Origin: Monosiga brevicollis MX1
Lineage: Eukaryota > Opisthokonta > Choanoflagellata > Craspedida > Salpingoecidae
Direction: 5' to 3'
DNA length: 64,000 nt
Assembly (NCBI RefSeq): GCF_000002865.3
Contig: NW_001865046.1
Coordinates: 941,918-1,005,917, forward strand
The first letter of the stretch is position 1. Each line of letters opens with the position of its first letter. Positions 1-64,000 of the stretch are shown piece by piece. The translations under genes were made by a program, and so were the position numbers. The notes beneath the pieces were generated by a model. That model had not been told where the DNA came from, did not search any database, and worked only from the letters and a program-made list of their open reading frames with translations.

Positions 1-3000
1 GAAGTTGTCGCACGCTCCGATTCCTTGGCCCATATTATGCCATTGCAATCCTTCGCCAATCTCCTCATATCGGGCAATGTAGGCAGCACCCATACCAAAG
101 GCAGTGGTGGAAAAGAGTGACAGCCCCCACTTGGTACCTGCCGTCATCGTCTCCTCTTGGATTGACACGAACACGTACGGCATGTAAGTTCCAAAATCTA
201 AAAAGCCAAAAAAAAACACAACAATGAGATCAAACAAGAAGAAGAACAAGAAAAAGAACAACATGATGAAGATGAAGAAGCAGAAGCGCCGCGGGCACTT
301 GGTAGGAGCGGATGGTGGTGTGGGTAAACGCACAGATCATGCCACCCACGGCCGCAGCGATGCGCGCTTTGGAAAAAAGCGTGGAGATGATAAAGGCCAC
401 CATGATGGATGCGATGGCAGAAATCTCCAGGTAGACAAAAATGAGGAGGGGATCTGAAAAGGCAAACACGTTGCCACCCACCAGAACCACAGTCATCAGG
501 AAACAAGTGACGGTGAGCACGACCAAGGAAGACAAAAACCAGCCGACCCAGTGAACCAGCTCGGATAGACCTAAGAAGCGATGAATCATCAGAAAGGTCA
601 AAACATGCTTTGCCGACAATATCATAGTCTGTTGTGAGGATGAGGAGAAGGGACGCTCACGCACCCATCATTTTCGTATATTCCTTCAGCCTCGTTTCTT
701 TCTCGTGCACGATGTTTTTGGCCAGCATGGTCACAAAGTAAATCCAGGCTGCAGACAATGGCGCCCAACAAAAGGTGTCAATCGGAACATCAAAAGAACG
801 TTATGTCTGGGAGAAGACAAGACGCTGCTGACTTACACAGCACCATGAAGAGGGGCAGGGTGCGGCTGATGCCCCACGCAAAGAGGTCATCTCGGTAGGC
901 CGGGACGGGCATCATTTGAGCATAAACAGCAGGTTCGCCAACGCTTTCACCGGCCCAAAACTCGAGAGTAGCCCGTTCCATGAGGTCCTGTATAATGGTA
1001 AACCCAAGGTAGTAATAGAGCGCATTGGCGGTGTCGCCTGCGTTGTTCCAAGTGTAGGCCGGGGCCAGCTCAGCGGTAGACGGTGTTTTCAGCTGGTGAA
1101 ATCGGATGGACAGCGAGAGATTGTTGGGAAGCCGACCAGTGTCATCCACATCGTGAAAGACAACGCCGCCAAAGACAGTAAAAAGCTTGTCGTCACCCAT
1201 GGCGGCAGCCACAAGCTCCTCTTCGGTGTCGAAGCCAACCCAAAAGTCGTCAAGCTGAAGAGCCGCAAGAGCTGAAGAGTTGGCAGAGCTGGTGAGATTG
1301 TCTAGCCAGGTGAAATTGGCAGGACTGGCTGTGATATTTGCTGCCAGCCTGGAGGCCAGCACACACTCGACCAAGTCCACAACGGCAACAGCCTGCTGAA
1401 GTGTGGCGTTTGCCAATCTAGGAATCAATCCGAAGCAATGTGTAAGCCAACAGAAAGGCGTGACAGCGTACAGGCGCAAACAAGGACAGCAGAAAAGTAT
1501 CGGCACAAAGGGTAGGAGCCATGTCGGTCCTTCACAAAGGCTTGATAAGGATAACCCCTCAGACCAGACTTACCCGATGACCTCGAGGACTTGGCCGCGG
1601 GCTGGCGCGTAATAGACTTGCGCTTGAGTGAAGAGCTCCAAAAGCTGTTCGCTGTTGGCCATGGCATCCAGCCCAACCGTAACCTCGTCTTCGACATCCT
1701 GGCTTGAGGTGTCTTCGCGGTCATGAGCCATTGTGGGTTCAGAAGCCCGGCGGCGTCGAGATGGGTTCGATGGTTCACCGCTGGACGAGGAACGAGTCCT
1801 CTCGGCAACACGTGGGGCGTTCGTGGGGCGGGGTTCATTGGTGGCAGCATTGGGTTCGTAACCCGAACCTTGGGAACGAAAACTGAAGGATCCACCCACC
1901 GCAATACCGTCGGTATTGGGGCATGCAATTTGCTGATAGAGCGTTGACCAATCCAAGTTGCTGCCATTCCGTTGCAAATCGTCCAAAAGCCGATCAATCG
2001 TTGGCAAGGCTTCGATATCTTGGAGCGCAGCCTCGATGCGCGACAGATCTCCAAGATCTGCCTCGAGACGGGCAAACTCATCGAGCAGGACAGGGACCAT
2101 AGAGGTGCTGATGTTGGTGCCAGATGCTTGCGCCAAGGCATCGAGAACGGCCTGTCGCTCGGCTGGGTCTTCAAGCCCAAGTAGCACCGCAACCAAGGCA
2201 CGCTCCAACGCTGGCTCCCGCGCAAGGGCGATGAGGAGATTACTGCGCATCTCGGCCAGCGAGCTGTGATTTGCAGCGTCGGCACGGAGTTGATTTTGAA
2301 CAATCGCGACATCTTCTGGGGTGATTGTGCCGTTGAGCGTACCATTGAGGGCATGCAGCACATCGACAACAGTTACATTGATAAAGTTGTTGGTGGTGAC
2401 ATATTGACGCAAGAATTCTTCTGCGGGGTCTGGGCTGCGCAGAATGGCGCCCAAATCAAATCCGGGAAGCTGAATATCATCAGCCACGGCTGTTAGGTTG
2501 GTCTGAGTGAGGTTGGCCACCAGAGCAGCCAAATCTGGATCGTTGACGAGCCGACAAACGGCGTTGACGACAGCTTGGGTATCATTGCCAGAGGCAGACT
2601 GTGAGAGATTGTACAAGCCATCCCAGTAAGTCGCATTCGTGCCGAACCATAGGTCCGTCAGATCTGCTAGGCCCACGGAAGTGTTGATCAAGCCCACTTC
2701 GCGCAAAGTTTGGTTGAGATCGGCCTCATCGAGGGCCGTGTTGGCCAAGGCCCCCAGAACCACCTCTGGGGTCAGCTGGTAACGGTCAAGGACGGCAGCC
2801 ACGTCTTCCAAGGGACTGCCGGTGGCATTTGGCGAGTCAAAGTTGGCAATGCCACCACAAAGAATGGATTGAACCAGTGCCAGCGCGCCCGAGGAGGGCA
2901 AAGCCAGCGTGTTATATGTAGCTGGGCAAGAGGATCGGGCGGGCGTGAGACAACGACGCCCGCGGGTTGGGGCACAAGGCTGGGGCACAAGGGAGGCGGG

Positions 3001-3175
3001 GCTTACTATCAGGGTAGAGGGTCACTGTTTCACGGGTGCGGACCCAAGCCATGAGAACAAAGAGAAAGAGAGGCACAAGGATTTCAGCCAAGGTGCCACG
3101 CCAGCTACGTCGCTTGAGGAGGTAGTTTTTCCAGAGAAGGGTCCGTAGCTGGCTGCCAAAGCCAGCACGCGCCAT
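1..3175 (-). CDS. ABCA-subfamily ABC transporter, N-terminal half (partial)
   Basis: Lipid-type full-length ABC transporter of the ABCA subfamily, expected in plasma or endosomal membranes. Exons on the minus strand: 3175-3007, 2921-1574, 1417-837, 748-665, 570-334, 197-1 (872 codons, in frame at every junction; the 3' part is beyond the left edge). The start ATG at 3175 is followed by the ABCA-type N-terminus (LLWKNYLLKRRSW) and a first membrane helix. A very long extracytoplasmic loop of about 650 residues with many N-x-S/T sites follows. Then come the diagnostic ABCA segment SRTLPLFMVL, the WIYFVTML helix, the cytosolic EKETRLKEYTKMMG stretch and the helices around FSDPLLIFVYLE and FISTLFSKA. 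The exon nearest the edge carries the MPYVF...AFGMGAAYIARYEE..GLQW region. Both nucleotide-binding domains lie outside the window. The loop has low similarity to known members, so the exact subfamily member cannot be given. Confidence 0.88.
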
Positions 3176-4206
3176 GATTCTGAGCTAAAGTGCCAGACAG
3201 CAGACCTCGAGAGCGGTAGGCAGGTATATAGTACACCCGATGGGCGGCAGGCGTCACCAACGGCTGTCCAGATGAGCCAAGGGCTGATCCATGGGTGGGC
3301 GCAAACGGAGGAGGTGGGGAGCAAGCCGTCTTTTAAAAAGGCTCCGTCGAGAGTGCGGCCGAGTTGAAACAGGAGGCAAGGAGGGAGTGTCAGATGACAG
3401 ACGTGTTAGCTGCTTGATCAGCTGGCTTGATCGCGACAGCTGAGAACTATACCGCGAGGCATGCCCCAGCAAGTGAGGCTTGAGAAAAATGCGGGAGACG
3501 TGCGCCATCGCAAGCGACAGAAAGTTGCAGCCCAAGCAAGGCACGTTGCCGCACATGTCCAGCTCCAACACCCTGACAGAACACGCGTACCTGATGACTC
3601 CAGAAACGGATACCAGCCACTACACCGCCACTGATGTCCAGTGCCCGTCACCGCCGTACCGTACTGTACCGTTCCGTTCCGTTCCGTTCCGTTCCGTTCC
3701 GTTGCGATGGTCCGACTGCCGTTTCGCACCTTGGCACACGTAAACGGCAGAAGGGTTTCCGCTATGCGATAGTGTTACTTATATCACACTTTTGCACCCG
3801 CAGCTGCGCAGCTGCTCGTGACACTAACGATGCAATTTACGCTGTAAAGTATCGTTAAAGATGTTAACATGTCTGCATAAACTCGATTTTTCACACCGAT
3901 AACTCATATATGTCAGACAAAAGGAGCCGTGGACGGAGCAGTTGTTGTGATTTTTTCATTTTTTTTAAAAAAATTTTTTGGGAGCAAGTTTCAAGTAGTG
4001 GTGGCTCGGGTGGGCTGGCAGGTCTTGCTGGGCTGAGAGGAGCGATAGGGGCTTATTGTGGACAGTGGTCGTGGTGCCAGGGGTCTAATACGCGTTGGCC
4101 CTGCCCTGTTTTTTTGTTTGTTTTTTTAACTTTTTCTTCTTCTTTCCTTCTTTCTCTGGTTCTGTCTGCTTCTTGGCGTTTGCGGACGAGGGAGCGAAGG
4201 GACAGG
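3176..4206. other. Intergenic region between divergent ABCA and zinc-knuckle genes
   Basis: About 1 kb between two divergently oriented start codons. It holds six GTTCC units, an AT-rich stretch around 3760-3970 with homopolymeric T and A runs, and no convincing coding exon. Promoters of both neighbours presumably lie here; no core element could be assigned. Confidence 0.6.
3671..3700. repeat. GTTCC pentanucleotide tandem repeat (6 units)
   Basis: Six perfect consecutive GTTCC units, preceded by degenerate GTACC/GTACT copies from about 3655. Confidence 0.9.
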
Positions 4207-6137
4207 ATGGCGCGGAAGAAAGGGGGTCACCGACGTCGAGGCCATGGGGGTGATGATTCCAATGATTCAGACTCGGGTGGCAGTGGTCCAGAGACGCACA
4301 AGAACACTGCAGGCAAGTTGGAATTGTATTGCTTGCATCGTTGCAGGGGCCGTGCAGGGGCTATGGCCGGCAAAGTACTGTGTGTCACTGGTGTGATGGC
4401 AGTAGCTCATTCCCCACACGCACCTGGCCCCTGGCACCTGGCCCCTGGCACCTGGCACCTGGCACCTGGCACCTGGCACCTGGCATGGACTCGCGGCGTG
4501 GCCAATAATCCATGTCTCTGCTTTAATTAGGTGGAGCGTGCTTCAATTGTGGGGCAGCAGACCATCAAACTCAGCAGTGCCCGGTCAAACGAGCCAAATC
4601 CAAGGCCTCGCGCAAGTGCTACGTCTGTGGCCAGCGTGGGCACACGCGCCGGGAATGTCCTGGAGTGGATGATGGCGGATCCGGGCAGAGCAAGTACAAG
4701 GGCAAGTTTTCCAAGATGCCAGCCCATATTCGCCAAGCTCGTGCTGGTCTCCAGGCGCAAGCCGCCGAAGTACCTCCGCTCTGGACCCGTGCAGAGAGCC
4801 GCCTCGGCCTGATGGACTGGCTTGTGCGACCCGCCGCCCTGCTGCAGGCGGCCAAGGTCAAGGACATGAGCAGTCTCTATGAAATGTGTGCTACCCAATT
4901 GCCCACGCAAGAAGGTAGGCTAGGTCCACTGGTCCTGGTCTACAATGACCCTGCCGAGCTACTCCCAGCCCAAGGCTCGCCCTTGTACCGCGCCTGGGAA
5001 GGTGATGCTCACACCCCACCGCAAGCAGACCCCCCCACAGCTTTGGCTGTGCCAGCTCCAGAGGTGGCCGCAATGGTGGGGGAGCATGGTCTGCCAGACG
5101 TCAAGCAGGATGGTTGTTCTGATGCAAATTCTGAGGATGCCACGCGTGGAGCAGCTGCCAGTAGCCTTTGGTCAACGATGGAAGCAACCTCGGCCGAAGC
5201 TTCCCTGGGCGAGCAGCTCACTGGCACTACCCTGGATGACCCACCGGCAGAACCGGTGCTTCCTCGCACTATGGCTGCTTTTGGTCTCGGACCACGGTCG
5301 GCCAACCTGTGGGGAGATGAGACGGGGCAGCGGATACGTGACTACATTGCATCGGATGCATGTTATTTTGTGGGTGTCGTGGGCTTGGATACGCCCAAGA
5401 GCGACGAGGCTCGCACCAAGGCGCAGGTGCAAGCCTTTTGTGCGCAATTACAGCTAGCGGTCCAGCTGCGGCGAGGCATCATTGTCACCGTGGCTGCAGG
5501 CGCTGAGGCTCTGGCCCTGGCAGCCCTGGACAAGCACGTTCCAGACCCTGCCCACCCCATCATTTTGCACAACTACTGTGCAGACCCCGACTGGATATTT
5601 CGGTACGACGCAAAATCTTTGTTTTTGGCCCATACTAGCCCATTCTTTTGACATCTGAGGCATCTTGCTCACGGCTTCACACTGTGCTCATCGTCTGCGA
5701 CATTGCAGCCTGCGAAGCAAGCGACCGGGATTATTCCAGAGCTTTGATGGCGGCTTGACATTTGCGCGCACCACCGATGCCTATCGGGTAGGATCTTTTG
5801 TCCGATGCCATCCCATCCACCCATGCTCAACAGGTTGCCCAACAGTTTTCATACCCTGTGTCCAGCTCGGGCTCACTTGCTGGCTGCGTGGGCTTGAATG
5901 CAGCGCCTTTTAGCAGATTTGCCGCTGGATCGGTGCTTACTCGCAAGTAGTGCGCCGTTGAATCGACCGACGACGGTGCCGGCCATAGAGCAGCACGACA
6001 TGTCTCATCCCGGCTGCATTGTGGCGACGGGTCGTGCGCTGTTTGAGCTCAAGGGCACGAGTGCGACAGAGGGCTGGCCAGCCCTGTTGTCTGCGCAATC
6101 GGCTTTTGCCACTCGTCTGCTTGATACTCGCTCCTGA
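4207..6137 (+). CDS. CCHC zinc-knuckle protein with degenerate TatD-like domain
   Basis: Exons 4207-4312, 4531-5602, 5709-5787, 5904-6137. The protein starts with a basic/Ser-Asp-rich leader (MARKKGGHRRRGHGG). Two CCHC zinc knuckles follow: C-F-N-C-G-x4-H-x4-C and C-Y-V-C-G-x4-H-x4-C, a type that usually binds single-stranded nucleic acid. The C-terminal half has the layout of the TatD metal-dependent nuclease family: VGVVGLD, QVQAFCAQLQLAVQLRRG, ILHNYC, GGLTFAR and LPLDRCLLASSAP. Family metal ligands are largely replaced: the Glu of the EIGLD motif is Val, the His of the IH motif is missing, and the Asp of ETDAP is Ala/Ser. Only the His of the HCFSG-like motif remains. The first intron starts with GCAAGT, a GC-AG intron. 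Likely a nucleic-acid-binding protein with a non-catalytic TatD fold; function unknown. Confidence 0.78.
4421..4483 (+). repeat. 7-bp minisatellite (CACCTGG/CCCCTGG, 9 units) in intron 1
   Basis: Nine consecutive 7-bp units, seven CACCTGG and two CCCCTGG, inside the GC-AG intron of the zinc-knuckle gene. Confidence 0.9.
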
Positions 6138-6499
6138 ACGATGCTTTTAGTTTGTCATGTGCCGGAAAAGGGCAATGGGACGACAACGACTTTGGAGCTC
6201 AGCACGACAAGGGTGTGCAAGTTTGCCAGCATGTTGTGACAGGAGCGAATGCATGGGTATTTGGGGGAGTTGCTGCGCTTCAATGGAGCATCAAATTCGT
6301 CTTGCAAAGGCAACAAGCACATCAACTTTGCACCTGGCTGGCTACGGACAACAGACCACACAAGACCAGACTTCATCAACACCCAATCGAAGTATTCTTT
6401 TGAAAACATGAACATGAATGGCAGAATACCAGGAGACAAGTGGTAATAATATTATGATGACCAAGCTCGGGTTGCATGGGGCAAGACATGATCTTGAGG
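6138..6499. other. Convergent intergenic spacer, nothing recognised
   Basis: Spacer between the 3' ends of the zinc-knuckle gene and the Cys-rich gene. Short open frames on both strands resemble no known family. Confidence 0.5.
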
Positions 6500-7525
6500 T
6501 TACATGCCCGGCACCAAGCTCTGACAAGCCCGCACATCCGATTTCAGGCAGGGCACAATTGACTCGCAGCCCATCTCCAGAGGCTCACAGGCTCGCATGT
6601 TGAAGGTGCCATCCACGCAGTAATCACGTTTGATGATGATGTCCGGACGCTCGGTCACCGCGTCAAACTCCTTGGCATCAAAGGGAGCGGCGGCTGGGAA
6701 GAAGCGAAAGCCGTTATCGGTAAAGACGGTGGAAAAGTTGCCCATCAAGCACTGACAGGGCTCAAAGGTGGTGCAGCGTTTCTTGCCGATGGGATCAAAG
6801 CACTCTTGCGCGTCGAAGCAGATGTTGGGAAACTCTGAATCACAGCGCGAGAGGCGTGCACAGTCCCGGCCGCCGGGGCACGCGCTGAGGCTGACACCCG
6901 ATAGACCTTCGCTTGACTTGAGTTTGAATCCCTATTCACGCAGAGACGTGGATGCATGCAAGGCGGAAGTTGAACCTGGGTCTGTGGCCATTCGGCCTTC
7001 CATTGCAGTTCTCACACCCGGTTATACGAATCTTACCGTGTCTGAATCTACAAGGGAAAGGCATTGATCAGGATCATCACCTCTTGCCACACGCGCCAGC
7101 TATGGACACGACGGAGGTGGGCCATGCACAAGACGTAATGATTAATTTGGTGTGGGTAGGGGTGGCACGAGCGTGCGGCATGCAACCAGACTGCGTTGGC
7201 TGGTCAGCTTCAAGTTGCCAGTGGCACGGCTCACTGTGCGCAGCACCAAAGTTGAGTTTGTTTTGAGGAGACGGTGTGACGTACACGCAAGACTTCGTCC
7301 CGATCAACGCGAACGCCAAGAATGACGTTGTTTGGGTTGGGCCGCTGTGTGGTGACGGTGGCCTGTGCGGCTTTGTTCAAAGAGAAGCAGGCGTTTGAAG
7401 TAGCGCAACGACGAGATGAGATGGGATGGGCAAGCATGTTCAAGCGTTTGAGCATGCTGCATCAAGCTGCTGCGTGGTCTAGTCTTACCCCAAACGGCAG
7501 CAGCCAGTACGAAGAGGGCGTGCAT
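6500..7525 (-). CDS. Small secreted cysteine-rich protein, unrecognised family
   Basis: Exons 7525-7489, 7370-7285, 7047-7037, 6890-6500, giving 174 residues. The first exon is a short signal peptide (MHALFVLAAAVW, then AAQA), so the product should enter the secretory route. The third exon is only 11 nt (ATTCAGACACG) with a clean TTGTAG acceptor and GTAAGA donor; skipping it would break the frame. The mature chain has about 14 cysteines, many in short spacings (CPGGRDC, PCQC), typical of a disulfide-rich extracellular domain. It ends with a loop region (FTDNGFRFFPAAAPFD) and a last set of four cysteines. I do not recognise the fold. A secreted matrix, adhesion or feeding-related protein is possible, but nothing in the sequence shows this. 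Confidence 0.68.
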
Positions 7526-8049
7526 GACGGCGAACGAGGACAAGGATCAGCGGTGATGGCGGCGCGAAGGATGGAAAATGCCCAACAAGGCAGAGTCTCA
7601 TCCCTCTTGGACTCGACGGGATCAAAGCCCAACGTGCTTGGTTGGCCCGGCGATGCAGCACTCGCAAGGGGCTTGAACAGCGGTTCCCTAGCCAACAAGA
7701 GCAAAGCGCAGCTTTTGCTTTATTGTTGGCGGTTGATGGCCTCGTCAGCTACTCCCATGGACAACCGCAGCAGAAGGATCAAGCAGCCGTTGGGATGCAC
7801 CGACCATCCCCGTTGAGGCAAGGGAAGGGCAGGCGAACGGGTCCTCGTCGCCGGGCAAAGCTCATCGTGTCACCGCAACCAATTCCCCTCTTCTCCCATG
7901 CTGATAATTCTCGTAACACTTTCCTCTCTCTCTTTGTGGTAGTTGTACTACATGTATTTTTGCTGTTTATACCTTTCTCGTTCTCGAACCAATTCATCTC
8001 TCCTCTCTCTCAATCTCTCTCTGTCTCTGTCTCTCTGTCTCTCTCTGTC

Positions 8050-8127
<78 letters not shown>

Positions 8128-8153
8128 TCTCTCTCTGTCTCTGTCTCTCTGTC

Positions 8154-8236
<83 letters not shown>

Positions 8237-8478
8237 CCTTTGTGCTCTCAATGCCTTTCTCGCTTTCCATTGTGGCTGGTCGGTTGGCTGGAAGGGATGA
8301 TGTTATTTGGCTTGACAAGGACATCCCTGTTCAATCTTGGTTGGCTATACATGGGGTCATAGTTTTATGTACGAAGACGATGAATTGACAGGAGCCTTTG
8401 GATCGACTCGGTGAGAGCCGGAACAGAGCGAAAAAAAAAAAAAAAAGGACAAACAGGAAGCACGGACCAACGCTCTAT
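7526..8478. other. Intergenic region dominated by a CT microsatellite
   Basis: Lies between the start of the Cys-rich gene and the 3' end of the lamin-tail gene. The only strong signal is a long pyrimidine tract; the apparent long open frames across it are low-complexity artefacts. Confidence 0.6.
7990..8232. repeat. (CT)n microsatellite with TCTG interruptions
   Basis: About 240 bp of almost pure CT dinucleotides interrupted by regularly placed TCTG/TGTC variants. Confidence 0.97.
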
Positions 8479-9775
8479 CTACGCGGTGGCCGCCTCGGTG
8501 GCTGCGGCAAACTCTGCGAGCGACTTGAGAGTCTGCGTTTCGGCTGCTTCCATCTTACCAAGCATCTCCAACCACAGCTGACGGACATAGGGCTGCCGAT
8601 CAGGACCAAGAATTGAGTTAGTTGGTTGTGCGCTGGCGTCGAAGCAAAAAGGGCAAGCGAGACAGACAGGCAAAGCATACGTCATCAATAGCACGATTTT
8701 CCAGGGACGAATTGTTCAGTCGACCAGCCGCTGCAACTGGGGTGGAAAAGGCGGCAGCGGCTCGCATCCGGCCCAATCTATGTTCAGGCACGTACTGTGT
8801 GAGGCAAAATCTTGGACATGCGCGCGAGATCAAAACTCAGGCGAGCCAAAATAGCACTTGATAAAGAACCGTCATCAAAGCGCGGAAGCGGGCGGTGTAA
8901 TTCTACGTACGAGCCAGTCGAAATGGAACGCGTTGGGGTTCGAGGGCGGGGAACAGCGCTGAGATCCACAACCTCCGTCGAGGTTTCTACGACCACATTG
9001 CTGGCGGAATCGGTGGCGCCGGCAGGTTGGCCTTTGGATGTCGCTGCGGCGCCAGGTTCCTCGACTGCAATGCTGGCAATGATGTCACCCTTGGCGTTGA
9101 GAAGATTGACGCCGTCGCCAGAGTTGTTAAGCACGGGCTGAGCGCGTGGTTTGTTGTTGGACAAGTTCTTCCAGAAGATGTTATGGGCATCTTCCTCCAA
9201 CCCCTTGGGACCAACCCGTCCAGGTGCGGTCCAAATGGTAACCTGATCATGTGGCTCAACCACAGCCTGGCTACCAAAGGGCCGACTCTTGTGATGGCCG
9301 ATGATATCTGCAATGTAACAGCCTGCGAAAGACACGGCGGTTATCTGTGAGCCCCCGTGAAATATACTGCTTCACAGCCATTTGGAACATGGCCGCACCT
9401 TCGAGTGAGAAGGGCTCGTCACTGGTGTTTTCCAGGACCGCAAACTCCTCTACGAGCACATGACGACAGATGAGAACTCGAACGTGACGACTCAAGAAGA
9501 GCCAGAGGGAATACAAAGCGCAGAACAGGCCCACGAAATGGGCGCTTGTTGGGGCAAAGCTGAACGCCTGTGTCATGTCATGGACAACGCACGTTCCACA
9601 TCAAGCTCCTTAAAGACGACGGGAGCGTCATGCTTGACACGTTTGCTGTGAGATCATGTCCAAGCACCACATCAGGCTGACATCAGTCACCACGGGCATC
9701 TCTTTGGCAGAAGCAAGCGAAAGAAAAAAAAAAGGGAGGAGAAGGGAGGTACTAACCTCTGCAAAGGAGCCGCCA
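8479..9775 (-). CDS. Lamin-tail-domain (LTD) protein
   Basis: Exons 9775-9756, 9645-9593, 9449-9399, 9322-8796, 8592-8479 (254 residues). The first two thirds match the immunoglobulin-fold lamin tail domain. It runs from a VVFKELDVEQEFAVLENTSD strand, where the NTSDEPFSLEG turn corresponds to the N-x-S-D..S-L-G-G turn of lamins, through DQVTIWTAPG to a conserved IFWKNLSNN tryptophan motif and the last strands VNLLNAKGDIIA. There is no coiled-coil rod before it: only about 24 residues precede the domain, so this is not an intermediate filament. A Pro/Ser/Thr linker and a helical C-terminus (WLEMLGKMEAAETQTLKSL) follow. Alternative 3' end: translation could stop at 8784 if the GTACGT intron at 8795 is not removed. 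The domain is known to bind nuclear or membrane partners in other proteins; its role here is unknown. Confidence 0.75.
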
Positions 9776-10441
9776 TCCGAAAAAGGGGGGTAGCATATTG
9801 TATGATATTGGCAGAGTGCAAAGGAGATGAGTTGCAGCAGAGAAGGCAACTGAATCACAAACAATGCCGGTGCATCAAGACGAGTGCGTACCGGCTGCAT
9901 GTTGATGGAGCGGCTGTTGTGTGCGACGAGTTGATCAGATGATGGAGCTCTAAACCACAAACTGAGCACATAGGTCGCATGAACAAGTTGCCTGCGCGAT
10001 GTACGCCCCGAGACCCTATCCTACAACACAAACAAGACGCCCATACCACTTCGCACGCACATACACCACCTACAAACCTCCCATCAACCCCTCGCTCACC
10101 GGCTGCCACCAACTGCCTGCTGCCACACACACACACATCGTCGCCGCGCTTACCAATGAACACCACGGAAAATAGCCCGCAACCCAGNNNNNNNNNNNNN
10201 NNNNNNNNNNNNNNNNNNNNNNNNNNNNNNNNNNNNNGCATTGCTCCTCACGCCGTCTCCTGTTGCACCTTTGTTCCTCTTTGGCGGCGCCATCAACCTA
10301 TATAGTTATCACGACCCTCGTCGTCTGACCCGCAAAGTCGTGCAAACGCCTCAGCAACTCGACCGCGCTTCGTCACTGGCCCGGTTACGTCAAGAACCAC
10401 CGCAATCCAAACCTAGCGACGCTACCTTGAAGCATACCATC
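9776..10441. other. Divergent intergenic region with assembly gap (N at 10188-10237)
   Basis: Region between the divergent lamin-tail and SENP starts. Fifty N hide sequence just upstream of the SENP gene, so a 5' exon of that gene could be lost here. Confidence 0.7.
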
Positions 10442-13159
10442 ATGGCGAGCAGTCTACAAGTGTCCTCTGCAAAAGCAGACAAAGAGACGCTCGCCGCCAT
10501 TCATCCCAACCAACACCCAGACAGTGCCTTGGACCACGAGTCAACCAAGTCTACTCCACTGCTCCTGACCGAGACATCTGAGCACCACTTGAGTGCCTTT
10601 CCCACCGCCGATGATAGCTGGGCCGATGCCGACCCCTTGCTACGTGATGCCTTGGATATTTACGGCTACGAGATTCTGCCAACGACTGGCTCGACACGCT
10701 TGCCCCCAAAGAACAGCCAGCATGGACCATCGCCCATCAACGCTGCTGAAGAAGAAGAAGACGTGCTTGTGATTTTAGATAGCGATACAGACCAAGAAGA
10801 AACTCACGAACCGGCAACGGGGTCAGAGGCTACGAGCGACGATGGACATCAGGAAGCTGAGGATGATCAGAGTGACCAGACCGTAGAAGAGGAAGAGGAA
10901 GATGACGAAGACCATGCCGAGAGTGGCGAAGATGGAGAGGAATTTCACAGCGACAACACTGATGACGAAGCAGACGAAGACAGGGAGGACGAGTCGGACT
11001 ATGATACTGATGACGATCAGGAGGCGGTCATTGATGATGCGAGCGACGATGTGATTGAGATTATTGACGACGACGATGACGAGGCTATCACAGCAGAAAC
11101 AAAGGCAGAGGCCGAATATAGTAGCCAGAACAAGATGAGCCCTGGTGACAAACAAGCGGCAACGGTGCAGGCGTCCCCTGATGGCACCTCCAGCAAAATC
11201 ATTTTGATTAATGATAGTGCCAGTGATGGCTCTGCGGACAAGGGCTTTGATCCGGATTCGGTTGATTTGGACGGTAGGCTCAGTGCGACTACATTGCGCC
11301 TGCCGTCAGCACCACCACCTAACAGTCTTTGTTTGTCACCTTGGCATGTTCGCCGTTTTGTGCCAATTTTGCTCGTTCACCTAGGCGAATATGACCTGTT
11401 TGATCCGCGATACTCAATACGGTTGAAAAAGCTGATTGAACGCAACCGTCAAGAGCGCGAGGCCAACGAACGTGCAGTGCGTCCTCGTTGTCGCCCTCGC
11501 TCTTGCCCTGTTGTCACTTGCTCCCAGCCTTGTACTGCTTGGCGGTGAATTCACTGATTGTACTTGTTGGTCCAACTGCACATACTCTAGCTCAACGCAC
11601 AAGCCAGCTACATGGACCAGGATCTGGCTCGAGACGAGACGCGTTTCCAGGCCTTGTCACTTGCATGTACGTTTCAAGTGCTTGGTGTCTCTTGTTGGGC
11701 CATGTTTTCCATCAAGTCTGACCATGGTTGTGACCAACACTCGGTGACAATAGCGGTGCAAGCATTGCCATCGCTCCCACCTGAAGCTGATCAGCTGGTG
11801 CGTAGCTTGATGCTTCTTCCAACAGACACGTCGCTTTGACCGCCATTGTAGCAGTGAAGCATTTTAACGAACCGCCTCGTGTACCGTTTCCTTGGCCATG
11901 CTGGTTTTGCAGGTCCAGCGCGCCTGGGCTAAGCAGCTTCCTCCCTCTGAGGAATTGGGCTCCCTCAGTGGACAAGGCGGCTACACTTTTACGGCAAGTC
12001 TTCTTCCCTTACTGCCAGCAGCATTTACTTGTTCCACCATGCTCGATTGCGCGTGTGTCGGTAACTCATGTTCATGACAAACCTGGCCCTGACACCTGGC
12101 CTTGCCTCTTTTTTTTCATCTCATAGCGCGCCGATGCACTCTGCCTTCACGGTTTGACGTGGCTCAATGATGTGTGCATCAATGGCATGTACAGCCTGAT
12201 CCACCGCCGATCTCAGGAATCAGAGTCTCTTCCCAATGTCTGGTCCGTGAAGCCTGCGAATGAGTAAAACAATGTCGAGTGCCGTGCGACCTGCTCGCCT
12301 GACTGAATTGCGGGGCGCGCTTTGCATCAAAATTTCTGCTAGGGTCTTTTCGTCGTTCTTCTACACGACGATGGCTGACCCACATAAGGGGTATGCTTCA
12401 GTACGGCGATGGACCCGCAAGGCCTCCGTGCGGCCTGGCGCGGCTCCAGATGTATTTGCCTTTGACAAGATCCTTGTGCCCATTCACGTCTCTGGAAATC
12501 ACTGGTGCTGTGGATGCATTGACTTTCAGAAGAAGCGCATTGAGTACGATTTTGCTCTCGTAGCACGGGAGTGCCGGCGTGGGGACAGCGCGTGCCTTTT
12601 TTTTTTCGTGTGATGTGACTCCCTTCGCGATTGTTTTTAGGTACTACGATTCTTTCCATTCTGGAGCGGGCCTGTTTCATGAGCGCATGCGGAGTTGGAT
12701 GCAGCAGGAATCGCGAAACAAGCGTGGATGTGACTTTGATTTTGCTGGCTGGACCAACTTTGTCGCCCGCGATTGCCCATCTCAGGTGCGACATACGCCA
12801 CCTCATGACACGCATTCAGCCCCTCCACCCTCTTTGGCCCTGCTCACAAAGGCCCTGGCTGATGGGAAACAGGAAAATACTTCTGATTGCGGCATGTTTG
12901 CCATCCAATTTGCTGAGCACCTCAGCCGCAATGCCCCCTTTTCTTTTTCCCAGGTGAGGAAGGAATGTACAGCATTCTCGGCAATTTTCGTATTTTTTTA
13001 TTATTTTTTTATTTTTTCTTTTTTTTTGCTCGTTGCCTCCACTCTCATTGTGGCTCCTTTCTGTTGTTCGACCATCTCGCACTGTAGAGTGATATGCCCT
13101 ACTTTCGGCGCCGCGTCTGTTATGAGCTCTCCATGGGGCGCCTTCTGAACCAGAAATAA
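10442..13159 (+). CDS. Ulp1/SENP-type SUMO protease
   Basis: Cysteine protease (C48) that matures SUMO and removes it from substrates, usually at the nucleus. Ten exons: 10442-11273, 11385-11476, 11591-11666, 11754-11797, 11913-11993, 12127-12263, 12343-12543, 12641-12785, 12873-12953, 13088-13159; 586 residues with all phases consistent. The N-terminal half is disordered and strongly acidic (long Asp/Glu runs around residues 100-230). A helical FDPRYSIRLKKLIERNRQ segment follows, then the catalytic domain: TWLNDVCINGMYSLI, FSSFFYTTM, RRWTRK, ILVPIHVSGNHW, EYYDSF, DCPSQ and SDCGMF. The catalytic set His474, Asp491, Gln536 and Cys542 has the spacing of human SENP1. It ends with DMPYFRRRVCYELSMGRLL. 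The intron at 11994 begins GCAAGT, a second GC-AG intron. The start codon is uncertain because of the upstream gap. Confidence 0.93.
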
Positions 13160-13515
13160 AAGACAGTCTGAGACTCTCTTCTTGCGTTTTCTCAGGCACA
13201 CATCTAGTTGACATGTGAAAAGAAACCATTTAGTTATTCGAGAAGAAAAAAAGCATTCGAGAGAGCGAGCGAGCGCATTTCATTCTCTGCCCTAGGATAA
13301 AATGTGACTCCCACTCTAGACTGCCGGTGGAACTTCAAGAGAAACACATTTTCAAAAAGTTCAGAGTAGATTTGTCGATTTACATGTCAGCGGGGTTCAC
13401 AAACACAGACCAAATACAACGGCTGTACAGTTAAAGATGGGGCGGCGTTCTCAAAAGAATCTAACAACCAAGTTCTGGTCCCCCGATCTCCCAACTATCC
13501 CCTTGGGGCCAGAAG
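13160..13515. other. Convergent 3' spacer
   Basis: Short spacer between the 3' ends of the SENP and cystinosin genes; nothing coding seen. An AATAAA-like motif lies at the SENP stop (AGAAATAAAAGA), a candidate polyadenylation signal. Confidence 0.5.
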
Positions 13516-15288
13516 CTAAACTTCGGATGCCAGCCGACCGTTCTCATTCTGATACATGCAGTAATGCTGTGTGATGATGACAATGTCGTACAGCATGCTC
13601 ACCATGCCAAGGCCAAACTTGGCCACATCACCAGTGATAGCGCTCCAGTCATGCGTGAGCCTGAATCAACAACGCGGACAAGGGCGGTGAGACACGATGA
13701 TAAGTGATATTTTTCGGGTGTGAGGTCGAGCTGGCCAGACCTGGCGTCAAGGCACAGTTGGGCCACGGATAAGGAGCCACCGGTAAAATCGAGCAAGAAG
13801 TTGTGGATGTTCATGCCTTCGGTTGAGCGTCGCTTGTGGTTCAGATACAACTGCAGGTGGCAACACAATAAAAATAAAATAACACATCGATATATCAGGC
13901 AACAGAAAAGGCAGCGCAGTCCATTTGTGGAATGCGGGCCCGACCTGCGGAATGAATTTGACCAGGGTCACAAAGAGCTTGATATCGCCGAGCAGATTGT
14001 AAAAATTGAGCCAGTTGAAGATACCGTGATCCACAACTTTGCAAAGCACCGCCATGACGGCGGCCGCCAAGAGGCACAAAACGGTGGCAATCTGGTCACG
14101 CAAGCGTGGCGGTGAGGGCCAAGAGTTGGAGGAAAGCAAACCCCATCATGAACGAGCTCGCAGACTTGGGGTAGGAAGGGATGTGAATACGAGGTCGGGC
14201 AACATGATTCGGGGCAGGCAGACCTTGCAATAGAGCGAGACGCGTTGGTTGCCCCGCTCGTAGATAAAGATTTGAAAGACTGTGACCAAGGTCAGGGCCA
14301 GCGCGTGCAGGGCAAAGAAAACGTCCGAGGCCTGCACCTGGTTGTTTTTGCCATGGTGGTGACTGCGGTATAGGCTCTGTGTATCAGGGGACCAATAAAA
14401 GAGCCCGTTGAAGATGCTGTAGCACAAGAAGCCCACTACGTTGTACATCTACACAGGTCGAAGTCCAACGGGGCGTTAGAGATGCAGCTGAAGGGCGTGT
14501 CAGCAGCAATTCACCGCGGCAACGGTGGGCCGGCATGTTTGAAACATGGGTTCACCTGGTAATCAAAGGAAAGGCCCACAACGCTTTTGCGCGAATAATT
14601 GAGAATCACCTGTGTGCGTCCAGAGACCAGTACGAGTGAGCTGTGGTGCACCAGATCGCGCAAGCCGGATCGGAGCATGCCTTGCCACTTACTTGGGGAT
14701 AGAAGGAGACGGACCAAGCGACAAAGTAGATGCCACCCATGAGGTTTGAGATGATGGCCCATGTTCGCGATTCTTCTTTGAGGTCCTGGGGCAGAGCTGT
14801 TAAAAAGCCAACCAACAAGCCAACGGCGACAACAAAGGTGGCGCCTGTGGACAGTTTGGAGCAACAGGTCAGCATGGGTAGTGTGGTGCCTGGCAAGCGA
14901 GCAAGTCAATGAAAGCGAGGGCATGCTCGTTGAAGGAGCAACGCTCGCACCGCTCGTGATGATGAATGCCTCTGACTTCCACCAGATCTTCTGCGTCATT
15001 GGCGGGTGAGCGGAGGAGCAAGACATGTGGTCAGAATGCCAGATCACCACCACAGGTAGGAAGGTACAACGAGTCAAGCGGTGTAGTCAAGCAGGCCATG
15101 GGGTTGGCCACTACGAGGGGTCTAGGGAAGTGCAGTCTGGGGGAGTAGGCAAAGGGGAAGGGGGAAAGGATGCAGCGTACCGGACTGTTTCGATGGGATT
15201 GACTCAGACTGTTGAGATACTGAACGCTACCGTCGGCCGATGTCCCTCCGGAGAGAGATGAATTCTCGAGAAGGGGCTCCCGCTCCAT
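13516..15288 (-). CDS. CTNS: Cystinosin (lysosomal cystine/H+ symporter)
   Basis: PQ-loop transporter that exports cystine from lysosomes. Exons 15288-15181, 14990-14951, 14844-14693, 14609-14556, 14448-14224, 14091-13945, 13850-13741, 13660-13516 (326 residues). Family landmarks in order: YFVAWSVSFYPQ (first PQ loop), RKSVVGLSFDYQ, GFLCYSIFNGLFYW, DVFFALHALALTLV, YERGNQRVS, IKLFVTLVKFIPQ (second PQ loop), RRSTEGMNIHNFLLDFTGGSLSVAQ and DVAKFGLGMVSMLYDIVIITQHYCMY. The N-terminus is only about 36 residues (MEREPLLENSSLSGG) before the first hydrophobic segment, so the long glycosylated luminal domain of animal cystinosin is absent. It has an acidic-LL motif (EREPLL) of the kind used for lysosomal sorting. 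The C-terminal tail ends without the animal GYDQL signal. Confidence 0.93.
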
Positions 15289-16016
15289 CTTGCTGGTATG
15301 ATGGTGACGACGAAGCTGGGACAGCAACGGGACAGACCCTTTGCGCCGAGCTCAGCTCGGTGCGGGGCGGCGCTCGATAAGATCCTGGTTGCTTCCCGTG
15401 GCTACACGGACTGTGTCCTGCCTTCTGCCTACCACACCGGCCCCACAGCTGCTCCGATCGCAATCACTCCTATAGTCACCACAACCGTCTCTATGGCAGC
15501 AGCTATGTGATGCGCTGCCCTCGTGAAAAGCAGCACCAGCACCAGCAGAGAGACCGATTGCTTAAGAGAGAGTTTGAGAGAGAGAGAGAGTTGAGAGAGA
15601 GAGAGAGAGTTTGAGAGAGTTTGAGAGAGAGAGAGTTTGAGAGAGAGAGAGAGAGAGAGCTTCATGTGTTGTTAGAATGACAACATGTTTCGCGCGACAC
15701 CTTTAGGCAGGTTAATCATTCATTTGGGCGCTTGGCTTGGTTAGAGGGAATGGGGTCGGAACGATTGGGCCGGTCGTGAATGGGTGGATGGACGGCGACG
15801 GAGAAGGTCAGGGGTGGAGATGGTACTATGTTCGTTTTGAGTTCGTTTTGAGTTTTGTTAATTGGGGGTTGGGGATTGAAACAGGGGGTTTGAGGACATG
15901 ATTCACGGACACGAGCAACAGGGTTTCTGACAGTCCAGGGAGGTGCGGGCTTGGCAGAAAAGGTAAGTGTGCTGGGCAAACGCGTGCCAGGCTTACTCTG
16001 GCGTTTGTCTAGGGTT
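15289..16016. other. Intergenic region with GA microsatellite
   Basis: Upstream of cystinosin and downstream of the ribosomal-like gene. It contains an interrupted GA tract; no exon is supported. Confidence 0.55.
15565..15660. repeat. (GA)n microsatellite with GTTTGAGA interruptions
   Basis: GAGA tracts separated by regularly recurring TTTGAGA units. Confidence 0.95.
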
Positions 16017-16596
16017 CTACTTGTCGATCTATCGAAACAGCGCCGGGTGGCACCAACAGCCGAATACGTATGTCGGTAGAGTGAGGTATGCCCAGCCAGA
16101 TGAACAGCAGGAAGAGAGGCGACGCATGTGGAGGATCAGGAGGGCGAAGAGAGAGACACGGCTAAACAAAGCAAGCAAACGCACCGGCATGCGCAGAAGA
16201 ACACCACGCTTCTCGCGTTGAACGCGACGTTTTTCGCGCTTCTCCGCCCGAAAGTCCTCGACCATCTGATCCATCTTTTCCATGTTTGCCTTGATTTTCT
16301 CCAGCCTGCACGTTCAATTGCCCCATCATGCACAAAACCCATCCAGCACCATTGCGGCAGGCACATCAAGGACGCATTGTGACGAGCGCAGGTATATGCG
16401 CATGAGATGGAGCCGACATGCTGTGTCCAGCCGGGAGGGGTGAGGTCGAGTCAGACATACCGCTCTGCCTTGGCACGTTGCCACTGATGGCCCTTGTTGG
16501 GCTCGCGACGCTCAAACTTGGTTTCTTTCTGCACACCATGATGGTGGTTGTCACGCCACAAGAGAAGCAGGGTGTGATGAGCGGCGAGCGAGCGAG

Positions 16597-16687
<91 letters not shown>

Positions 16688-17269
16688 CCACTTGAAGGTG
16701 AAAAAGCTGCCACTCGAAGCAAATTGCGTTGCAGCTTCGATGCTCCCACCCGTCAACCGCCTCTTCAGCGCACCTGGGCAATAGGAAATTCATCGGCACG
16801 ACCAGCCATCGCAAACTCCTTGCGCAGCTTATTGACGTAGCGCGGGCTCAAGCGCGGCTTACCCGTCTTGCCCTGAAATCAAGCAAAGGGAAGCGATGCC
16901 AAAAGCAAGGTCGTGAGGTCGCTCAGGGCACAGAACGGCCAAGGTTAGGCCGTCTGTGAAGGCCGCGCAAGACTCAGCTGGATCTGCATGAGCTGGTGGA
17001 CTACTTTGGATGGTCCACACGTGAGCCGAAGGCGCGAATCATACCGAGGGAAGCTTCTTGACTGAAGCGGCTGCCTCGATGAGCGAGGGGTCGGCCAGCA
17101 TTGCGTTGAGCGTGCTGCGGGCCTCACCCCCGGCCGATGAGGCTGGGCGCACGGCCTGCAACTTACACGCCGCATTCACGGCCACCATAGATACACGAAC
17201 CACTCCTTGCGCCGAGGGTACACTGCGCGTCAGCGCCGAAGCGACTGCTGTCCGCACTGCCGCTGCCAT
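16017..17269 (-). CDS. Probable mitochondrial ribosomal protein (mL59-like)
   Basis: Exons 17269-17045, 16872-16774, 16528-16461, 16305-16185 and possibly a 12-nt terminal exon 16028-16017 (I-D-K-stop), giving about 174 residues. If the GTGCGT donor at 16184 is not used, the frame instead runs to a stop at 16029. The N-terminal 45 residues are Ala/Ser/Arg-rich without acidic residues ([17 protein letters not shown]), as in a mitochondrial presequence. Then follow [35 protein letters not shown] and a basic helix [20 protein letters not shown]. This layout, a K-P-x-x-S-x-R-x-x-x-x-L-R-K block followed by a KGH helix, resembles the mL59 group of the mitochondrial large subunit as I remember it. 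The family call is tentative; the mitochondrial targeting is better supported. Confidence 0.6.
16596..16686. repeat. (GA)n microsatellite in an intron
   Basis: About 90 bp of nearly pure GA inside the intron 16529-16773 of the ribosomal-like gene (CT on the sense strand). Confidence 0.97.
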
Positions 17270-17369
17270 ATTTTATTGAGTCTCTTGTTGTTGTGGAAAA
17301 AATAAAAAAAAAAGTGCGCGTGTGAACAAGGATGCGATAGTGTGAAATTTGTTACACTCTAGTGAGAAA

Positions 17370-17423
<54 letters not shown>

Positions 17424-17619
17424 AGAGAGAGAGAGAGAGACAAGAGGCAGACAGATCCAGGTTGAGCTTTCGGCTTAATTTGTGCACATGTCAATTCAAA
17501 TGGTTGCGGTCGGTGCGATTGGGGAGGGATGGGACGTGAGTGTCCAGTACGCGCGCCGTCGTGATAGGGTGCGTAATCCTCAGAAGATGAAAAAAAAAAA
17601 TACAATAAAATTAAAATGG
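17270..17619. other. Intergenic spacer with GA tract (17369-17440)
   Basis: Spacer between two genes of the same strand. It holds a GA/TTTGAGA microsatellite and a short A-run; nothing else recognised. Confidence 0.55.
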
Positions 17620-19296
17620 TTAGATGACAGAGTCGCTGGTTGAGCGCGGGAGTAAACTTTGACGTTGCTCCATCTCAATATTGGCACGCTCCTGGATGGA
17701 AACTCCACTCCCATTGGTTGGCACGTCCACGAGAAAGACGCGATGATAGGTCTGGTGGCAAGGATTTCATGAGAGGAAACAAAAAATAGGGCTTTGTAAA
17801 CCACGGAGAGGTCATTGGGGCTGGGGAACTGACCTTGGAGGCTGTGCGATGTCCAATGAGGTATTGGCAGACGAAACAAACGACCCCAAAGAGGAACCAG
17901 GCCAAAAGCATAATCAACGCAGAAGAGCCAAAATCCTTGTCGTCAGGAGCCGGCATTGTGTCATGCTCAAGCTTTTCTCGGACAGATAAAGCAAGGCGGT
18001 GACCAAGATATAGCATCAAACGGCCAAAGTGGGATTGAACAAAGTAATCCACGCCTGATTTGTGCGTACAAAGTAGGCAGATGACTTGGTTAAAAAAAAA
18101 TGCGTACAGAAACAAATATTTGCCTGGAATCCGGGTGGATGGTCGCGAAACTTGGCGTGCGCACGCGTGTGTGTACCGTACCGAGCATTACAAGCAGACT
18201 GCCCGCCAGTGCGGTGGTCAGCACCACGAAAAATTTGCGAAAGATCATGGTGAGAATACCACCCACAAGCATACAGCCCAGGTAGAAACAGAGAACACCA
18301 GCGTTCCTGTGGGTCAGGCATGACAGTGGGAGAGACGGATGGATCAAAGTCTCTCTGCGGGTTGTGGGGGGCGTCTAGGCAGGAGCAGTGGGGGAGGGGG
18401 GGGGTGCCGAGTCGTACCCGTCGAAGAAAGGGTAGGCACCGAGGGGCGAGGTGAGCATGATAAGGGCTGCCAGCAGCCCAAAACATGACCCCACCATAAA
18501 AATGCCGACCCGAAAAAAGCGGTAGGCCAGCAAGCCACCCAACAAGCCTGACACACACACACACACACGCGCACAAAAAAAAGCATTTTGGATGAGACAT
18601 GAGTTGGCAAATGTGAGGATAAGGAATGTGCGGGCGCGGTCACTATTGAGCGAGGGCCAAGTTTCACGCGGGCGGAGACGAGATGCAGACCGAGGATGGC
18701 GGCGATCAGCAGACGTCCCCAGATCGGGTCATGCTCGGAGCAACAAAACTTGGTCGTGGGAAAAAGGGCCGGTGAAAAAGCATAAAAGGCGCCACCGGCT
18801 AGTACGAGACCGGCAAGGAAGATTGTGGTCTACAGTGGAGGCAAGCAGCGGGGGTGAAAAGATGGGGTCGAGGCATGCCGAACGTAGATGGACCGCGCGG
18901 CGGGGTTCATTGGGGCAGACTTGACTAACCCCAATCAAATAAAAGCCGAGAAACCCGAGCACCAGGCCTGGCAGGACTGGAATGAGATAGTAGGCGCTAA
19001 TTTTTCTGTGCATATGGAGGTGACGGTGAGGGGTGGCGAGCTTTACAGGGATCGAGGTGGGCCGAAAAAACAACAACAACAACAACAACAACAACATTAA
19101 CAACAACTTACTGGCCAAAGTCTGATGTGTTGGTCGGCGGTGCGGTCGTCGGGATCCATGTTGGGCTGGTGAATGTCGTTGTTGATGCGGCATACAGTCC
19201 CGGTGTCGACGAGGGTGAGACAGAACCCATGTCGTTGGTCTGTGCGAGTACCACGGCCAGCCCAGTCAGGACGAGCAGCACAGATGATCGTGCCAT
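17620..19296 (-). CDS. Seven-helix DUF4203 membrane protein (TMEM198/TM7SF3-like)
   Basis: Exons 19296-19112, 19005-18930, 18829-18691, 18547-18418, 18306-18182, 18054-17834, 17751-17620 (335 residues). It begins with a cleavable signal peptide (MARSSVLLVLTGLAVVLA) and a short Thr/Ser/Pro-rich luminal segment. A series of membrane helices follows: YLIPVLPGLVLGFLGFYLIG; TIFLAGLVLAGGAFYAF; the LLGGLLAYRFFRVGIFMVGS core; AGVLCFYLGCMLVGGIL; FFVVLTTALAGSLLVML; and ALIMLLAWFLFGVVCFV. The order 'YRFF..G.F..G', then 'G.L.G.....F....T.L.G..L', then 'DYFV' fits the DUF4203 family. The cytosolic tail carries an acidic helix and RQSLLPR, a possible dileucine sorting signal. Members are poorly characterised; TMEM198 has been linked to Wnt co-receptor signalling in animals. 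No function can be assigned here. Confidence 0.72.
19069..19095. repeat. (CAA)n microsatellite in intron 1
   Basis: CAA trinucleotide tract inside the intron 19006-19111 of the DUF4203 gene. Confidence 0.9.
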
Positions 19297-21602
19297 GGCT
19301 GGTTTGATAAGTGCCATCCCTGTCATGCAAAAAGCTGCTCAAGGAAAAAAATAAAAGTTCTTGCGAGAATTACTCAACGGACTCCGCCATAGCCACGGCA
19401 CAAGATGCACAAGCACCGGCACGTTGTCGTGGTGTGTCTTCCCCTTGCTGCCTGCACACCGAATCGGCCCGAGTCCGAAAAGCCGACGAGTCCGCAACCA
19501 GAGCAAATCAGAAAACACACTTCTCATGACAATATCATCTGACAATAATATATGACAATAACGTCTGACAACAGCTCTTTTATCTGGGTTGGCCTTAAGA
19601 GTTGTTGGCTACATGTTCTGGTCATGGGTTTGCGTGAGATTCTTAGAGGGATCCATGTGTTTCTGCATTAACATGATTATCTGCTGCAACATGTGAGGGC
19701 TCTGACTGGTATGACGCTCCAGGACGTCATGGGTTGAGTATGACAATCTTACGATGCGGAATAAAGTCCTTGTTCATGACATTTCGTCACCCATAACCAC
19801 CGCTCGAGCGCCCCCACCATACACATGGCAGAGACAGAAGCTGGCGCAGCCGGCGATCTCAGAGAGACTGACGTGCTGCGACTATTCTCTGGCAAGTTAG
19901 CAAGCTGCTTTTCCCTTGATTCCAGAGACCCGGCTCCAGTCCCGTGATCCAAAAGAGACAGAACCAGCGAGCCAGCAGCAAGCCACGGAAAGCGTGTGCA
20001 AGTTGCTCGAGCGACGGGTTCGGGGGGTTTTTTTTTTTTTTTTTTGCTCAAAACGGCAGTGCCTCCCGCCTTGACCGACCCTGCCTGCTTTCGGACCAGT
20101 TGGCAGCAACAGTCGGCAGTCACCTGGCCGAAGCTACCCATTGGGTAGCCCGCACGTACAGATCAACGCAAAATATGAAATGAAAAAGGGAAACCAAGAA
20201 CCAAAAAAAAGTAAAAAGTCGGAACTTGACGTTCAAAACGCTGCCTGCTTATGGGAACAATCAATTGGCGTTTGATCAATGGCAGCGGGAGGGCGAGATC
20301 AGCCCAATGATCCGCAGCCAGAGGCCGGAGGCTGAGACTGAGCCGAAGATGAGGAAGATTGGAGCACAGAGAGGGTGAGTGCGCGCAGAGCGATCGTCGA
20401 GGATGATGAGGCGTTTTGGCCATGTCCACGCGCGCGTTCATGCGTGCGTGTGTGCGAGTCAGCATGTGAGTGGTTCGCATTTTCAACGGGCAAGCGCGAT
20501 TCTCGCTCTGCACTCGCGCTGTCTATTTTCTGTCTGGCTCTGTCCGTCTCTCGCGGTCGGTGTGTCTGCCACTGCCTTTGCAAAGGCCAAGCGATACCGC
20601 ATCACACTGGGTTGCCCTGTCTGCCAAGCGCCAAAAAGCTGCTTTTCCGGCGTGGCCCCTTGGCTGCAGTCAGCTCCGGCCCAGATGCGTTGCACCCTCT
20701 GATCCACTAGCGATCAAGGTGCTTCTGCAATCCCAAGAACAAGACTTAATCTTCTTTTCTTGGCAGCGGCTCGACGGGTTGCGTGACACATCCGGCCCAC
20801 ACGCAGCACAAAACTTCTGCTGCTCGCCCAACCTCCTTCTTGCATGGAAACCCAAGACGCGCAAGGCTGCCAAAATTCCCCAACTGCCAGCCACCTCTGA
20901 GAAATTCACAGACACATTGCCCCAGCAGAGGGACTCGTTCATGTTTCATGCTCGCTTCGCCTTCTGACTGCCCTGCCCCAACTCCAAACCAGCCTGTCAA
21001 CGGTGACACCCAAGTGTAGTGTGATTCTGTTCCAACAAGCACCCCCAACACCACCTTCTGCAAGCCTCTCTCCTCAACGTCATCTCAGGCTTGTCTTCCC
21101 TGTCCACCCTTTTGATCCCAGTCTTGTGTCTTGCGTGATTCTCTTCTCGGTCTTTGTGTTTGGTCGCTGCCTGGCCGCCACAGCGCCAGTGCCACAGACC
21201 CACACACACAACAGACACACACACAGACACAGACACACACACACACCAGACACACACACACCAGACACACACACAGACACAGACACACACACACACACCA
21301 GACACACAGGACAGACTACGTGATTCTTACGTTTTAGTCATTTGACCCTTTCTTTCCAATTTCCATCGTTTCTGCCGAAAAAAGCAGCAAAAACGGTGTT
21401 GGTGCTTGATTCCTTGGCCCCAACCCGATCAAGTGTGTGTGTGTGGCCCGTTCCGCAGCCACACGGGCTTTGCGGACTGCTTTATCGTTGTGTGGCGCAT
21501 GGGTGCTTCAGCGCCATCCGCCACAGGTCCATTCTCGACCCAACTCCATTCGTCGTCCCAACGTCGTGAGCTCCTCTCTCAAGTCGCTGTGTGCCTACCA
21601 TC
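19297..21602. other. 2.3 kb intergenic region between divergent genes
   Basis: No exon could be supported on either strand. It contains a T-run near 20030, GC-rich sequence with CGCG motifs at 20370-20460 and a CA microsatellite at 21206-21308. It may include 5' untranslated exons of the downstream gene. Confidence 0.5.
21206..21308. repeat. (CA)n microsatellite with ACACAGACAC variants
   Basis: About 100 bp of CA dinucleotides broken by regularly spaced GACACA units. Confidence 0.95.
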
Positions 21603-23617
21603 ATGGTCACCGACGCTCTTTCGCGACACAGCGAGGCGGGCAGCCTGGATAGCTCAATGAGCAGCCGTCACGGTCATGCTTCTGTTGCTGCTAGCGACGT
21701 CGTCGCAAGCCACGCCGAGCATCGGCATGCTCCCTGGCCCCTTCATGCTCTCGCGGAAAGGTTGGCGTTGCCGTTGGGTTTTGCTATGCTTCACGGGGGT
21801 GTTCAAAGGCCGACGGACTTGGCACGAGCCAGGCCTTTTGCGATACCTTGGTCTCACTTGCTTCTCTTCTGTCCTTCTTGTGATGGATTGTTTTGCTTGG
21901 GTCCTTTGCCTTGCCGGTAGCGCCCACCCTAATCCCAATGCACAGAGCACCTGTCCCAGCTTGATTCGAAATCGCTTGCGCCTCACCGATGGTTCGTGTC
22001 GGCTTGCCCCTCAAGCCTTGCATACCTGTATTCGCCCCTTCTTTCGCTCTTGCCAAGGCCATACGGGTTGTTTTTTTCGCTCTTGTATCCCTGGTTTTTC
22101 CTCATCCTCTTCCACCTGGTTCACGGCTGGTGAATGTAGGTGTCGCTGATCCTGGATCAGCGCATTTTCAACATCGACGCCGCTCGCGTTCCCTCAGCCC
22201 CGACCACACGCGCACCGGTCTAGCCGCTGCCCTTGACTCGGCTGCGACGGCACAGTCCACGTTCACCATCAACCCCCTCGCCGACTACGACAACCTGCAC
22301 AGCTGCCCGCCTGGCCACGAGACCCCTTACGAAGCCATTCCGCCTCGTCCCAGTCTTGACGCCCGCCTCAACGCCTCCCGTTCGCACGTCGAAACTCCGC
22401 CCCTGCGCCGACAGCATCGACGCCACACTGACCAGGATCTGACATCCCAACGTACCCCCGTGTCTCCCGAGCCCCGCCGCGGCCTCTCGGCCATTCGTGC
22501 CTTCCTGGGTCGGCTTTTGCATACCCACCATCGAACGTCTCCTCATCACGAGTGTGACGACGCTGCCACCGACGAGTACTTGACCGCGAGCTGCTCCAAC
22601 CTCGACCCCGTGGCCTCGACGACTCGCGCTTGCCCCATCCCACATACTGTCAACAGTTTGCCACAACCTCACACACCCAACCCCGCCATGCTCCACCGTC
22701 CGCTTCCCCATCGGCCCGACTCTGTGCTTGCAGATATGGACGATCGCGTGCCCGTCGCCTATGGAAACTGGCGCGATGGTCACAGCCATGCTGCCGAAGT
22801 CAATTTGGACGTCGATGCGGGCAGTGCCTTTAGTGGCCTGGATGAGGGTGATGCCTCGCTGGCTTCGACACGTGCTTCTGCTGAGCTGAACCAGCTCTAC
22901 TCGCGTGTGCACCATCCCGCCACTTCTCCGTCCCCTCGTAGTCGCTTGGCCACCCCCACGCTTGCCCTTGGCGCCGAAGTCGAGGACAACGAGCCCATTG
23001 CAGCGTTGGGCGGCCACCTCCACCGCGCCTCACAATGCTCCAATACGTCGTCCGTTTATGGATTCGGTACCGACAGCAAAGGCTCGTCTCGCCCTGGCTC
23101 CTCCATGGATCCACCGCGCCGAGTCACTCTCTCGGTCGATCGCCAGATGGCCGTGCTTCAGCGTCGTTCAGCCTCGGCCCGTGCCGGTCGTGCGGACGAC
23201 GTGCGCGTGACCCACACGCCCTCGGGGTTTCCCCTGCGCAAGGCCTCGAGTGTTCATGGCCGACCCCAATCCAACAAGCTCAAGCAAGCTCGCGTCGTGT
23301 TTGATGATTCAAACGCCATGAACTCGGCAGACTCGCAGTTGCTGTGCCCACCCTCTTTGCCTTCTCGTCCATGCTCGGGCGAGATGCGCCGCCTCCTTTC
23401 CATGCGCTCCATGGCCTCTGCAACTGGCTTCGAGGAGGCCGATGATACCTATGCCCTTGTCAGCGAGGCGGCTCGGCGCTGGGGCCCGGCAAAGGAGTCG
23501 CTGCGAATGTCGCGGCAGCTGGCGACCGGTACGCGCAGCAGTATGGCCTCGGAACACTCGGATGGCTATGAACCCGTCAGCGACGAGCCACTGGCAGCCA
23601 GCTCGCCCGACTTTTGA
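21603..23617 (+). CDS. Disordered Ser/Pro-rich protein with repeated tyrosine motifs
   Basis: Not recognised. The start ATG at 21603 follows CTACCATC; the first exon (to about 21760, donor GTTGGC) encodes a Ser/His-rich leader. The main exon runs from about 22198 (acceptor CCCTCAG) to the stop at 23617 without a break, about 525 residues in all; the junction between them is tentative and a small exon may be missing. The product lacks any predicted globular domain, is rich in Ser, Pro, Arg and His, and has basic RRxS-like sites (RRSRSLS, QRRSAS, MRRLLS). Eight tyrosines occur in the main exon. Five sit in Y-x-x-hydrophobic or acidic settings: ADYDNLH, TPYEAIP, TDEYLTA, DTYALVS and DGYEPVS. This looks like a phosphorylated scaffold or tail that could dock SH2 or PTB domains, but that is inference. 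Confidence 0.6.
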
Positions 23618-24278
23618 GCGCTTAGCTGCTGCTTGTTGCAAGCCTTCTTGTGCGCCAGCACGCACCATTGAGTGTTGATAAGATAGCCATCATTGTGTAT
23701 TTGTTTATATACGCCCAAGGCGATCAAGAATGTGGTGCCGGCGAGGTCAGGCCAAGAAGGGTCCTCGCTGTCCTCTCACATGCTGTGCATGACCGGCCTA
23801 CTCGGCTTGAAACCACACCCAACTTGTTCTCTCGGATCGTGAAGACCACGGTCAACCTACCCCAGGCTGTTCAGCAGCACAGTCGGTGCTGCTCAGCCTG
23901 GCATTAATCGTTGCCTTGATCCTGATCTTCTCCTTATTTTGTCCATGTTTCCCAGGTTGATCCAGCTCTTTGAGCAAACACATTATCTCTTGTCCTGTAG
24001 TTTAGTTGAGACCAGGGCTGGCTGTGCCTAGACCCTATTTTTTCTTGTTCTCATATCTTTCTTGTCCTTTGACGGCTAGCGACCCGTCTCCCGCCTTGCG
24101 CGTTTGCACCATGTGCAACTACTTGTTCGTGAGAGCCCTTTGGCTATTCTTCTGTCTGATTGCTTCGATTTCATGTTGCCTGACTCCAATTGACTCGATA
24201 AACACGATGAGGGTTCTCTTCAAAATCCACTATGGACTCGATGATAACACAATGAGAGGGGTCTTTGCTCGTGGTCCA
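23618..24278. other. Convergent spacer, nothing recognised
   Basis: Spacer between the 3' ends of the Ser-rich gene and the ASPH-like gene. Frames on both strands are short and compositionally non-coding. Confidence 0.5.
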
Positions 24279-26873
24279 TCACGAAAAGACGGTGGGCTTG
24301 AAAGTCTCTTGCACCGTGAATGGGTGCTCTCGAAGTTGAGGGTGCTCGATCACTAGCTGTAGGTTACGTGGCCGCCAAGCATACAAGTGGTGAGAGACTC
24401 AAGTCCTTCACGATTCCAAACGCCAACGCAAGCGGGTTCTTGCACCTGGAAGACTGTCCGTGGTTGATGGCAGCGGCTCTCAACGTGGTGTTGGTGGGAA
24501 TCGTCGAGAATAAGCACGCTGGCATTTTTCCAGCACCGAACTTGCTCTGCTACCTGTATGGCAGCACAAGCACCGGCCTCACAAGATGCTATTGCAATTG
24601 CTGGCGTGAAGAAGAGAAGTCCGCGAATCGTTGTGTGGGCACTACAGCCAGCCCAAAGGAACGGGGATTGTGCCAACCAACCGTCATCTTTTGGGCTAAG
24701 CGTCAAGAAATCACAAGTTTGATCGGGAGTGGCACAGCGTGGAATCTAATGGAGGGATTGAGGAGGAAAGCCGCCTTGCAAGGGCTGATGGGATATACAG
24801 CATTTTTGGCTAGAAGCTCAGCTTACCTCAAGACCAAGATGAAGCTTCCACCGTGTGTTGGAGCTGCCAAAGTGGGGCAGGATTGTAGCGTGGGGAGCAA
24901 TCCGCGAATAGCTACCTCGCAGTAAGCGCAGGCCGGGAAACTGGTGTCGTTGATGTAAATGAGCCTCAAGGCGCGATTCCAAGCTCGCTTTGAGAGGAGA
25001 TGCAGACAATAACATGTCCAGCGAACCTGAGTCACAAGTGTCTGCATAACAGCACATGCCGCAGGTGCTCGGATGGAGCAGCCGCGTGTATCCAGAGGCT
25101 CCCAGGCAGCAGTCACGTCATATCTTCAATGGGAGTAGAGTGCCGCGAGATTGCGATATGAAGATTGTCAACATGCAGCACACGCTTACCCAGCGGCATG
25201 CCACTATTCCTAGCCCTTTGATTGCTTGATTGAGCCAGCAGACGTACCGCCACCATGATGGAGCTTGCTCCAGGGCGAGACAGTCCTCGTCCGAAAAGAA
25301 AGCGCCCCGACGCCAAAGCGCTCGTGCTTCCCGTCGGAGAGCCGCGTGGTGGCTCTATTAGGCACCCAGGCCGGGGCGATGATCAGAGAACGGAACACAG
25401 TGCCGATGTCCACTCCTGGTGACGGATGACCTTGTCACAGAAAGGGCAAAGCAGGGCTGACCAACCTCGAGCCGTTGGGCAATGGCCTCGAGCCAGGGCT
25501 GGGAAATGTTGAGGCACGGAAAATTTTGGTGTGTGAGTGAGCGGGCCCAGGCGGCACAAACATGGGGCGCGTGGAGATGGAGGAGCATGGGATCGGGCTC
25601 AGCACAAACCGAGGGGGCAGGGAAGGGGTCACTGGAAAGCTCAGGAAAGAACGTGTGGGGGAACTGCCATGCAGAGAGATAGTTGTTTGGTGGCTTGAGG
25701 AGTCGTCGACGCAATGCAGCTGCCTCCTCTTGTAGCAACGCGAGCTCTGTGAAGACAATGCCGAAAAGCGTGATGACATTAAGGCACGAAGAAATGCGGG
25801 CGAGAAGAGGCGATTAGCCGGTGCCCCTTCCCGCAATCATGCTGCAACATTTCTTGCCTCTTGCCAGAGCCTTAAGCAGCCCTTTTATGGATGGCTGACC
25901 TTGGGAATCGGAGTGAGGCGCTGGCCTGCCTTGCAACTGAAGAACCATGGCGCGGAGGACGTGAACAAGCTGGTCCCGAAGTGCATCGGCAGTCTCGGCA
26001 GGGCTGAGACGCGCCAATACACTCGGAGTCTGTGGTATCGATGGTGTTCATTTCATCAAAATCGACATTAGGGCGTCTTGCACAGGAGCTCGCGGGGAAC
26101 CGAGTCTCGAGCGGGCAGGTCCCAGCGCAAGCAAGTACAGCACCCACCGTGCCGAGGCGACCATGAGCAAGAGCTACGTCGTGATCAAGTTGGCAGGCGG
26201 CGGCTCGACTGATAGCCCGGTGTATAAGGGCCCGGGCCTCGTCGCTGAGCTGTGGGCCCAGCAGATCCATGGTCTCACTGAGCCAGGACAGGGCCTCTGT
26301 CGAGCGACCCAAATGCATCAAATCCATGGCAATGTCCAGGCGCTGGGCCAGCTGTCCATAAGCAGAGTCCTGCTGTGTGATCAGCAGATCAACAAACACA
26401 GTAACATGCGCGAGGGCGTGCACGTGAGATCAGCTTGGGTTGCTCGCGCCAACGGCATACACGCGATCCATTACACGACCGGATGTTGGTACAGGGCATC
26501 TTGATGAAGCTCAAGGGCCGTGTTGTGCTCGCGTAAAGCCCGGGCAGCTTGAGCTGTAGCACGCCAGGCAGATGCCGAATAGCCTTGGGTCTGGTTCCAG
26601 ACGCGTAGCTGCTCCATCTGCCGAACTAGCTGCTCGTGGGCCGTAGCTGTAGCCGTCGTTGTAGGTGGGGGGGCCTGCCATAGATAGCCAAGAGGGACGA
26701 GGCCAGCCAGAGGTATAAGTTTGAGAGTCGGCAAGCAACCAAAAGAGAAAACGCAGATCAAAGGCATTTCACCGCCAAGTTTCCAGCTAACCCACCGCCA
26801 CCGTCACCGCTGCCAGGACCAGCATTATCATTCTCAGCGGCAGCAGTAGCCGCCGTCGCCGCAGCACAGCCAT
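24279..26873 (-). CDS. Aspartyl/asparaginyl beta-hydroxylase (ASPH type)
   Basis: 2-oxoglutarate/Fe(II) dioxygenase that hydroxylates Asp/Asn, in animals mainly on EGF-like domains in the ER lumen. Exons 26873-26796, 26674-26480, 26372-26148, 26029-25900, 25746-25466, 25354-25248, 25123-25027, 24940-24827, 24577-24446, 24356-24279 (478 residues, frame kept throughout). The layout matches animal ASPH: a short cytosolic Arg-rich start and signal anchor (MAVLRRRRLLLPLRMIMLVLAA); a TPR-like helical region (residues 35-190); then the catalytic domain with FPGLRLLRGSYSRIAPHATI, LPHFGSSNTRWKLHLGLE, VLILDDSHQHHVES and a C-terminal LVIEHPQL. The two iron ligands are His394 (LPHFG) and His439 (in place of FDDSFEH), and the RWKLHLGL Arg/His for 2-oxoglutarate are present. 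The segment between TPR and catalytic domain is poorly conserved. The exact first donor is uncertain, since three in-phase GTG choices exist. Confidence 0.85.
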
Positions 26874-27257
26874 CGTCAACTGCTTTTAACAGCCAGACAC
26901 AGAAATGCTGACAATGACAATGTAAAAGTACACTCTTTTATTTTAACCTTCACTTGTTCAGGTCTAGAGGTGCAACACGATGCCTTCGCGCGTTGCAAGT
27001 TTGAGGCGGGAAAATTCAATTTGAACGAGACGACCAGAGCTGACCAAAAATACTCAAAAGAAGCTGTCAACCAGTCGTGTGTGGATTTTGGTCCGTTGCG
27101 TCCGCCAACCTTTGTGCCTCTTTTACAGCAACAACAGCAGGAGAATCGGTGGTGCTGTGCAAGCTCCAGCTTGATGCCACCCCACCCCACGCGGACAATC
27201 CGTCGTCGGCTTGAGCTGAGCGTGCACCAAACAGACCGCTTCCCCCAGGCCACCGAC
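26874..27257. promoter_or_regulatory. Short divergent intergenic region
   Basis: At most 384 bp between the divergent ASPH-like and coiled-coil start codons, so both promoters must lie in or next to it. No core element could be named. Confidence 0.4.
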
Positions 27258-30155
27258 ATGGCACTGCCACCAGTTTTCCCCACTCGTGGTGCTCAGATCA
27301 GTGACCATCAGAGGTGCGATCAACCGCATGCCACCACGCTCAGTGACTCCGATTCTTCGGCTATGCTTGCAGCGAGGAGTGGTGCCTCGTGCTAGACACA
27401 CACCTTGGCTCCAACTGTAAACTCACGCAGCCTCTGCATCCGTCTGGCGCTCTTTTTGCTTGCAGTAGCTGTACCAATCTTGCCGACAGATTCATCCTTG
27501 ATGGTCAAGACGCACCGGACGCATCCTTTCGCAGTGTTTCTCCCGATCTTTGCGCCATCACTACCGCGGCGGCAGATTGGGGAGACGACGAAGATTCCTG
27601 CTGGCTTGCTTCCTCGGCCACCTCTTCACCGTCACGAGCCATGGCACCTTCTTCTACAACACAGGGTAGAGTGGGCGCACTCTCCCCCTCGGACCTGGCC
27701 AAAGCCTCGCTTTGTGTGGCTGGGGGAAATGGCCGTCGGCGACGGACGAGCCGGTTCGTGAAACGCCAACACTCTCCCTTGTTCATGAAGATGATCTTCT
27801 CCCCCGACCTTTGAAACTCACGCGACGATATCCCATACAGACGAGGGCCACTGCGCCTGATCCACAACAACACTGAGGCGGGCACTCCACCAGGCAAAGG
27901 CAGTCACGGCACACCCAAAGCCCGGGTTGCCATGACGCCGCGCTCAACAGTGCGCCGCAGATATCGTCGCAACCGCATGTTCTTTGAAGCGCACGCACAA
28001 CACGCCACACCTCGTCCTTCAGCTCCGACTCATCGTTCGCACGCACTGGCTGAGGCGAGCGCCTCTGATTCCGAATATTCCAGCGCGGCGTCCCAGACTC
28101 CACAAGCCTCGACCACCGGTGGCCCCAGAATCGCGAACGCAGGTCAGAGAACAGCCATGCTCTTACAAACACCAGTCTCAGCGGTCGGCACTGGCGTGCC
28201 GTCGAGTACGCTGTCTGCCTGCTCGGACGCCAGCTCCATCGCAAGCCTCGACACATCCAGCCATAGCCGCGCCCTGGCCAGCCCAGCACTGTCGATGGGC
28301 AGCCACGGACCATCTTGGCCTAGTATCACAACCGAGGACGTTGACGTCTGGGAGGACGTGGATGAGCTACTGGAGCAGCCTCATCTTGACAAGGACGGCA
28401 AACGCACGGCGGTCGAGAGCGGTGTATCAAGCGCCGCCTCGAGCGCGCCATCCAGTGCCATCTCGCATCATCGCAAGGGTCGCCGTGTATTGCGAGCGTT
28501 GGCGCACTTTGAGGCCCTGCTCAAGGCCGCAGCTGGAGGCGCTTCCGCGGCTGCTCTCCAGCAAAAGCTGGCCGCTGCTGAAACACCCCGACGACGAACG
28601 CCTCGGCCTTCACCTGGAGCACGGCGCGAAGCGGCTTGGGCGGCAGCACGCCATCGGCTCATGACCGCCAACGATAACCTTGAGGAAGAGCTCGAGGACG
28701 CGTATGACCAGCTGGCCACCACACGCCAGGAGGTCATTCGTGCTGAGCAGCAGCGAGATGCGCTCAATGCCGAGGTGATTGAACTATTTCAGCACGTTCA
28801 GGACCTCGAAGGTGCAGTAGCCCGCGGGGATGAGGAGCGTCGTCAGCTACAAGCTGAGCTGAGTGACGTCACGGCAGAGCTTGTGCAAGTTCAAGCTCAG
28901 CTCGTTGAACAAGAAAGCATCAATCAAAACCTCCGCGCTGAGCAACACCAGCAGCGCCAGCTCCACGTCGAGACCACCCATGAGATATCTCTGGCACGCG
29001 CACAGGAGCAGGACGCCTGGGCCACTGAAATTGCTCGATTGCAGGAGGAGTTGGCCGAGCAGCAGCGAGGGCAAGGTCACATTGCTCACGAACGGGAGGC
29101 TGAAATTGAGGCTTTGACGTTGGCCCAGGATCAGCTTCTGCACGAGCACGAAACTGCCATCGGCAGCTTGAGGGAGGCTTATGAGGCCGAGGTAGCGCGG
29201 TTGCAGCAGCACACGGCAGATTTGGAAGACGAACTGGTCAGCAGTCGGGAGACGGAGGCTCTGTTGCGTCGTCGCATCGATGCTGGCATGGTGACCGGTA
29301 CGTATCTGACGTTGTATAACCACCACGTTTGTCTTGTGTTCGAGTTGGGCATTGGCGTTGGGGTATCGGCCATCTGCTCGCATAATCTTGCATGTGAATC
29401 AACGAGGGAGGTGCCTGATCTCGACTCATCCTTTTGGTAGGCACAGCTCGCTTGGATGCAGCACAGCGGGAACTGGCAGCTTTACGCGATTTGCACACTG
29501 AGCTTCAAAACGCGGCCAAGCAGGGATTTGGGGCGGTTCAAGCCCAATGGCAACAGTTGCAAGGCGCGCTTGTTTCGGTGCTGGAGAGCCCGCACCAGCG
29601 CCGCCAGTTGCTCGACCTGCTCCGCTCAACCACGCAGAACGTGCTCGATCAGGATGCCGCTGCCAAGGTGAGGCGGGGCTGTTAGGTTGTTGCCAGTTGG
29701 CTGCCATGAGGCTGGCTGTGCTGTCCTATGAGCCATCTGTTGCACCTCTTCGCTTCCTCGCTGACAGATGGTGCTCTTTGCTGATAGGTGGCGGGTCGTG
29801 AAAAGGATTGGCTGCTGACGCGCATTGTGGACTTGGAGGGTCGCTATAATCTATTGGAACAGAGCTACATGAGTTCGGTGGTTTTGAACATCAAGCTGCA
29901 TGCCGTGTCCTCGGGCGCGGGCTCGCGCTTTCGGACCCAGGTGCGTCGTACTTTTGTAGGCTAGCGTCATCCAAAGCTCATTCCGTTGAATCGGGTCTGG
30001 TGTGCTGACGCATTGACGCATGGGTGCTGTGCGCATGGCAGGCCTATTCAGCCAACACGTTGTTCACCAAAGCCAAGCTGGAAGGTGTCGCTTTTGTGGA
30101 ATGGCCCAGCTGGGTGGCTGACCTTATTCTAGACACGCGGCAAGATCGGGCATAA
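27258..30155 (+). CDS. Coiled-coil protein with disordered Ser/Pro N-terminus
   Basis: Well-supported exons: 27576-27753, 27841-29297, 29441-29667, 29788-29940, 30042-30155. A first exon starting at ATG 27258 (MALPPVFPTRG) is plausible, but its donor is not settled. Residues before the coil are Ser/Pro/Thr-rich with several S/T-P sites and basic stretches (RRRYRRNRMF). A Gln/Glu/Ala-rich heptad region of roughly 250 residues follows (NLEEELEDAYDQLATTRQEV and on), the signature of a long parallel coiled coil. The last exons form a compact end: REKDWLLTRIVDLEGRYNLL, LNIKLHAVSSGAGSRFRTQ and FVEWPSWVADLILD. I do not recognise the C-terminal segment; a centrosomal, cytoskeletal or Golgi tether is the usual class for such proteins. 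No membrane segment or enzyme motif is present. Confidence 0.72.
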
Positions 30156-30773
30156 GCTTTTGCTTTTTCAACGCCTTTTGGTTTGTGTGTTTTCTTTTTC
30201 CTTTCTTTCTTTTTTTTTTTTTTCTTTTTCTCGGGCTAGTCGTCCCGTGCCAAACGTGCCGAAGGGTTAGGTCGCGCGGCTCGATTGTCTAGGTTTTATC
30301 GTTATACCCGCTTCTTATCGAGGCAAGGCTGATGCTGGGGGACGGGTGCTCGTCTTGTGTCATCCCAGCCAATCGAGCCACAATTTCTTTTCTCTCGGTG
30401 AAGAGTTATTTGGGATTTCATGTCATGTTTGACAATCATTATTATGATGTCCCAGCTTGCAGGTCAAGGGGGCGATGAGGTCAAAGAGTCGATTAAAGGG
30501 GGTTCACTTAAAGAGCAAAAGAAGACGCAGACCAATAAAACCATAAAAGAAACGCTGCGGCAAGTAAGACAAGGACAAGCTCTCCATGCAGAGATTGCAC
30601 GTGATGATCAACACCACGAGGAGAGCCGTTACAAGGTTTCAAAGACCCAGCACGGCCCCGGGCCGTGTGGCTTTGCTACGATGGACAGGCGACAGAAACA
30701 AAGAGAGACGTGCAAGACTCAAGAGTCGGAGAAGAGAAAGTTGGAAACGGCAAACTGATTCGCTTCCCGTCCT
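30156..30773. other. Convergent 3' spacer
   Basis: Spacer between the 3' ends of the coiled-coil and zinc-finger genes. It begins with T-rich sequence (30180-30235) typical of a 3' untranslated end; no coding signal. Confidence 0.5.
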
Positions 30774-32069
30774 CTACTGACAGGCAAATATTCTGGCGGC
30801 GGGGGCACCGGCGTTCATGCTCTGCATGGCGGCAGCGGTGGCGAAGGCGGGAAACTTGAAGTTGGGTGGCATGCTCATCATGGGGCTGGCTTGACTGAGC
30901 ATCATGTTGGCAGTGGGATGCTGTTGTTGTTGTTGCTGCATCGGCGTAACCGGGGCCTGCGAGTGCGTGGCCATGTTCATCCAATTGGCTGGGTTGAACA
31001 TGGCGGGAACGGAGGTGGATGTCGGGGTGACGGCGCCGGCCATGAGGGGCATGGAGTAAACATTGGCTTGGCGCATGGCCATATGCAAGGCGGCCTGTTG
31101 TTGCTGCTGTTGCTGTTGAAGCAGTTGCAGGTTTGCAGGGGTGATGCCTGACTTGGCAGCGGCCATGAGCATGGCCAAGTCGTGCATGGGATGGCTAATG
31201 GGGGAGGGCGCGCCAAAAGGGGCGCCGACTGAGGCTGGTGACGCGGCTTGGGCGGTTGTGTTGGGGGAGTGGATGGCGGCCAGGGCGTCGGCGGGTTTGG
31301 TGCGCTTTGCCGGGGGCTGAGCTTGACTGCCAAAGGCGGACAAGGAGGCCATGGGGTCGGGGATGGAGTTTGAGTTTGCTGTCACGGAAGTGGGGTTGAC
31401 GGCAGTGTTGCGCGCAACGTCAGAGGCCAAAGACGTGATGGGCACTTCCACTTCGTGGCAGATGAGACCCTTGTGCTGGCTAAGTTTCTGGTGCCGGCGC
31501 AGGGAGAAGTAGTGGCTGTAGCGGCGGTGGCAGCCGTCCTGGGTGCATTCAAAGGGGGTGACTTGAAGGTGGGAGAAGAGGTGAATGGTGGTGTTGTCCG
31601 TGCGGGAGAGGTTTTTGGCGCAGATCATGCAGCGGAAGACGTGTTCGTGTTGGCGGCAGTGGGCTGACATGTCACGGAAGGAGGTTGATTCGTAGTGACA
31701 TTCCTGGCAGAGGAAGGGGACGTTGATGAGGTGAAGGTGGCCACTCGTGTCCAGTTTGAGGCGGGGACGGGTGTCCTTGGTGTCAGTTTGCATGATGCAG
31801 GTGCGCATGGAGAGCGTTTCCGAGTCGAGGGCGTCAGCAGCAGCCTTTCGCTTGTTTGATGATGCGCTGCCTTTGTCCTCGGAAGCGGACGTTTCCTGTT
31901 CCTCCTGGCTATGGTCATCATGGTCATGGTCATGGTCGCAGCACGAGGGCGAGTCTGTTGTTGCAGCCCGAGTAGCTGCAGCATCTTGTTCACTGCCTTC
32001 ACTATTGTTGCTGGTCTGGGTCACTGCAGCCGCCAGCGGCTGTTTCGCGGCGGTGGTCTCGCCCGTCAT
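30774..32069 (-). CDS. C2H2 zinc-finger protein with polyglutamine tracts
   Basis: Single uninterrupted exon from ATG 32069 to TAG 30774 (431 residues), unusual in this intron-rich window. Residues 1-110 are low complexity (Ala/Thr, then an Asp-His run DHDHDHDDHS). Three C2H2 fingers follow at about residues 120-210: F-L-C-Q-E-C-x12-H-x3-H, F-R-C-M-I-C-x12-H-x3-H and F-E-C-T-Q-D-G-C-x12-H-x5-H. The linkers are not the TGEKP type. The rest is a disordered Ala/Pro/Met/Gln-rich tail with two polyglutamine runs (encoded by CAA/CAG mixtures) and many Met residues, resembling a transactivation region. Most likely a sequence-specific transcription factor; the targets cannot be inferred. The polyQ runs may vary in length between strains. 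Confidence 0.82.
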   Translation of the reverse strand: MTGETTAAKQPLAAAVTQTSNNSEGSEQDAAATRAATTDSPSCCDHDHDHDDHSQEEQETSASEDKGSASSNKRKAAADALDSETLSMRTCIMQTDTKDTRPRLKLDTSGHLHLINVPFLCQECHYESTSFRDMSAHCRQHEHVFRCMICAKNLSRTDNTTIHLFSHLQVTPFECTQDGCHRRYSHYFSLRRHQKLSQHKGLICHEVEVPITSLASDVARNTAVNPTSVTANSNSIPDPMASLSAFGSQAQPPAKRTKPADALAAIHSPNTTAQAASPASVGAPFGAPSPISHPMHDLAMLMAAAKSGITPANLQLLQQQQQQQQAALHMAMRQANVYSMPLMAGAVTPTSTSVPAMFNPANWMNMATHSQAPVTPMQQQQQQHPTANMMLSQASPMMSMPPNFKFPAFATAAAMQSMNAGAPAARIFACQ

Positions 32070-32353
32070 GGTGAGTGAATGGCGGTCCAAACCGGCGTCC
32101 AACCTTTCTCTTCCTATGCCTCGGGACCGGCAACCAGAGCATGCAAAGCACCTGCACAGAGCGAGAGAGAGAGGGAGAGCGAGAGAGCGAGAGAGGGAGA
32201 GAGGGAAAAGGGGAGAACTTGACGGGAAGGATCTAGTTCAAAAAGAGAAAAAAATGACGCTGCCGTGTGCTAAAGCCCGCGAGCTGCTCCCACAGAGGGA
32301 GAGAGAGATGTGTGAGTGTCTGTGTCGGAGCGCAGAGAGGCCACGCGACAGCG

Positions 32354-32392
<39 letters not shown>

Positions 32393-34309
32393 TAACGGGG
32401 GTGTCTATGTGTGTGTGTGGTTGAATCCTGATCATCATCAGTGTGTGTGTGTGTGTACGTTGGGTAGGACAAACAATGTGGGTCCTACAGTGAGGGGAAA
32501 GGGGGTGTGGGGAAAGGGGGGGCAGCTGGGGTCGATTCTGGGGAACTGGTGAGGTGTGGCATTTGCATGCGATTCCGAGGAAATGGTTTCGAGTGGCGAG
32601 AGTCCTGTTGGTGGTGTGGGATTTATCCAATGTGTGGTTCCTCAACCTGTACAGAAGGAAGGGGGCTTGCTTCCCTCAATGGAAAAAGAAAGTCGTATTG
32701 TCAGCATTTCGACGCCCTTATTCCAAGAAACAAGCTGCAGGGTGTTGAGAGGGATGACAAAAGGAATGATAATTATAAATTTGATAAGTGTTGAGGGCTT
32801 TAAGCTTGGGCTTTACAGGAGCGGGGCGGTGGGTTCGTTTCGTGTGCAATCTAAACCCTGAACGGCAGGATTGGTTTGGTGTTTGGCAAGATGGCGCCGT
32901 AACCCCCACAAGTGTCATGATTATGTGGGACCAGAACTCGGCCGATGCGTTCCTGATTGGTTGCTGAGAATAAAAGCGGTTTAGGCTCATTTTTTGTCTT
33001 GCTGCGAACATGGTCAGGTCCCATTCTTGCGTGTGGGTGACGGATTCTTGAGAATGTAGGTCTCGCCATCACCGCCAAACCAATTTAGCAAAATCTAAAG
33101 CCCACACATATCCACATGCGCAATCCACTATGCTCCCCCTCTTCCTGAACACGCTACTGGTGCGTCCAGAGTTCCTCGGAATTCAATCCCAAATAATTTC
33201 CCGTTCAGTGGCGCACCCATTTTTTTTTTTTTTTGTTTGGCCAAGCAGTCTACAGCATGGTGATAATGGCGTTGGAGGCGTTTCACAAGAGACTACTTGA
33301 TGCGACGTCCCCCATGGGTATAAGAATTTAGCGCCGACGAGCAAACGACACCCTCCCTGCACATCAGAACAGGACCGTGCTGATGCAAGAACCACCTCAT
33401 CTGTCAAGGGATGATCTTATGCCGTCGTCGAAACGGCTCTCTGTGTTTGGTTTTGGTTGTGGCTACAGGAACAAGCAACTGCCCCGCCGGCTGCCACAAA
33501 CAGGTAAGGAGGAGTGACGGCGCGGTACATACTGTAGCGTGGCGGTTGCGTCGGAGGTGTTGTTGATTCACGTCCTTGTTGAGGTCGCGTCCGAGATGCA
33601 AGACTTGACTTGACCAGGAGGACCCCTCCCAAGAAAAACGCAGCCGAAGGCTGCACGGGCCTACTCTTGCCCACACCAATGGCCGACCCGGCTTCACCCC
33701 AACTCGAGCCGGGCACTGGGTGGCACGCTCTGAATTTCAGCTCACCCGGGGCGTTGTCGGGTCAGCACGCCTGCCCATACTCAACCAAACGAGGTTGACT
33801 TTCCGCTGTTTTGGTCGTGCGTGCGTGATTGGCACTGACAACTCATGAAAAACATTCTTGATCAGACACTTCAATTCACCTTCGTGCAGGCGGGGGTCGG
33901 TCGTCGTTATCAGTTTTTGTACGCCAATCTGATTTCTCCCTTTTTCCCATTGCACGTGAGCGATCTTGCTTCTGCTTGCCTCTGTATCACAAGTCTGGAA
34001 AGTTCCTTCCGGCTCTCCTCTGGACAATGTTTTGGCAGCCGCAGTCGCCTTCGCGAGAATCATGGCTCGCCGCATAACCAAGACCGGCTTCGAAACGGCT
34101 GCCACGCAGATGCAATGTCAAGCAGGAGCAAGAATACACAAACGAATCGAAATGGAATAGAGAAGAGGAAAGCTATAGATTTTGGAGAGAGCGCACAGTC
34201 GTGTGCGGCTCAACTGGCCAACAACTACGACGCTAAGACAAACGTTGGCAAGTTTCCCTGGTCGCACAAACGTGCAGACAACAGACATGCACAAGCCACC
34301 CGACCTGCT
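32070..34309. other. 2.2 kb intergenic region, no supported gene
   Basis: Upstream of the zinc-finger gene and downstream of the alpha-galactosidase gene. It contains GA/CGAGAG microsatellites (32160-32215, 32356-32390), a GT tract near 32440 and a T-run near 33220. Short open frames at 33400-34100 resemble no family and have no convincing splice partners. Confidence 0.5.
32356..32390. repeat. (GA)n microsatellite
   Basis: Short pure GA tract about 0.3 kb upstream of the zinc-finger start codon. Confidence 0.9.
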
Positions 34310-36727
34310 TTAGGCTGCGGTCAGGGACAGGAAGATGGACTGGTGGGGGTTCAGATCCTTGGCCGTGAAGCTGCCAGTAAAGTTGCCCAAAGACTTTTGC
34401 TCCAAAATGTCATACACGGCCATCGTCTGGTTGCTCGCCACACCCAGCCAGTTGAAGGGTAGCGTCACCGTGCGCGTACTATTCCCGAGTCCACAACCAC
34501 CGGCAGACAGACACAAACACAATGATTGCATGAGCACCGGTTGCCATACGACAGAATCAGCCCAATTATTTTCTCAACTCCCATCCATTCCAGGCAAGAC
34601 CCGAAAAAACCACCGCCACCACCAACACCAACAACTTGACACGCAAGGCGAGCTCGTATCAGACATGACCCATGTACGCACCCTTGGTCGGCAAAGTTGA
34701 GGAGCACGGCAGCATAAGTGCCGTCCGAGAGTTTGCGGCCAAAGATGGGGCAGTCACCCGTGCGAAGATCCGACGCGATGCAGTTGGCATCGGCCGCCTG
34801 GCCAATCAGGCGTCCAGGCGTCGATTCGTCTGTGTGTTTCAAACACGTGAGAATCATTGCGAAGAGTTTATGCCAAACGAACCACGGCCGATCAAGCACA
34901 AAGAACGCACGATCCTGGTTGATGGCGATGGCTTGCTTGTTGAGAAGGCACTGCTTCATGACGGCCGTCATGTTGCGAATGTCCGTGCTCACAATCAAGG
35001 GACTGCTGCTAATAGTCCACACTGAGAAGGAGGTGCGGTCTACAAGTGCATGGAAATAACGCCACGGGTGTTCTCCGACATGAGCCTGGCCATGGCAACA
35101 AAGCGCAGACTCCGTTGGGTGACTTGAGGCAAGAGGACCAAAACTCACATTCATCATCCGAAGAAAAGGGGCAATGGTCCGAGTTGTTCAAATTGCAGCC
35201 AGGGCCACCTGCGCCGGGTGCGGCAGCCGTCGAGGGGTCGGGGCCACGATAAATTAGAATGTGCACTAATCACCTTTGGTGATATTCGCAAATCTACATA
35301 CCGGTCATCAAGAAATCACCATAGTTCCACTGGTTTGGGCCCTAAAGACGACCACAAGCCAGTACAATCGCTGAGCCAAGGGCGCAAGATGCAGGAGGAG
35401 CAGACAAAAAACAAAAAAACAAAAAAAAAAAAAGGAAACAAGGAAAAAGGGGAAAAGCCAGAAACAGCAAAGAACAAAAAGGTGCGCTCGTTCAGGAACT
35501 GCATCCAAGTCACCGAGCAAAACAGACCGCTTGGTTGGAGGGAATCATAAAGCCCTCAATCACGGTCTTGGTGTTGCTCCACTCATCTTGGTGGTCACCT
35601 GTGATGCGCCACGACTGGGCAACCTGCGGCAATCGGTTCATGTCACAAATGGCAGGGCAGGTCAGAGTGGGCAGTGTCCAAAAGACAAGCCGGTCTGAAG
35701 TCGCACATGTTTGTGCATGGTATCGGATCGGGCAGGGGTGCTCTCGCTCACCTCTGTCACGTAGTCAGGAATGGGGTCATACGAGTAGCCGCGGCAAAGC
35801 TCCAGCCAGATGGGGCGACCGGTTGCGTTGAGTGCCTTGGATAACTCCGTGTGCTGCGTTTGAGCATCGTTGAGCTCACCACCGCACCAATCCACCTATA
35901 TAACGTCGTGATGTCGTAGCAGCGGCGAAATCAGGGTCACAAGGCAACGCACACAATTCAGAGTTACGTGCGCGCCCAGGGGGCCCTGCCCCACACACGA
36001 GCAGACGCACCTTGACATAATCCATGCCCCACTCGGCAAAGGTCTTGGCATCTTCGGCGTAGTGTCCAAAGGAGCCAGGAATGGGAAGGGGGCGACCACC
36101 GTGGTTGCACGTCTCCGTGCCCATGGAGGTGTACAGGCCAAACTTGAGTCCCTTCTCGTGGAGCCAGTCCGCCATGGCCTTCATGCCCGAAGGGAAGCGC
36201 GACGGATCTGGCTGAATGTTGCCATTGGAGTCGCGCTCCTGAGCAGCCCAACAATCGTCTGGAATTCCCGAGTCCCATTGCGAACACCACGGGTGTGAAT
36301 GAGTGCAAATACCACTGGCCTCCCCCTCTCGCTGCACTGGACTTTGGTGACGGTACGGTACTTACCCAAGTTGATGTATTGAAAGCCCAGATCATGCATG
36401 CCGTTGCTCAGCATGGCCTCGGCAATCTCACGCAGCTCCCATTCGTTGCAGCGATCAAAGTAGCTAGAAGCACGCAACGCCATTCAGTTCATTTCAGTGA
36501 GCGCACCGATCACGACCCGGTTCTCAAATCAAAACGTGCCAAGAAAGACGAGGAGGAGAGCCGTTGTTCGACACCAAGGCATCGTACTTGTTATCTCCGT
36601 TGTGGCAATCCGAAAGGGTGCACCAGGTATTCCAACCCAGAGCCGGCTTGAGCGCCACACCATTATCATAGGCAGCCACCATCGAGGCCATCACGGCCAG
36701 CACCGTCAACACCATCGTCGCCGCCAT
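34310..36727 (-). CDS. GH27 alpha-galactosidase, secreted
   Basis: Glycoside hydrolase that removes terminal alpha-galactose (or alpha-N-acetylgalactosamine). Ten exons: 36727-36588, 36463-36366, 36258-36011, 35895-35752, 35623-35528, 35341-35302, 35208-35149, 35039-34911, 34829-34682, 34478-34310; 423 residues, every junction in frame. It has a signal peptide (MAATMVLTVLAVMASMVAAY), then the GH27 series: PALGWNTWC, YINLDDCW, DPSRFPSGMKAMADWLHEKGLKFGLY, YVKVDWCGG (nucleophile Asp164), QSWRITGDHQDEW (acid/base Asp220), EYRTSFSVWTISSSPLIVSTDIRN, AIAINQD and a C-terminal beta domain. The GPNQWNYGDFLMTG stretch replaces the usual GHWNDPDMLEVG motif. Divergently transcribed from a polygalacturonase starting 0.6 kb away. 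Likely secreted or lysosomal/food-vacuole; the substrate is probably plant or algal galactan, or glycolipid. Confidence 0.94.
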
Positions 36728-37314
36728 TCTGACTGATGATGATGATGAGCAAGAGAAAAAAAAAAATTAATGCACGACATCCATGTACTATCTATATTTA
36801 GCACTTTCGCTTGCAAGACATTTAAAGTGTAGTCTATATCACACTTAATAATTTTGAAAGTCTGACGTTTGATAGAGAATGACAATGTGTTGATGTTTTC
36901 AGAACTGTTCTGTTCTTGTTGATGTAAGTTACATGTTGGTACTAGTATAGTTTATGAAACTACCAATATGTATTAAAAGATAGTTTATGCAGAAGATCGA
37001 TAACTTAATGCAGATCATGTTTTTGTGAAGATCGACAACAGCAAGAGTGCGTGACATAGGGAGCGCGCCCCTCCCCCCGCTCAACACGGACCAGGATCAG
37101 TGTGCTCAGTGTGCTCAGTGGTCTCAGTGTGCCCAGTGGTCTCAGTGTGCCCAGTGGGATCAGTGTGCTCAGTGTGCCCAGTGGGATCAGTGTGCTCAGT
37201 GTGGAAAGAGATACGCTTGCAGGCGCTCCCTTTGTGGCGCAGGTCGCTGCTTTTCTGATTCTGATTTCTTGAAGCTGATGCATGATTGCTATTGACAGTG
37301 GATGCAGCTGCAGG
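36728..37314. promoter_or_regulatory. Shared intergenic region of the GH27/GH28 pair
   Basis: 587 bp between two divergent start codons. The GH27-proximal 300 bp is strikingly AT-rich compared with the rest of the window (TATATTTAGCAC, ATTAAAAGATAG and similar), while the GH28-proximal part holds a 9-bp minisatellite. Both promoters must lie in or near this interval; common regulation is an inference. Confidence 0.5.
37098..37205. repeat. 9-bp minisatellite, 12 units (CAGTGtgct family)
   Basis: Twelve consecutive 9-bp units, each starting CAGTG, with variable last four bases (TGCT, GTCT, TGCC, GGAT, TGGA). The length is an exact multiple of three and no stop codon occurs in one frame, but no start codon or splice context makes it coding. 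Confidence 0.92.
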
Positions 37315-38607
37315 ATGCGCTGGTTTGGCAGCATACTACTTGTCTTGGCAGTGCAGCTGCGGCCGAGTGACAGCACGTGTTCAATCGTCGACTTTGGCGG
37401 CATCGGGGATGGACAACATGACAATGGTCCGGCGCTAACTGCCGCCGTTAATGCGTGCCTACAGCGCGGGGATGGTCACGTGCTCGTGCCGGCCGGCAAC
37501 TTTAGCATTCAGCCCGTGGCCTTTGATAAGAACATTACCAATCTTCGTCTCTCCATTGAGGGCTTGCTCTTCAACGGGGCCACCCCCGAAACACTGCCGA
37601 GCCATGCCAAAGCCATCATCACCTTTCATGAGTCTCGAAACGTGACCATTGACGCTGGCATTAGTGTTCGCAGCGCCTCCACGGGTGTCGTGGACGGTAA
37701 TGGCGCTGCTTGGTGGACCATCCGCCGAAAAACGCCCTCCTTCTTTGCCCCCGTTCTCTTCCTATTTCATAACACCGTGGGCACCTTAGTGCGCGATCTC
37801 TGGGTCCGCAACTCACCCATGTTCCATTTGGTGCACGAAAACGCCGCCAACGGCGTGATGGACGGCGTCCTCATCACCGCGCCCGCAGACTCGCCCAACA
37901 CGGACGGCATCGATCTCAGTGGCTCGGGCTTCATCGTCCGTAACAGTCGCATCGACAACGGCGATGACGGCGTGGCCATCAAGCCTAGTTGTGCCAACGT
38001 GACCATCACCAACAACACTTTCCTGCACGGCCACGGTGCCAGTATCGGCAGCATTGGCGAAAATAACGGCACCGGTCACATCGCCAACGTGCTCGTTGAG
38101 AATAACACCTTCATTGACATGCAAAACGTGGCTCGGATCAAGACCTGGCAGGGGGGTCATGGCAGCGTCACCAACATTACTTATCGCCACTTGCGCGTAC
38201 AAGATAGTGACCATGTCATCTTCATCACCCAATACTACTGCCCCTCCAGCCAACACAGTGGTGCGTACCCAGTTCCCAAGACAAGCCCTTGCACCCTCAC
38301 CACCACCACGCGTTATTGAGGTCAGGTGCTCACTAAAGACCATGGTTGTCTGAATCACCACCTAGATCCCTGCAAAAACTACACGGATGCAGTTGTCATC
38401 TCCAACATTATCTTTGACGACGTGACCGGCACCTTCCAGGACTCGAGTCCAGGACAGTTGCTCTGCTCCGATACCTTTCCTTGCTCCAACGTCACTCTCC
38501 GCGATGTTAACCTTCAGGGCAATTCCAAGCACTATACTTGGGACTGCTGGCAGGTGCACGGGCAGGCCACCAACGTCACGCCGCCCATCACTTGCCTTGA
38601 CACCTGA
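37315..38607 (+). CDS. GH28 polygalacturonase, secreted
   Basis: Pectinase family that hydrolyses alpha-1,4-galacturonan. Exons 37315-38260 and 38366-38607 (395 residues); an in-frame ATG at 37282 would add 11 residues before the signal peptide (MRWFGSILLVLAVQL), so 37315 is preferred. Right-handed beta-helix repeats with all four GH28 motifs: SPNTDGID (Asp197), NGDDGVAIK (Asp217 and Asp218), GHGASIGSIG (His240) and ARIKTW (Arg274-Lys276), so it should be active. About 14 N-glycosylation sites and a C-terminal set of cysteines (DPCKNY, CSDTFPCSN, WDCW) suit a secreted enzyme. Only one intron, compared with nine in its divergent partner GH27. GH28 is typical of plants, fungi, oomycetes and bacteria; horizontal origin is possible but not shown. 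Confidence 0.95.
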
Positions 38608-38892
38608 GTGCTGCCTAGCAGCCAGTTTCTGCTACAGCTCATAATCTCAATTGATACCCAACTGGAATCGTAAAGAATTCTGTGGAGTGAAGTGGTCCGG
38701 CCAAGAAAGCAAGGCCAAATCAAAGCCATCTCTCTTCTGGAGGCCCAGGCTACCAAAGACGTCAGGGCTACCAGACCACGGCACTCATTGGCCCCAATTT
38801 AAACAGAAACCACCCTGCTCGGCAGAGGGCTTGGGGCCAGACCTTGAAGCGCCAGCTCATGTCCCCACAATAGTGTGGCTGTGCTTTGACAT
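38608..38892. other. Convergent 3' spacer
   Basis: Spacer between the 3' ends of the GH28 and BRD8-like genes; nothing recognised. Confidence 0.5.
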
Positions 38893-41800
38893 TTACCGGC
38901 CTCGACGCTTGGGGCGTTTGCTCGCCGATTCCTACAGTTGTACCACCAAGCAAGCAGTGAGCAGAGCCGAAAAAAATAAAAATAAAAAAAGGGAGGGCGA
39001 GGGGGCAGGAGCTGGAACTAAGCTTCGAGATGGACAACGCACCGGCTCTTTGGTAACCACGGCCGCGCGCTTGCGTGAGCTTGCCGGGGTCTTCCGTCGC
39101 GCTGTTCCTACAACGGGTGGTGTGGAGATGAGTGCCGGCGTGATCCTCTGCATCGCCTTTTGGTCAAGATATCCGACCTCGTGTCTCCTGATCGCCTTCA
39201 CCCTGTCGCATGGCCAGAATGGTATTGCGATACGAGGCAACGGCATTGCGCGCATCCTGTGCCATCTCGAGGGCTGCAATGTGCCTGGCGATTTGCAAAC
39301 AAGGTCTTTGAGCTTATGGCCAGGCAACACGGGACTTTTTTTTTCGAGCTTCGGCTTTGGGGTACATACACAAAGTGATCTGGATCATTGTAAACGCAGG
39401 CATTGGTAAACATCAAGTTCATGGCACGTTCAAAATCACGCGTCGTCTTGATCGCCTGTACCGTCAAGACGTCAAAGCATGACAAAATATGGGCCCTGTC
39501 AGGGTGACGTCGGTGTGCACCCTCCAACCAATTCGCCCCGGCAACAAGTGCCGGCAGCCAGTTGAACATACCCCACTTTCCACACGGTGCTTGATCGTGC
39601 CCAGGTCCATGGGCTCTTTGATTTTCTGTCCGACATCATCAATTGCAATGCGAGTGAGCCAGAGGGAGATGAGAAAATTGCAAAGAACGGGCGGAGTCAG
39701 AGGCTGGGCGGCTCCAATTGGGAGGTTCAGCTCTCGATAGTGCGCACCTTGTGATAATCTGGTGCATGTTCTTCCTTAACGGGGTGCCGAAACAAGTTGG
39801 CGTCTTTGTGCCCCGCAATCTAAGAAGAAAGTTCAAACGTTAAGTGAGATTGCGCCACACAGGCCGATCGCCGAAAAATGCGCGCACGAGTCATGAGCAA
39901 AGAAAAGCAGTTGGCTTCGAGTGATAGCGCTGCCAGTGCAATTGGACTGGTGCGGCCAAGAAAAGGATGGACAACCCACCTGCGTCCATGCTTGCATGAT
40001 TGACGCACGCCAACTTTTTTGGCGACGCTCCCGCTCATCCGGATCGTCTACAAAGCAAGGTATTGGAGTCGTTATCAGTCATCAGCCAATATGGGTGCAA
40101 ACCACGCCAGCCAAGAGGCAGAGATAGCCTGCAGAAGTGCAGCAGCGACAAACCTTCCAGCTCCCAGTCGTCTTCAAAGTCCTCGGTAATTGGACAAAAG
40201 TCCTCGATGTGCGACGAGCGAATTTTCATGGCCGCTGCAAGACAGACGCAAATGGCAATGGCATATGATGGAAAATGATGTCACGGCAAAGAGCCACCAA
40301 TCACGCCGTATGCTTTTGTTTTGAATGTGCCGGGAGCATGAACCTGTGTTGGACTCACTTAGCACACTTTCTGGAACAGCCGAGGCATATGGCGAATGCA
40401 TGCGCGAGCTGCGAGGAACAATGCGGGCGTGTCAAGAGAGCGCATCCAAAAACTAGCTGCTGCTTGCATCAGGGCGTACCTAGCTGCGGATTCGTCTTCG
40501 ACGTCGCGGCGAGCACTTCCACGGCGCGTTCGACTGCTTGTGCTCTCTATGGGCAACAAACAAATTTTAAACCCTCCAAAAAAAAAAAAAGAAAAAAAGA
40601 AAAAAAGAAGAAAAAAGAAAAACGAAGGAAACACTCATGTGCCGGCGACACAAGGTTGTGCCAGTCACCCGCGTAGCAAGGCCCTGTCTTGTAGCCCTGA
40701 ACAGCGACGTACCGGCATCGGAAACGGTCTCTTCGACAACTGTACTGGCACCTGGAGAGGCCTTGAGAGAGGCGCGCGTCTTTCGCCCACGACCACGGGC
40801 GGGTGTCCGTCCGCCCCGACGCCCGGAGCGAACGGGTGTTGCAACCTCCTCCTCTGAGCCCTCGTCCTCCTCTCTGTCCTCGTTGTCCACTGCTTCGGCT
40901 TTGCTGGCCTGGTCGGTCTTTTCCTCCTTTTCGTCTCCTTCCTTCTCGCTCTGATCATCAGAGGTGGCCCGATCCTCGTCCTCCGCTTTGATTCGCGACT
41001 TGCTGGGACGCCCACGCCCAGTAGAGGCTCGGGTGGCGCCACGGGAGCTGCGCGATCCTCGTCGAGGGCCGGGCGTGGAATCGACTTTGTCGTGTGCTGC
41101 TGCCGCATCCGTGACCGCTTCATCCGCAGCCTCGCCATCGCTCTCTGCGGTTTCCTGCTTCACGGCTTGCGATGCGGTCTTGTCCTTGTCTTTATGGGGC
41201 TCGGTTTTGGCTTCAGACTTGACCACCGTCACGCTCTGGGCGAGCGGGTGCTTGCCGTCAGAAGGATTTTCAACAACCAAGACGTCCTTCTCTTCTTCAT
41301 CAGAGGCAGCAGTTGAGCTGCTACGCGTCGCCTTCCTGTCCTTGTGGGGGACAGATTTGCTGCCCTGGTCTGGTGATTTGGCTGATTCAGTTGACTCGTT
41401 CGCTTCGTTGGCCTGTTCTGACCCCTCTACGTTTGTTGAAGAGGCGGCTGTGCCGTCCCCCGGAGCCTTGTCCTTGGACTCGCGAGCATCCTGCTTGTTT
41501 GAGGCGCCGGGTTGAGAAGCCTTGTGCTCCTTCTCCTGGACTTGCTCATTGTTCGAGTCGGGTTCCAAGTCCTTACTGGCTTGTTTTTCAGCCTCTGCAG
41601 CTGCAGTCGCGCGGCGCGATTCACGGGCGTTTGGGGTTGACGAGACTGGTGAGTCAGGCGTGCTCGGAGCTTCAATAGACTGTCGACCTTGGCCACGCCC
41701 CTTGCCCTTGCCCTTGCCCTTGCCACCCTTGCCGCGACCCTTGCCCTTGCCACGGCCGCGGCCAGTGCTGGCAGGTGCAGGTGGAGGTGTGGCAGCCTCG

Positions 41801-43317
41801 GGTGGGGTGCGTGCATCTGTCGTGCCGACTGGGTCCTGGCAAACCGAAAGCAAAAGGGACAAACGATTATGCAGGGGTGAGAGTAGTGGAAGATTGAGAG
41901 GGATTGAGAGAGATTTCAGCGGGTGCAGCTCGTACGGTGACGGGGCGAGGCGTCTGAGGGGAGTTGGAACTGTCAGATGGAGGCGGGTGTACAAGAAGAG
42001 TGAGCAGCCGATGACGATGCCGGTAGCTAGTCTAGCCTTTGCGTTGTTCGATCAGCGATGGTGCATGAATGAAAAAAAAAAAGCAAAGAATACATACGTT
42101 GAAGTGCTGGCCCGGGTGCCTTCTTGGCTATTGCGGCCGCGCAAGGCTGTGGGCACAGGACGGGGCAAAAAGCATGGTGCTGATGAGCGCAGGCCTGGCG
42201 GGTAAAATTTGCTTGCATGGTGGGGAGAGGGCCCGCGTGCGGTCACGGTGGGGCAGAGAAGACACGGGCATGGTCGAACCATTTTCAACAACATCGCGGC
42301 GGTTCTTGATGCTTTGACGACGTGAAAAGGCGGTGGCATTTTCATCCTCGGCCACTTTTACAAGGACCTTGGCACGTTCCACGAGGTTGGGACTGATTTG
42401 CTGACCCCGGAGCGACGACTCGAGCATGAGGAGATCAGCAGCCAATTGCCTAGGGTGCCAGATCAGTGACACGGACAAATGTCTAGCGGGCACAGACGAA
42501 GGCTTGTGCGGGCGTGGCTTCTTTTTGCGTGTGGGGCAGAGTCAAAGCATACTTGTAGGTGTTGAGGTCATGGCTGACAGCGGTGTCCAGCTCTTGCAGG
42601 CGCTTGCGTTGCAATGCTTTGTGTAGGACAGAGACTGGTGTCGGGCGGCAGGATACGGCGCGTCAAGGCATTTGCCATCCAGAGGCATGTGTAGACGGGT
42701 TTCAGCACCACGGGGAGGGGCAACACACCAGACTGGTCGATGCTCGCATGGCTGGCCGTCAGCAACTTGCTAGCCAGACTGAGCAGCTTTTGATATTGAG
42801 CCTTACAATGCTGTGAGCCAACGATTGTTTCATCAGCCCCGGCGAAGAAAAAGAGGGCAGTTAGGTGGGGGGAAGAGGGGGAAGAGGGGGAATGGGGAAT
42901 GAAGTCTTTGCATGTTTGGGTGCGTGACTCCAAGTGTGTGACGAACCGGTGGCTGAAAGAATTCGGGTGCTCGAACGTCTTTGGACAGCAGCATGGCTTC
43001 ATGCGATACTTTGGTCTGCAAAGCGTTTGCCCAAAAAAGGTAGCGGCAGTGGCGGCGGTCATACAGCAGAAGCCATCGCGCGGGCAAATCACCAGAGACA
43101 AAGTGAGCTGCCTTCGCGATAGCGGGTGCGCGCGCGGGTGACCACAACCGGTCCAGTTACGCCGTACCCAATCGGTAGCGCCCTTTTGGGCAAGAACGGC
43201 TTCCACGAGCAACAGCTGATCGCGAATGCTCCAATTGGGAGGCTTGCCACCAGACGCCGTGGTCTCGGCCGACGAAGCTGCTGCCCCGCGTAATGCGGGG
43301 TCACTCCCCGTATCCAT
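38893..43317 (-). CDS. BRD8: BRD8-like bromodomain subunit of a NuA4/TIP60-type complex
   Basis: Eighteen exons on the minus strand, from ATG 43317 to TAA 38893: 43317-43168, 43015-42947, 42810-42780, 42616-42553, 42449-42280, 42146-42098, 41969-41936, 41835-40713, 40546-40480, 40408-40359, 40234-40154, 40047-39980, 39819-39748, 39625-39572, 39455-39370, 39284-39178, 39107-39043, 38931-38893 (792 residues, all phases fit). The N-terminus has the BRD8/Bdf-type SANT-like start (PNWSIRDQLLLVEAVLAQ..DW, then HCKAQYQKLL). A long disordered exon follows with a glycine-lysine/arginine run, an AT-hook-like GRGRPSK and acidic/basic blocks. The bromodomain is KDANLFRHPVKEEHAPDYHK, IKEPMDLGTIKHRVE, TTRDFERAMNLMFTNACVYN (acetyl-lysine Asn) and DPDHFV. 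It ends in a nuclear-localisation tail (KRPKRRGR). It should recruit a histone acetyltransferase complex to acetylated chromatin. Confidence 0.88.
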
Positions 43318-43404
43318 CTCGCTGCTCAGCTTCCTATGCACACACCACTGAGCCGCCCGAACAAGTACCGCCGCCGTTGGCTCTTGGAACGAAACTGATC
43401 CAGC

Positions 43405-43458
<54 letters not shown>

Positions 43459-43493
43459 ATTTAGAGAGAGAGAGAGAGATTTAGAGAGAGATT

Positions 43494-43533
<40 letters not shown>

Positions 43534-43543
43534 GAGAGAGATT

Positions 43544-43579
<36 letters not shown>

Positions 43580-43947
43580 AGAGACGTTAGAGAGAAAGAG
43601 TTTGAGAGAGAAAGAGTTGAGAGAGATAGACAAAGACGGAGTGAACCAGAGTGAAGTTTTTTTTTTTTTGGGCATCAAAGACAGAGAGGTCAAAGCGAGA
43701 GAGAGAGAGAAACGGAGAGAGGTAGAGGGGTGGGGTCGGATCGGGTTTGGCGGTGGGCTGGGGGTGTTTTCTTTCGGGGAAGAGGACAGCTGTGGGTGGT
43801 TCTTGGGCTTGTTGGTAAGCCAGTGCGGTCGCACGTTGGACTTTGGGGCTAGGGCCACGTCAGCGACTGCGGCAGCTGACCGCGACACAGTTGTCCGGAC
43901 GGCAGACTTGGGTCACAGATCACAGCTGGTCGAGAGACACCGCCGTC
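43318..43947. promoter_or_regulatory. Divergent intergenic region with long GA tracts
   Basis: 630 bp between the BRD8-like and ELMO start codons, half of it GA microsatellite. Both promoters presumably lie here. Confidence 0.45.
43409..43575. repeat. (GA)n microsatellite with GATTTAGAGA interruptions
   Basis: About 165 bp of GAGA tracts separated by recurring ATTTAGAGAG units. Confidence 0.96.
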
Positions 43948-45508
43948 ATGCTGGACATCTACTCCGTCCTCACGGTGGGCGCACTTGGGGCGGGTGCCAT
44001 GTTTTACGCCTACTACGTCAACCAACAAGCAGCTGGCCCCGTCTCGGCCCAAGCCACGCCCAAGCCCTTTCCAAAGGTGAGCTGCAAATACACGATGTCC
44101 AAGCTGCCTGCATTCGCAGCGCGCGACCGATGCGCGGTGTTCTCGTCACCATTGCTCATGTCTGCCTATAGGCCAAGCGCACCACTCGGGCTCAGTCGGG
44201 TCTCACCGCTTTGCGAGCTCGTGCAAAGGTGAGCAGGCTGGATCACCAGCCCGCATGCATCCAATGACCGTCGTCCCTCGGATGCACTTGATCATGGCAT
44301 CACTCTGATCGTGCACTTTGGCCTCCACCTGTTTGAAAACAACAACAACTGCAACAATACTAGATTGCGTATGATGACAGCAATGCCGATCACCAAAGAC
44401 TTCTGCAGCGCTTGTGGACCGCCATGCGCCCGGTCCGTGGATGTCGTCGTGCCAACCGTTTCTTGGACCCTCCAGAGCTTCTTGTCTACGTTCGACCTCA
44501 TTGATACTCGGTGGCCCAACTCCATTATTTAATAGAATCAGCCCTACCCGGGTGCCTTGAGCCTGGCCTGGCGTGATCTCGGCTTTCAAGGTGGGGCGTG
44601 ATCTCTTCAATATACTTGCTCGCAGCAACCACACCATGCTCAACAGGGCCCGCTCGCACCACTGCCACCTATTTTCTTCGCTGACCTGGGTATAGGCGAG
44701 GAGCCAGCCACCGACTTTCGGGGCATGGGATTGTTGGGGCTTGATGCCCTGGTGTATGCCGCCGAACACCATCAAGCCGACCTCATTGATCGTATCAATC
44801 GTCCCAACGACGATGTTTTCTTTTACTTCTTTGCCATCGGAGGCATCAACATTGCCGAGACCATCCTGCGGTACGCTGGCCAATGCTCTCCCTTTATATC
44901 TGCACCTTGTGCCCCCCCCCCCCCCCCCCAAAAAAAAAAAAATTGGNNNNNNNNNNNNNNNNNNNNNNNNNNNNNNNNNNNNNNNNNNNNNNNNNNTTGG
45001 GCCCCCCCCCCCCCCCCCCACACACACACAAATTGTGACAAGGGCTGCTGTCATAGGCTGTTGGAAGATGAAGCGGCCCTGGCCAATGCTGTCTTGGACC
45101 GAGAAGCCGACGCAGCCACCTGCTTTGGGCGTGTCGTTGTGGACGCGTGGCTGCAGTTTGACCAGGTTGGTGTGCTCGTCTATCCACTTGGTAAAGCAAG
45201 CGTCTCAAAGTCGGTTCCGCCTTTCTGGCGCTCTCCTCTCATGTGGCATTGGTCTGCCCAAGGTGTTTATCCTGTACATTCAACAGTTTCTGGCCGATGG
45301 TAACCCGCCCGAGCTGACCATTATGCAGTTTGAACAGGCGCGCCAGCGCTTTGAGGCGCACTATCGTGATCGGTAAGTGGCAAGAAAGGGGATGGCACTT
45401 GCAACGCCTCGACGATGTAATCTCAGTGTGTATCTGGTTTGCTTGAATAGGATGGCAACGTTGGTGGCCGACGGGGGCGAGACCCTTTCCATCCTCTTGG
45501 CGGGATAA
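43948..45508 (+). CDS. ELMO-domain protein (ELMOD type)
   Basis: ELMO-domain proteins of the ELMOD group act as GTPase-activating proteins for Arf-family GTPases. Exons 43948-44076, 44172-44228, 44364-44432, 44542-44590, 44696-44870, 45057-45165, 45263-45372, 45451-45508 (251 residues, all phases fit). It begins with a hydrophobic segment (MLDIYSVLTVGALGAGAMFYAYYV), likely a membrane anchor or uncleaved signal, then a basic linker. The ELMO domain follows: YDDSNADHQRLLQRLWTAMRP, LAWRDLGFQG, EEPATDFRGMGLLGLDALVY and DDVFFYFFAIGGINIAETIL. The invariant D-F-R-G-M-G-L-L-G-L core is intact. The C-terminal helices (VFILYIQQFLADGNPPELTI...FEQARQRFEAHY) match the family. An assembly gap (N 44947-44996) lies wholly in an intron and does not affect the protein. 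Confidence 0.88.
44947..44996. other. Assembly gap (50 N) flanked by C and A homopolymers
   Basis: Fifty N between a C-run/A-run on the left (44911-44942) and TTGGG plus a C-run and CA repeat on the right; it lies inside an intron of the ELMO gene. The fixed size suggests an arbitrary gap length. Confidence 0.95.
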
Positions 45509-45983
45509 CCGCAGTGACTGGATGTTGTTGTCATGGCTGTAAGGCTTTCCTCATGGAGCGTGCAGACCTCGTTCAAAGCTGATCCAATCGCTCAAAACAG
45601 CCACATCGACCCAAGTACTTAGTCTCAAGATTAACAGGCTTTGTCGAAACACCCGCTGTGTTTGTAACACATGTCAGATTGACCGAGTCGACTGGCCTGT
45701 CAGTGCAATTGAGTTGCATTTCCGTTACCATCAAAGCGATACTCTCCTTGGCCCTTTTGCCTCTGCAGCCAGGTCAACATGCACTCAAAAAAGCTTTTAT
45801 GTCTCTGAGTGACGGGAGTTTACGCCTTGGCAAGGTTTAGATCGATCTGGCAGTTGGAAAGGTTGTAATCATGAGTGACACTCAACTGAGCGCCTTCATC
45901 TATCAGCTAAAAAGCGGGAGAAGAGAGGCGCGCAACGTGAAGAGGATCAGATGGATGCTCACAGCCAGCGTAAACTGGCATCA
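45509..45983. other. Convergent 3' spacer
   Basis: Spacer between the 3' ends of the ELMO and exonuclease genes; no coding or RNA signal recognised. Confidence 0.5.
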
Positions 45984-47684
45984 TCAAGCTTTGAACGCCA
46001 AATCAATCAACGGGCAGCCACGCACCACTTGAACCAGGCGGGCAATGTTCCGCGAGTCATCAATGCCGGAATGAGGGCGACCCTAAACACACACGACAGC
46101 CCGTGAGCCGATTATGGTCTCACCCGACTCCTCCTAGGTCGCACTCCAGGTTTGTTGGCAGGGCAAATCTTTGTTCGGAGCAGTAGTTCTTCCTTGCCTC
46201 ACCTCAAAAGTCAGCCCCACGGCCTGTAGCATGAAATCAAGACCCGTGGCGTAGGCTGCACGTTCAGGTCCAGCCCATTTGAGCTTGAAATGCTTCGTCA
46301 GTCGTTTTCGCACGTCCATCCATTGTTGGCTGGGCCAAAAAAAGATGGCATTACTTCACATTGATAGCGTGTCAGGATGCTGGCCTGAGACGCTCGCCAA
46401 GAGAAACGTACCATACAGCTGGATAGTCCATCTGGCTGAGCTGACATTGAAAGGCCAGGAAGTCACGAAAATCCCATGGTCTAAACAGTTTCACTGTCAT
46501 TCAGCTTTCTCGAGACAGGGCATGGCTTTGGTGCGAATGGGTGCCTCTGGTGATGGCCACAGCTAGCAGGCATAACCAAGACCCTCGTACCCATCTGATG
46601 CGCACAACACCCGGACGTCGTCCACGTCGTGCGAAGCCTTGAACTTTTGCCTGCAATTTTGGCATGGTAGCGTTTAAGGGTAAGACGGGGACAATGCGAT
46701 GGGCAACGCTGCCCAGGGGCAGAGACGTACACAGCCTTTCCCAAAAAATCTTCAAAGTCTTGCCAAGCCTCTGGGAACAGCTTGGCCGCATCAACCTGAG
46801 GGAGCCGGCATTAGGCACATTAGCTTGTGCGAGGGTGTTGCCTTGTGCGAGCCCGATTGGCCAAGCCACCTGGTCCTGCGTGATGCCGGTGAGATTGGTG
46901 CAAAACTTGGAAAGCTGGGGATTGAGCTTGGGTCGGACATAGGTCTGAAACGTGTCGAGCTGCATGGTCCCCGGGAGCACGAGCTTGAGTCAGGAAAGGC
47001 TCAAGGGCAGTAAAAGGCAGGTTCGATGAGCGGCAGAAATATGGCTATCACGCCAACGAACCAGTTCCCCACTCTTGGCATCAAGCAGTATGGCCGGTAT
47101 TTCGATGATCTCATGAGGAAAGGGGGATCGCTCTTCTTCGCAAGTGGCCTCAAAATCCATCACACACACCAACTCAAACGGTTGACTACGCGCGCGTGCG
47201 GGATGGGGATGAAGGGTCAGGGCGATGCGAGAGGTATAGGGCTGGTGGCAATGTGCAGCACCTTGCCTGGCTAGGTCTCACTCTTGACAAAAGGGTGTGA
47301 CCTTACCGAGCGGAGCTGTCGGAGGCAGCGTGGTCATCACGAGCAGTACTGGCCCCGCGCTGAGCCCGAGTGCGAATTTCTTTGACATGTTGCTTCAATC
47401 GACGAGTTTTGACGCGCTTGTTGCCCGAGTCATGCAGATCTAGAATATGAAGCCACCGTGATTAGAAAGAAGGCACATCATCAGGTGCGCTCACCAAAGC
47501 ATGGGTGCGAGAAGACGGCCGCAGCTCACTCACGCAGACGGGCCAGTTCAGCTGACAGCTCTTCAGAGGAGAGGTTGTTGATCAGGCCGTTAATCAAGGA
47601 GAGCTTGATCGTGTCATCTTCCAATGACGGCAAATGAGAGGCGGCCATCCCGCCGTGCGGGTCAAACACTAGCTCATCACCCAT
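45984..47684 (-). CDS. SAP + DEDDh exoribonuclease (ERI1-like)
   Basis: 3'-5' exoribonuclease of the ERI1/ERI2/ERI3 group, which trims histone mRNA ends, 5.8S rRNA or small RNAs. Exons 47684-47534, 47439-47307, 47185-47062, 46959-46870, 46795-46731, 46650-46591, 46480-46412, 46329-46203, 46082-45984 (305 residues). The N-terminal part (INGLINNLSSEELSAELARL, then DLHDSGNKRVKTRRLKQHV) looks like a SAP-type helix-turn-helix, as in ERI1. The nuclease core has all DEDDh residues: VMDFEATCEE (Asp105, Glu107), CASDG (Asp207), GRPHSGIDDSRN (His277 and the last Asp), with ITQDQV, DFLAFQCQLSQMDYP and WMDVRKRLTKHF in between. The presence of SAP favours ERI1 over ERI3. It ends soon after the domain. Confidence 0.88.
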
Positions 47685-48278
47685 GCACCCTTCTCCAATC
47701 GCCACCTCAGGTCCCTCGGCAAGCAGCAGCCAAAGCACAAAGCAGGCGGAAGATGCAGAAGAGTTGCTCTCATCAAGACAACAAGAAAAAGTTTGACATT
47801 AGCACTGTCATGCGAAACTTTTTTTTGGTGAGAACTTGAATTTTGTTCGTGTGTGTGTGTGTGTGAGTGAGTGAGTGTGTGTGTGTGTGTGTGAGTGCAA
47901 GGGTTAGCTTGCAAGTGCCAAGGTTCAAGGCGGATTGGACACGCACGCCGATGGCTGATGTTGAGTTCACTCGATGTTGTTGATGTTAATTTTGTTTGGG
48001 TCTTCTGCTTTTCGGTAGTACTATACAAATCTCTGATGGCCATCATGCACCGCAGGGGAACACGGCGCTACAGAGGGGTCGATCACCAGTCTATGGTTGA
48101 CACGCAACGCACACAACACTCAACACTCACTCTCCTTCGATAAGAGCCTGACTACATGGGCTCTCGGCCCCCTCACAGCGACACGCTTCATGGCTGGCAC
48201 ACACTGGCAGGTCGCTGGTCGAGCGGCACGTCGCGGACGCGCATTGCGAGTTGCCTCGCACAGCATGGTCTAAAACAT
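47685..48278. other. Intergenic region with GT microsatellite
   Basis: Lies between two minus-strand genes. It contains a GT/GTGA tract at about 47847-47897; nothing coding. Confidence 0.5.
47847..47897. repeat. (GT)n microsatellite with GTGA interruptions
   Basis: About 50 bp of alternating GT with GAGT variants. Confidence 0.93.
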
Positions 48279-50070
<1,792 letters not shown>

Positions 50071-50276
50071 GATGGAACGATTGCCGACTCTTGGAAGAAG
50101 CAATGACCGTTTAAACCCCAAGGTCAGCACCTCCTCACGCCAAGCTCTTTCTCCGCTGTGTTCCCGATCAGTCGACGAGTTCCACAGCACGTACCAGCAA
50201 GTCCACAGCTCAGCAACCCTCGGAAGTCGTCACGGCACGTCAAACGCCAATGGGGGCTGCTCCCGCTCGCAGTCAC

Positions 50277-50307
<31 letters not shown>

Positions 50308-50592
50308 GTGTGTGTGTGTGCAAATGCAGTCAGTCGCGTGAATACAGAATGCGAAAACAGTGAAAGGGTAACTTGAAATTCAATTTAAAGGATTCTTTTT
50401 CAAATTGAGAAAGCAGGAGAGGAACATCTCAAAAAAGATGAGGGCAAAGGCTCATATGGGCGCCGTGAGCATGGCTAAGGAGGGTGTATGTGCAAGGGGG
50501 CCATGTGCATAAAATGCCTGCATCGGCAGAAGGTGGCAGGGGACCATTTCAATGTGAATAGCGCCATGGCCACTCAGCGAGAGATCGAGAGA
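50071..50592. other. Intergenic spacer with short GA/GT tract
   Basis: Between the CDK start and the 3' end of the TPR gene. It has a GA/GT microsatellite at 50286-50320 and AT-rich sequence near 50380; nothing coding. Confidence 0.5.
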
Positions 50593-53246
50593 TCAAGCAT
50601 CAGACTCATTATCATCTTGGGCTTCTGATGCAACGTTGGGGGACGATGTGGGCATGACCGGGGAGGAATTTGGAGCATGGGCAGCCAAGGCAGCCGCAGC
50701 GGTACGGGTGTATTCGTGATTCGGGCCCAGGGTGGCCTGAAAGATGGCCTGAGCCTTTTGAATGCAGATGATGGCGCGCTCGGGTAGACCACAGGCCTCC
50801 AAGATGCCGCTCATTTGCATGGCCACGAGTCCGGTGCGTGGATTCTGCTCACCCAAGGTGGCAATCTGGATGCCTAGGGCCTTGTCGACGCAGGCCAATG
50901 CAGGCTCGATCTGGCCCAGACGTTGATAAACGGTGGCCAGGTTGCCGTACGCGGCACCGGTCTCGGGATGAAGCTCTCCGATGGTGGCGGTATAAATTTC
51001 AATGGCCTTGTTGTAGCCCTCGAGGGCACCCTGAAGGTCGCCTCGCTCGTTGAGAATGTTAGCAATGTTGTTGCGCGATAGCGCCACGGCAGGATGGCGT
51101 TCACCGAGCGCTGCCAGCTGCATGGCCAATGCCTTTTGGTAGCAAGCTAGTTGCTCCTCTTGCTTGCCTTGATCCTTGTAGACGAGGGCCAGGTTGTTCA
51201 ATGTGCTGGCGACGGCAGGGTGCTTGTCACCGACGACCTCGAGCAGGATGGCCAGAGCCTGGTGCATGGCTTGCTCCGCCTCGGCCAAGTGACCCAGCCG
51301 CTGATGAACAACGGCCATGTTGCCAAAAGAGGCAGCCGTATCCTCGTGGCGCTCACCAAGCGTCGTGATACGAATATCAAGGGCTCGGCGATGGTAGTCC
51401 AGTGCGCGGGCAAAGTCGGCCGTGGCCTCGAGGGCTACCGCCAGGTTGTTATAGGTGTGAGCCACGGCCGGATGCTGCTCACCCACGGTGGCGCGGAGAA
51501 TGTTGGCGGCTTGTTCGTAGAGCTGAATGGCGGTGGCGAATTGACCTCGGTCTTTGTGAATGACGGCCATGTTGCTCAGGACATTGGCTACTTCTGGGTG
51601 CTGGGCTCCCAGCAGCGCGCTCAGCTGCTGATGAGCCTGCGTATAGGCGGCCAGTGCTTCGTCCAGACGTCCCTGTTCCTTGTAAACCAAGGCCATGTTG
51701 TTGTGGGTGGAGGCAATGCTGGGGTGTTGATCGCCGAACGCGGCCCGGGCAGTGTCCAGGGACTGCGCGAATAATTGGAGGGCAGCGTCGTATTGGCCCT
51801 GTTGCTTGAGCGTAAGCGCCTTGTGGGCCAATAGAGAGATCATGTTGGGGTGTTTTGGACCCAGGGTTGAGGTGACAATGTCAATGGCACGGTCATAATG
51901 AGCCATGGCGTCGGGGATTTGGCCAAACTCGCCGAGAACGCTGCCGACGCGAAAACAGATTTTAGCCGTGTTGTCAGACTGGGGGGCAGCAGCCAAGGCG
52001 TCACGAGCTGCCACGCGAGCTTGATCAATGCACCAAGCGCGCAGTTGGTCCTTGATGCGAGCGTTCAGCTTGGTGAAGCCGAGCGTGTCTTCGATCGTCT
52101 TGAAAATCATATCGCGGTCGTTGGGTTGGAAAGCTTCAGCCTTTTGTGCCTGAACGCGCACAAGCATGTTGAGAACTTCGTCGGCATTTTCTCCGAGGGC
52201 GTTGAGAAAGCCCTCAATTTCGGCCGTGGGCAGCCGAATGTCGAGCTGAACCTGGCAGTTGAGTGCATTCATCATCTCAAAGAGACACCAAGCCCGGGTC
52301 ATAGGGATGGGGTCATTCCATGGGCTCATGATGAGGAGGACGCGGCCAATGGTGGCAATGTTGGTTTGGAACGTGTTGGACCACCTGCTCGGGAAAAGGC
52401 AAGGTGAGATAGATGGTATGAGAGCAGGTGGAGGGACGGCACAAGTTTGAAGTTGCCGGCGCAAGGACACAGAACCCACCAGGCATAAGGGTAGTTGCAT
52501 GCTTGGTGCTGGTTGTTGGGGATGAGATCCAGCCAATAAAAGGCACCCGGGGCATCCATGGTCTCGTGATGAAGAATTGTCCCAAGGGTCATGTGAAATT
52601 TATACTTCCAAGCATGAGAGACGAAGACGGTGGCAGGGGCTACGTCGGCTTCCAGGGCCGGGTCCTCGAGGAGGACATCAATCATTGCACAAGCTCGAGC
52701 TTTGGTCCGGGGCATGACGTAGCGCACGCAGACCTCGGTGGTCGTCAGGTTTTCATACTCGTCACCAAACTCCTCGCGCAGGGCCGCTTCCAGGCCGCGG
52801 AGGTAGGCGGCGCTGACGCCCAGCAAGGCCCGGCTATTAAGTTTGGGGTCAAGGAACTGAGCTGTCAAAAGATAAACAGGCCATCGCGTGAGGCAGGAGT
52901 GGGGATGGGGGACAGGGAGAAGGGGGAGGGGGGCGAATAGCAAACGGGAGTGGTCGAGGAGCGGGAACAGACATTGATCCGCCGTAGCAGCCTCCTCTTC
53001 TTTGTTGGGTTTGCTGGTGGCCTCATCGCTAGCTTCAGGGGTGTCCTCAGCTTCCTTGACACGAACGGCCGGGTGTGTTTCGGTATCAGGAGCCACGGGG
53101 GGCAAGCGATCATCACTCAGGTCGGGATCAATGATTGAGCCACTGGTCTTGTCAGGCATGGCCAATTCCACCGCGTTGTTGTTGCTGCGCTTGACATCCT
53201 CCTGATCCTCGGCAGGGACCCGAGGGCGGCTCTGTTGGCAGCCCAT
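50593..53246 (-). CDS. Acylated TIR-like (SHAW) domain + kinesin-light-chain-type TPR protein
   Basis: Exons 53246-52973, 52861-52480, 52384-50593 (815 residues, phases fit). It begins MGCQQS, a consensus for N-myristoylation of Gly2 plus palmitoylation of Cys3, so the protein should sit on membranes. A charged disordered stretch of about 75 residues follows. At residues 165-290 is a domain with VFVSHAWKYKF, AFYWLDLIPNNQHQ, IGRVLLIMSPWNDP and TRAWCLFEMMNAL. The buried strand VFVSHAW, a second strand ending in a serine-proline, and the final W-C-x-x-E match the order of TIR-fold motifs; in NADase TIRs the Glu of that last motif is catalytic. Ten 42-residue TPRs of the kinesin-light-chain type (ALVYKEQGRLDEAL...LGAQHPEVA) fill residues 370-780. 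There is no nucleotide-binding ATPase between them. A sensor or scaffold role is inferred. Confidence 0.8.
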
Positions 53247-53868
53247 TCTATAAATCCAGTCCACAACCGCTCAATCGCTCGTCGACTGGTCCGTGCCCGA
53301 CAGGCCCTCACGTGTTGATCCTTCACACTCGGAATGAATCCGATCCCTCCCCCCACACACGACTGGGCCACGCCCTTTGGAATACGAAATGAGAGAGAGG
53401 AGATAAAGGGGCGGAACTCGTGTGTGTGTAGCCAAGTGATAATGTCAGACAATTCGTTCCTATGTTGAGGGAAAATGCATGGTCATGTTTTGTCCACAGC
53501 AAAAACGTGTAAACGCGTTGTTGCTGTGAAAATGTGTATCGTGTGTATCATCATTCGTATACCGTCCACAACCATTGTTGTCAACACGCAAGTCTCGTTC
53601 CATTTTATCTGACAAAGTTTGAAAATTTTCAACGCCCAAATTTTTTTTTTTTTTGATTTTTTATCTTGAGCGGTTGAGCTCAACGTTCGTCTGGACCTGT
53701 GGGACCTGCGCGAGGGCGATTGGCAGAGGAAGGTGGGTACTGGGACATGGATAAAGCAAATGGCTGAAGCAGCTGCTATTTTGTTGGTTTGGTCTTAAAT
53801 ACTCTGCTTGGGTCTTGTGGGTGTCGGCAGGCTTGCGTGCTTGGCTGTGCGTGCTGCATTCACCCGTC
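53247..53868. promoter_or_regulatory. Divergent intergenic region between TIR-like/TPR gene and HYLS1
   Basis: 622 bp between two divergent starts, with an AT-rich centre (53480-53680) including a T-run; no exon seen. Confidence 0.45.
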
Positions 53869-55339
53869 ATGGCCGCAAACACATCACCGCTTGGTGGCGC
53901 CATCGGTCCTTTGCCCACCCCTTCTTGGTTCACCAAGCGTGACGTGCGCCGCCAGCTGGCGTATCTCGGATACTACGATGTGCCCGATGAGGTCTTGGCT
54001 CAGTTCACCCAAGGTTGGGCCAGGCGATGTGCTGCGGGTGTGCGGGCCGTGTCAGTGCTGTGCTGTTGATTCCCAAAACTCATTCCGCATGCTGGGATCA
54101 TTCACAGATCTGATTGATTTAGCAACACAAGCGGACAGTGCCCCACCTCGCGCCTCGGGCCCAGCCCGCGATCCTCTGGTACAACAACCCCTCCCAAAGC
54201 CCGGGCCAGAGCCTGAGGCAGTCCAGGAACGCCGGTCTTTCCCACGGGGTCGGCAGTCCTTGGCCGCGGCTACAAACGCAGGCGCCACTGCTGCGCCAAG
54301 AACACCCATGAAAGGCGGATCCCGCCGCAAAACAGCCGTCATCCCGTCGGCGCCGGCCCCACCACCCACAGGCCCCGGGAACGTGGCCCCCGTTGAGCCC
54401 GCAACGGCTGTCGAACAATTGTTTGAGCAGGTCAGGCTTGGCCAGCCTCTCGTACTTGCCCCCCCAGACGCCTGTACACTCTAACTTTTGCTCAACCATC
54501 TCCTGACCCCAGTTGGATCAATTACGCCTCATCAATGATGAAACTGCATGGCCCACGGATGGTACGTCGGCTGGCCCTGATCCAAGTACCACCGCACAGT
54601 TATGTTTCTCTTATTCACCACTTTGCCTCTCAATATTCTCGCTCCCTCTCGCTCCATGGGCTCTACACCACACTGCAGAGGGTTCAGATGCTGATGCAAC
54701 TGACGATTTGCGCCCCTTTCCCGATGAGCTCAATCTTGAGGTGTGCCACACATCTCGGGTCTGGCTGGAAAGGCTTTTGCCGAGCGATGTGCTGCTCTTT
54801 CAAACTGCCTCATGCTTTACATTTCACTTTGATAGATGTACGATGATTATGATCCTCACTCCTTGGCCGGGCGCCGTGGACATGCCTTGCCCTCCGTGGC
54901 TCCAGTCGAGGCCATCGAGCCCGTGGCCAGTCGGACCAGCGTCATCTACCAGCATCGCCGCCCCAAGGCCAAAACAGGTCAGGTTGATCCTCTCCGGGTA
55001 TCTGCCCTTCTCGGAATTTAATAAGCAAGCACAGCGCCTTTGACAAGCATGCGCTCATTTTGCTTGCTTTTTGATCCTATGGTGCGGCCAAAAGATGTGG
55101 TGCGACGCGGGGAGTTGTATCGACAGGCCTGGCAATATCGCAAGGTTCCGGGCCAAGACGCCCACCACGATGTACGATGGAATACTCGCCAAGCTCTGCA
55201 GCGCAAGACCAACGAGCAAAGACCTCCCAGCAAACCAACAAAAAAGCCCGCTACTTCTTCGGACTACGTGGTCCCCACTACCAAGAAGCGCTCGGCTTTG
55301 CGGTGGGCCGTGCGCATGCACCTCAATGAGCTGCGATAA
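53869..55339 (+). CDS. HYLS1: HYLS1 centriole/basal-body protein
   Basis: Centriolar protein needed for building cilia in animals. Exons 53869-54013, 54108-54430, 54513-54561, 54679-54740, 54836-54977, 55035-55339 (341 residues, phases fit). The N-terminal HYLS box region is VRRQLAYLGYYDVPDEVLAQFT. The middle is disordered, with Pro/Ala and basic stretches. An MYDDYDPHSLAGRR segment follows, then DPMVRPKDVVRRGELYRQAW. The diagnostic C-terminal block is DYVVPTTKKRSALRWAVR, nearly identical to the YLVPTEKKRSALRWGVR end of animal HYLS1. The product should localise to the outer centriole wall. The presence of both conserved ends supports a functional orthologue. ULK4, another cilium-associated gene, lies 3 kb downstream on the other strand. 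Confidence 0.93.
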
Positions 55340-55726
55340 GCATGGGCTGGCCTGTCTCGCAGATCGTCCTAGAAGACGGATCCTGCTCGTAGTGACATGA
55401 TCCAGCGTTTCTTGTTTGTTTTATTATTCGCCATTGGCACTCCTGGACGAGCACGCACAAGTCCTCGCAACCCTCTCTTAAGTGAACGGTGCAGTTGCAT
55501 GTTTTCAACAAAGAAAACCCTGCTATCCACGACATAATGCAAGTGCAGTAAAACCTCAGGATTGGGTTTGTCGGATCAAATTTGTTCACGTTTTATCCAT
55601 TAGTCGGCCGATTCTGGCCCTTTTCTTGCTGCCCAGCAGCCGCATCATTTGGGATCGATACTCTCGACACCGTCAGTCTGTCTGCCTGTCTGTCTGTCTG
55701 TCTGTCCGTCTGTCTGTCTCCGGCAA
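55340..55726. other. Convergent 3' spacer with TCTG repeat
   Basis: Spacer between the HYLS1 stop and the M48 gene stop. Its main structure is a TCTG tetranucleotide repeat. Confidence 0.55.
55676..55720. repeat. (TCTG)n tetranucleotide microsatellite
   Basis: About eleven TCTG/TCCG/TGCC units ending just past the M48 stop codon on the complementary strand. Confidence 0.92.
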
Positions 55727-57199
55727 TCACTCTACAACGCTCTGTGCCGATTGGCAAGCCAACAGGGCGTCTCTCCGCACGAGAGCTGGAGGATGTGTCT
55801 GGTAGTGAGTCAAAGCTGTGAGTACATTCAAGGGCGGTTCCCTGATGTCGTTGCTGTCCGCAGTCGGGTTGAACAAGGCTGTGCGAGCTTCGCGTTCCAT
55901 CAATGCACAACCTGCTGCCAGCAGCGACGGTGCCAATCGGACGGCTTCGCAATCTGCACGCAGCTCCTGCATGGAAGGCAGCGAAAGCAGACCACCTTCA
56001 AGTGAGCCATTGTCGCAGGGATTCGATACAATGAGAAACCCCCAAAATACAAACAACCTTATTGGCGTTGTGAGCCATGTTGATGGGCATCCAGCTTGCC
56101 AAGCCCACCAGCGCTGCCATCTATTCCAGACCAAATACCACAGTTCAGGTGAATAACTTGCCCAGCGAATCAGTGTCCTGAAAGCCAACAACCAAATCAT
56201 TGTCTTGCTGCGAGGTCAAGAAAAGGACTCGGCACAGGCCGTCGAGCCGAGGTGGTTGCATGCGAGCAAACGAACACGTCGGAAGATGGTTGAGCGTGGT
56301 GCGAGCAAAAAGTAGGCGCCCAAGGCCGAAGTCCATATCCGAAACTGTTGGATGGCAAAGAGTCGAAGTGTATCCCTGCAGCGGAGATGAGCGTGTTCAT
56401 GCATGACAATAAACAGCAGCTCCTGGGGCCGTAGGCGGATTTCACCCAACACATGCGAGCGTTGCAGTGAGTCAGGTGGACGCTCCGATAACCTCCAATC
56501 ACGTTCAGGGCCATGTCCATTGATCAATCTGCCGTGGTAGCGCAAGCCCACCTCATCACTGTGGGCCCAATGGTCGCGTGCCCGTGCAGCCCGTGGATCC
56601 CCGGGGTCCGACATTGACAAGCCATACACTGGAACCCCCGTGCCAAAACGCAAGCCATGAGCAAGCCAAAGGGCTGATCGGTGGCCCACGGCAAAGCAGC
56701 GTTGGCAGCGATAGGAGGTGACGTACTGTGAATGTTCGCAAAATCCTCGGGCTGCTGCCCTAGGTAAATGACAGGGATACCAATAGCACCTTTGTCGGGC
56801 GCCAACGAGCCGATGGAATACGCTGAAGCAGACAAGGGGTGACATGCAGATCTGCTGAGACTGCAGCGCGGAGGCCACCCAAGACAAAGGAACACGCCAG
56901 ACGCACCTCGGGGGCTGGTGACGAGGCTCAGCTCAGCCTGTACGCCGAGGGCACGCGCGTTTTCACACAAAGTTTGCCAGCGCCGATTCACGTTGGCCGA
57001 GCATCGTGCCTCGGGTTGCCTGCACGAACAGTCATCGTTGAGTTGCGGCAGCGCATCACGCCACCTTGGCAAACCAAGCGCCTCACCGATCAGTCACCGC
57101 TTCGACAGGACTGCTCAAGGCACTCCCATACACCATGGCCAGCCCACCACTCAGAACGGCCGCCACTCCTCCACACACCCTCTGCAGCCACCGGACCAT
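55727..57199 (-). CDS. M48-family zinc metallopeptidase
   Basis: Exons 57199-57087, 57064-56907, 56822-56727, 56628-56276, 56120-56058, 55966-55727 (340 residues, all phases fit). It begins with a hydrophobic segment (VCGGVAAVLSGGLAMVYGSAL) after a short basic start, probably a mitochondrial or ER signal anchor. The catalytic part has SIGSLAPDKGAIGIPVIYLG, the zinc motif H199-E-H-A-H203 (HExxH) in LFIVMHEHAHLRCRD, two hydrophobic stretches (TSALGAYFLLAP, ALVGLASWMPINM), and the third ligand region ELRADCEAV with Glu262. It ends with THPPALVRRDAL, the usual C-terminal THPP-x-x-x-R block of M48 enzymes. A 46-residue insertion rich in charge (DPRAARARDHWAHSDEVG...) separates the β-sheet part from HExxH. 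The closest type (OMA1, HtpX or Ste24-like) cannot be fixed by eye. An internal membrane protease is likely. Confidence 0.82.
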
Positions 57200-57374
57200 G
57201 CCTCTCACACTTCCTTTTCTAAAAATTCGTTAATTTGGATGTAAATTTTCTGCGATGGTTTAAGTTTCTTTTTAAAGTTTAGATGTACAGCAGCACAGTG
57301 CAGCACAGTAGCACTGGCATTCTTGTAAAGTTTCATAATATTATTATTTTAAAACATTTAACCTTCTGTGTCTG
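57200..57374. promoter_or_regulatory. Very short divergent promoter region (175 bp)
   Basis: Only 175 bp separates the start codons of the M48 gene (-) and the DUF3574 gene (+). The strip is AT-rich (TTTAAAGTTTAGATG, TAATATTATTATTTTAAAAC) against a GC-rich background, consistent with a compact bidirectional promoter. Confidence 0.55.
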
Positions 57375-57925
57375 ATGGCAGTGGTGGCGGCGGCAATGGC
57401 GCAGTATGCGGGGCCCAGGCACGGGGCCGTGAGGCGATGGACTCTGTGTTTGCTGCTACTGCTGCTCTTCTTTCTATCCGGCTCCGGTGGGGTATTGCAA
57501 AACAATGGCTGGCTCAAATCCTCGCTCTTCTTTGGACTCAGCATTCAGGTAAGAATGCTCCGCCCGGCGTGCTGGCGCTGCTTGCCTTGGAGTGTGCATG
57601 AACTGAGACGCGGTTGCTGCGGACGCAGGCACCCAACGGCACGACCATTGGCGAGGTCACCGAGGCTGAGTTTCAGGCTTTTGTGCAACGCGAAGTGGTG
57701 CCCCAGTTTCCAAGCGGGTTGTCCATCTTGAATGTGTCGGGCGAATACTTGACCGCCAGCAATCAAACCATCCAGGAAGCCTCGCGCCTCTTGATCCTCT
57801 ATCACCGCCGCCACGATGACAGCCAACAGCGCTTGCAAGCCGTGGCACACGCTTTCTGCGAGCAGTTTCAACAGGAATCGGTGCTGGCCGCCACCGAAGA
57901 TGCCACCATCAACTTCTTTCATTGA
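57375..57925 (+). CDS. DUF3574-family protein with signal peptide (bacterial-type domain)
   Basis: Exons 57375-57548 and 57629-57925 (156 residues). The ATG at 57375 opens a signal sequence (RRWTLCLLLLLLFFLSGSGG), so the product is likely secreted or lumenal. The rest matches DUF3574, a small domain known mainly from bacterial periplasmic proteins and lipoproteins. It runs KSSLFFGLSIQ, GEVTEAEFQAFVQREVVPQFPSGLSILNVSGEYL, IQEASRLLILYHRRHDDSQQRLQAVAHAFCEQFQQESVL and a last strand ATINFFH. The order of elements and length match the bacterial family. One spliceosomal intron after FFGLSIQ shows the gene is resident in the eukaryotic genome and not a contaminant. It starts 175 bp from the divergent M48 peptidase gene. 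The domain's function is unknown everywhere. Confidence 0.75.
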
Positions 57926-58089
57926 AACGCCTCGCTTCAGCCAACCCTTGGTCAAGTTCGGACGTTGCCAGATAAATTAGATGAGAACAAACAACCAAAC
58001 AAACAAGTAAAACAGCGCTCACAAAGCGCGAGCTGGTGCAATTTTGAGCAGCGACGACCGCAGTCATCAGAATCTTCGCTCGCGCATCC

Positions 58090-61000
58090 TCAGGCATCCG
58101 TTTGCACACCAAGCATTCGCTGCAGCTCGTCGAGTCGATCCCGGTCTGGCAATGCGGGCTGTTGCTCCAGCGCCGCCACGGCAGATTGCAGCCCCTGTCG
58201 GATCATCCGCATCACCCGACATCATGAATGCAGACTTTTTTCCAAATGCGACCGGCCCCGACCATGCGGCCATTCTTTGCAAGCGGGAGGAACCGACTTA
58301 CTTGATGTTGCTGGAAACCTTCAGCCAGTCCGTGATCATAACGCAGTGCCCGAACCAACATTTTCACCATGGCCATGGCATCTGCGATCGGGAGCGCCCC
58401 CAGGGCCACGCTCAGCGTGTTGAGCTCCTCCTCACGCACCAATGCATGATATTGATCACTGTACAGCTGCAACAAAAGCCCCAGGCAGCGCACGGCATCG
58501 TGTGCAACCTACGCGGTCAGCGTGTGCAGGTCGCCCAGATTAGAACACGCGTGCCAGCTTGAACGGCGGCATCTCCAGTTCTCAATAGAAACGCTTTTGC
58601 AAGCGCAACAATGTCAGTGGCAGCAACAGCAACAAACAAGTACCTCAGCCGAAGCATGGCAGGTTAAATTGAGAATGGACTTGACTTCCTGGGCCATACA
58701 AGATGCCTGATCTAGAAATTTTTCGGCCGCTTCCCGTACCGATGATCTAGCAAAAAAGCACACAAACGCATAATTATGAGTCAAGACTGGACGCAGATTG
58801 CACGCTCGTGCTTGAGATGAGAATTGGGGCAACATACGAAGCACCATCTTGCAGGGCATGGTGGGTCAGTTGGGCACAAGACTTGAGCATCACATGGGTC
58901 ATAGATAGCACAGCATGACACAGCCCCGCATCCACCACGCCGTGCTACGGCGAGGGGAGAATGCGATGAAGGCGGTCAAGGACAGAACAGGTGACAAAGG
59001 TGAGAACGAGGCGTTGGCGTAGCCCGGGGACATGTGCACCAGCCAGCAGCGCAGCCAATACCTTGGCGATGGCGTGAAGGCTTGCTGCCACCCGCCAGGG
59101 CAGGCGAGTGACATGACTGAGTTGTGCAAGTCGGCTACCGTTGCGTCGGACCACCATGGCGCACAGCGTGGCGGTGGGCACGCTATCCACGTTAGCGTCC
59201 AGGATCGCAGCCTGGAGCGCAGCCTGGAGCGCCTTGTCAAAGAGGGCGGGGTCATTGGCTGACGTGGCCTTGGCTTCCTCAATCGCCTGCGTAACACCTG
59301 TTTGGAAAGCCATAACCACCTGTTCGACAGCATGCGTAGCCTCCAGCATGGGCCACAATGCCGTGCCCCAGAGCTCGAGCAATTGAATGGCGATTCGGCT
59401 GCAGATTGCTGGGATCGGGTTGCTCTGCTGTAAACCTTGCAGCGCGTTGGTCAGGAGTGGCGTCATTTGTGCACCCTCGGCTGCTTGATCTGCATTCAGC
59501 TCCCAGGCAGTACCATACTCGAACAACATGCCAGCCAACAATTGCAGCCCCGCCAAGCCAAAGGCACCGGAATGAGCGGGCAGACACGCAAACTGGGAGA
59601 GCTGCAGCAAGAGGTTGAGTAGGAGCTGGCGACCATCGGGCTGACGCAGCAATTCAGCCACGCGTTCCTGCTGCAAGAGGGTCTCCAGCAGCGTGGTCGG
59701 TAGTAGAATGAGCTGCGACAGATCTGCAGAACTAATGCCCTCGATAGTTGTTTGCATTTGTGCCAAGCCCAACGCCCCAGCCAATAAATCGGCAACGGCC
59801 GGCAACAAATCTGCGTGCCCAAGTTCCACGTGCAGCAAGGGGTGGGCAAACACAACGGGCAGCACAGTGATGGCCGTCAACCGCTCTTTGATCTCTCGGG
59901 CTTGCTGCGATGAAGCGTGCTTGCGTCCAACCAGGGCACGATAGACGGAGGCAAGAGCAAGCGTGGTTTGCCGGGCCCATGTGCAGATTTGCTGCAGGCA
60001 TGAAGCTGCTGCACGCAGTCGATAAGCTTTTAAAGCATCACTGTCCGTGGGCGGGGGTTCTTCTTCCCCGGCCTGCCCCAGTCTGGCTAGGCTAGGATCG
60101 TCCTCATTAAGAGCACTGAGATACGTCCACAGGTTGCCTTTGAGTAGCTGGTCCAGAATGCCATCCGAGCGCTTGAGCAAGCCTGCCACGATGACCCAGG
60201 GCAAGACATTCCAGATTATTCGAGATCACCAATTTGTAAGTTCGGACGACACGCCAGCACACTCGGCATACATACCCCCCATCAGCAAAAGCGTCTTCGC
60301 CTGGTTGACTTCAGGATCGACGTGAAGGCACCTGTCCGTGATGATGCGCGTGTTTCAACGGGGTGAGGGCACGGCGCGACACCGACAGCTCACACCACGC
60401 CAGACAATTAAAAAAAAAAAAATTGGCAAGCGAGTCAACCTGAGCAAGAGCTTTGGGGCTCGCTGGCATTCAAGCAGTGCCGACTGGGCGCGACCCTGAT
60501 CGCCTTCGCCGCAGAAAAGTACGCCAAGCACGGAAAGTATGGCCTGACGAACGCGAGCATTGTTATCCTGTAGTAAATCTACAACAGCATTGGCGCCAGC
60601 CTTTTCCACGACATGACCCGCCAGCGCTGGGCTGAGGAGGCAGATGTGAAACAAGGTACAGGCACAACTACGGCGCAAGGCACTGCTTTTGGCTGATGCC
60701 AAGCAAGTCCACAAAGCCAAGGCGACTTCATTGGTGGCAAAAGCTGTGACATGAACACCCGTGGGAACCGTGGTCATGTTCTCCATGGCACGGGCTGCTA
60801 GCGTCTCTGTGGCCTCGTCCTCTTGGTTCTGGATGCAGCGCAACAGAGCTTGCAACGCAATCTACTCATATCACACGGGATGCCTCAATCGTCAGACAAT
60901 TATGACTATTATTGCGTGTATGAGAGCAAAATTAGAGGCGTCGAGCACGCACTGGAGGAATGGCCCAGCGTTGAGTTTCTTCCGCCGATAGAGTTTCGCT

Positions 61001-64000
61001 GTCGGCAGAAAGCTGCGGCGCAAAAGGGTGTGCACGNNNNNNNNNNNNNNNNNNNNNNNNNNNNNNNNNNNNNNNNNNNNNNNNNNNNNNNNNNNNNNNN
61101 NNNNNNNNNNNNNNNNNNNNNNNNNNNNNNNNNNNNNNNNNNNNNNNNNNNNNNNNNNNNNNNNNNNNNNNNNNNNNNNNNNNNNNNNNNNNNNNNNNNN
61201 NNNNNNNNNNNNNNNNNNNNNNNNNNNNNNNNNNNNNNNNNNNNNNNNNNNNNNNNNNNNNNNNNNNNNNNNNNNNNNNNNNNNNNNNNNNNNNNNNNNN
61301 NNNNNNNNNNNNNNNNNNNNNNNNNNNNNNNNNNNNNNNNNNNNNNNNNNNNNNNNNNNNNNNNNNNNNNNNNNNNNNNNNNNNNNNNNNNNNNNNNNNN
61401 NNNNNNNNNNNNNNNNNNNNNNNNNNNNNNNNNNNNNNNNNNNNNNNNNNNNNNNNNNNNNNNNNNNNNNNNNNNNNNNNNNNNNNNNNNNNNNNNNNNN
61501 CCCCCCCCCCCCCCCCCTCCCACACACACACACACACGCATGCATTGACGAGCCTACCTCAGCCTCAGCAAGCACGAGGTGGCACAGGTATGTGGCCAAA
61601 TGGGTGCGTTGCTTTGCATCCACGTTGCGCCTGCCCGAGGCCGAACGACTCCTTGAAGCACTTCTGCGTAGAGCGAATGGTACACGTCCCGCAGATGATG
61701 AGATGAAGGCCAGCGTTGCCCTGGCCCTGACTGGCTTGAGCACACGCACCGGCTACCCGCCCGCTGCTCCGGTGAGACAAGTCCCAGGTGGGAGTCACAA
61801 CTCAGCAGCCACGCATTGAGTTCCTCGTCCTTCAACTCCAGCAAGCGGGTCGCAGATAGGTGCTGAACGCCCACGGCCTTGGCATCGTAGGGCGGAGTCT
61901 TGAGCTAACGGCAAACCGGCCGATCAGGGCGCCTCCGTCGCACGTGCCAAGCAAGGCTGGCTTGATTGCGGGTCAAGGAGTGCAATCAAACAACATGGAT
62001 GCAGAAATGGCAAACCTACCTTGGATCCGATAATAGGATGAACGACGTCGTCCGAGTCGTGCACGATAAGCTCAGCCAAGCGAGGTGCTCCTCCAGTACG
62101 CATGGCCTCAACCAAGGCACCCTCGTGCGCTGTAGCCCGTTGCAACTGGCGGCTGAGGACAGGTTCAAATTCGGAGAGAGGGGCAACGTTAGACTCCATA
62201 CAGTAAAAGCGGCTCGTGCGTGCAGGAGAAAATGAGCAAAGCTCCAGTACAAACCTCTGTGGAAGCTCAGCACCGAGGAGGGCGGGTGCGTCGGCCGTTT
62301 GGGGTTTGGCAAGACCCACTTGACTTTGCGCCACGTTGGAAAGTCGCCCCTTGGGGCGTTCTGGAGATTTGACAGACGGGGCTGGGGCCTCCTCGGTTCT
62401 CGCAGACGGAGTTGAGGGTGCAGCGTTTGATGCTGGCGCCTCACTTTTAAACTGACTGGGCGCTTTGTGACGACGCAACGCATCGGCAGTTGGCACTTGC
62501 GGCTATTTGCAAAGATTCACCCCGATCCAGCCAAGTGAAGCAAAGCATCATAGCAAAGCAAAGTCAGGCGTGTATGAGTGAGTACATATGAAAGTGACTG
62601 AATATGAGGATTGTCGCGACGGAATTCAGCTCACATGCTTGAATACCATCGACTTGCGAATCACGGTGGTGCTGCCCAAGCCCGATGGCGACTTGTTATC
62701 TAGACTTTCATCCTGTTTGGCCAGTGCCAGTGACGCACAGTCTCGTGAGCCACAAAACCACAAGCGGATGCTACAAGCCTAAAGCAGGTGGGGTCATACC
62801 TGTAGCCGCACACCCTCGGGCGGGATTTCGTCCGTATGCCGCAGAGATTGATTGAGATCCAAGCTGTCGCCGTCCTCGTCTTCAAGGTCATTGCCAGGAT
62901 CGTCCGGCTCACTGTGGCCCACCCCTTCTTCGTGTGAGAGCCGCAGGGCTGACTGGTCGGCTATAATTGAGTGGGATGCACGAGTTTCCGCTGCCTAGCG
63001 ATATCAGACCACCGGTCATCAGCAAGAAACAACGTTGGCTGGTGGGCCACGCAAGCAAAACCGCTGCGGCCGAGCATGCTGCTTCAATCAAATCTTTACA
63101 GAAAAATACCAAATTGGGAAGATCAACGTACTGAGGGTGATGGCGAGGTGGAATCAAACACGGGGCCCTTGGCCGAGGAAGCGGTTTGATATGTTTGATC
63201 AAGTGAGTCAGTGGCCTCATTGACAACGGTGGCGGTTGAGCTGCGCAAGGAAGAATCGCCCATGATCAAATCCTGCCCAGGTGCGTCTGAGCTTGGACGG
63301 GTGGCGGGGGGTTGGATGGTGGTTTGCAGGCTCTCAATCTCGGGCAGGTGCACCAGTGGCAAGGTGCCACGAAAGAACCTCGACGACGTCAAATTCTATG
63401 AAAGCAGGCAAGTAAACTGAGACCAAGCTTCCTTGAGGCCACCAGCATGTGCAGTCGTGGGTGGCGTACCAGCCATTCGGGTCGCTCGGCAGGATCAGTA
63501 GCCATGAGCCATTGTAGAAGTTGTAAGAGATCCTCGTCCTCGACGTGCGCCTGATGAGTGGCGAATAAGAGTATGGCCCGAATGTGAGGGGCCAGCGAGG
63601 CGAAGAAGGAAGGAAGGTCGGGCGGCTCATCACATACCGTCAGGTCATCGGCGTTGGGATGACGGCCCGTGGCCATGACGAAGAGCATGCAGCCCAGTGC
63701 ATACATGTCACTGCTGGGTGAGAGCTGAAGGCCTTTGCGCACCTCAGGTGCCATGTAGGGCATGGCGTCAAAGGGAACCATCTCAATGAGACGCTTGGCC
63801 GAATCACCATCAAGCGCTGGAATCTAGAATGGGTTGGAGTGGATCAGTAACGGAGTGAGGTCACTGCGAAGCACCGGGAGAGCAGCCGAGAGCCTTGCCC
63901 GGGATATGAGTGCATACCTCTTCGCCTTCGTCTGGTGGATCAATGCTAAAGACTCGACTCAAGGAGCCAAGGCGCAAGTGGCCATCATCCAGCAAAAACT
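58090..64000 (-). CDS. ULK4: ULK4 pseudokinase, all but the N-terminal kinase lobe (partial)
   Basis: Exons (minus): 64000-63918 (partial), 63823-63470, 63395-63132, 62994-62800, 62712-62635, 62502-62255, 62152-62020, 61904-61750, 61663-61558, gap, 60861-60440, 60331-60261, 60182-59032, 58944-58838, 58746-58644, 58508-58302, 58194-58090. The kinase C-lobe is present (LLDDGHLRLGSLSRVF, then PYMAPEVRKGLQLSPSSDMYALGCMLFVMATGRHP); the DFG position reads GSL, so it is a pseudokinase as in animal ULK4. After a disordered stretch come ULK4-specific blocks: ELIVHDSDDVVHPIIG, LSATRLLELKDEELNAWL, then ARM/HEAT repeats with ENMTTVPTGV, VVEKAGANAVVDLLQDN, GRKHASSQQAREIKE and AVRCLGLLLQLYSD. The repeats continue to the C-terminus (LQRMLGVQTDA). 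The 464-N gap removes one or more repeat exons. In animals ULK4 acts in cilia and microtubule organisation. Confidence 0.9.
61037..61500. other. Assembly gap (464 N) inside ULK4
   Basis: N-run bordered on the right by a C-run and a CA microsatellite. On the left the sequence is the intron before the exon 60861-60440; the missing exon(s) should encode the first ARM/HEAT repeats after the linker. Confidence 0.97.

Follow-up and report, generated by a model that had tools for sequence, protein, structure and literature searches.

A very divergent TIR-like domain fused to kinesin-light-chain type TPR repeats in a protein family of choanoflagellates and other eukaryotes

The choanoflagellate Monosiga brevicollis MX1 carries a gene predicted to encode a very divergent domain, very probably of the TIR superfamily, joined to ten TPR repeats of the kinesin-light-chain type and preceded by a putative acylation signal. 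The gene lies within a window of 64,000 nucleotides (the whole stretch of DNA analysed here; contig NW_001865046.1, positions 941,918 to 1,005,917). If this assignment is right, a large family publicly annotated just as 'TPR repeat protein' is a TIR signalling family, and one that Pfam's TIR models miss at the cut-offs set for them. No description of the family or its architecture was found in searches of open-access literature. To our knowledge, immune recognition in choanoflagellates is poorly known; the TIR-TPR family would provide a concrete sensor-output chain that is open to testing in these organisms. It would also be a case for comparing how plants, fungi, animals, and protists independently came to join a repeat sensor to a TIR output.

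Gene structure and domain organization

A sequence-only reading of this DNA had placed the gene at 50593..53246. These coordinates proved exact, and the strand, which had not been given, is minus. The coding sequence runs from a start ATG at 53246 to a stop codon at 50595-50593 and is interrupted by two short introns (Table 1). The spliced product of 815 aa is letter-for-letter identical to the public M. brevicollis model MONBRDRAFT_25293 (P0001), both being predictions; the source assembly comprises 57 contigs (39.5 Mb). Intron 1 may be retained in the transcript, because its 111 bp are in frame and without a stop. All of the motifs quoted in the earlier reading are present in the spliced product: MGCQQS (aa 1-6), VFVSHAW (170-176), YWLDLIPNNQH (200-210, quoted as YWLDL.PNNQH), LLIMSPW (235-241), and RAWCLFEM (249-256, quoted as RxWCLFEM). 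Within the TIR core, VFVSH forms strand A, FYWLD strand B, and VLLIM strand C, followed by helix C (WCLFE) and strand D; the R-x-W-C-x-x-E motif opens helix C immediately after strand C.

Table 1. Coordinates of the TIR-TPR gene and its predicted features within the window.
Feature	Position	Strand	Basis
TIR-TPR gene, ATG to stop, 815 aa	50593..53246	minus	Splicing prediction; identity to MONBRDRAFT_25293
Exon 1: aa 1-91 and base 1 of codon 92	52973..53246	minus	Prediction; matches public gene model
Intron 1, 111 bp, frame-preserving and free of stops	52862..52972	minus	
Exon 2	52480..52861	minus	Prediction
Intron 2, 95 bp, within TIR domain	52385..52479	minus	
Exon 3 and stop codon	50593..52384	minus	Prediction
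Putative lipidation signal MGCQQS: N-myristoylation at Gly2, palmitoylation at Cys3	53229..53246	minus	Motif; homologue recurrence
Linker, aa 7-81, low-confidence, probably disordered	53004..53228	minus	pLDDT <50 for residues 1-81
Conserved, helical segment preceding the TIR core, aa 105-164 (GVS...TT-x-x-x-C...P-x-T)	52644..52823	minus	Alignment; AlphaFold2 model
Predicted TIR core, aa 165-270, split by intron 2	52231..52643	minus	Model; structure and profile comparison
E255 codon, putative catalytic glutamate	52276..52278	minus	Conservation; alignment to TIR helix-C Glu
Conserved, helical extension that follows strand D, aa 271-351 (D308, I312, G321-F322, N326, R334, W336)	51988..52230	minus	Alignment; model
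Ten kinesin-light-chain type TPR repeats, aa 356-771	50728..51975	minus	Pfam; AlphaFold2 model; structure matches

Identity of the TIR-like domain

TIR identity had been proposed from motif order, and both structural and profile comparisons now support it. In the AlphaFold2 model of the full-length protein (pLDDT 87.4), the domain has an alternating beta/alpha fold of the TIR type rather than one unrelated to TIR. The best 50 VIA-align matches listed for the domain model are all TIR-type proteins, with the plant TIRs RUN1, RPV1, RPP1, and RPS4 and the NADase TIRs AbTir, SARM1, and SPARTA at the top. Identity among these listed matches is about 8-19%, and VIA Z is below 8 throughout, a range that, according to the tool, can reflect a mere common arrangement. 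The matches begin at about model residue 72, and the conserved stretch of aa 105-164 lies outside them. Foldseek with the domain model returned nothing at E<=0.001 (best 0.055), and a viral structure library, likewise without a match at E<=0.001, gave the TIR/WD40 protein of Tetraselmis virus 1 as its top entry (E 0.016).

Profile-profile comparison by HHalign found similarity between the family and a bacterial TIR_2 set (96.2%, E 2.3e-9, score 64.4) and aligned the Glu of WCLFE with the helix-C Glu of the bacterial TIRs. The first run used 24 bacterial TIR_2 translations, and it was repeated without two that looked misread (L077 and L085). With gap-rich columns removed, the score was 53.7 against at most 25.6 in shuffles, none of 200 shuffles reaching the real score. 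Before this cleaning, two of the 200 shuffles had reached a score of 133, owing to alignments of 3 and 19 columns at the template end. Reversed profiles scored 13.0 and 11.9.

The Pfam scan of the window protein identified TPRs only, with nothing in aa 93-351 and no match to a TIR model, and the NCBIfam scan matched no TIR. A PDB sequence search with the domain, as a single sequence and as a 13-sequence profile, found no TIR-like entry, the top match being the sensor domain of a histidine kinase (E 0.2). Among 70 TPR-poor relatives, Pfam TIR_2 gave weak matches in 21, while any other non-TPR Pfam family matched at most two. The TIR_2 gathering cut-off of 28 bits was reached neither by the window protein nor by the first matching relative (17.1 bits); such scores are those of a very divergent member and are not a structural contradiction. 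The HET domain was not among the best 25 Pfam families across the 70 TPR-poor members, and the one weak HET match, with E 0.0088 in protein P0112, falls elsewhere than in the domain.

From the model and the alignments, the domain very probably belongs to the TIR superfamily as a very divergent member. It could in principle be some other flavodoxin-like fold that has converged on the S-H and W-C-x-x-E motifs, but this is highly improbable, given that the listed VIA-align matches are TIRs alone, that the profile evidence is independent and carries shuffled and reversed controls, and that TIR_2 stands apart from every other non-TPR family in the Pfam scan.

A conserved glutamate and the possible output of the domain

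The sequence-only reading had likened the W-C-x-x-E glutamate to the catalytic residue of NADase TIRs, and this residue is indeed conserved among homologues. In the search with aa 93-380, F171, S173, H174, and A175 are present in 119 of 119 aligned rows among the matches listed, and D203, R249, W251, C252, and E255 in 120 of 120. The R-x-W-C-x-x-E motif occurs in 237 of the 240 homologues listed, the W-x-x-x-E spacing being likewise kept. Motif conservation in the family is far beyond chance. The remaining three proteins have replaced the Glu by Lys (P0156 and P0238) or Asp (P0226) and are possible pseudoenzymes; because these three listed members lack the Glu, catalysis would not be universal in the family.

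The same W-x-x-x-E arrangement is found in the enzymatic TIRs SARM1 and AbTir. By this resemblance E255 is a putative catalyst of NAD+ cleavage, and we lean towards an enzymatically active TIR domain. Other TIRs, such as MyD88 and MAL, assemble signalling complexes, and the domain might similarly be a non-enzymatic scaffold in which the Glu and Trp are structural and NAD+ is not cut. Consistent with this, the three of 240 listed proteins without the Glu keep the rest of the motif, the adaptor TIRs MAL and TRIF are among the VIA-align matches listed, and single members of the family have SH2, PH, ankyrin, or UBC partners. Retention of both the Glu and its spacing in nearly all listed homologues, as in enzymatic TIRs, argues against a scaffold, which we consider rather unlikely.

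Distribution of the family

A query with aa 93-380 found 128 proteins at E<=0.001, including the window gene itself (best 120 listed), and a query with a 13-sequence domain alignment found 243 (best 120 listed). The 240 matches listed include 5 proteins from M. brevicollis, 25 from Salpingoeca rosetta, and many metagenome proteins. The family is not specific to choanoflagellates, as the acoel Symsagittifera roscoffensis, Aphanomyces, Rhizoclosmatium hyalinum (P0218), and a chrysophyte (EukProt label) are also among the matches listed. The M. brevicollis genome has the domain at 14 loci, with 27 exon matches. Five of these 14 loci, on four contigs (C53, C18, C46, and C45 of G000), lie about 17-35 kb from contig starts and are perhaps subtelomeric. 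In one homologue of 1239 aa (P0006), the domain seemingly occurs three times in a row, and the motifs of the first copy are degenerate, as judged by eye.

Prokaryotic sequences and viral contigs were scanned with short conserved peptides, a method that divergent relatives could escape. The viral scan gave 25 pattern matches and no relatives, and the prokaryote scan gave 80 pattern matches and one relative, an 836-aa member with the start MGCRMAK on a Verrucomicrobiaceae MAG contig (L042, 2755-5265). This sequence is probably eukaryotic contamination, because the frames next to it resemble a eukaryotic gene split by introns.

A putative membrane anchor

The N-terminal MGCQQS fits the N-myristoylation signal MGxxx[ST]. 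Such a start is seen in 45 of 234 Met-starting homologues (from the matches listed), compared with 14 of 2625 internal Met residues, and in 34 of 151 cluster representatives. Where 60 or more residues precede the SHAW motif, 45 of 206 members have it; where fewer do, and the member is apparently truncated, 0 of 24 have it. The majority of the members with a long N-terminus (161/206) do not start with MGxxx[ST]. An MGC start lies 5' of the domain exon in 8 of the 14 M. brevicollis loci, the window gene included. This recurrence across the family strengthens the earlier suggestion of acylation, the signal itself being putative, and the window protein is likely to be membrane-tethered. A PH domain in 5 of 8 members scanned suggests a second membrane route. 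For most family members, neither an acylation-type start nor a PH domain is demonstrated.

TPR repeats and their diversification

Ten helix pairs of the TPR kind span aa 356-771 in the AlphaFold2 model. Among solved structures, this region best matches kinesin light chains 1 and 2 (lowest E 1.5e-33). Both results agree with the number and type of repeats first proposed. Across 136 distinct TPR units from 25 S. rosetta proteins, the most variable positions are 12, 2, 9, 31, 13, 23, and 5; across 67 units from M. brevicollis loci, they are 9, 12, 13, 31, 41, 29, 38, 2, and 5. The available text of one TPR study gives 2, 5, 9, 12, and 13 as ligand-contact positions, and 2, 5, 9, 12, 13, 33, and 34 as the most variable positions of TPRs at large (PMC1261162). 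Variability at the ligand positions alone proves little, since the same positions vary in TPRs generally (PMC1261162).

An excess of pN over pS in paralogue TPRs is an additional point beyond variability. It was measured in 47 TPR units of nine M. brevicollis paralogue loci (L044-L052; strict unit set, pairs with at least 80% DNA identity), whose mean within-locus DNA identity is 0.58-0.84. In these loci, pN is 0.406 at positions 2, 5, 9, 12, and 13 and 0.105 elsewhere, with pS at 0.211, giving a ratio of pN at the inner positions to pS of 1.92 (bootstrap 1.58-2.28) that was matched by 13 of 20,000 random five-position sets; a caveat is that pairs of units do not count as independent data and that such an excess can be raised by recombination. 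The ratio is 1.00 when pS is taken locally at the five positions, so the strength of any claim for selection depends on the baseline. Positions 31, which has the highest pN, and 41 are also strongly variable and lie outside the seven positions that vary most in TPRs at large. Among ten other M. brevicollis TPR_12 loci used for comparison, one has two repeat units (identity 0.35), and this set is no proper within-genome control for homogenisation.

The window gene behaves differently. Its nine strict TPR units have a mean DNA identity of 0.48, with pN of 0.59 at the inner positions and 0.47 at the rest against pS of 0.63, so that its array has no excess of replacement over synonymous changes and does not consist of near-identical repeats varying at ligand positions. 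The window gene is an older, settled member, while other family members diversify. The hypervariable TPR surfaces of the paralogues favour the idea of a TPR sensor; the window's own array lacks a diversifying signal. A homogenised array of five units (mean DNA identity 0.80) was also seen at L056 (G000:C52:427500-432500), a locus in which no exon resembling the TIR came up in the domain search.

Comparison with known systems

The plant TIRs RUN1, RPV1, RPP1, and RPS4, together with AbTir, SARM1, and SPARTA, have the same fold order and the helix-C Glu of W-C-x-x-E. Compared with these, the M. brevicollis protein adds about 60 conserved residues before and about 80 after the TIR core, and its TIR is fused to TPRs with no NB-ARC, ARM, SAM, or Ago partner among the Pfam families listed. 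The SARM1-like architecture first suggested was not borne out, as neither ARM nor SAM is among the best 25 of 36 Pfam families and the TIR precedes the repeats here. As to a STAND ATPase, neither NB-ARC nor NACHT is among the same 25 families, which places the protein outside the NLR/STAND group, and the AlphaFold2 model has no room for such a region between the TIR and the TPRs. Kinesin light chains 1 and 2 share the 42-residue TPR type, but the M. brevicollis protein has ten repeats, an acylation motif, and a TIR domain. A heptad-repeat region that binds kinesin heavy chain is a further mark of kinesin light chains; in the M. brevicollis protein the N-terminus is taken up by linker and TIR.

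Three published groups of proteins come close. In the available text of the TIR atlas of Culbertson et al., clades 10-13 are diverged, eukaryote-only, uncharacterised TIRs, and fungal TIRs come only from Rhizoclosmatium globosum (PMC13142454). The family described here is likewise divergent and eukaryotic, Rhizoclosmatium occurs in both sets, and the family may or may not fall within those clades; the main text of that paper contains none of the terms TPR, tetratricopeptide, kinesin, or myrist- (PMC13142454). Fungal NLRs, as far as covered in the available text, have internally highly conserved TPR repeats that vary at ligand-facing positions (PMC4986451), the same homogenised kinesin-light-chain type repeats as in the paralogues here, whereas the TIR-TPR family has no NACHT or NB-ARC, a TIR output fused directly, and a putative membrane anchor. 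Richter et al. (2018) reported intracellular TIR proteins from choanoflagellates, a part of which carry Ank, Arm, or SH2, and listed SARM1, Kinase TIRs, and TLRs as kinds (PMC6040629). The main text of that paper lacks the terms TPR and tetratricopeptide (PMC6040629).

Proposed function

These features would be explained by a sensor that is tethered to a membrane and uses the TIR domain as its output. Taken as a whole, this explanation has about an even chance of being correct. Myristoylation of Gly2 and palmitoylation of Cys3, suggested by the motif and its recurrence, would tether the protein to the membrane through the flexible linker. The concave groove of the ten-repeat TPR superhelix would bind a peptide or protein ligand, as the repeat type and the paralogue variation at ligand positions suggest. 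Ligand binding or clustering might then unite the divergent TIR domains, as in plant TIRs, SARM1, and bacterial TIRs, and the assembled TIR could, by established TIR mechanisms, cleave NAD+ via E255 or recruit other TIRs.

Similarity to kinesin light chains, the closest solved structures to the TPRs, might instead point to a membrane cargo or motor adaptor, with the TIR-like domain in a house-keeping nucleotide-metabolising or structural role and not an immune one. This seems improbable, as the Pfam scan found no other motor feature and many paralogues (25 S. rosetta proteins and nine M. brevicollis loci) have hypervariable ligand positions, unlike a conserved motor subunit, although the window gene itself is of the slowly diversifying kind. 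For the membrane-tethered sensor, a role in non-self or danger sensing is plausible, at a little under even chances. More tentatively still, choanoflagellates and other protists may possess diversified, membrane-anchored TIR-TPR receptors without a STAND ATPase, in which homogenised TPRs with ligand positions under diversifying selection would sense variable non-self (prey, pathogens, or other cells) and the TIR would answer via NAD+. If true, the sister group of animals would have an NLR-like recognition system that uses its own TIR subtype.

Other features of the window

Just 3' of the TIR-TPR gene, at about 47800-50070 on the minus strand, are cyclin-dependent-kinase-like exons (MNRYAKIDKLGEGTYGVVFKG ... 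HRDLKPQNLLINK ... LADFGLARPYGVPVRSYSHEVVTLWYRAPDVLLG), named by eye. On the plus strand, positions 37279-38316 hold a Glycosyl hydrolase family 28 frame of the polygalacturonase type (E 1e-47), and positions 4527-5648 hold a single open frame with CCHC zinc knuckle and TatD-type DNase matches.
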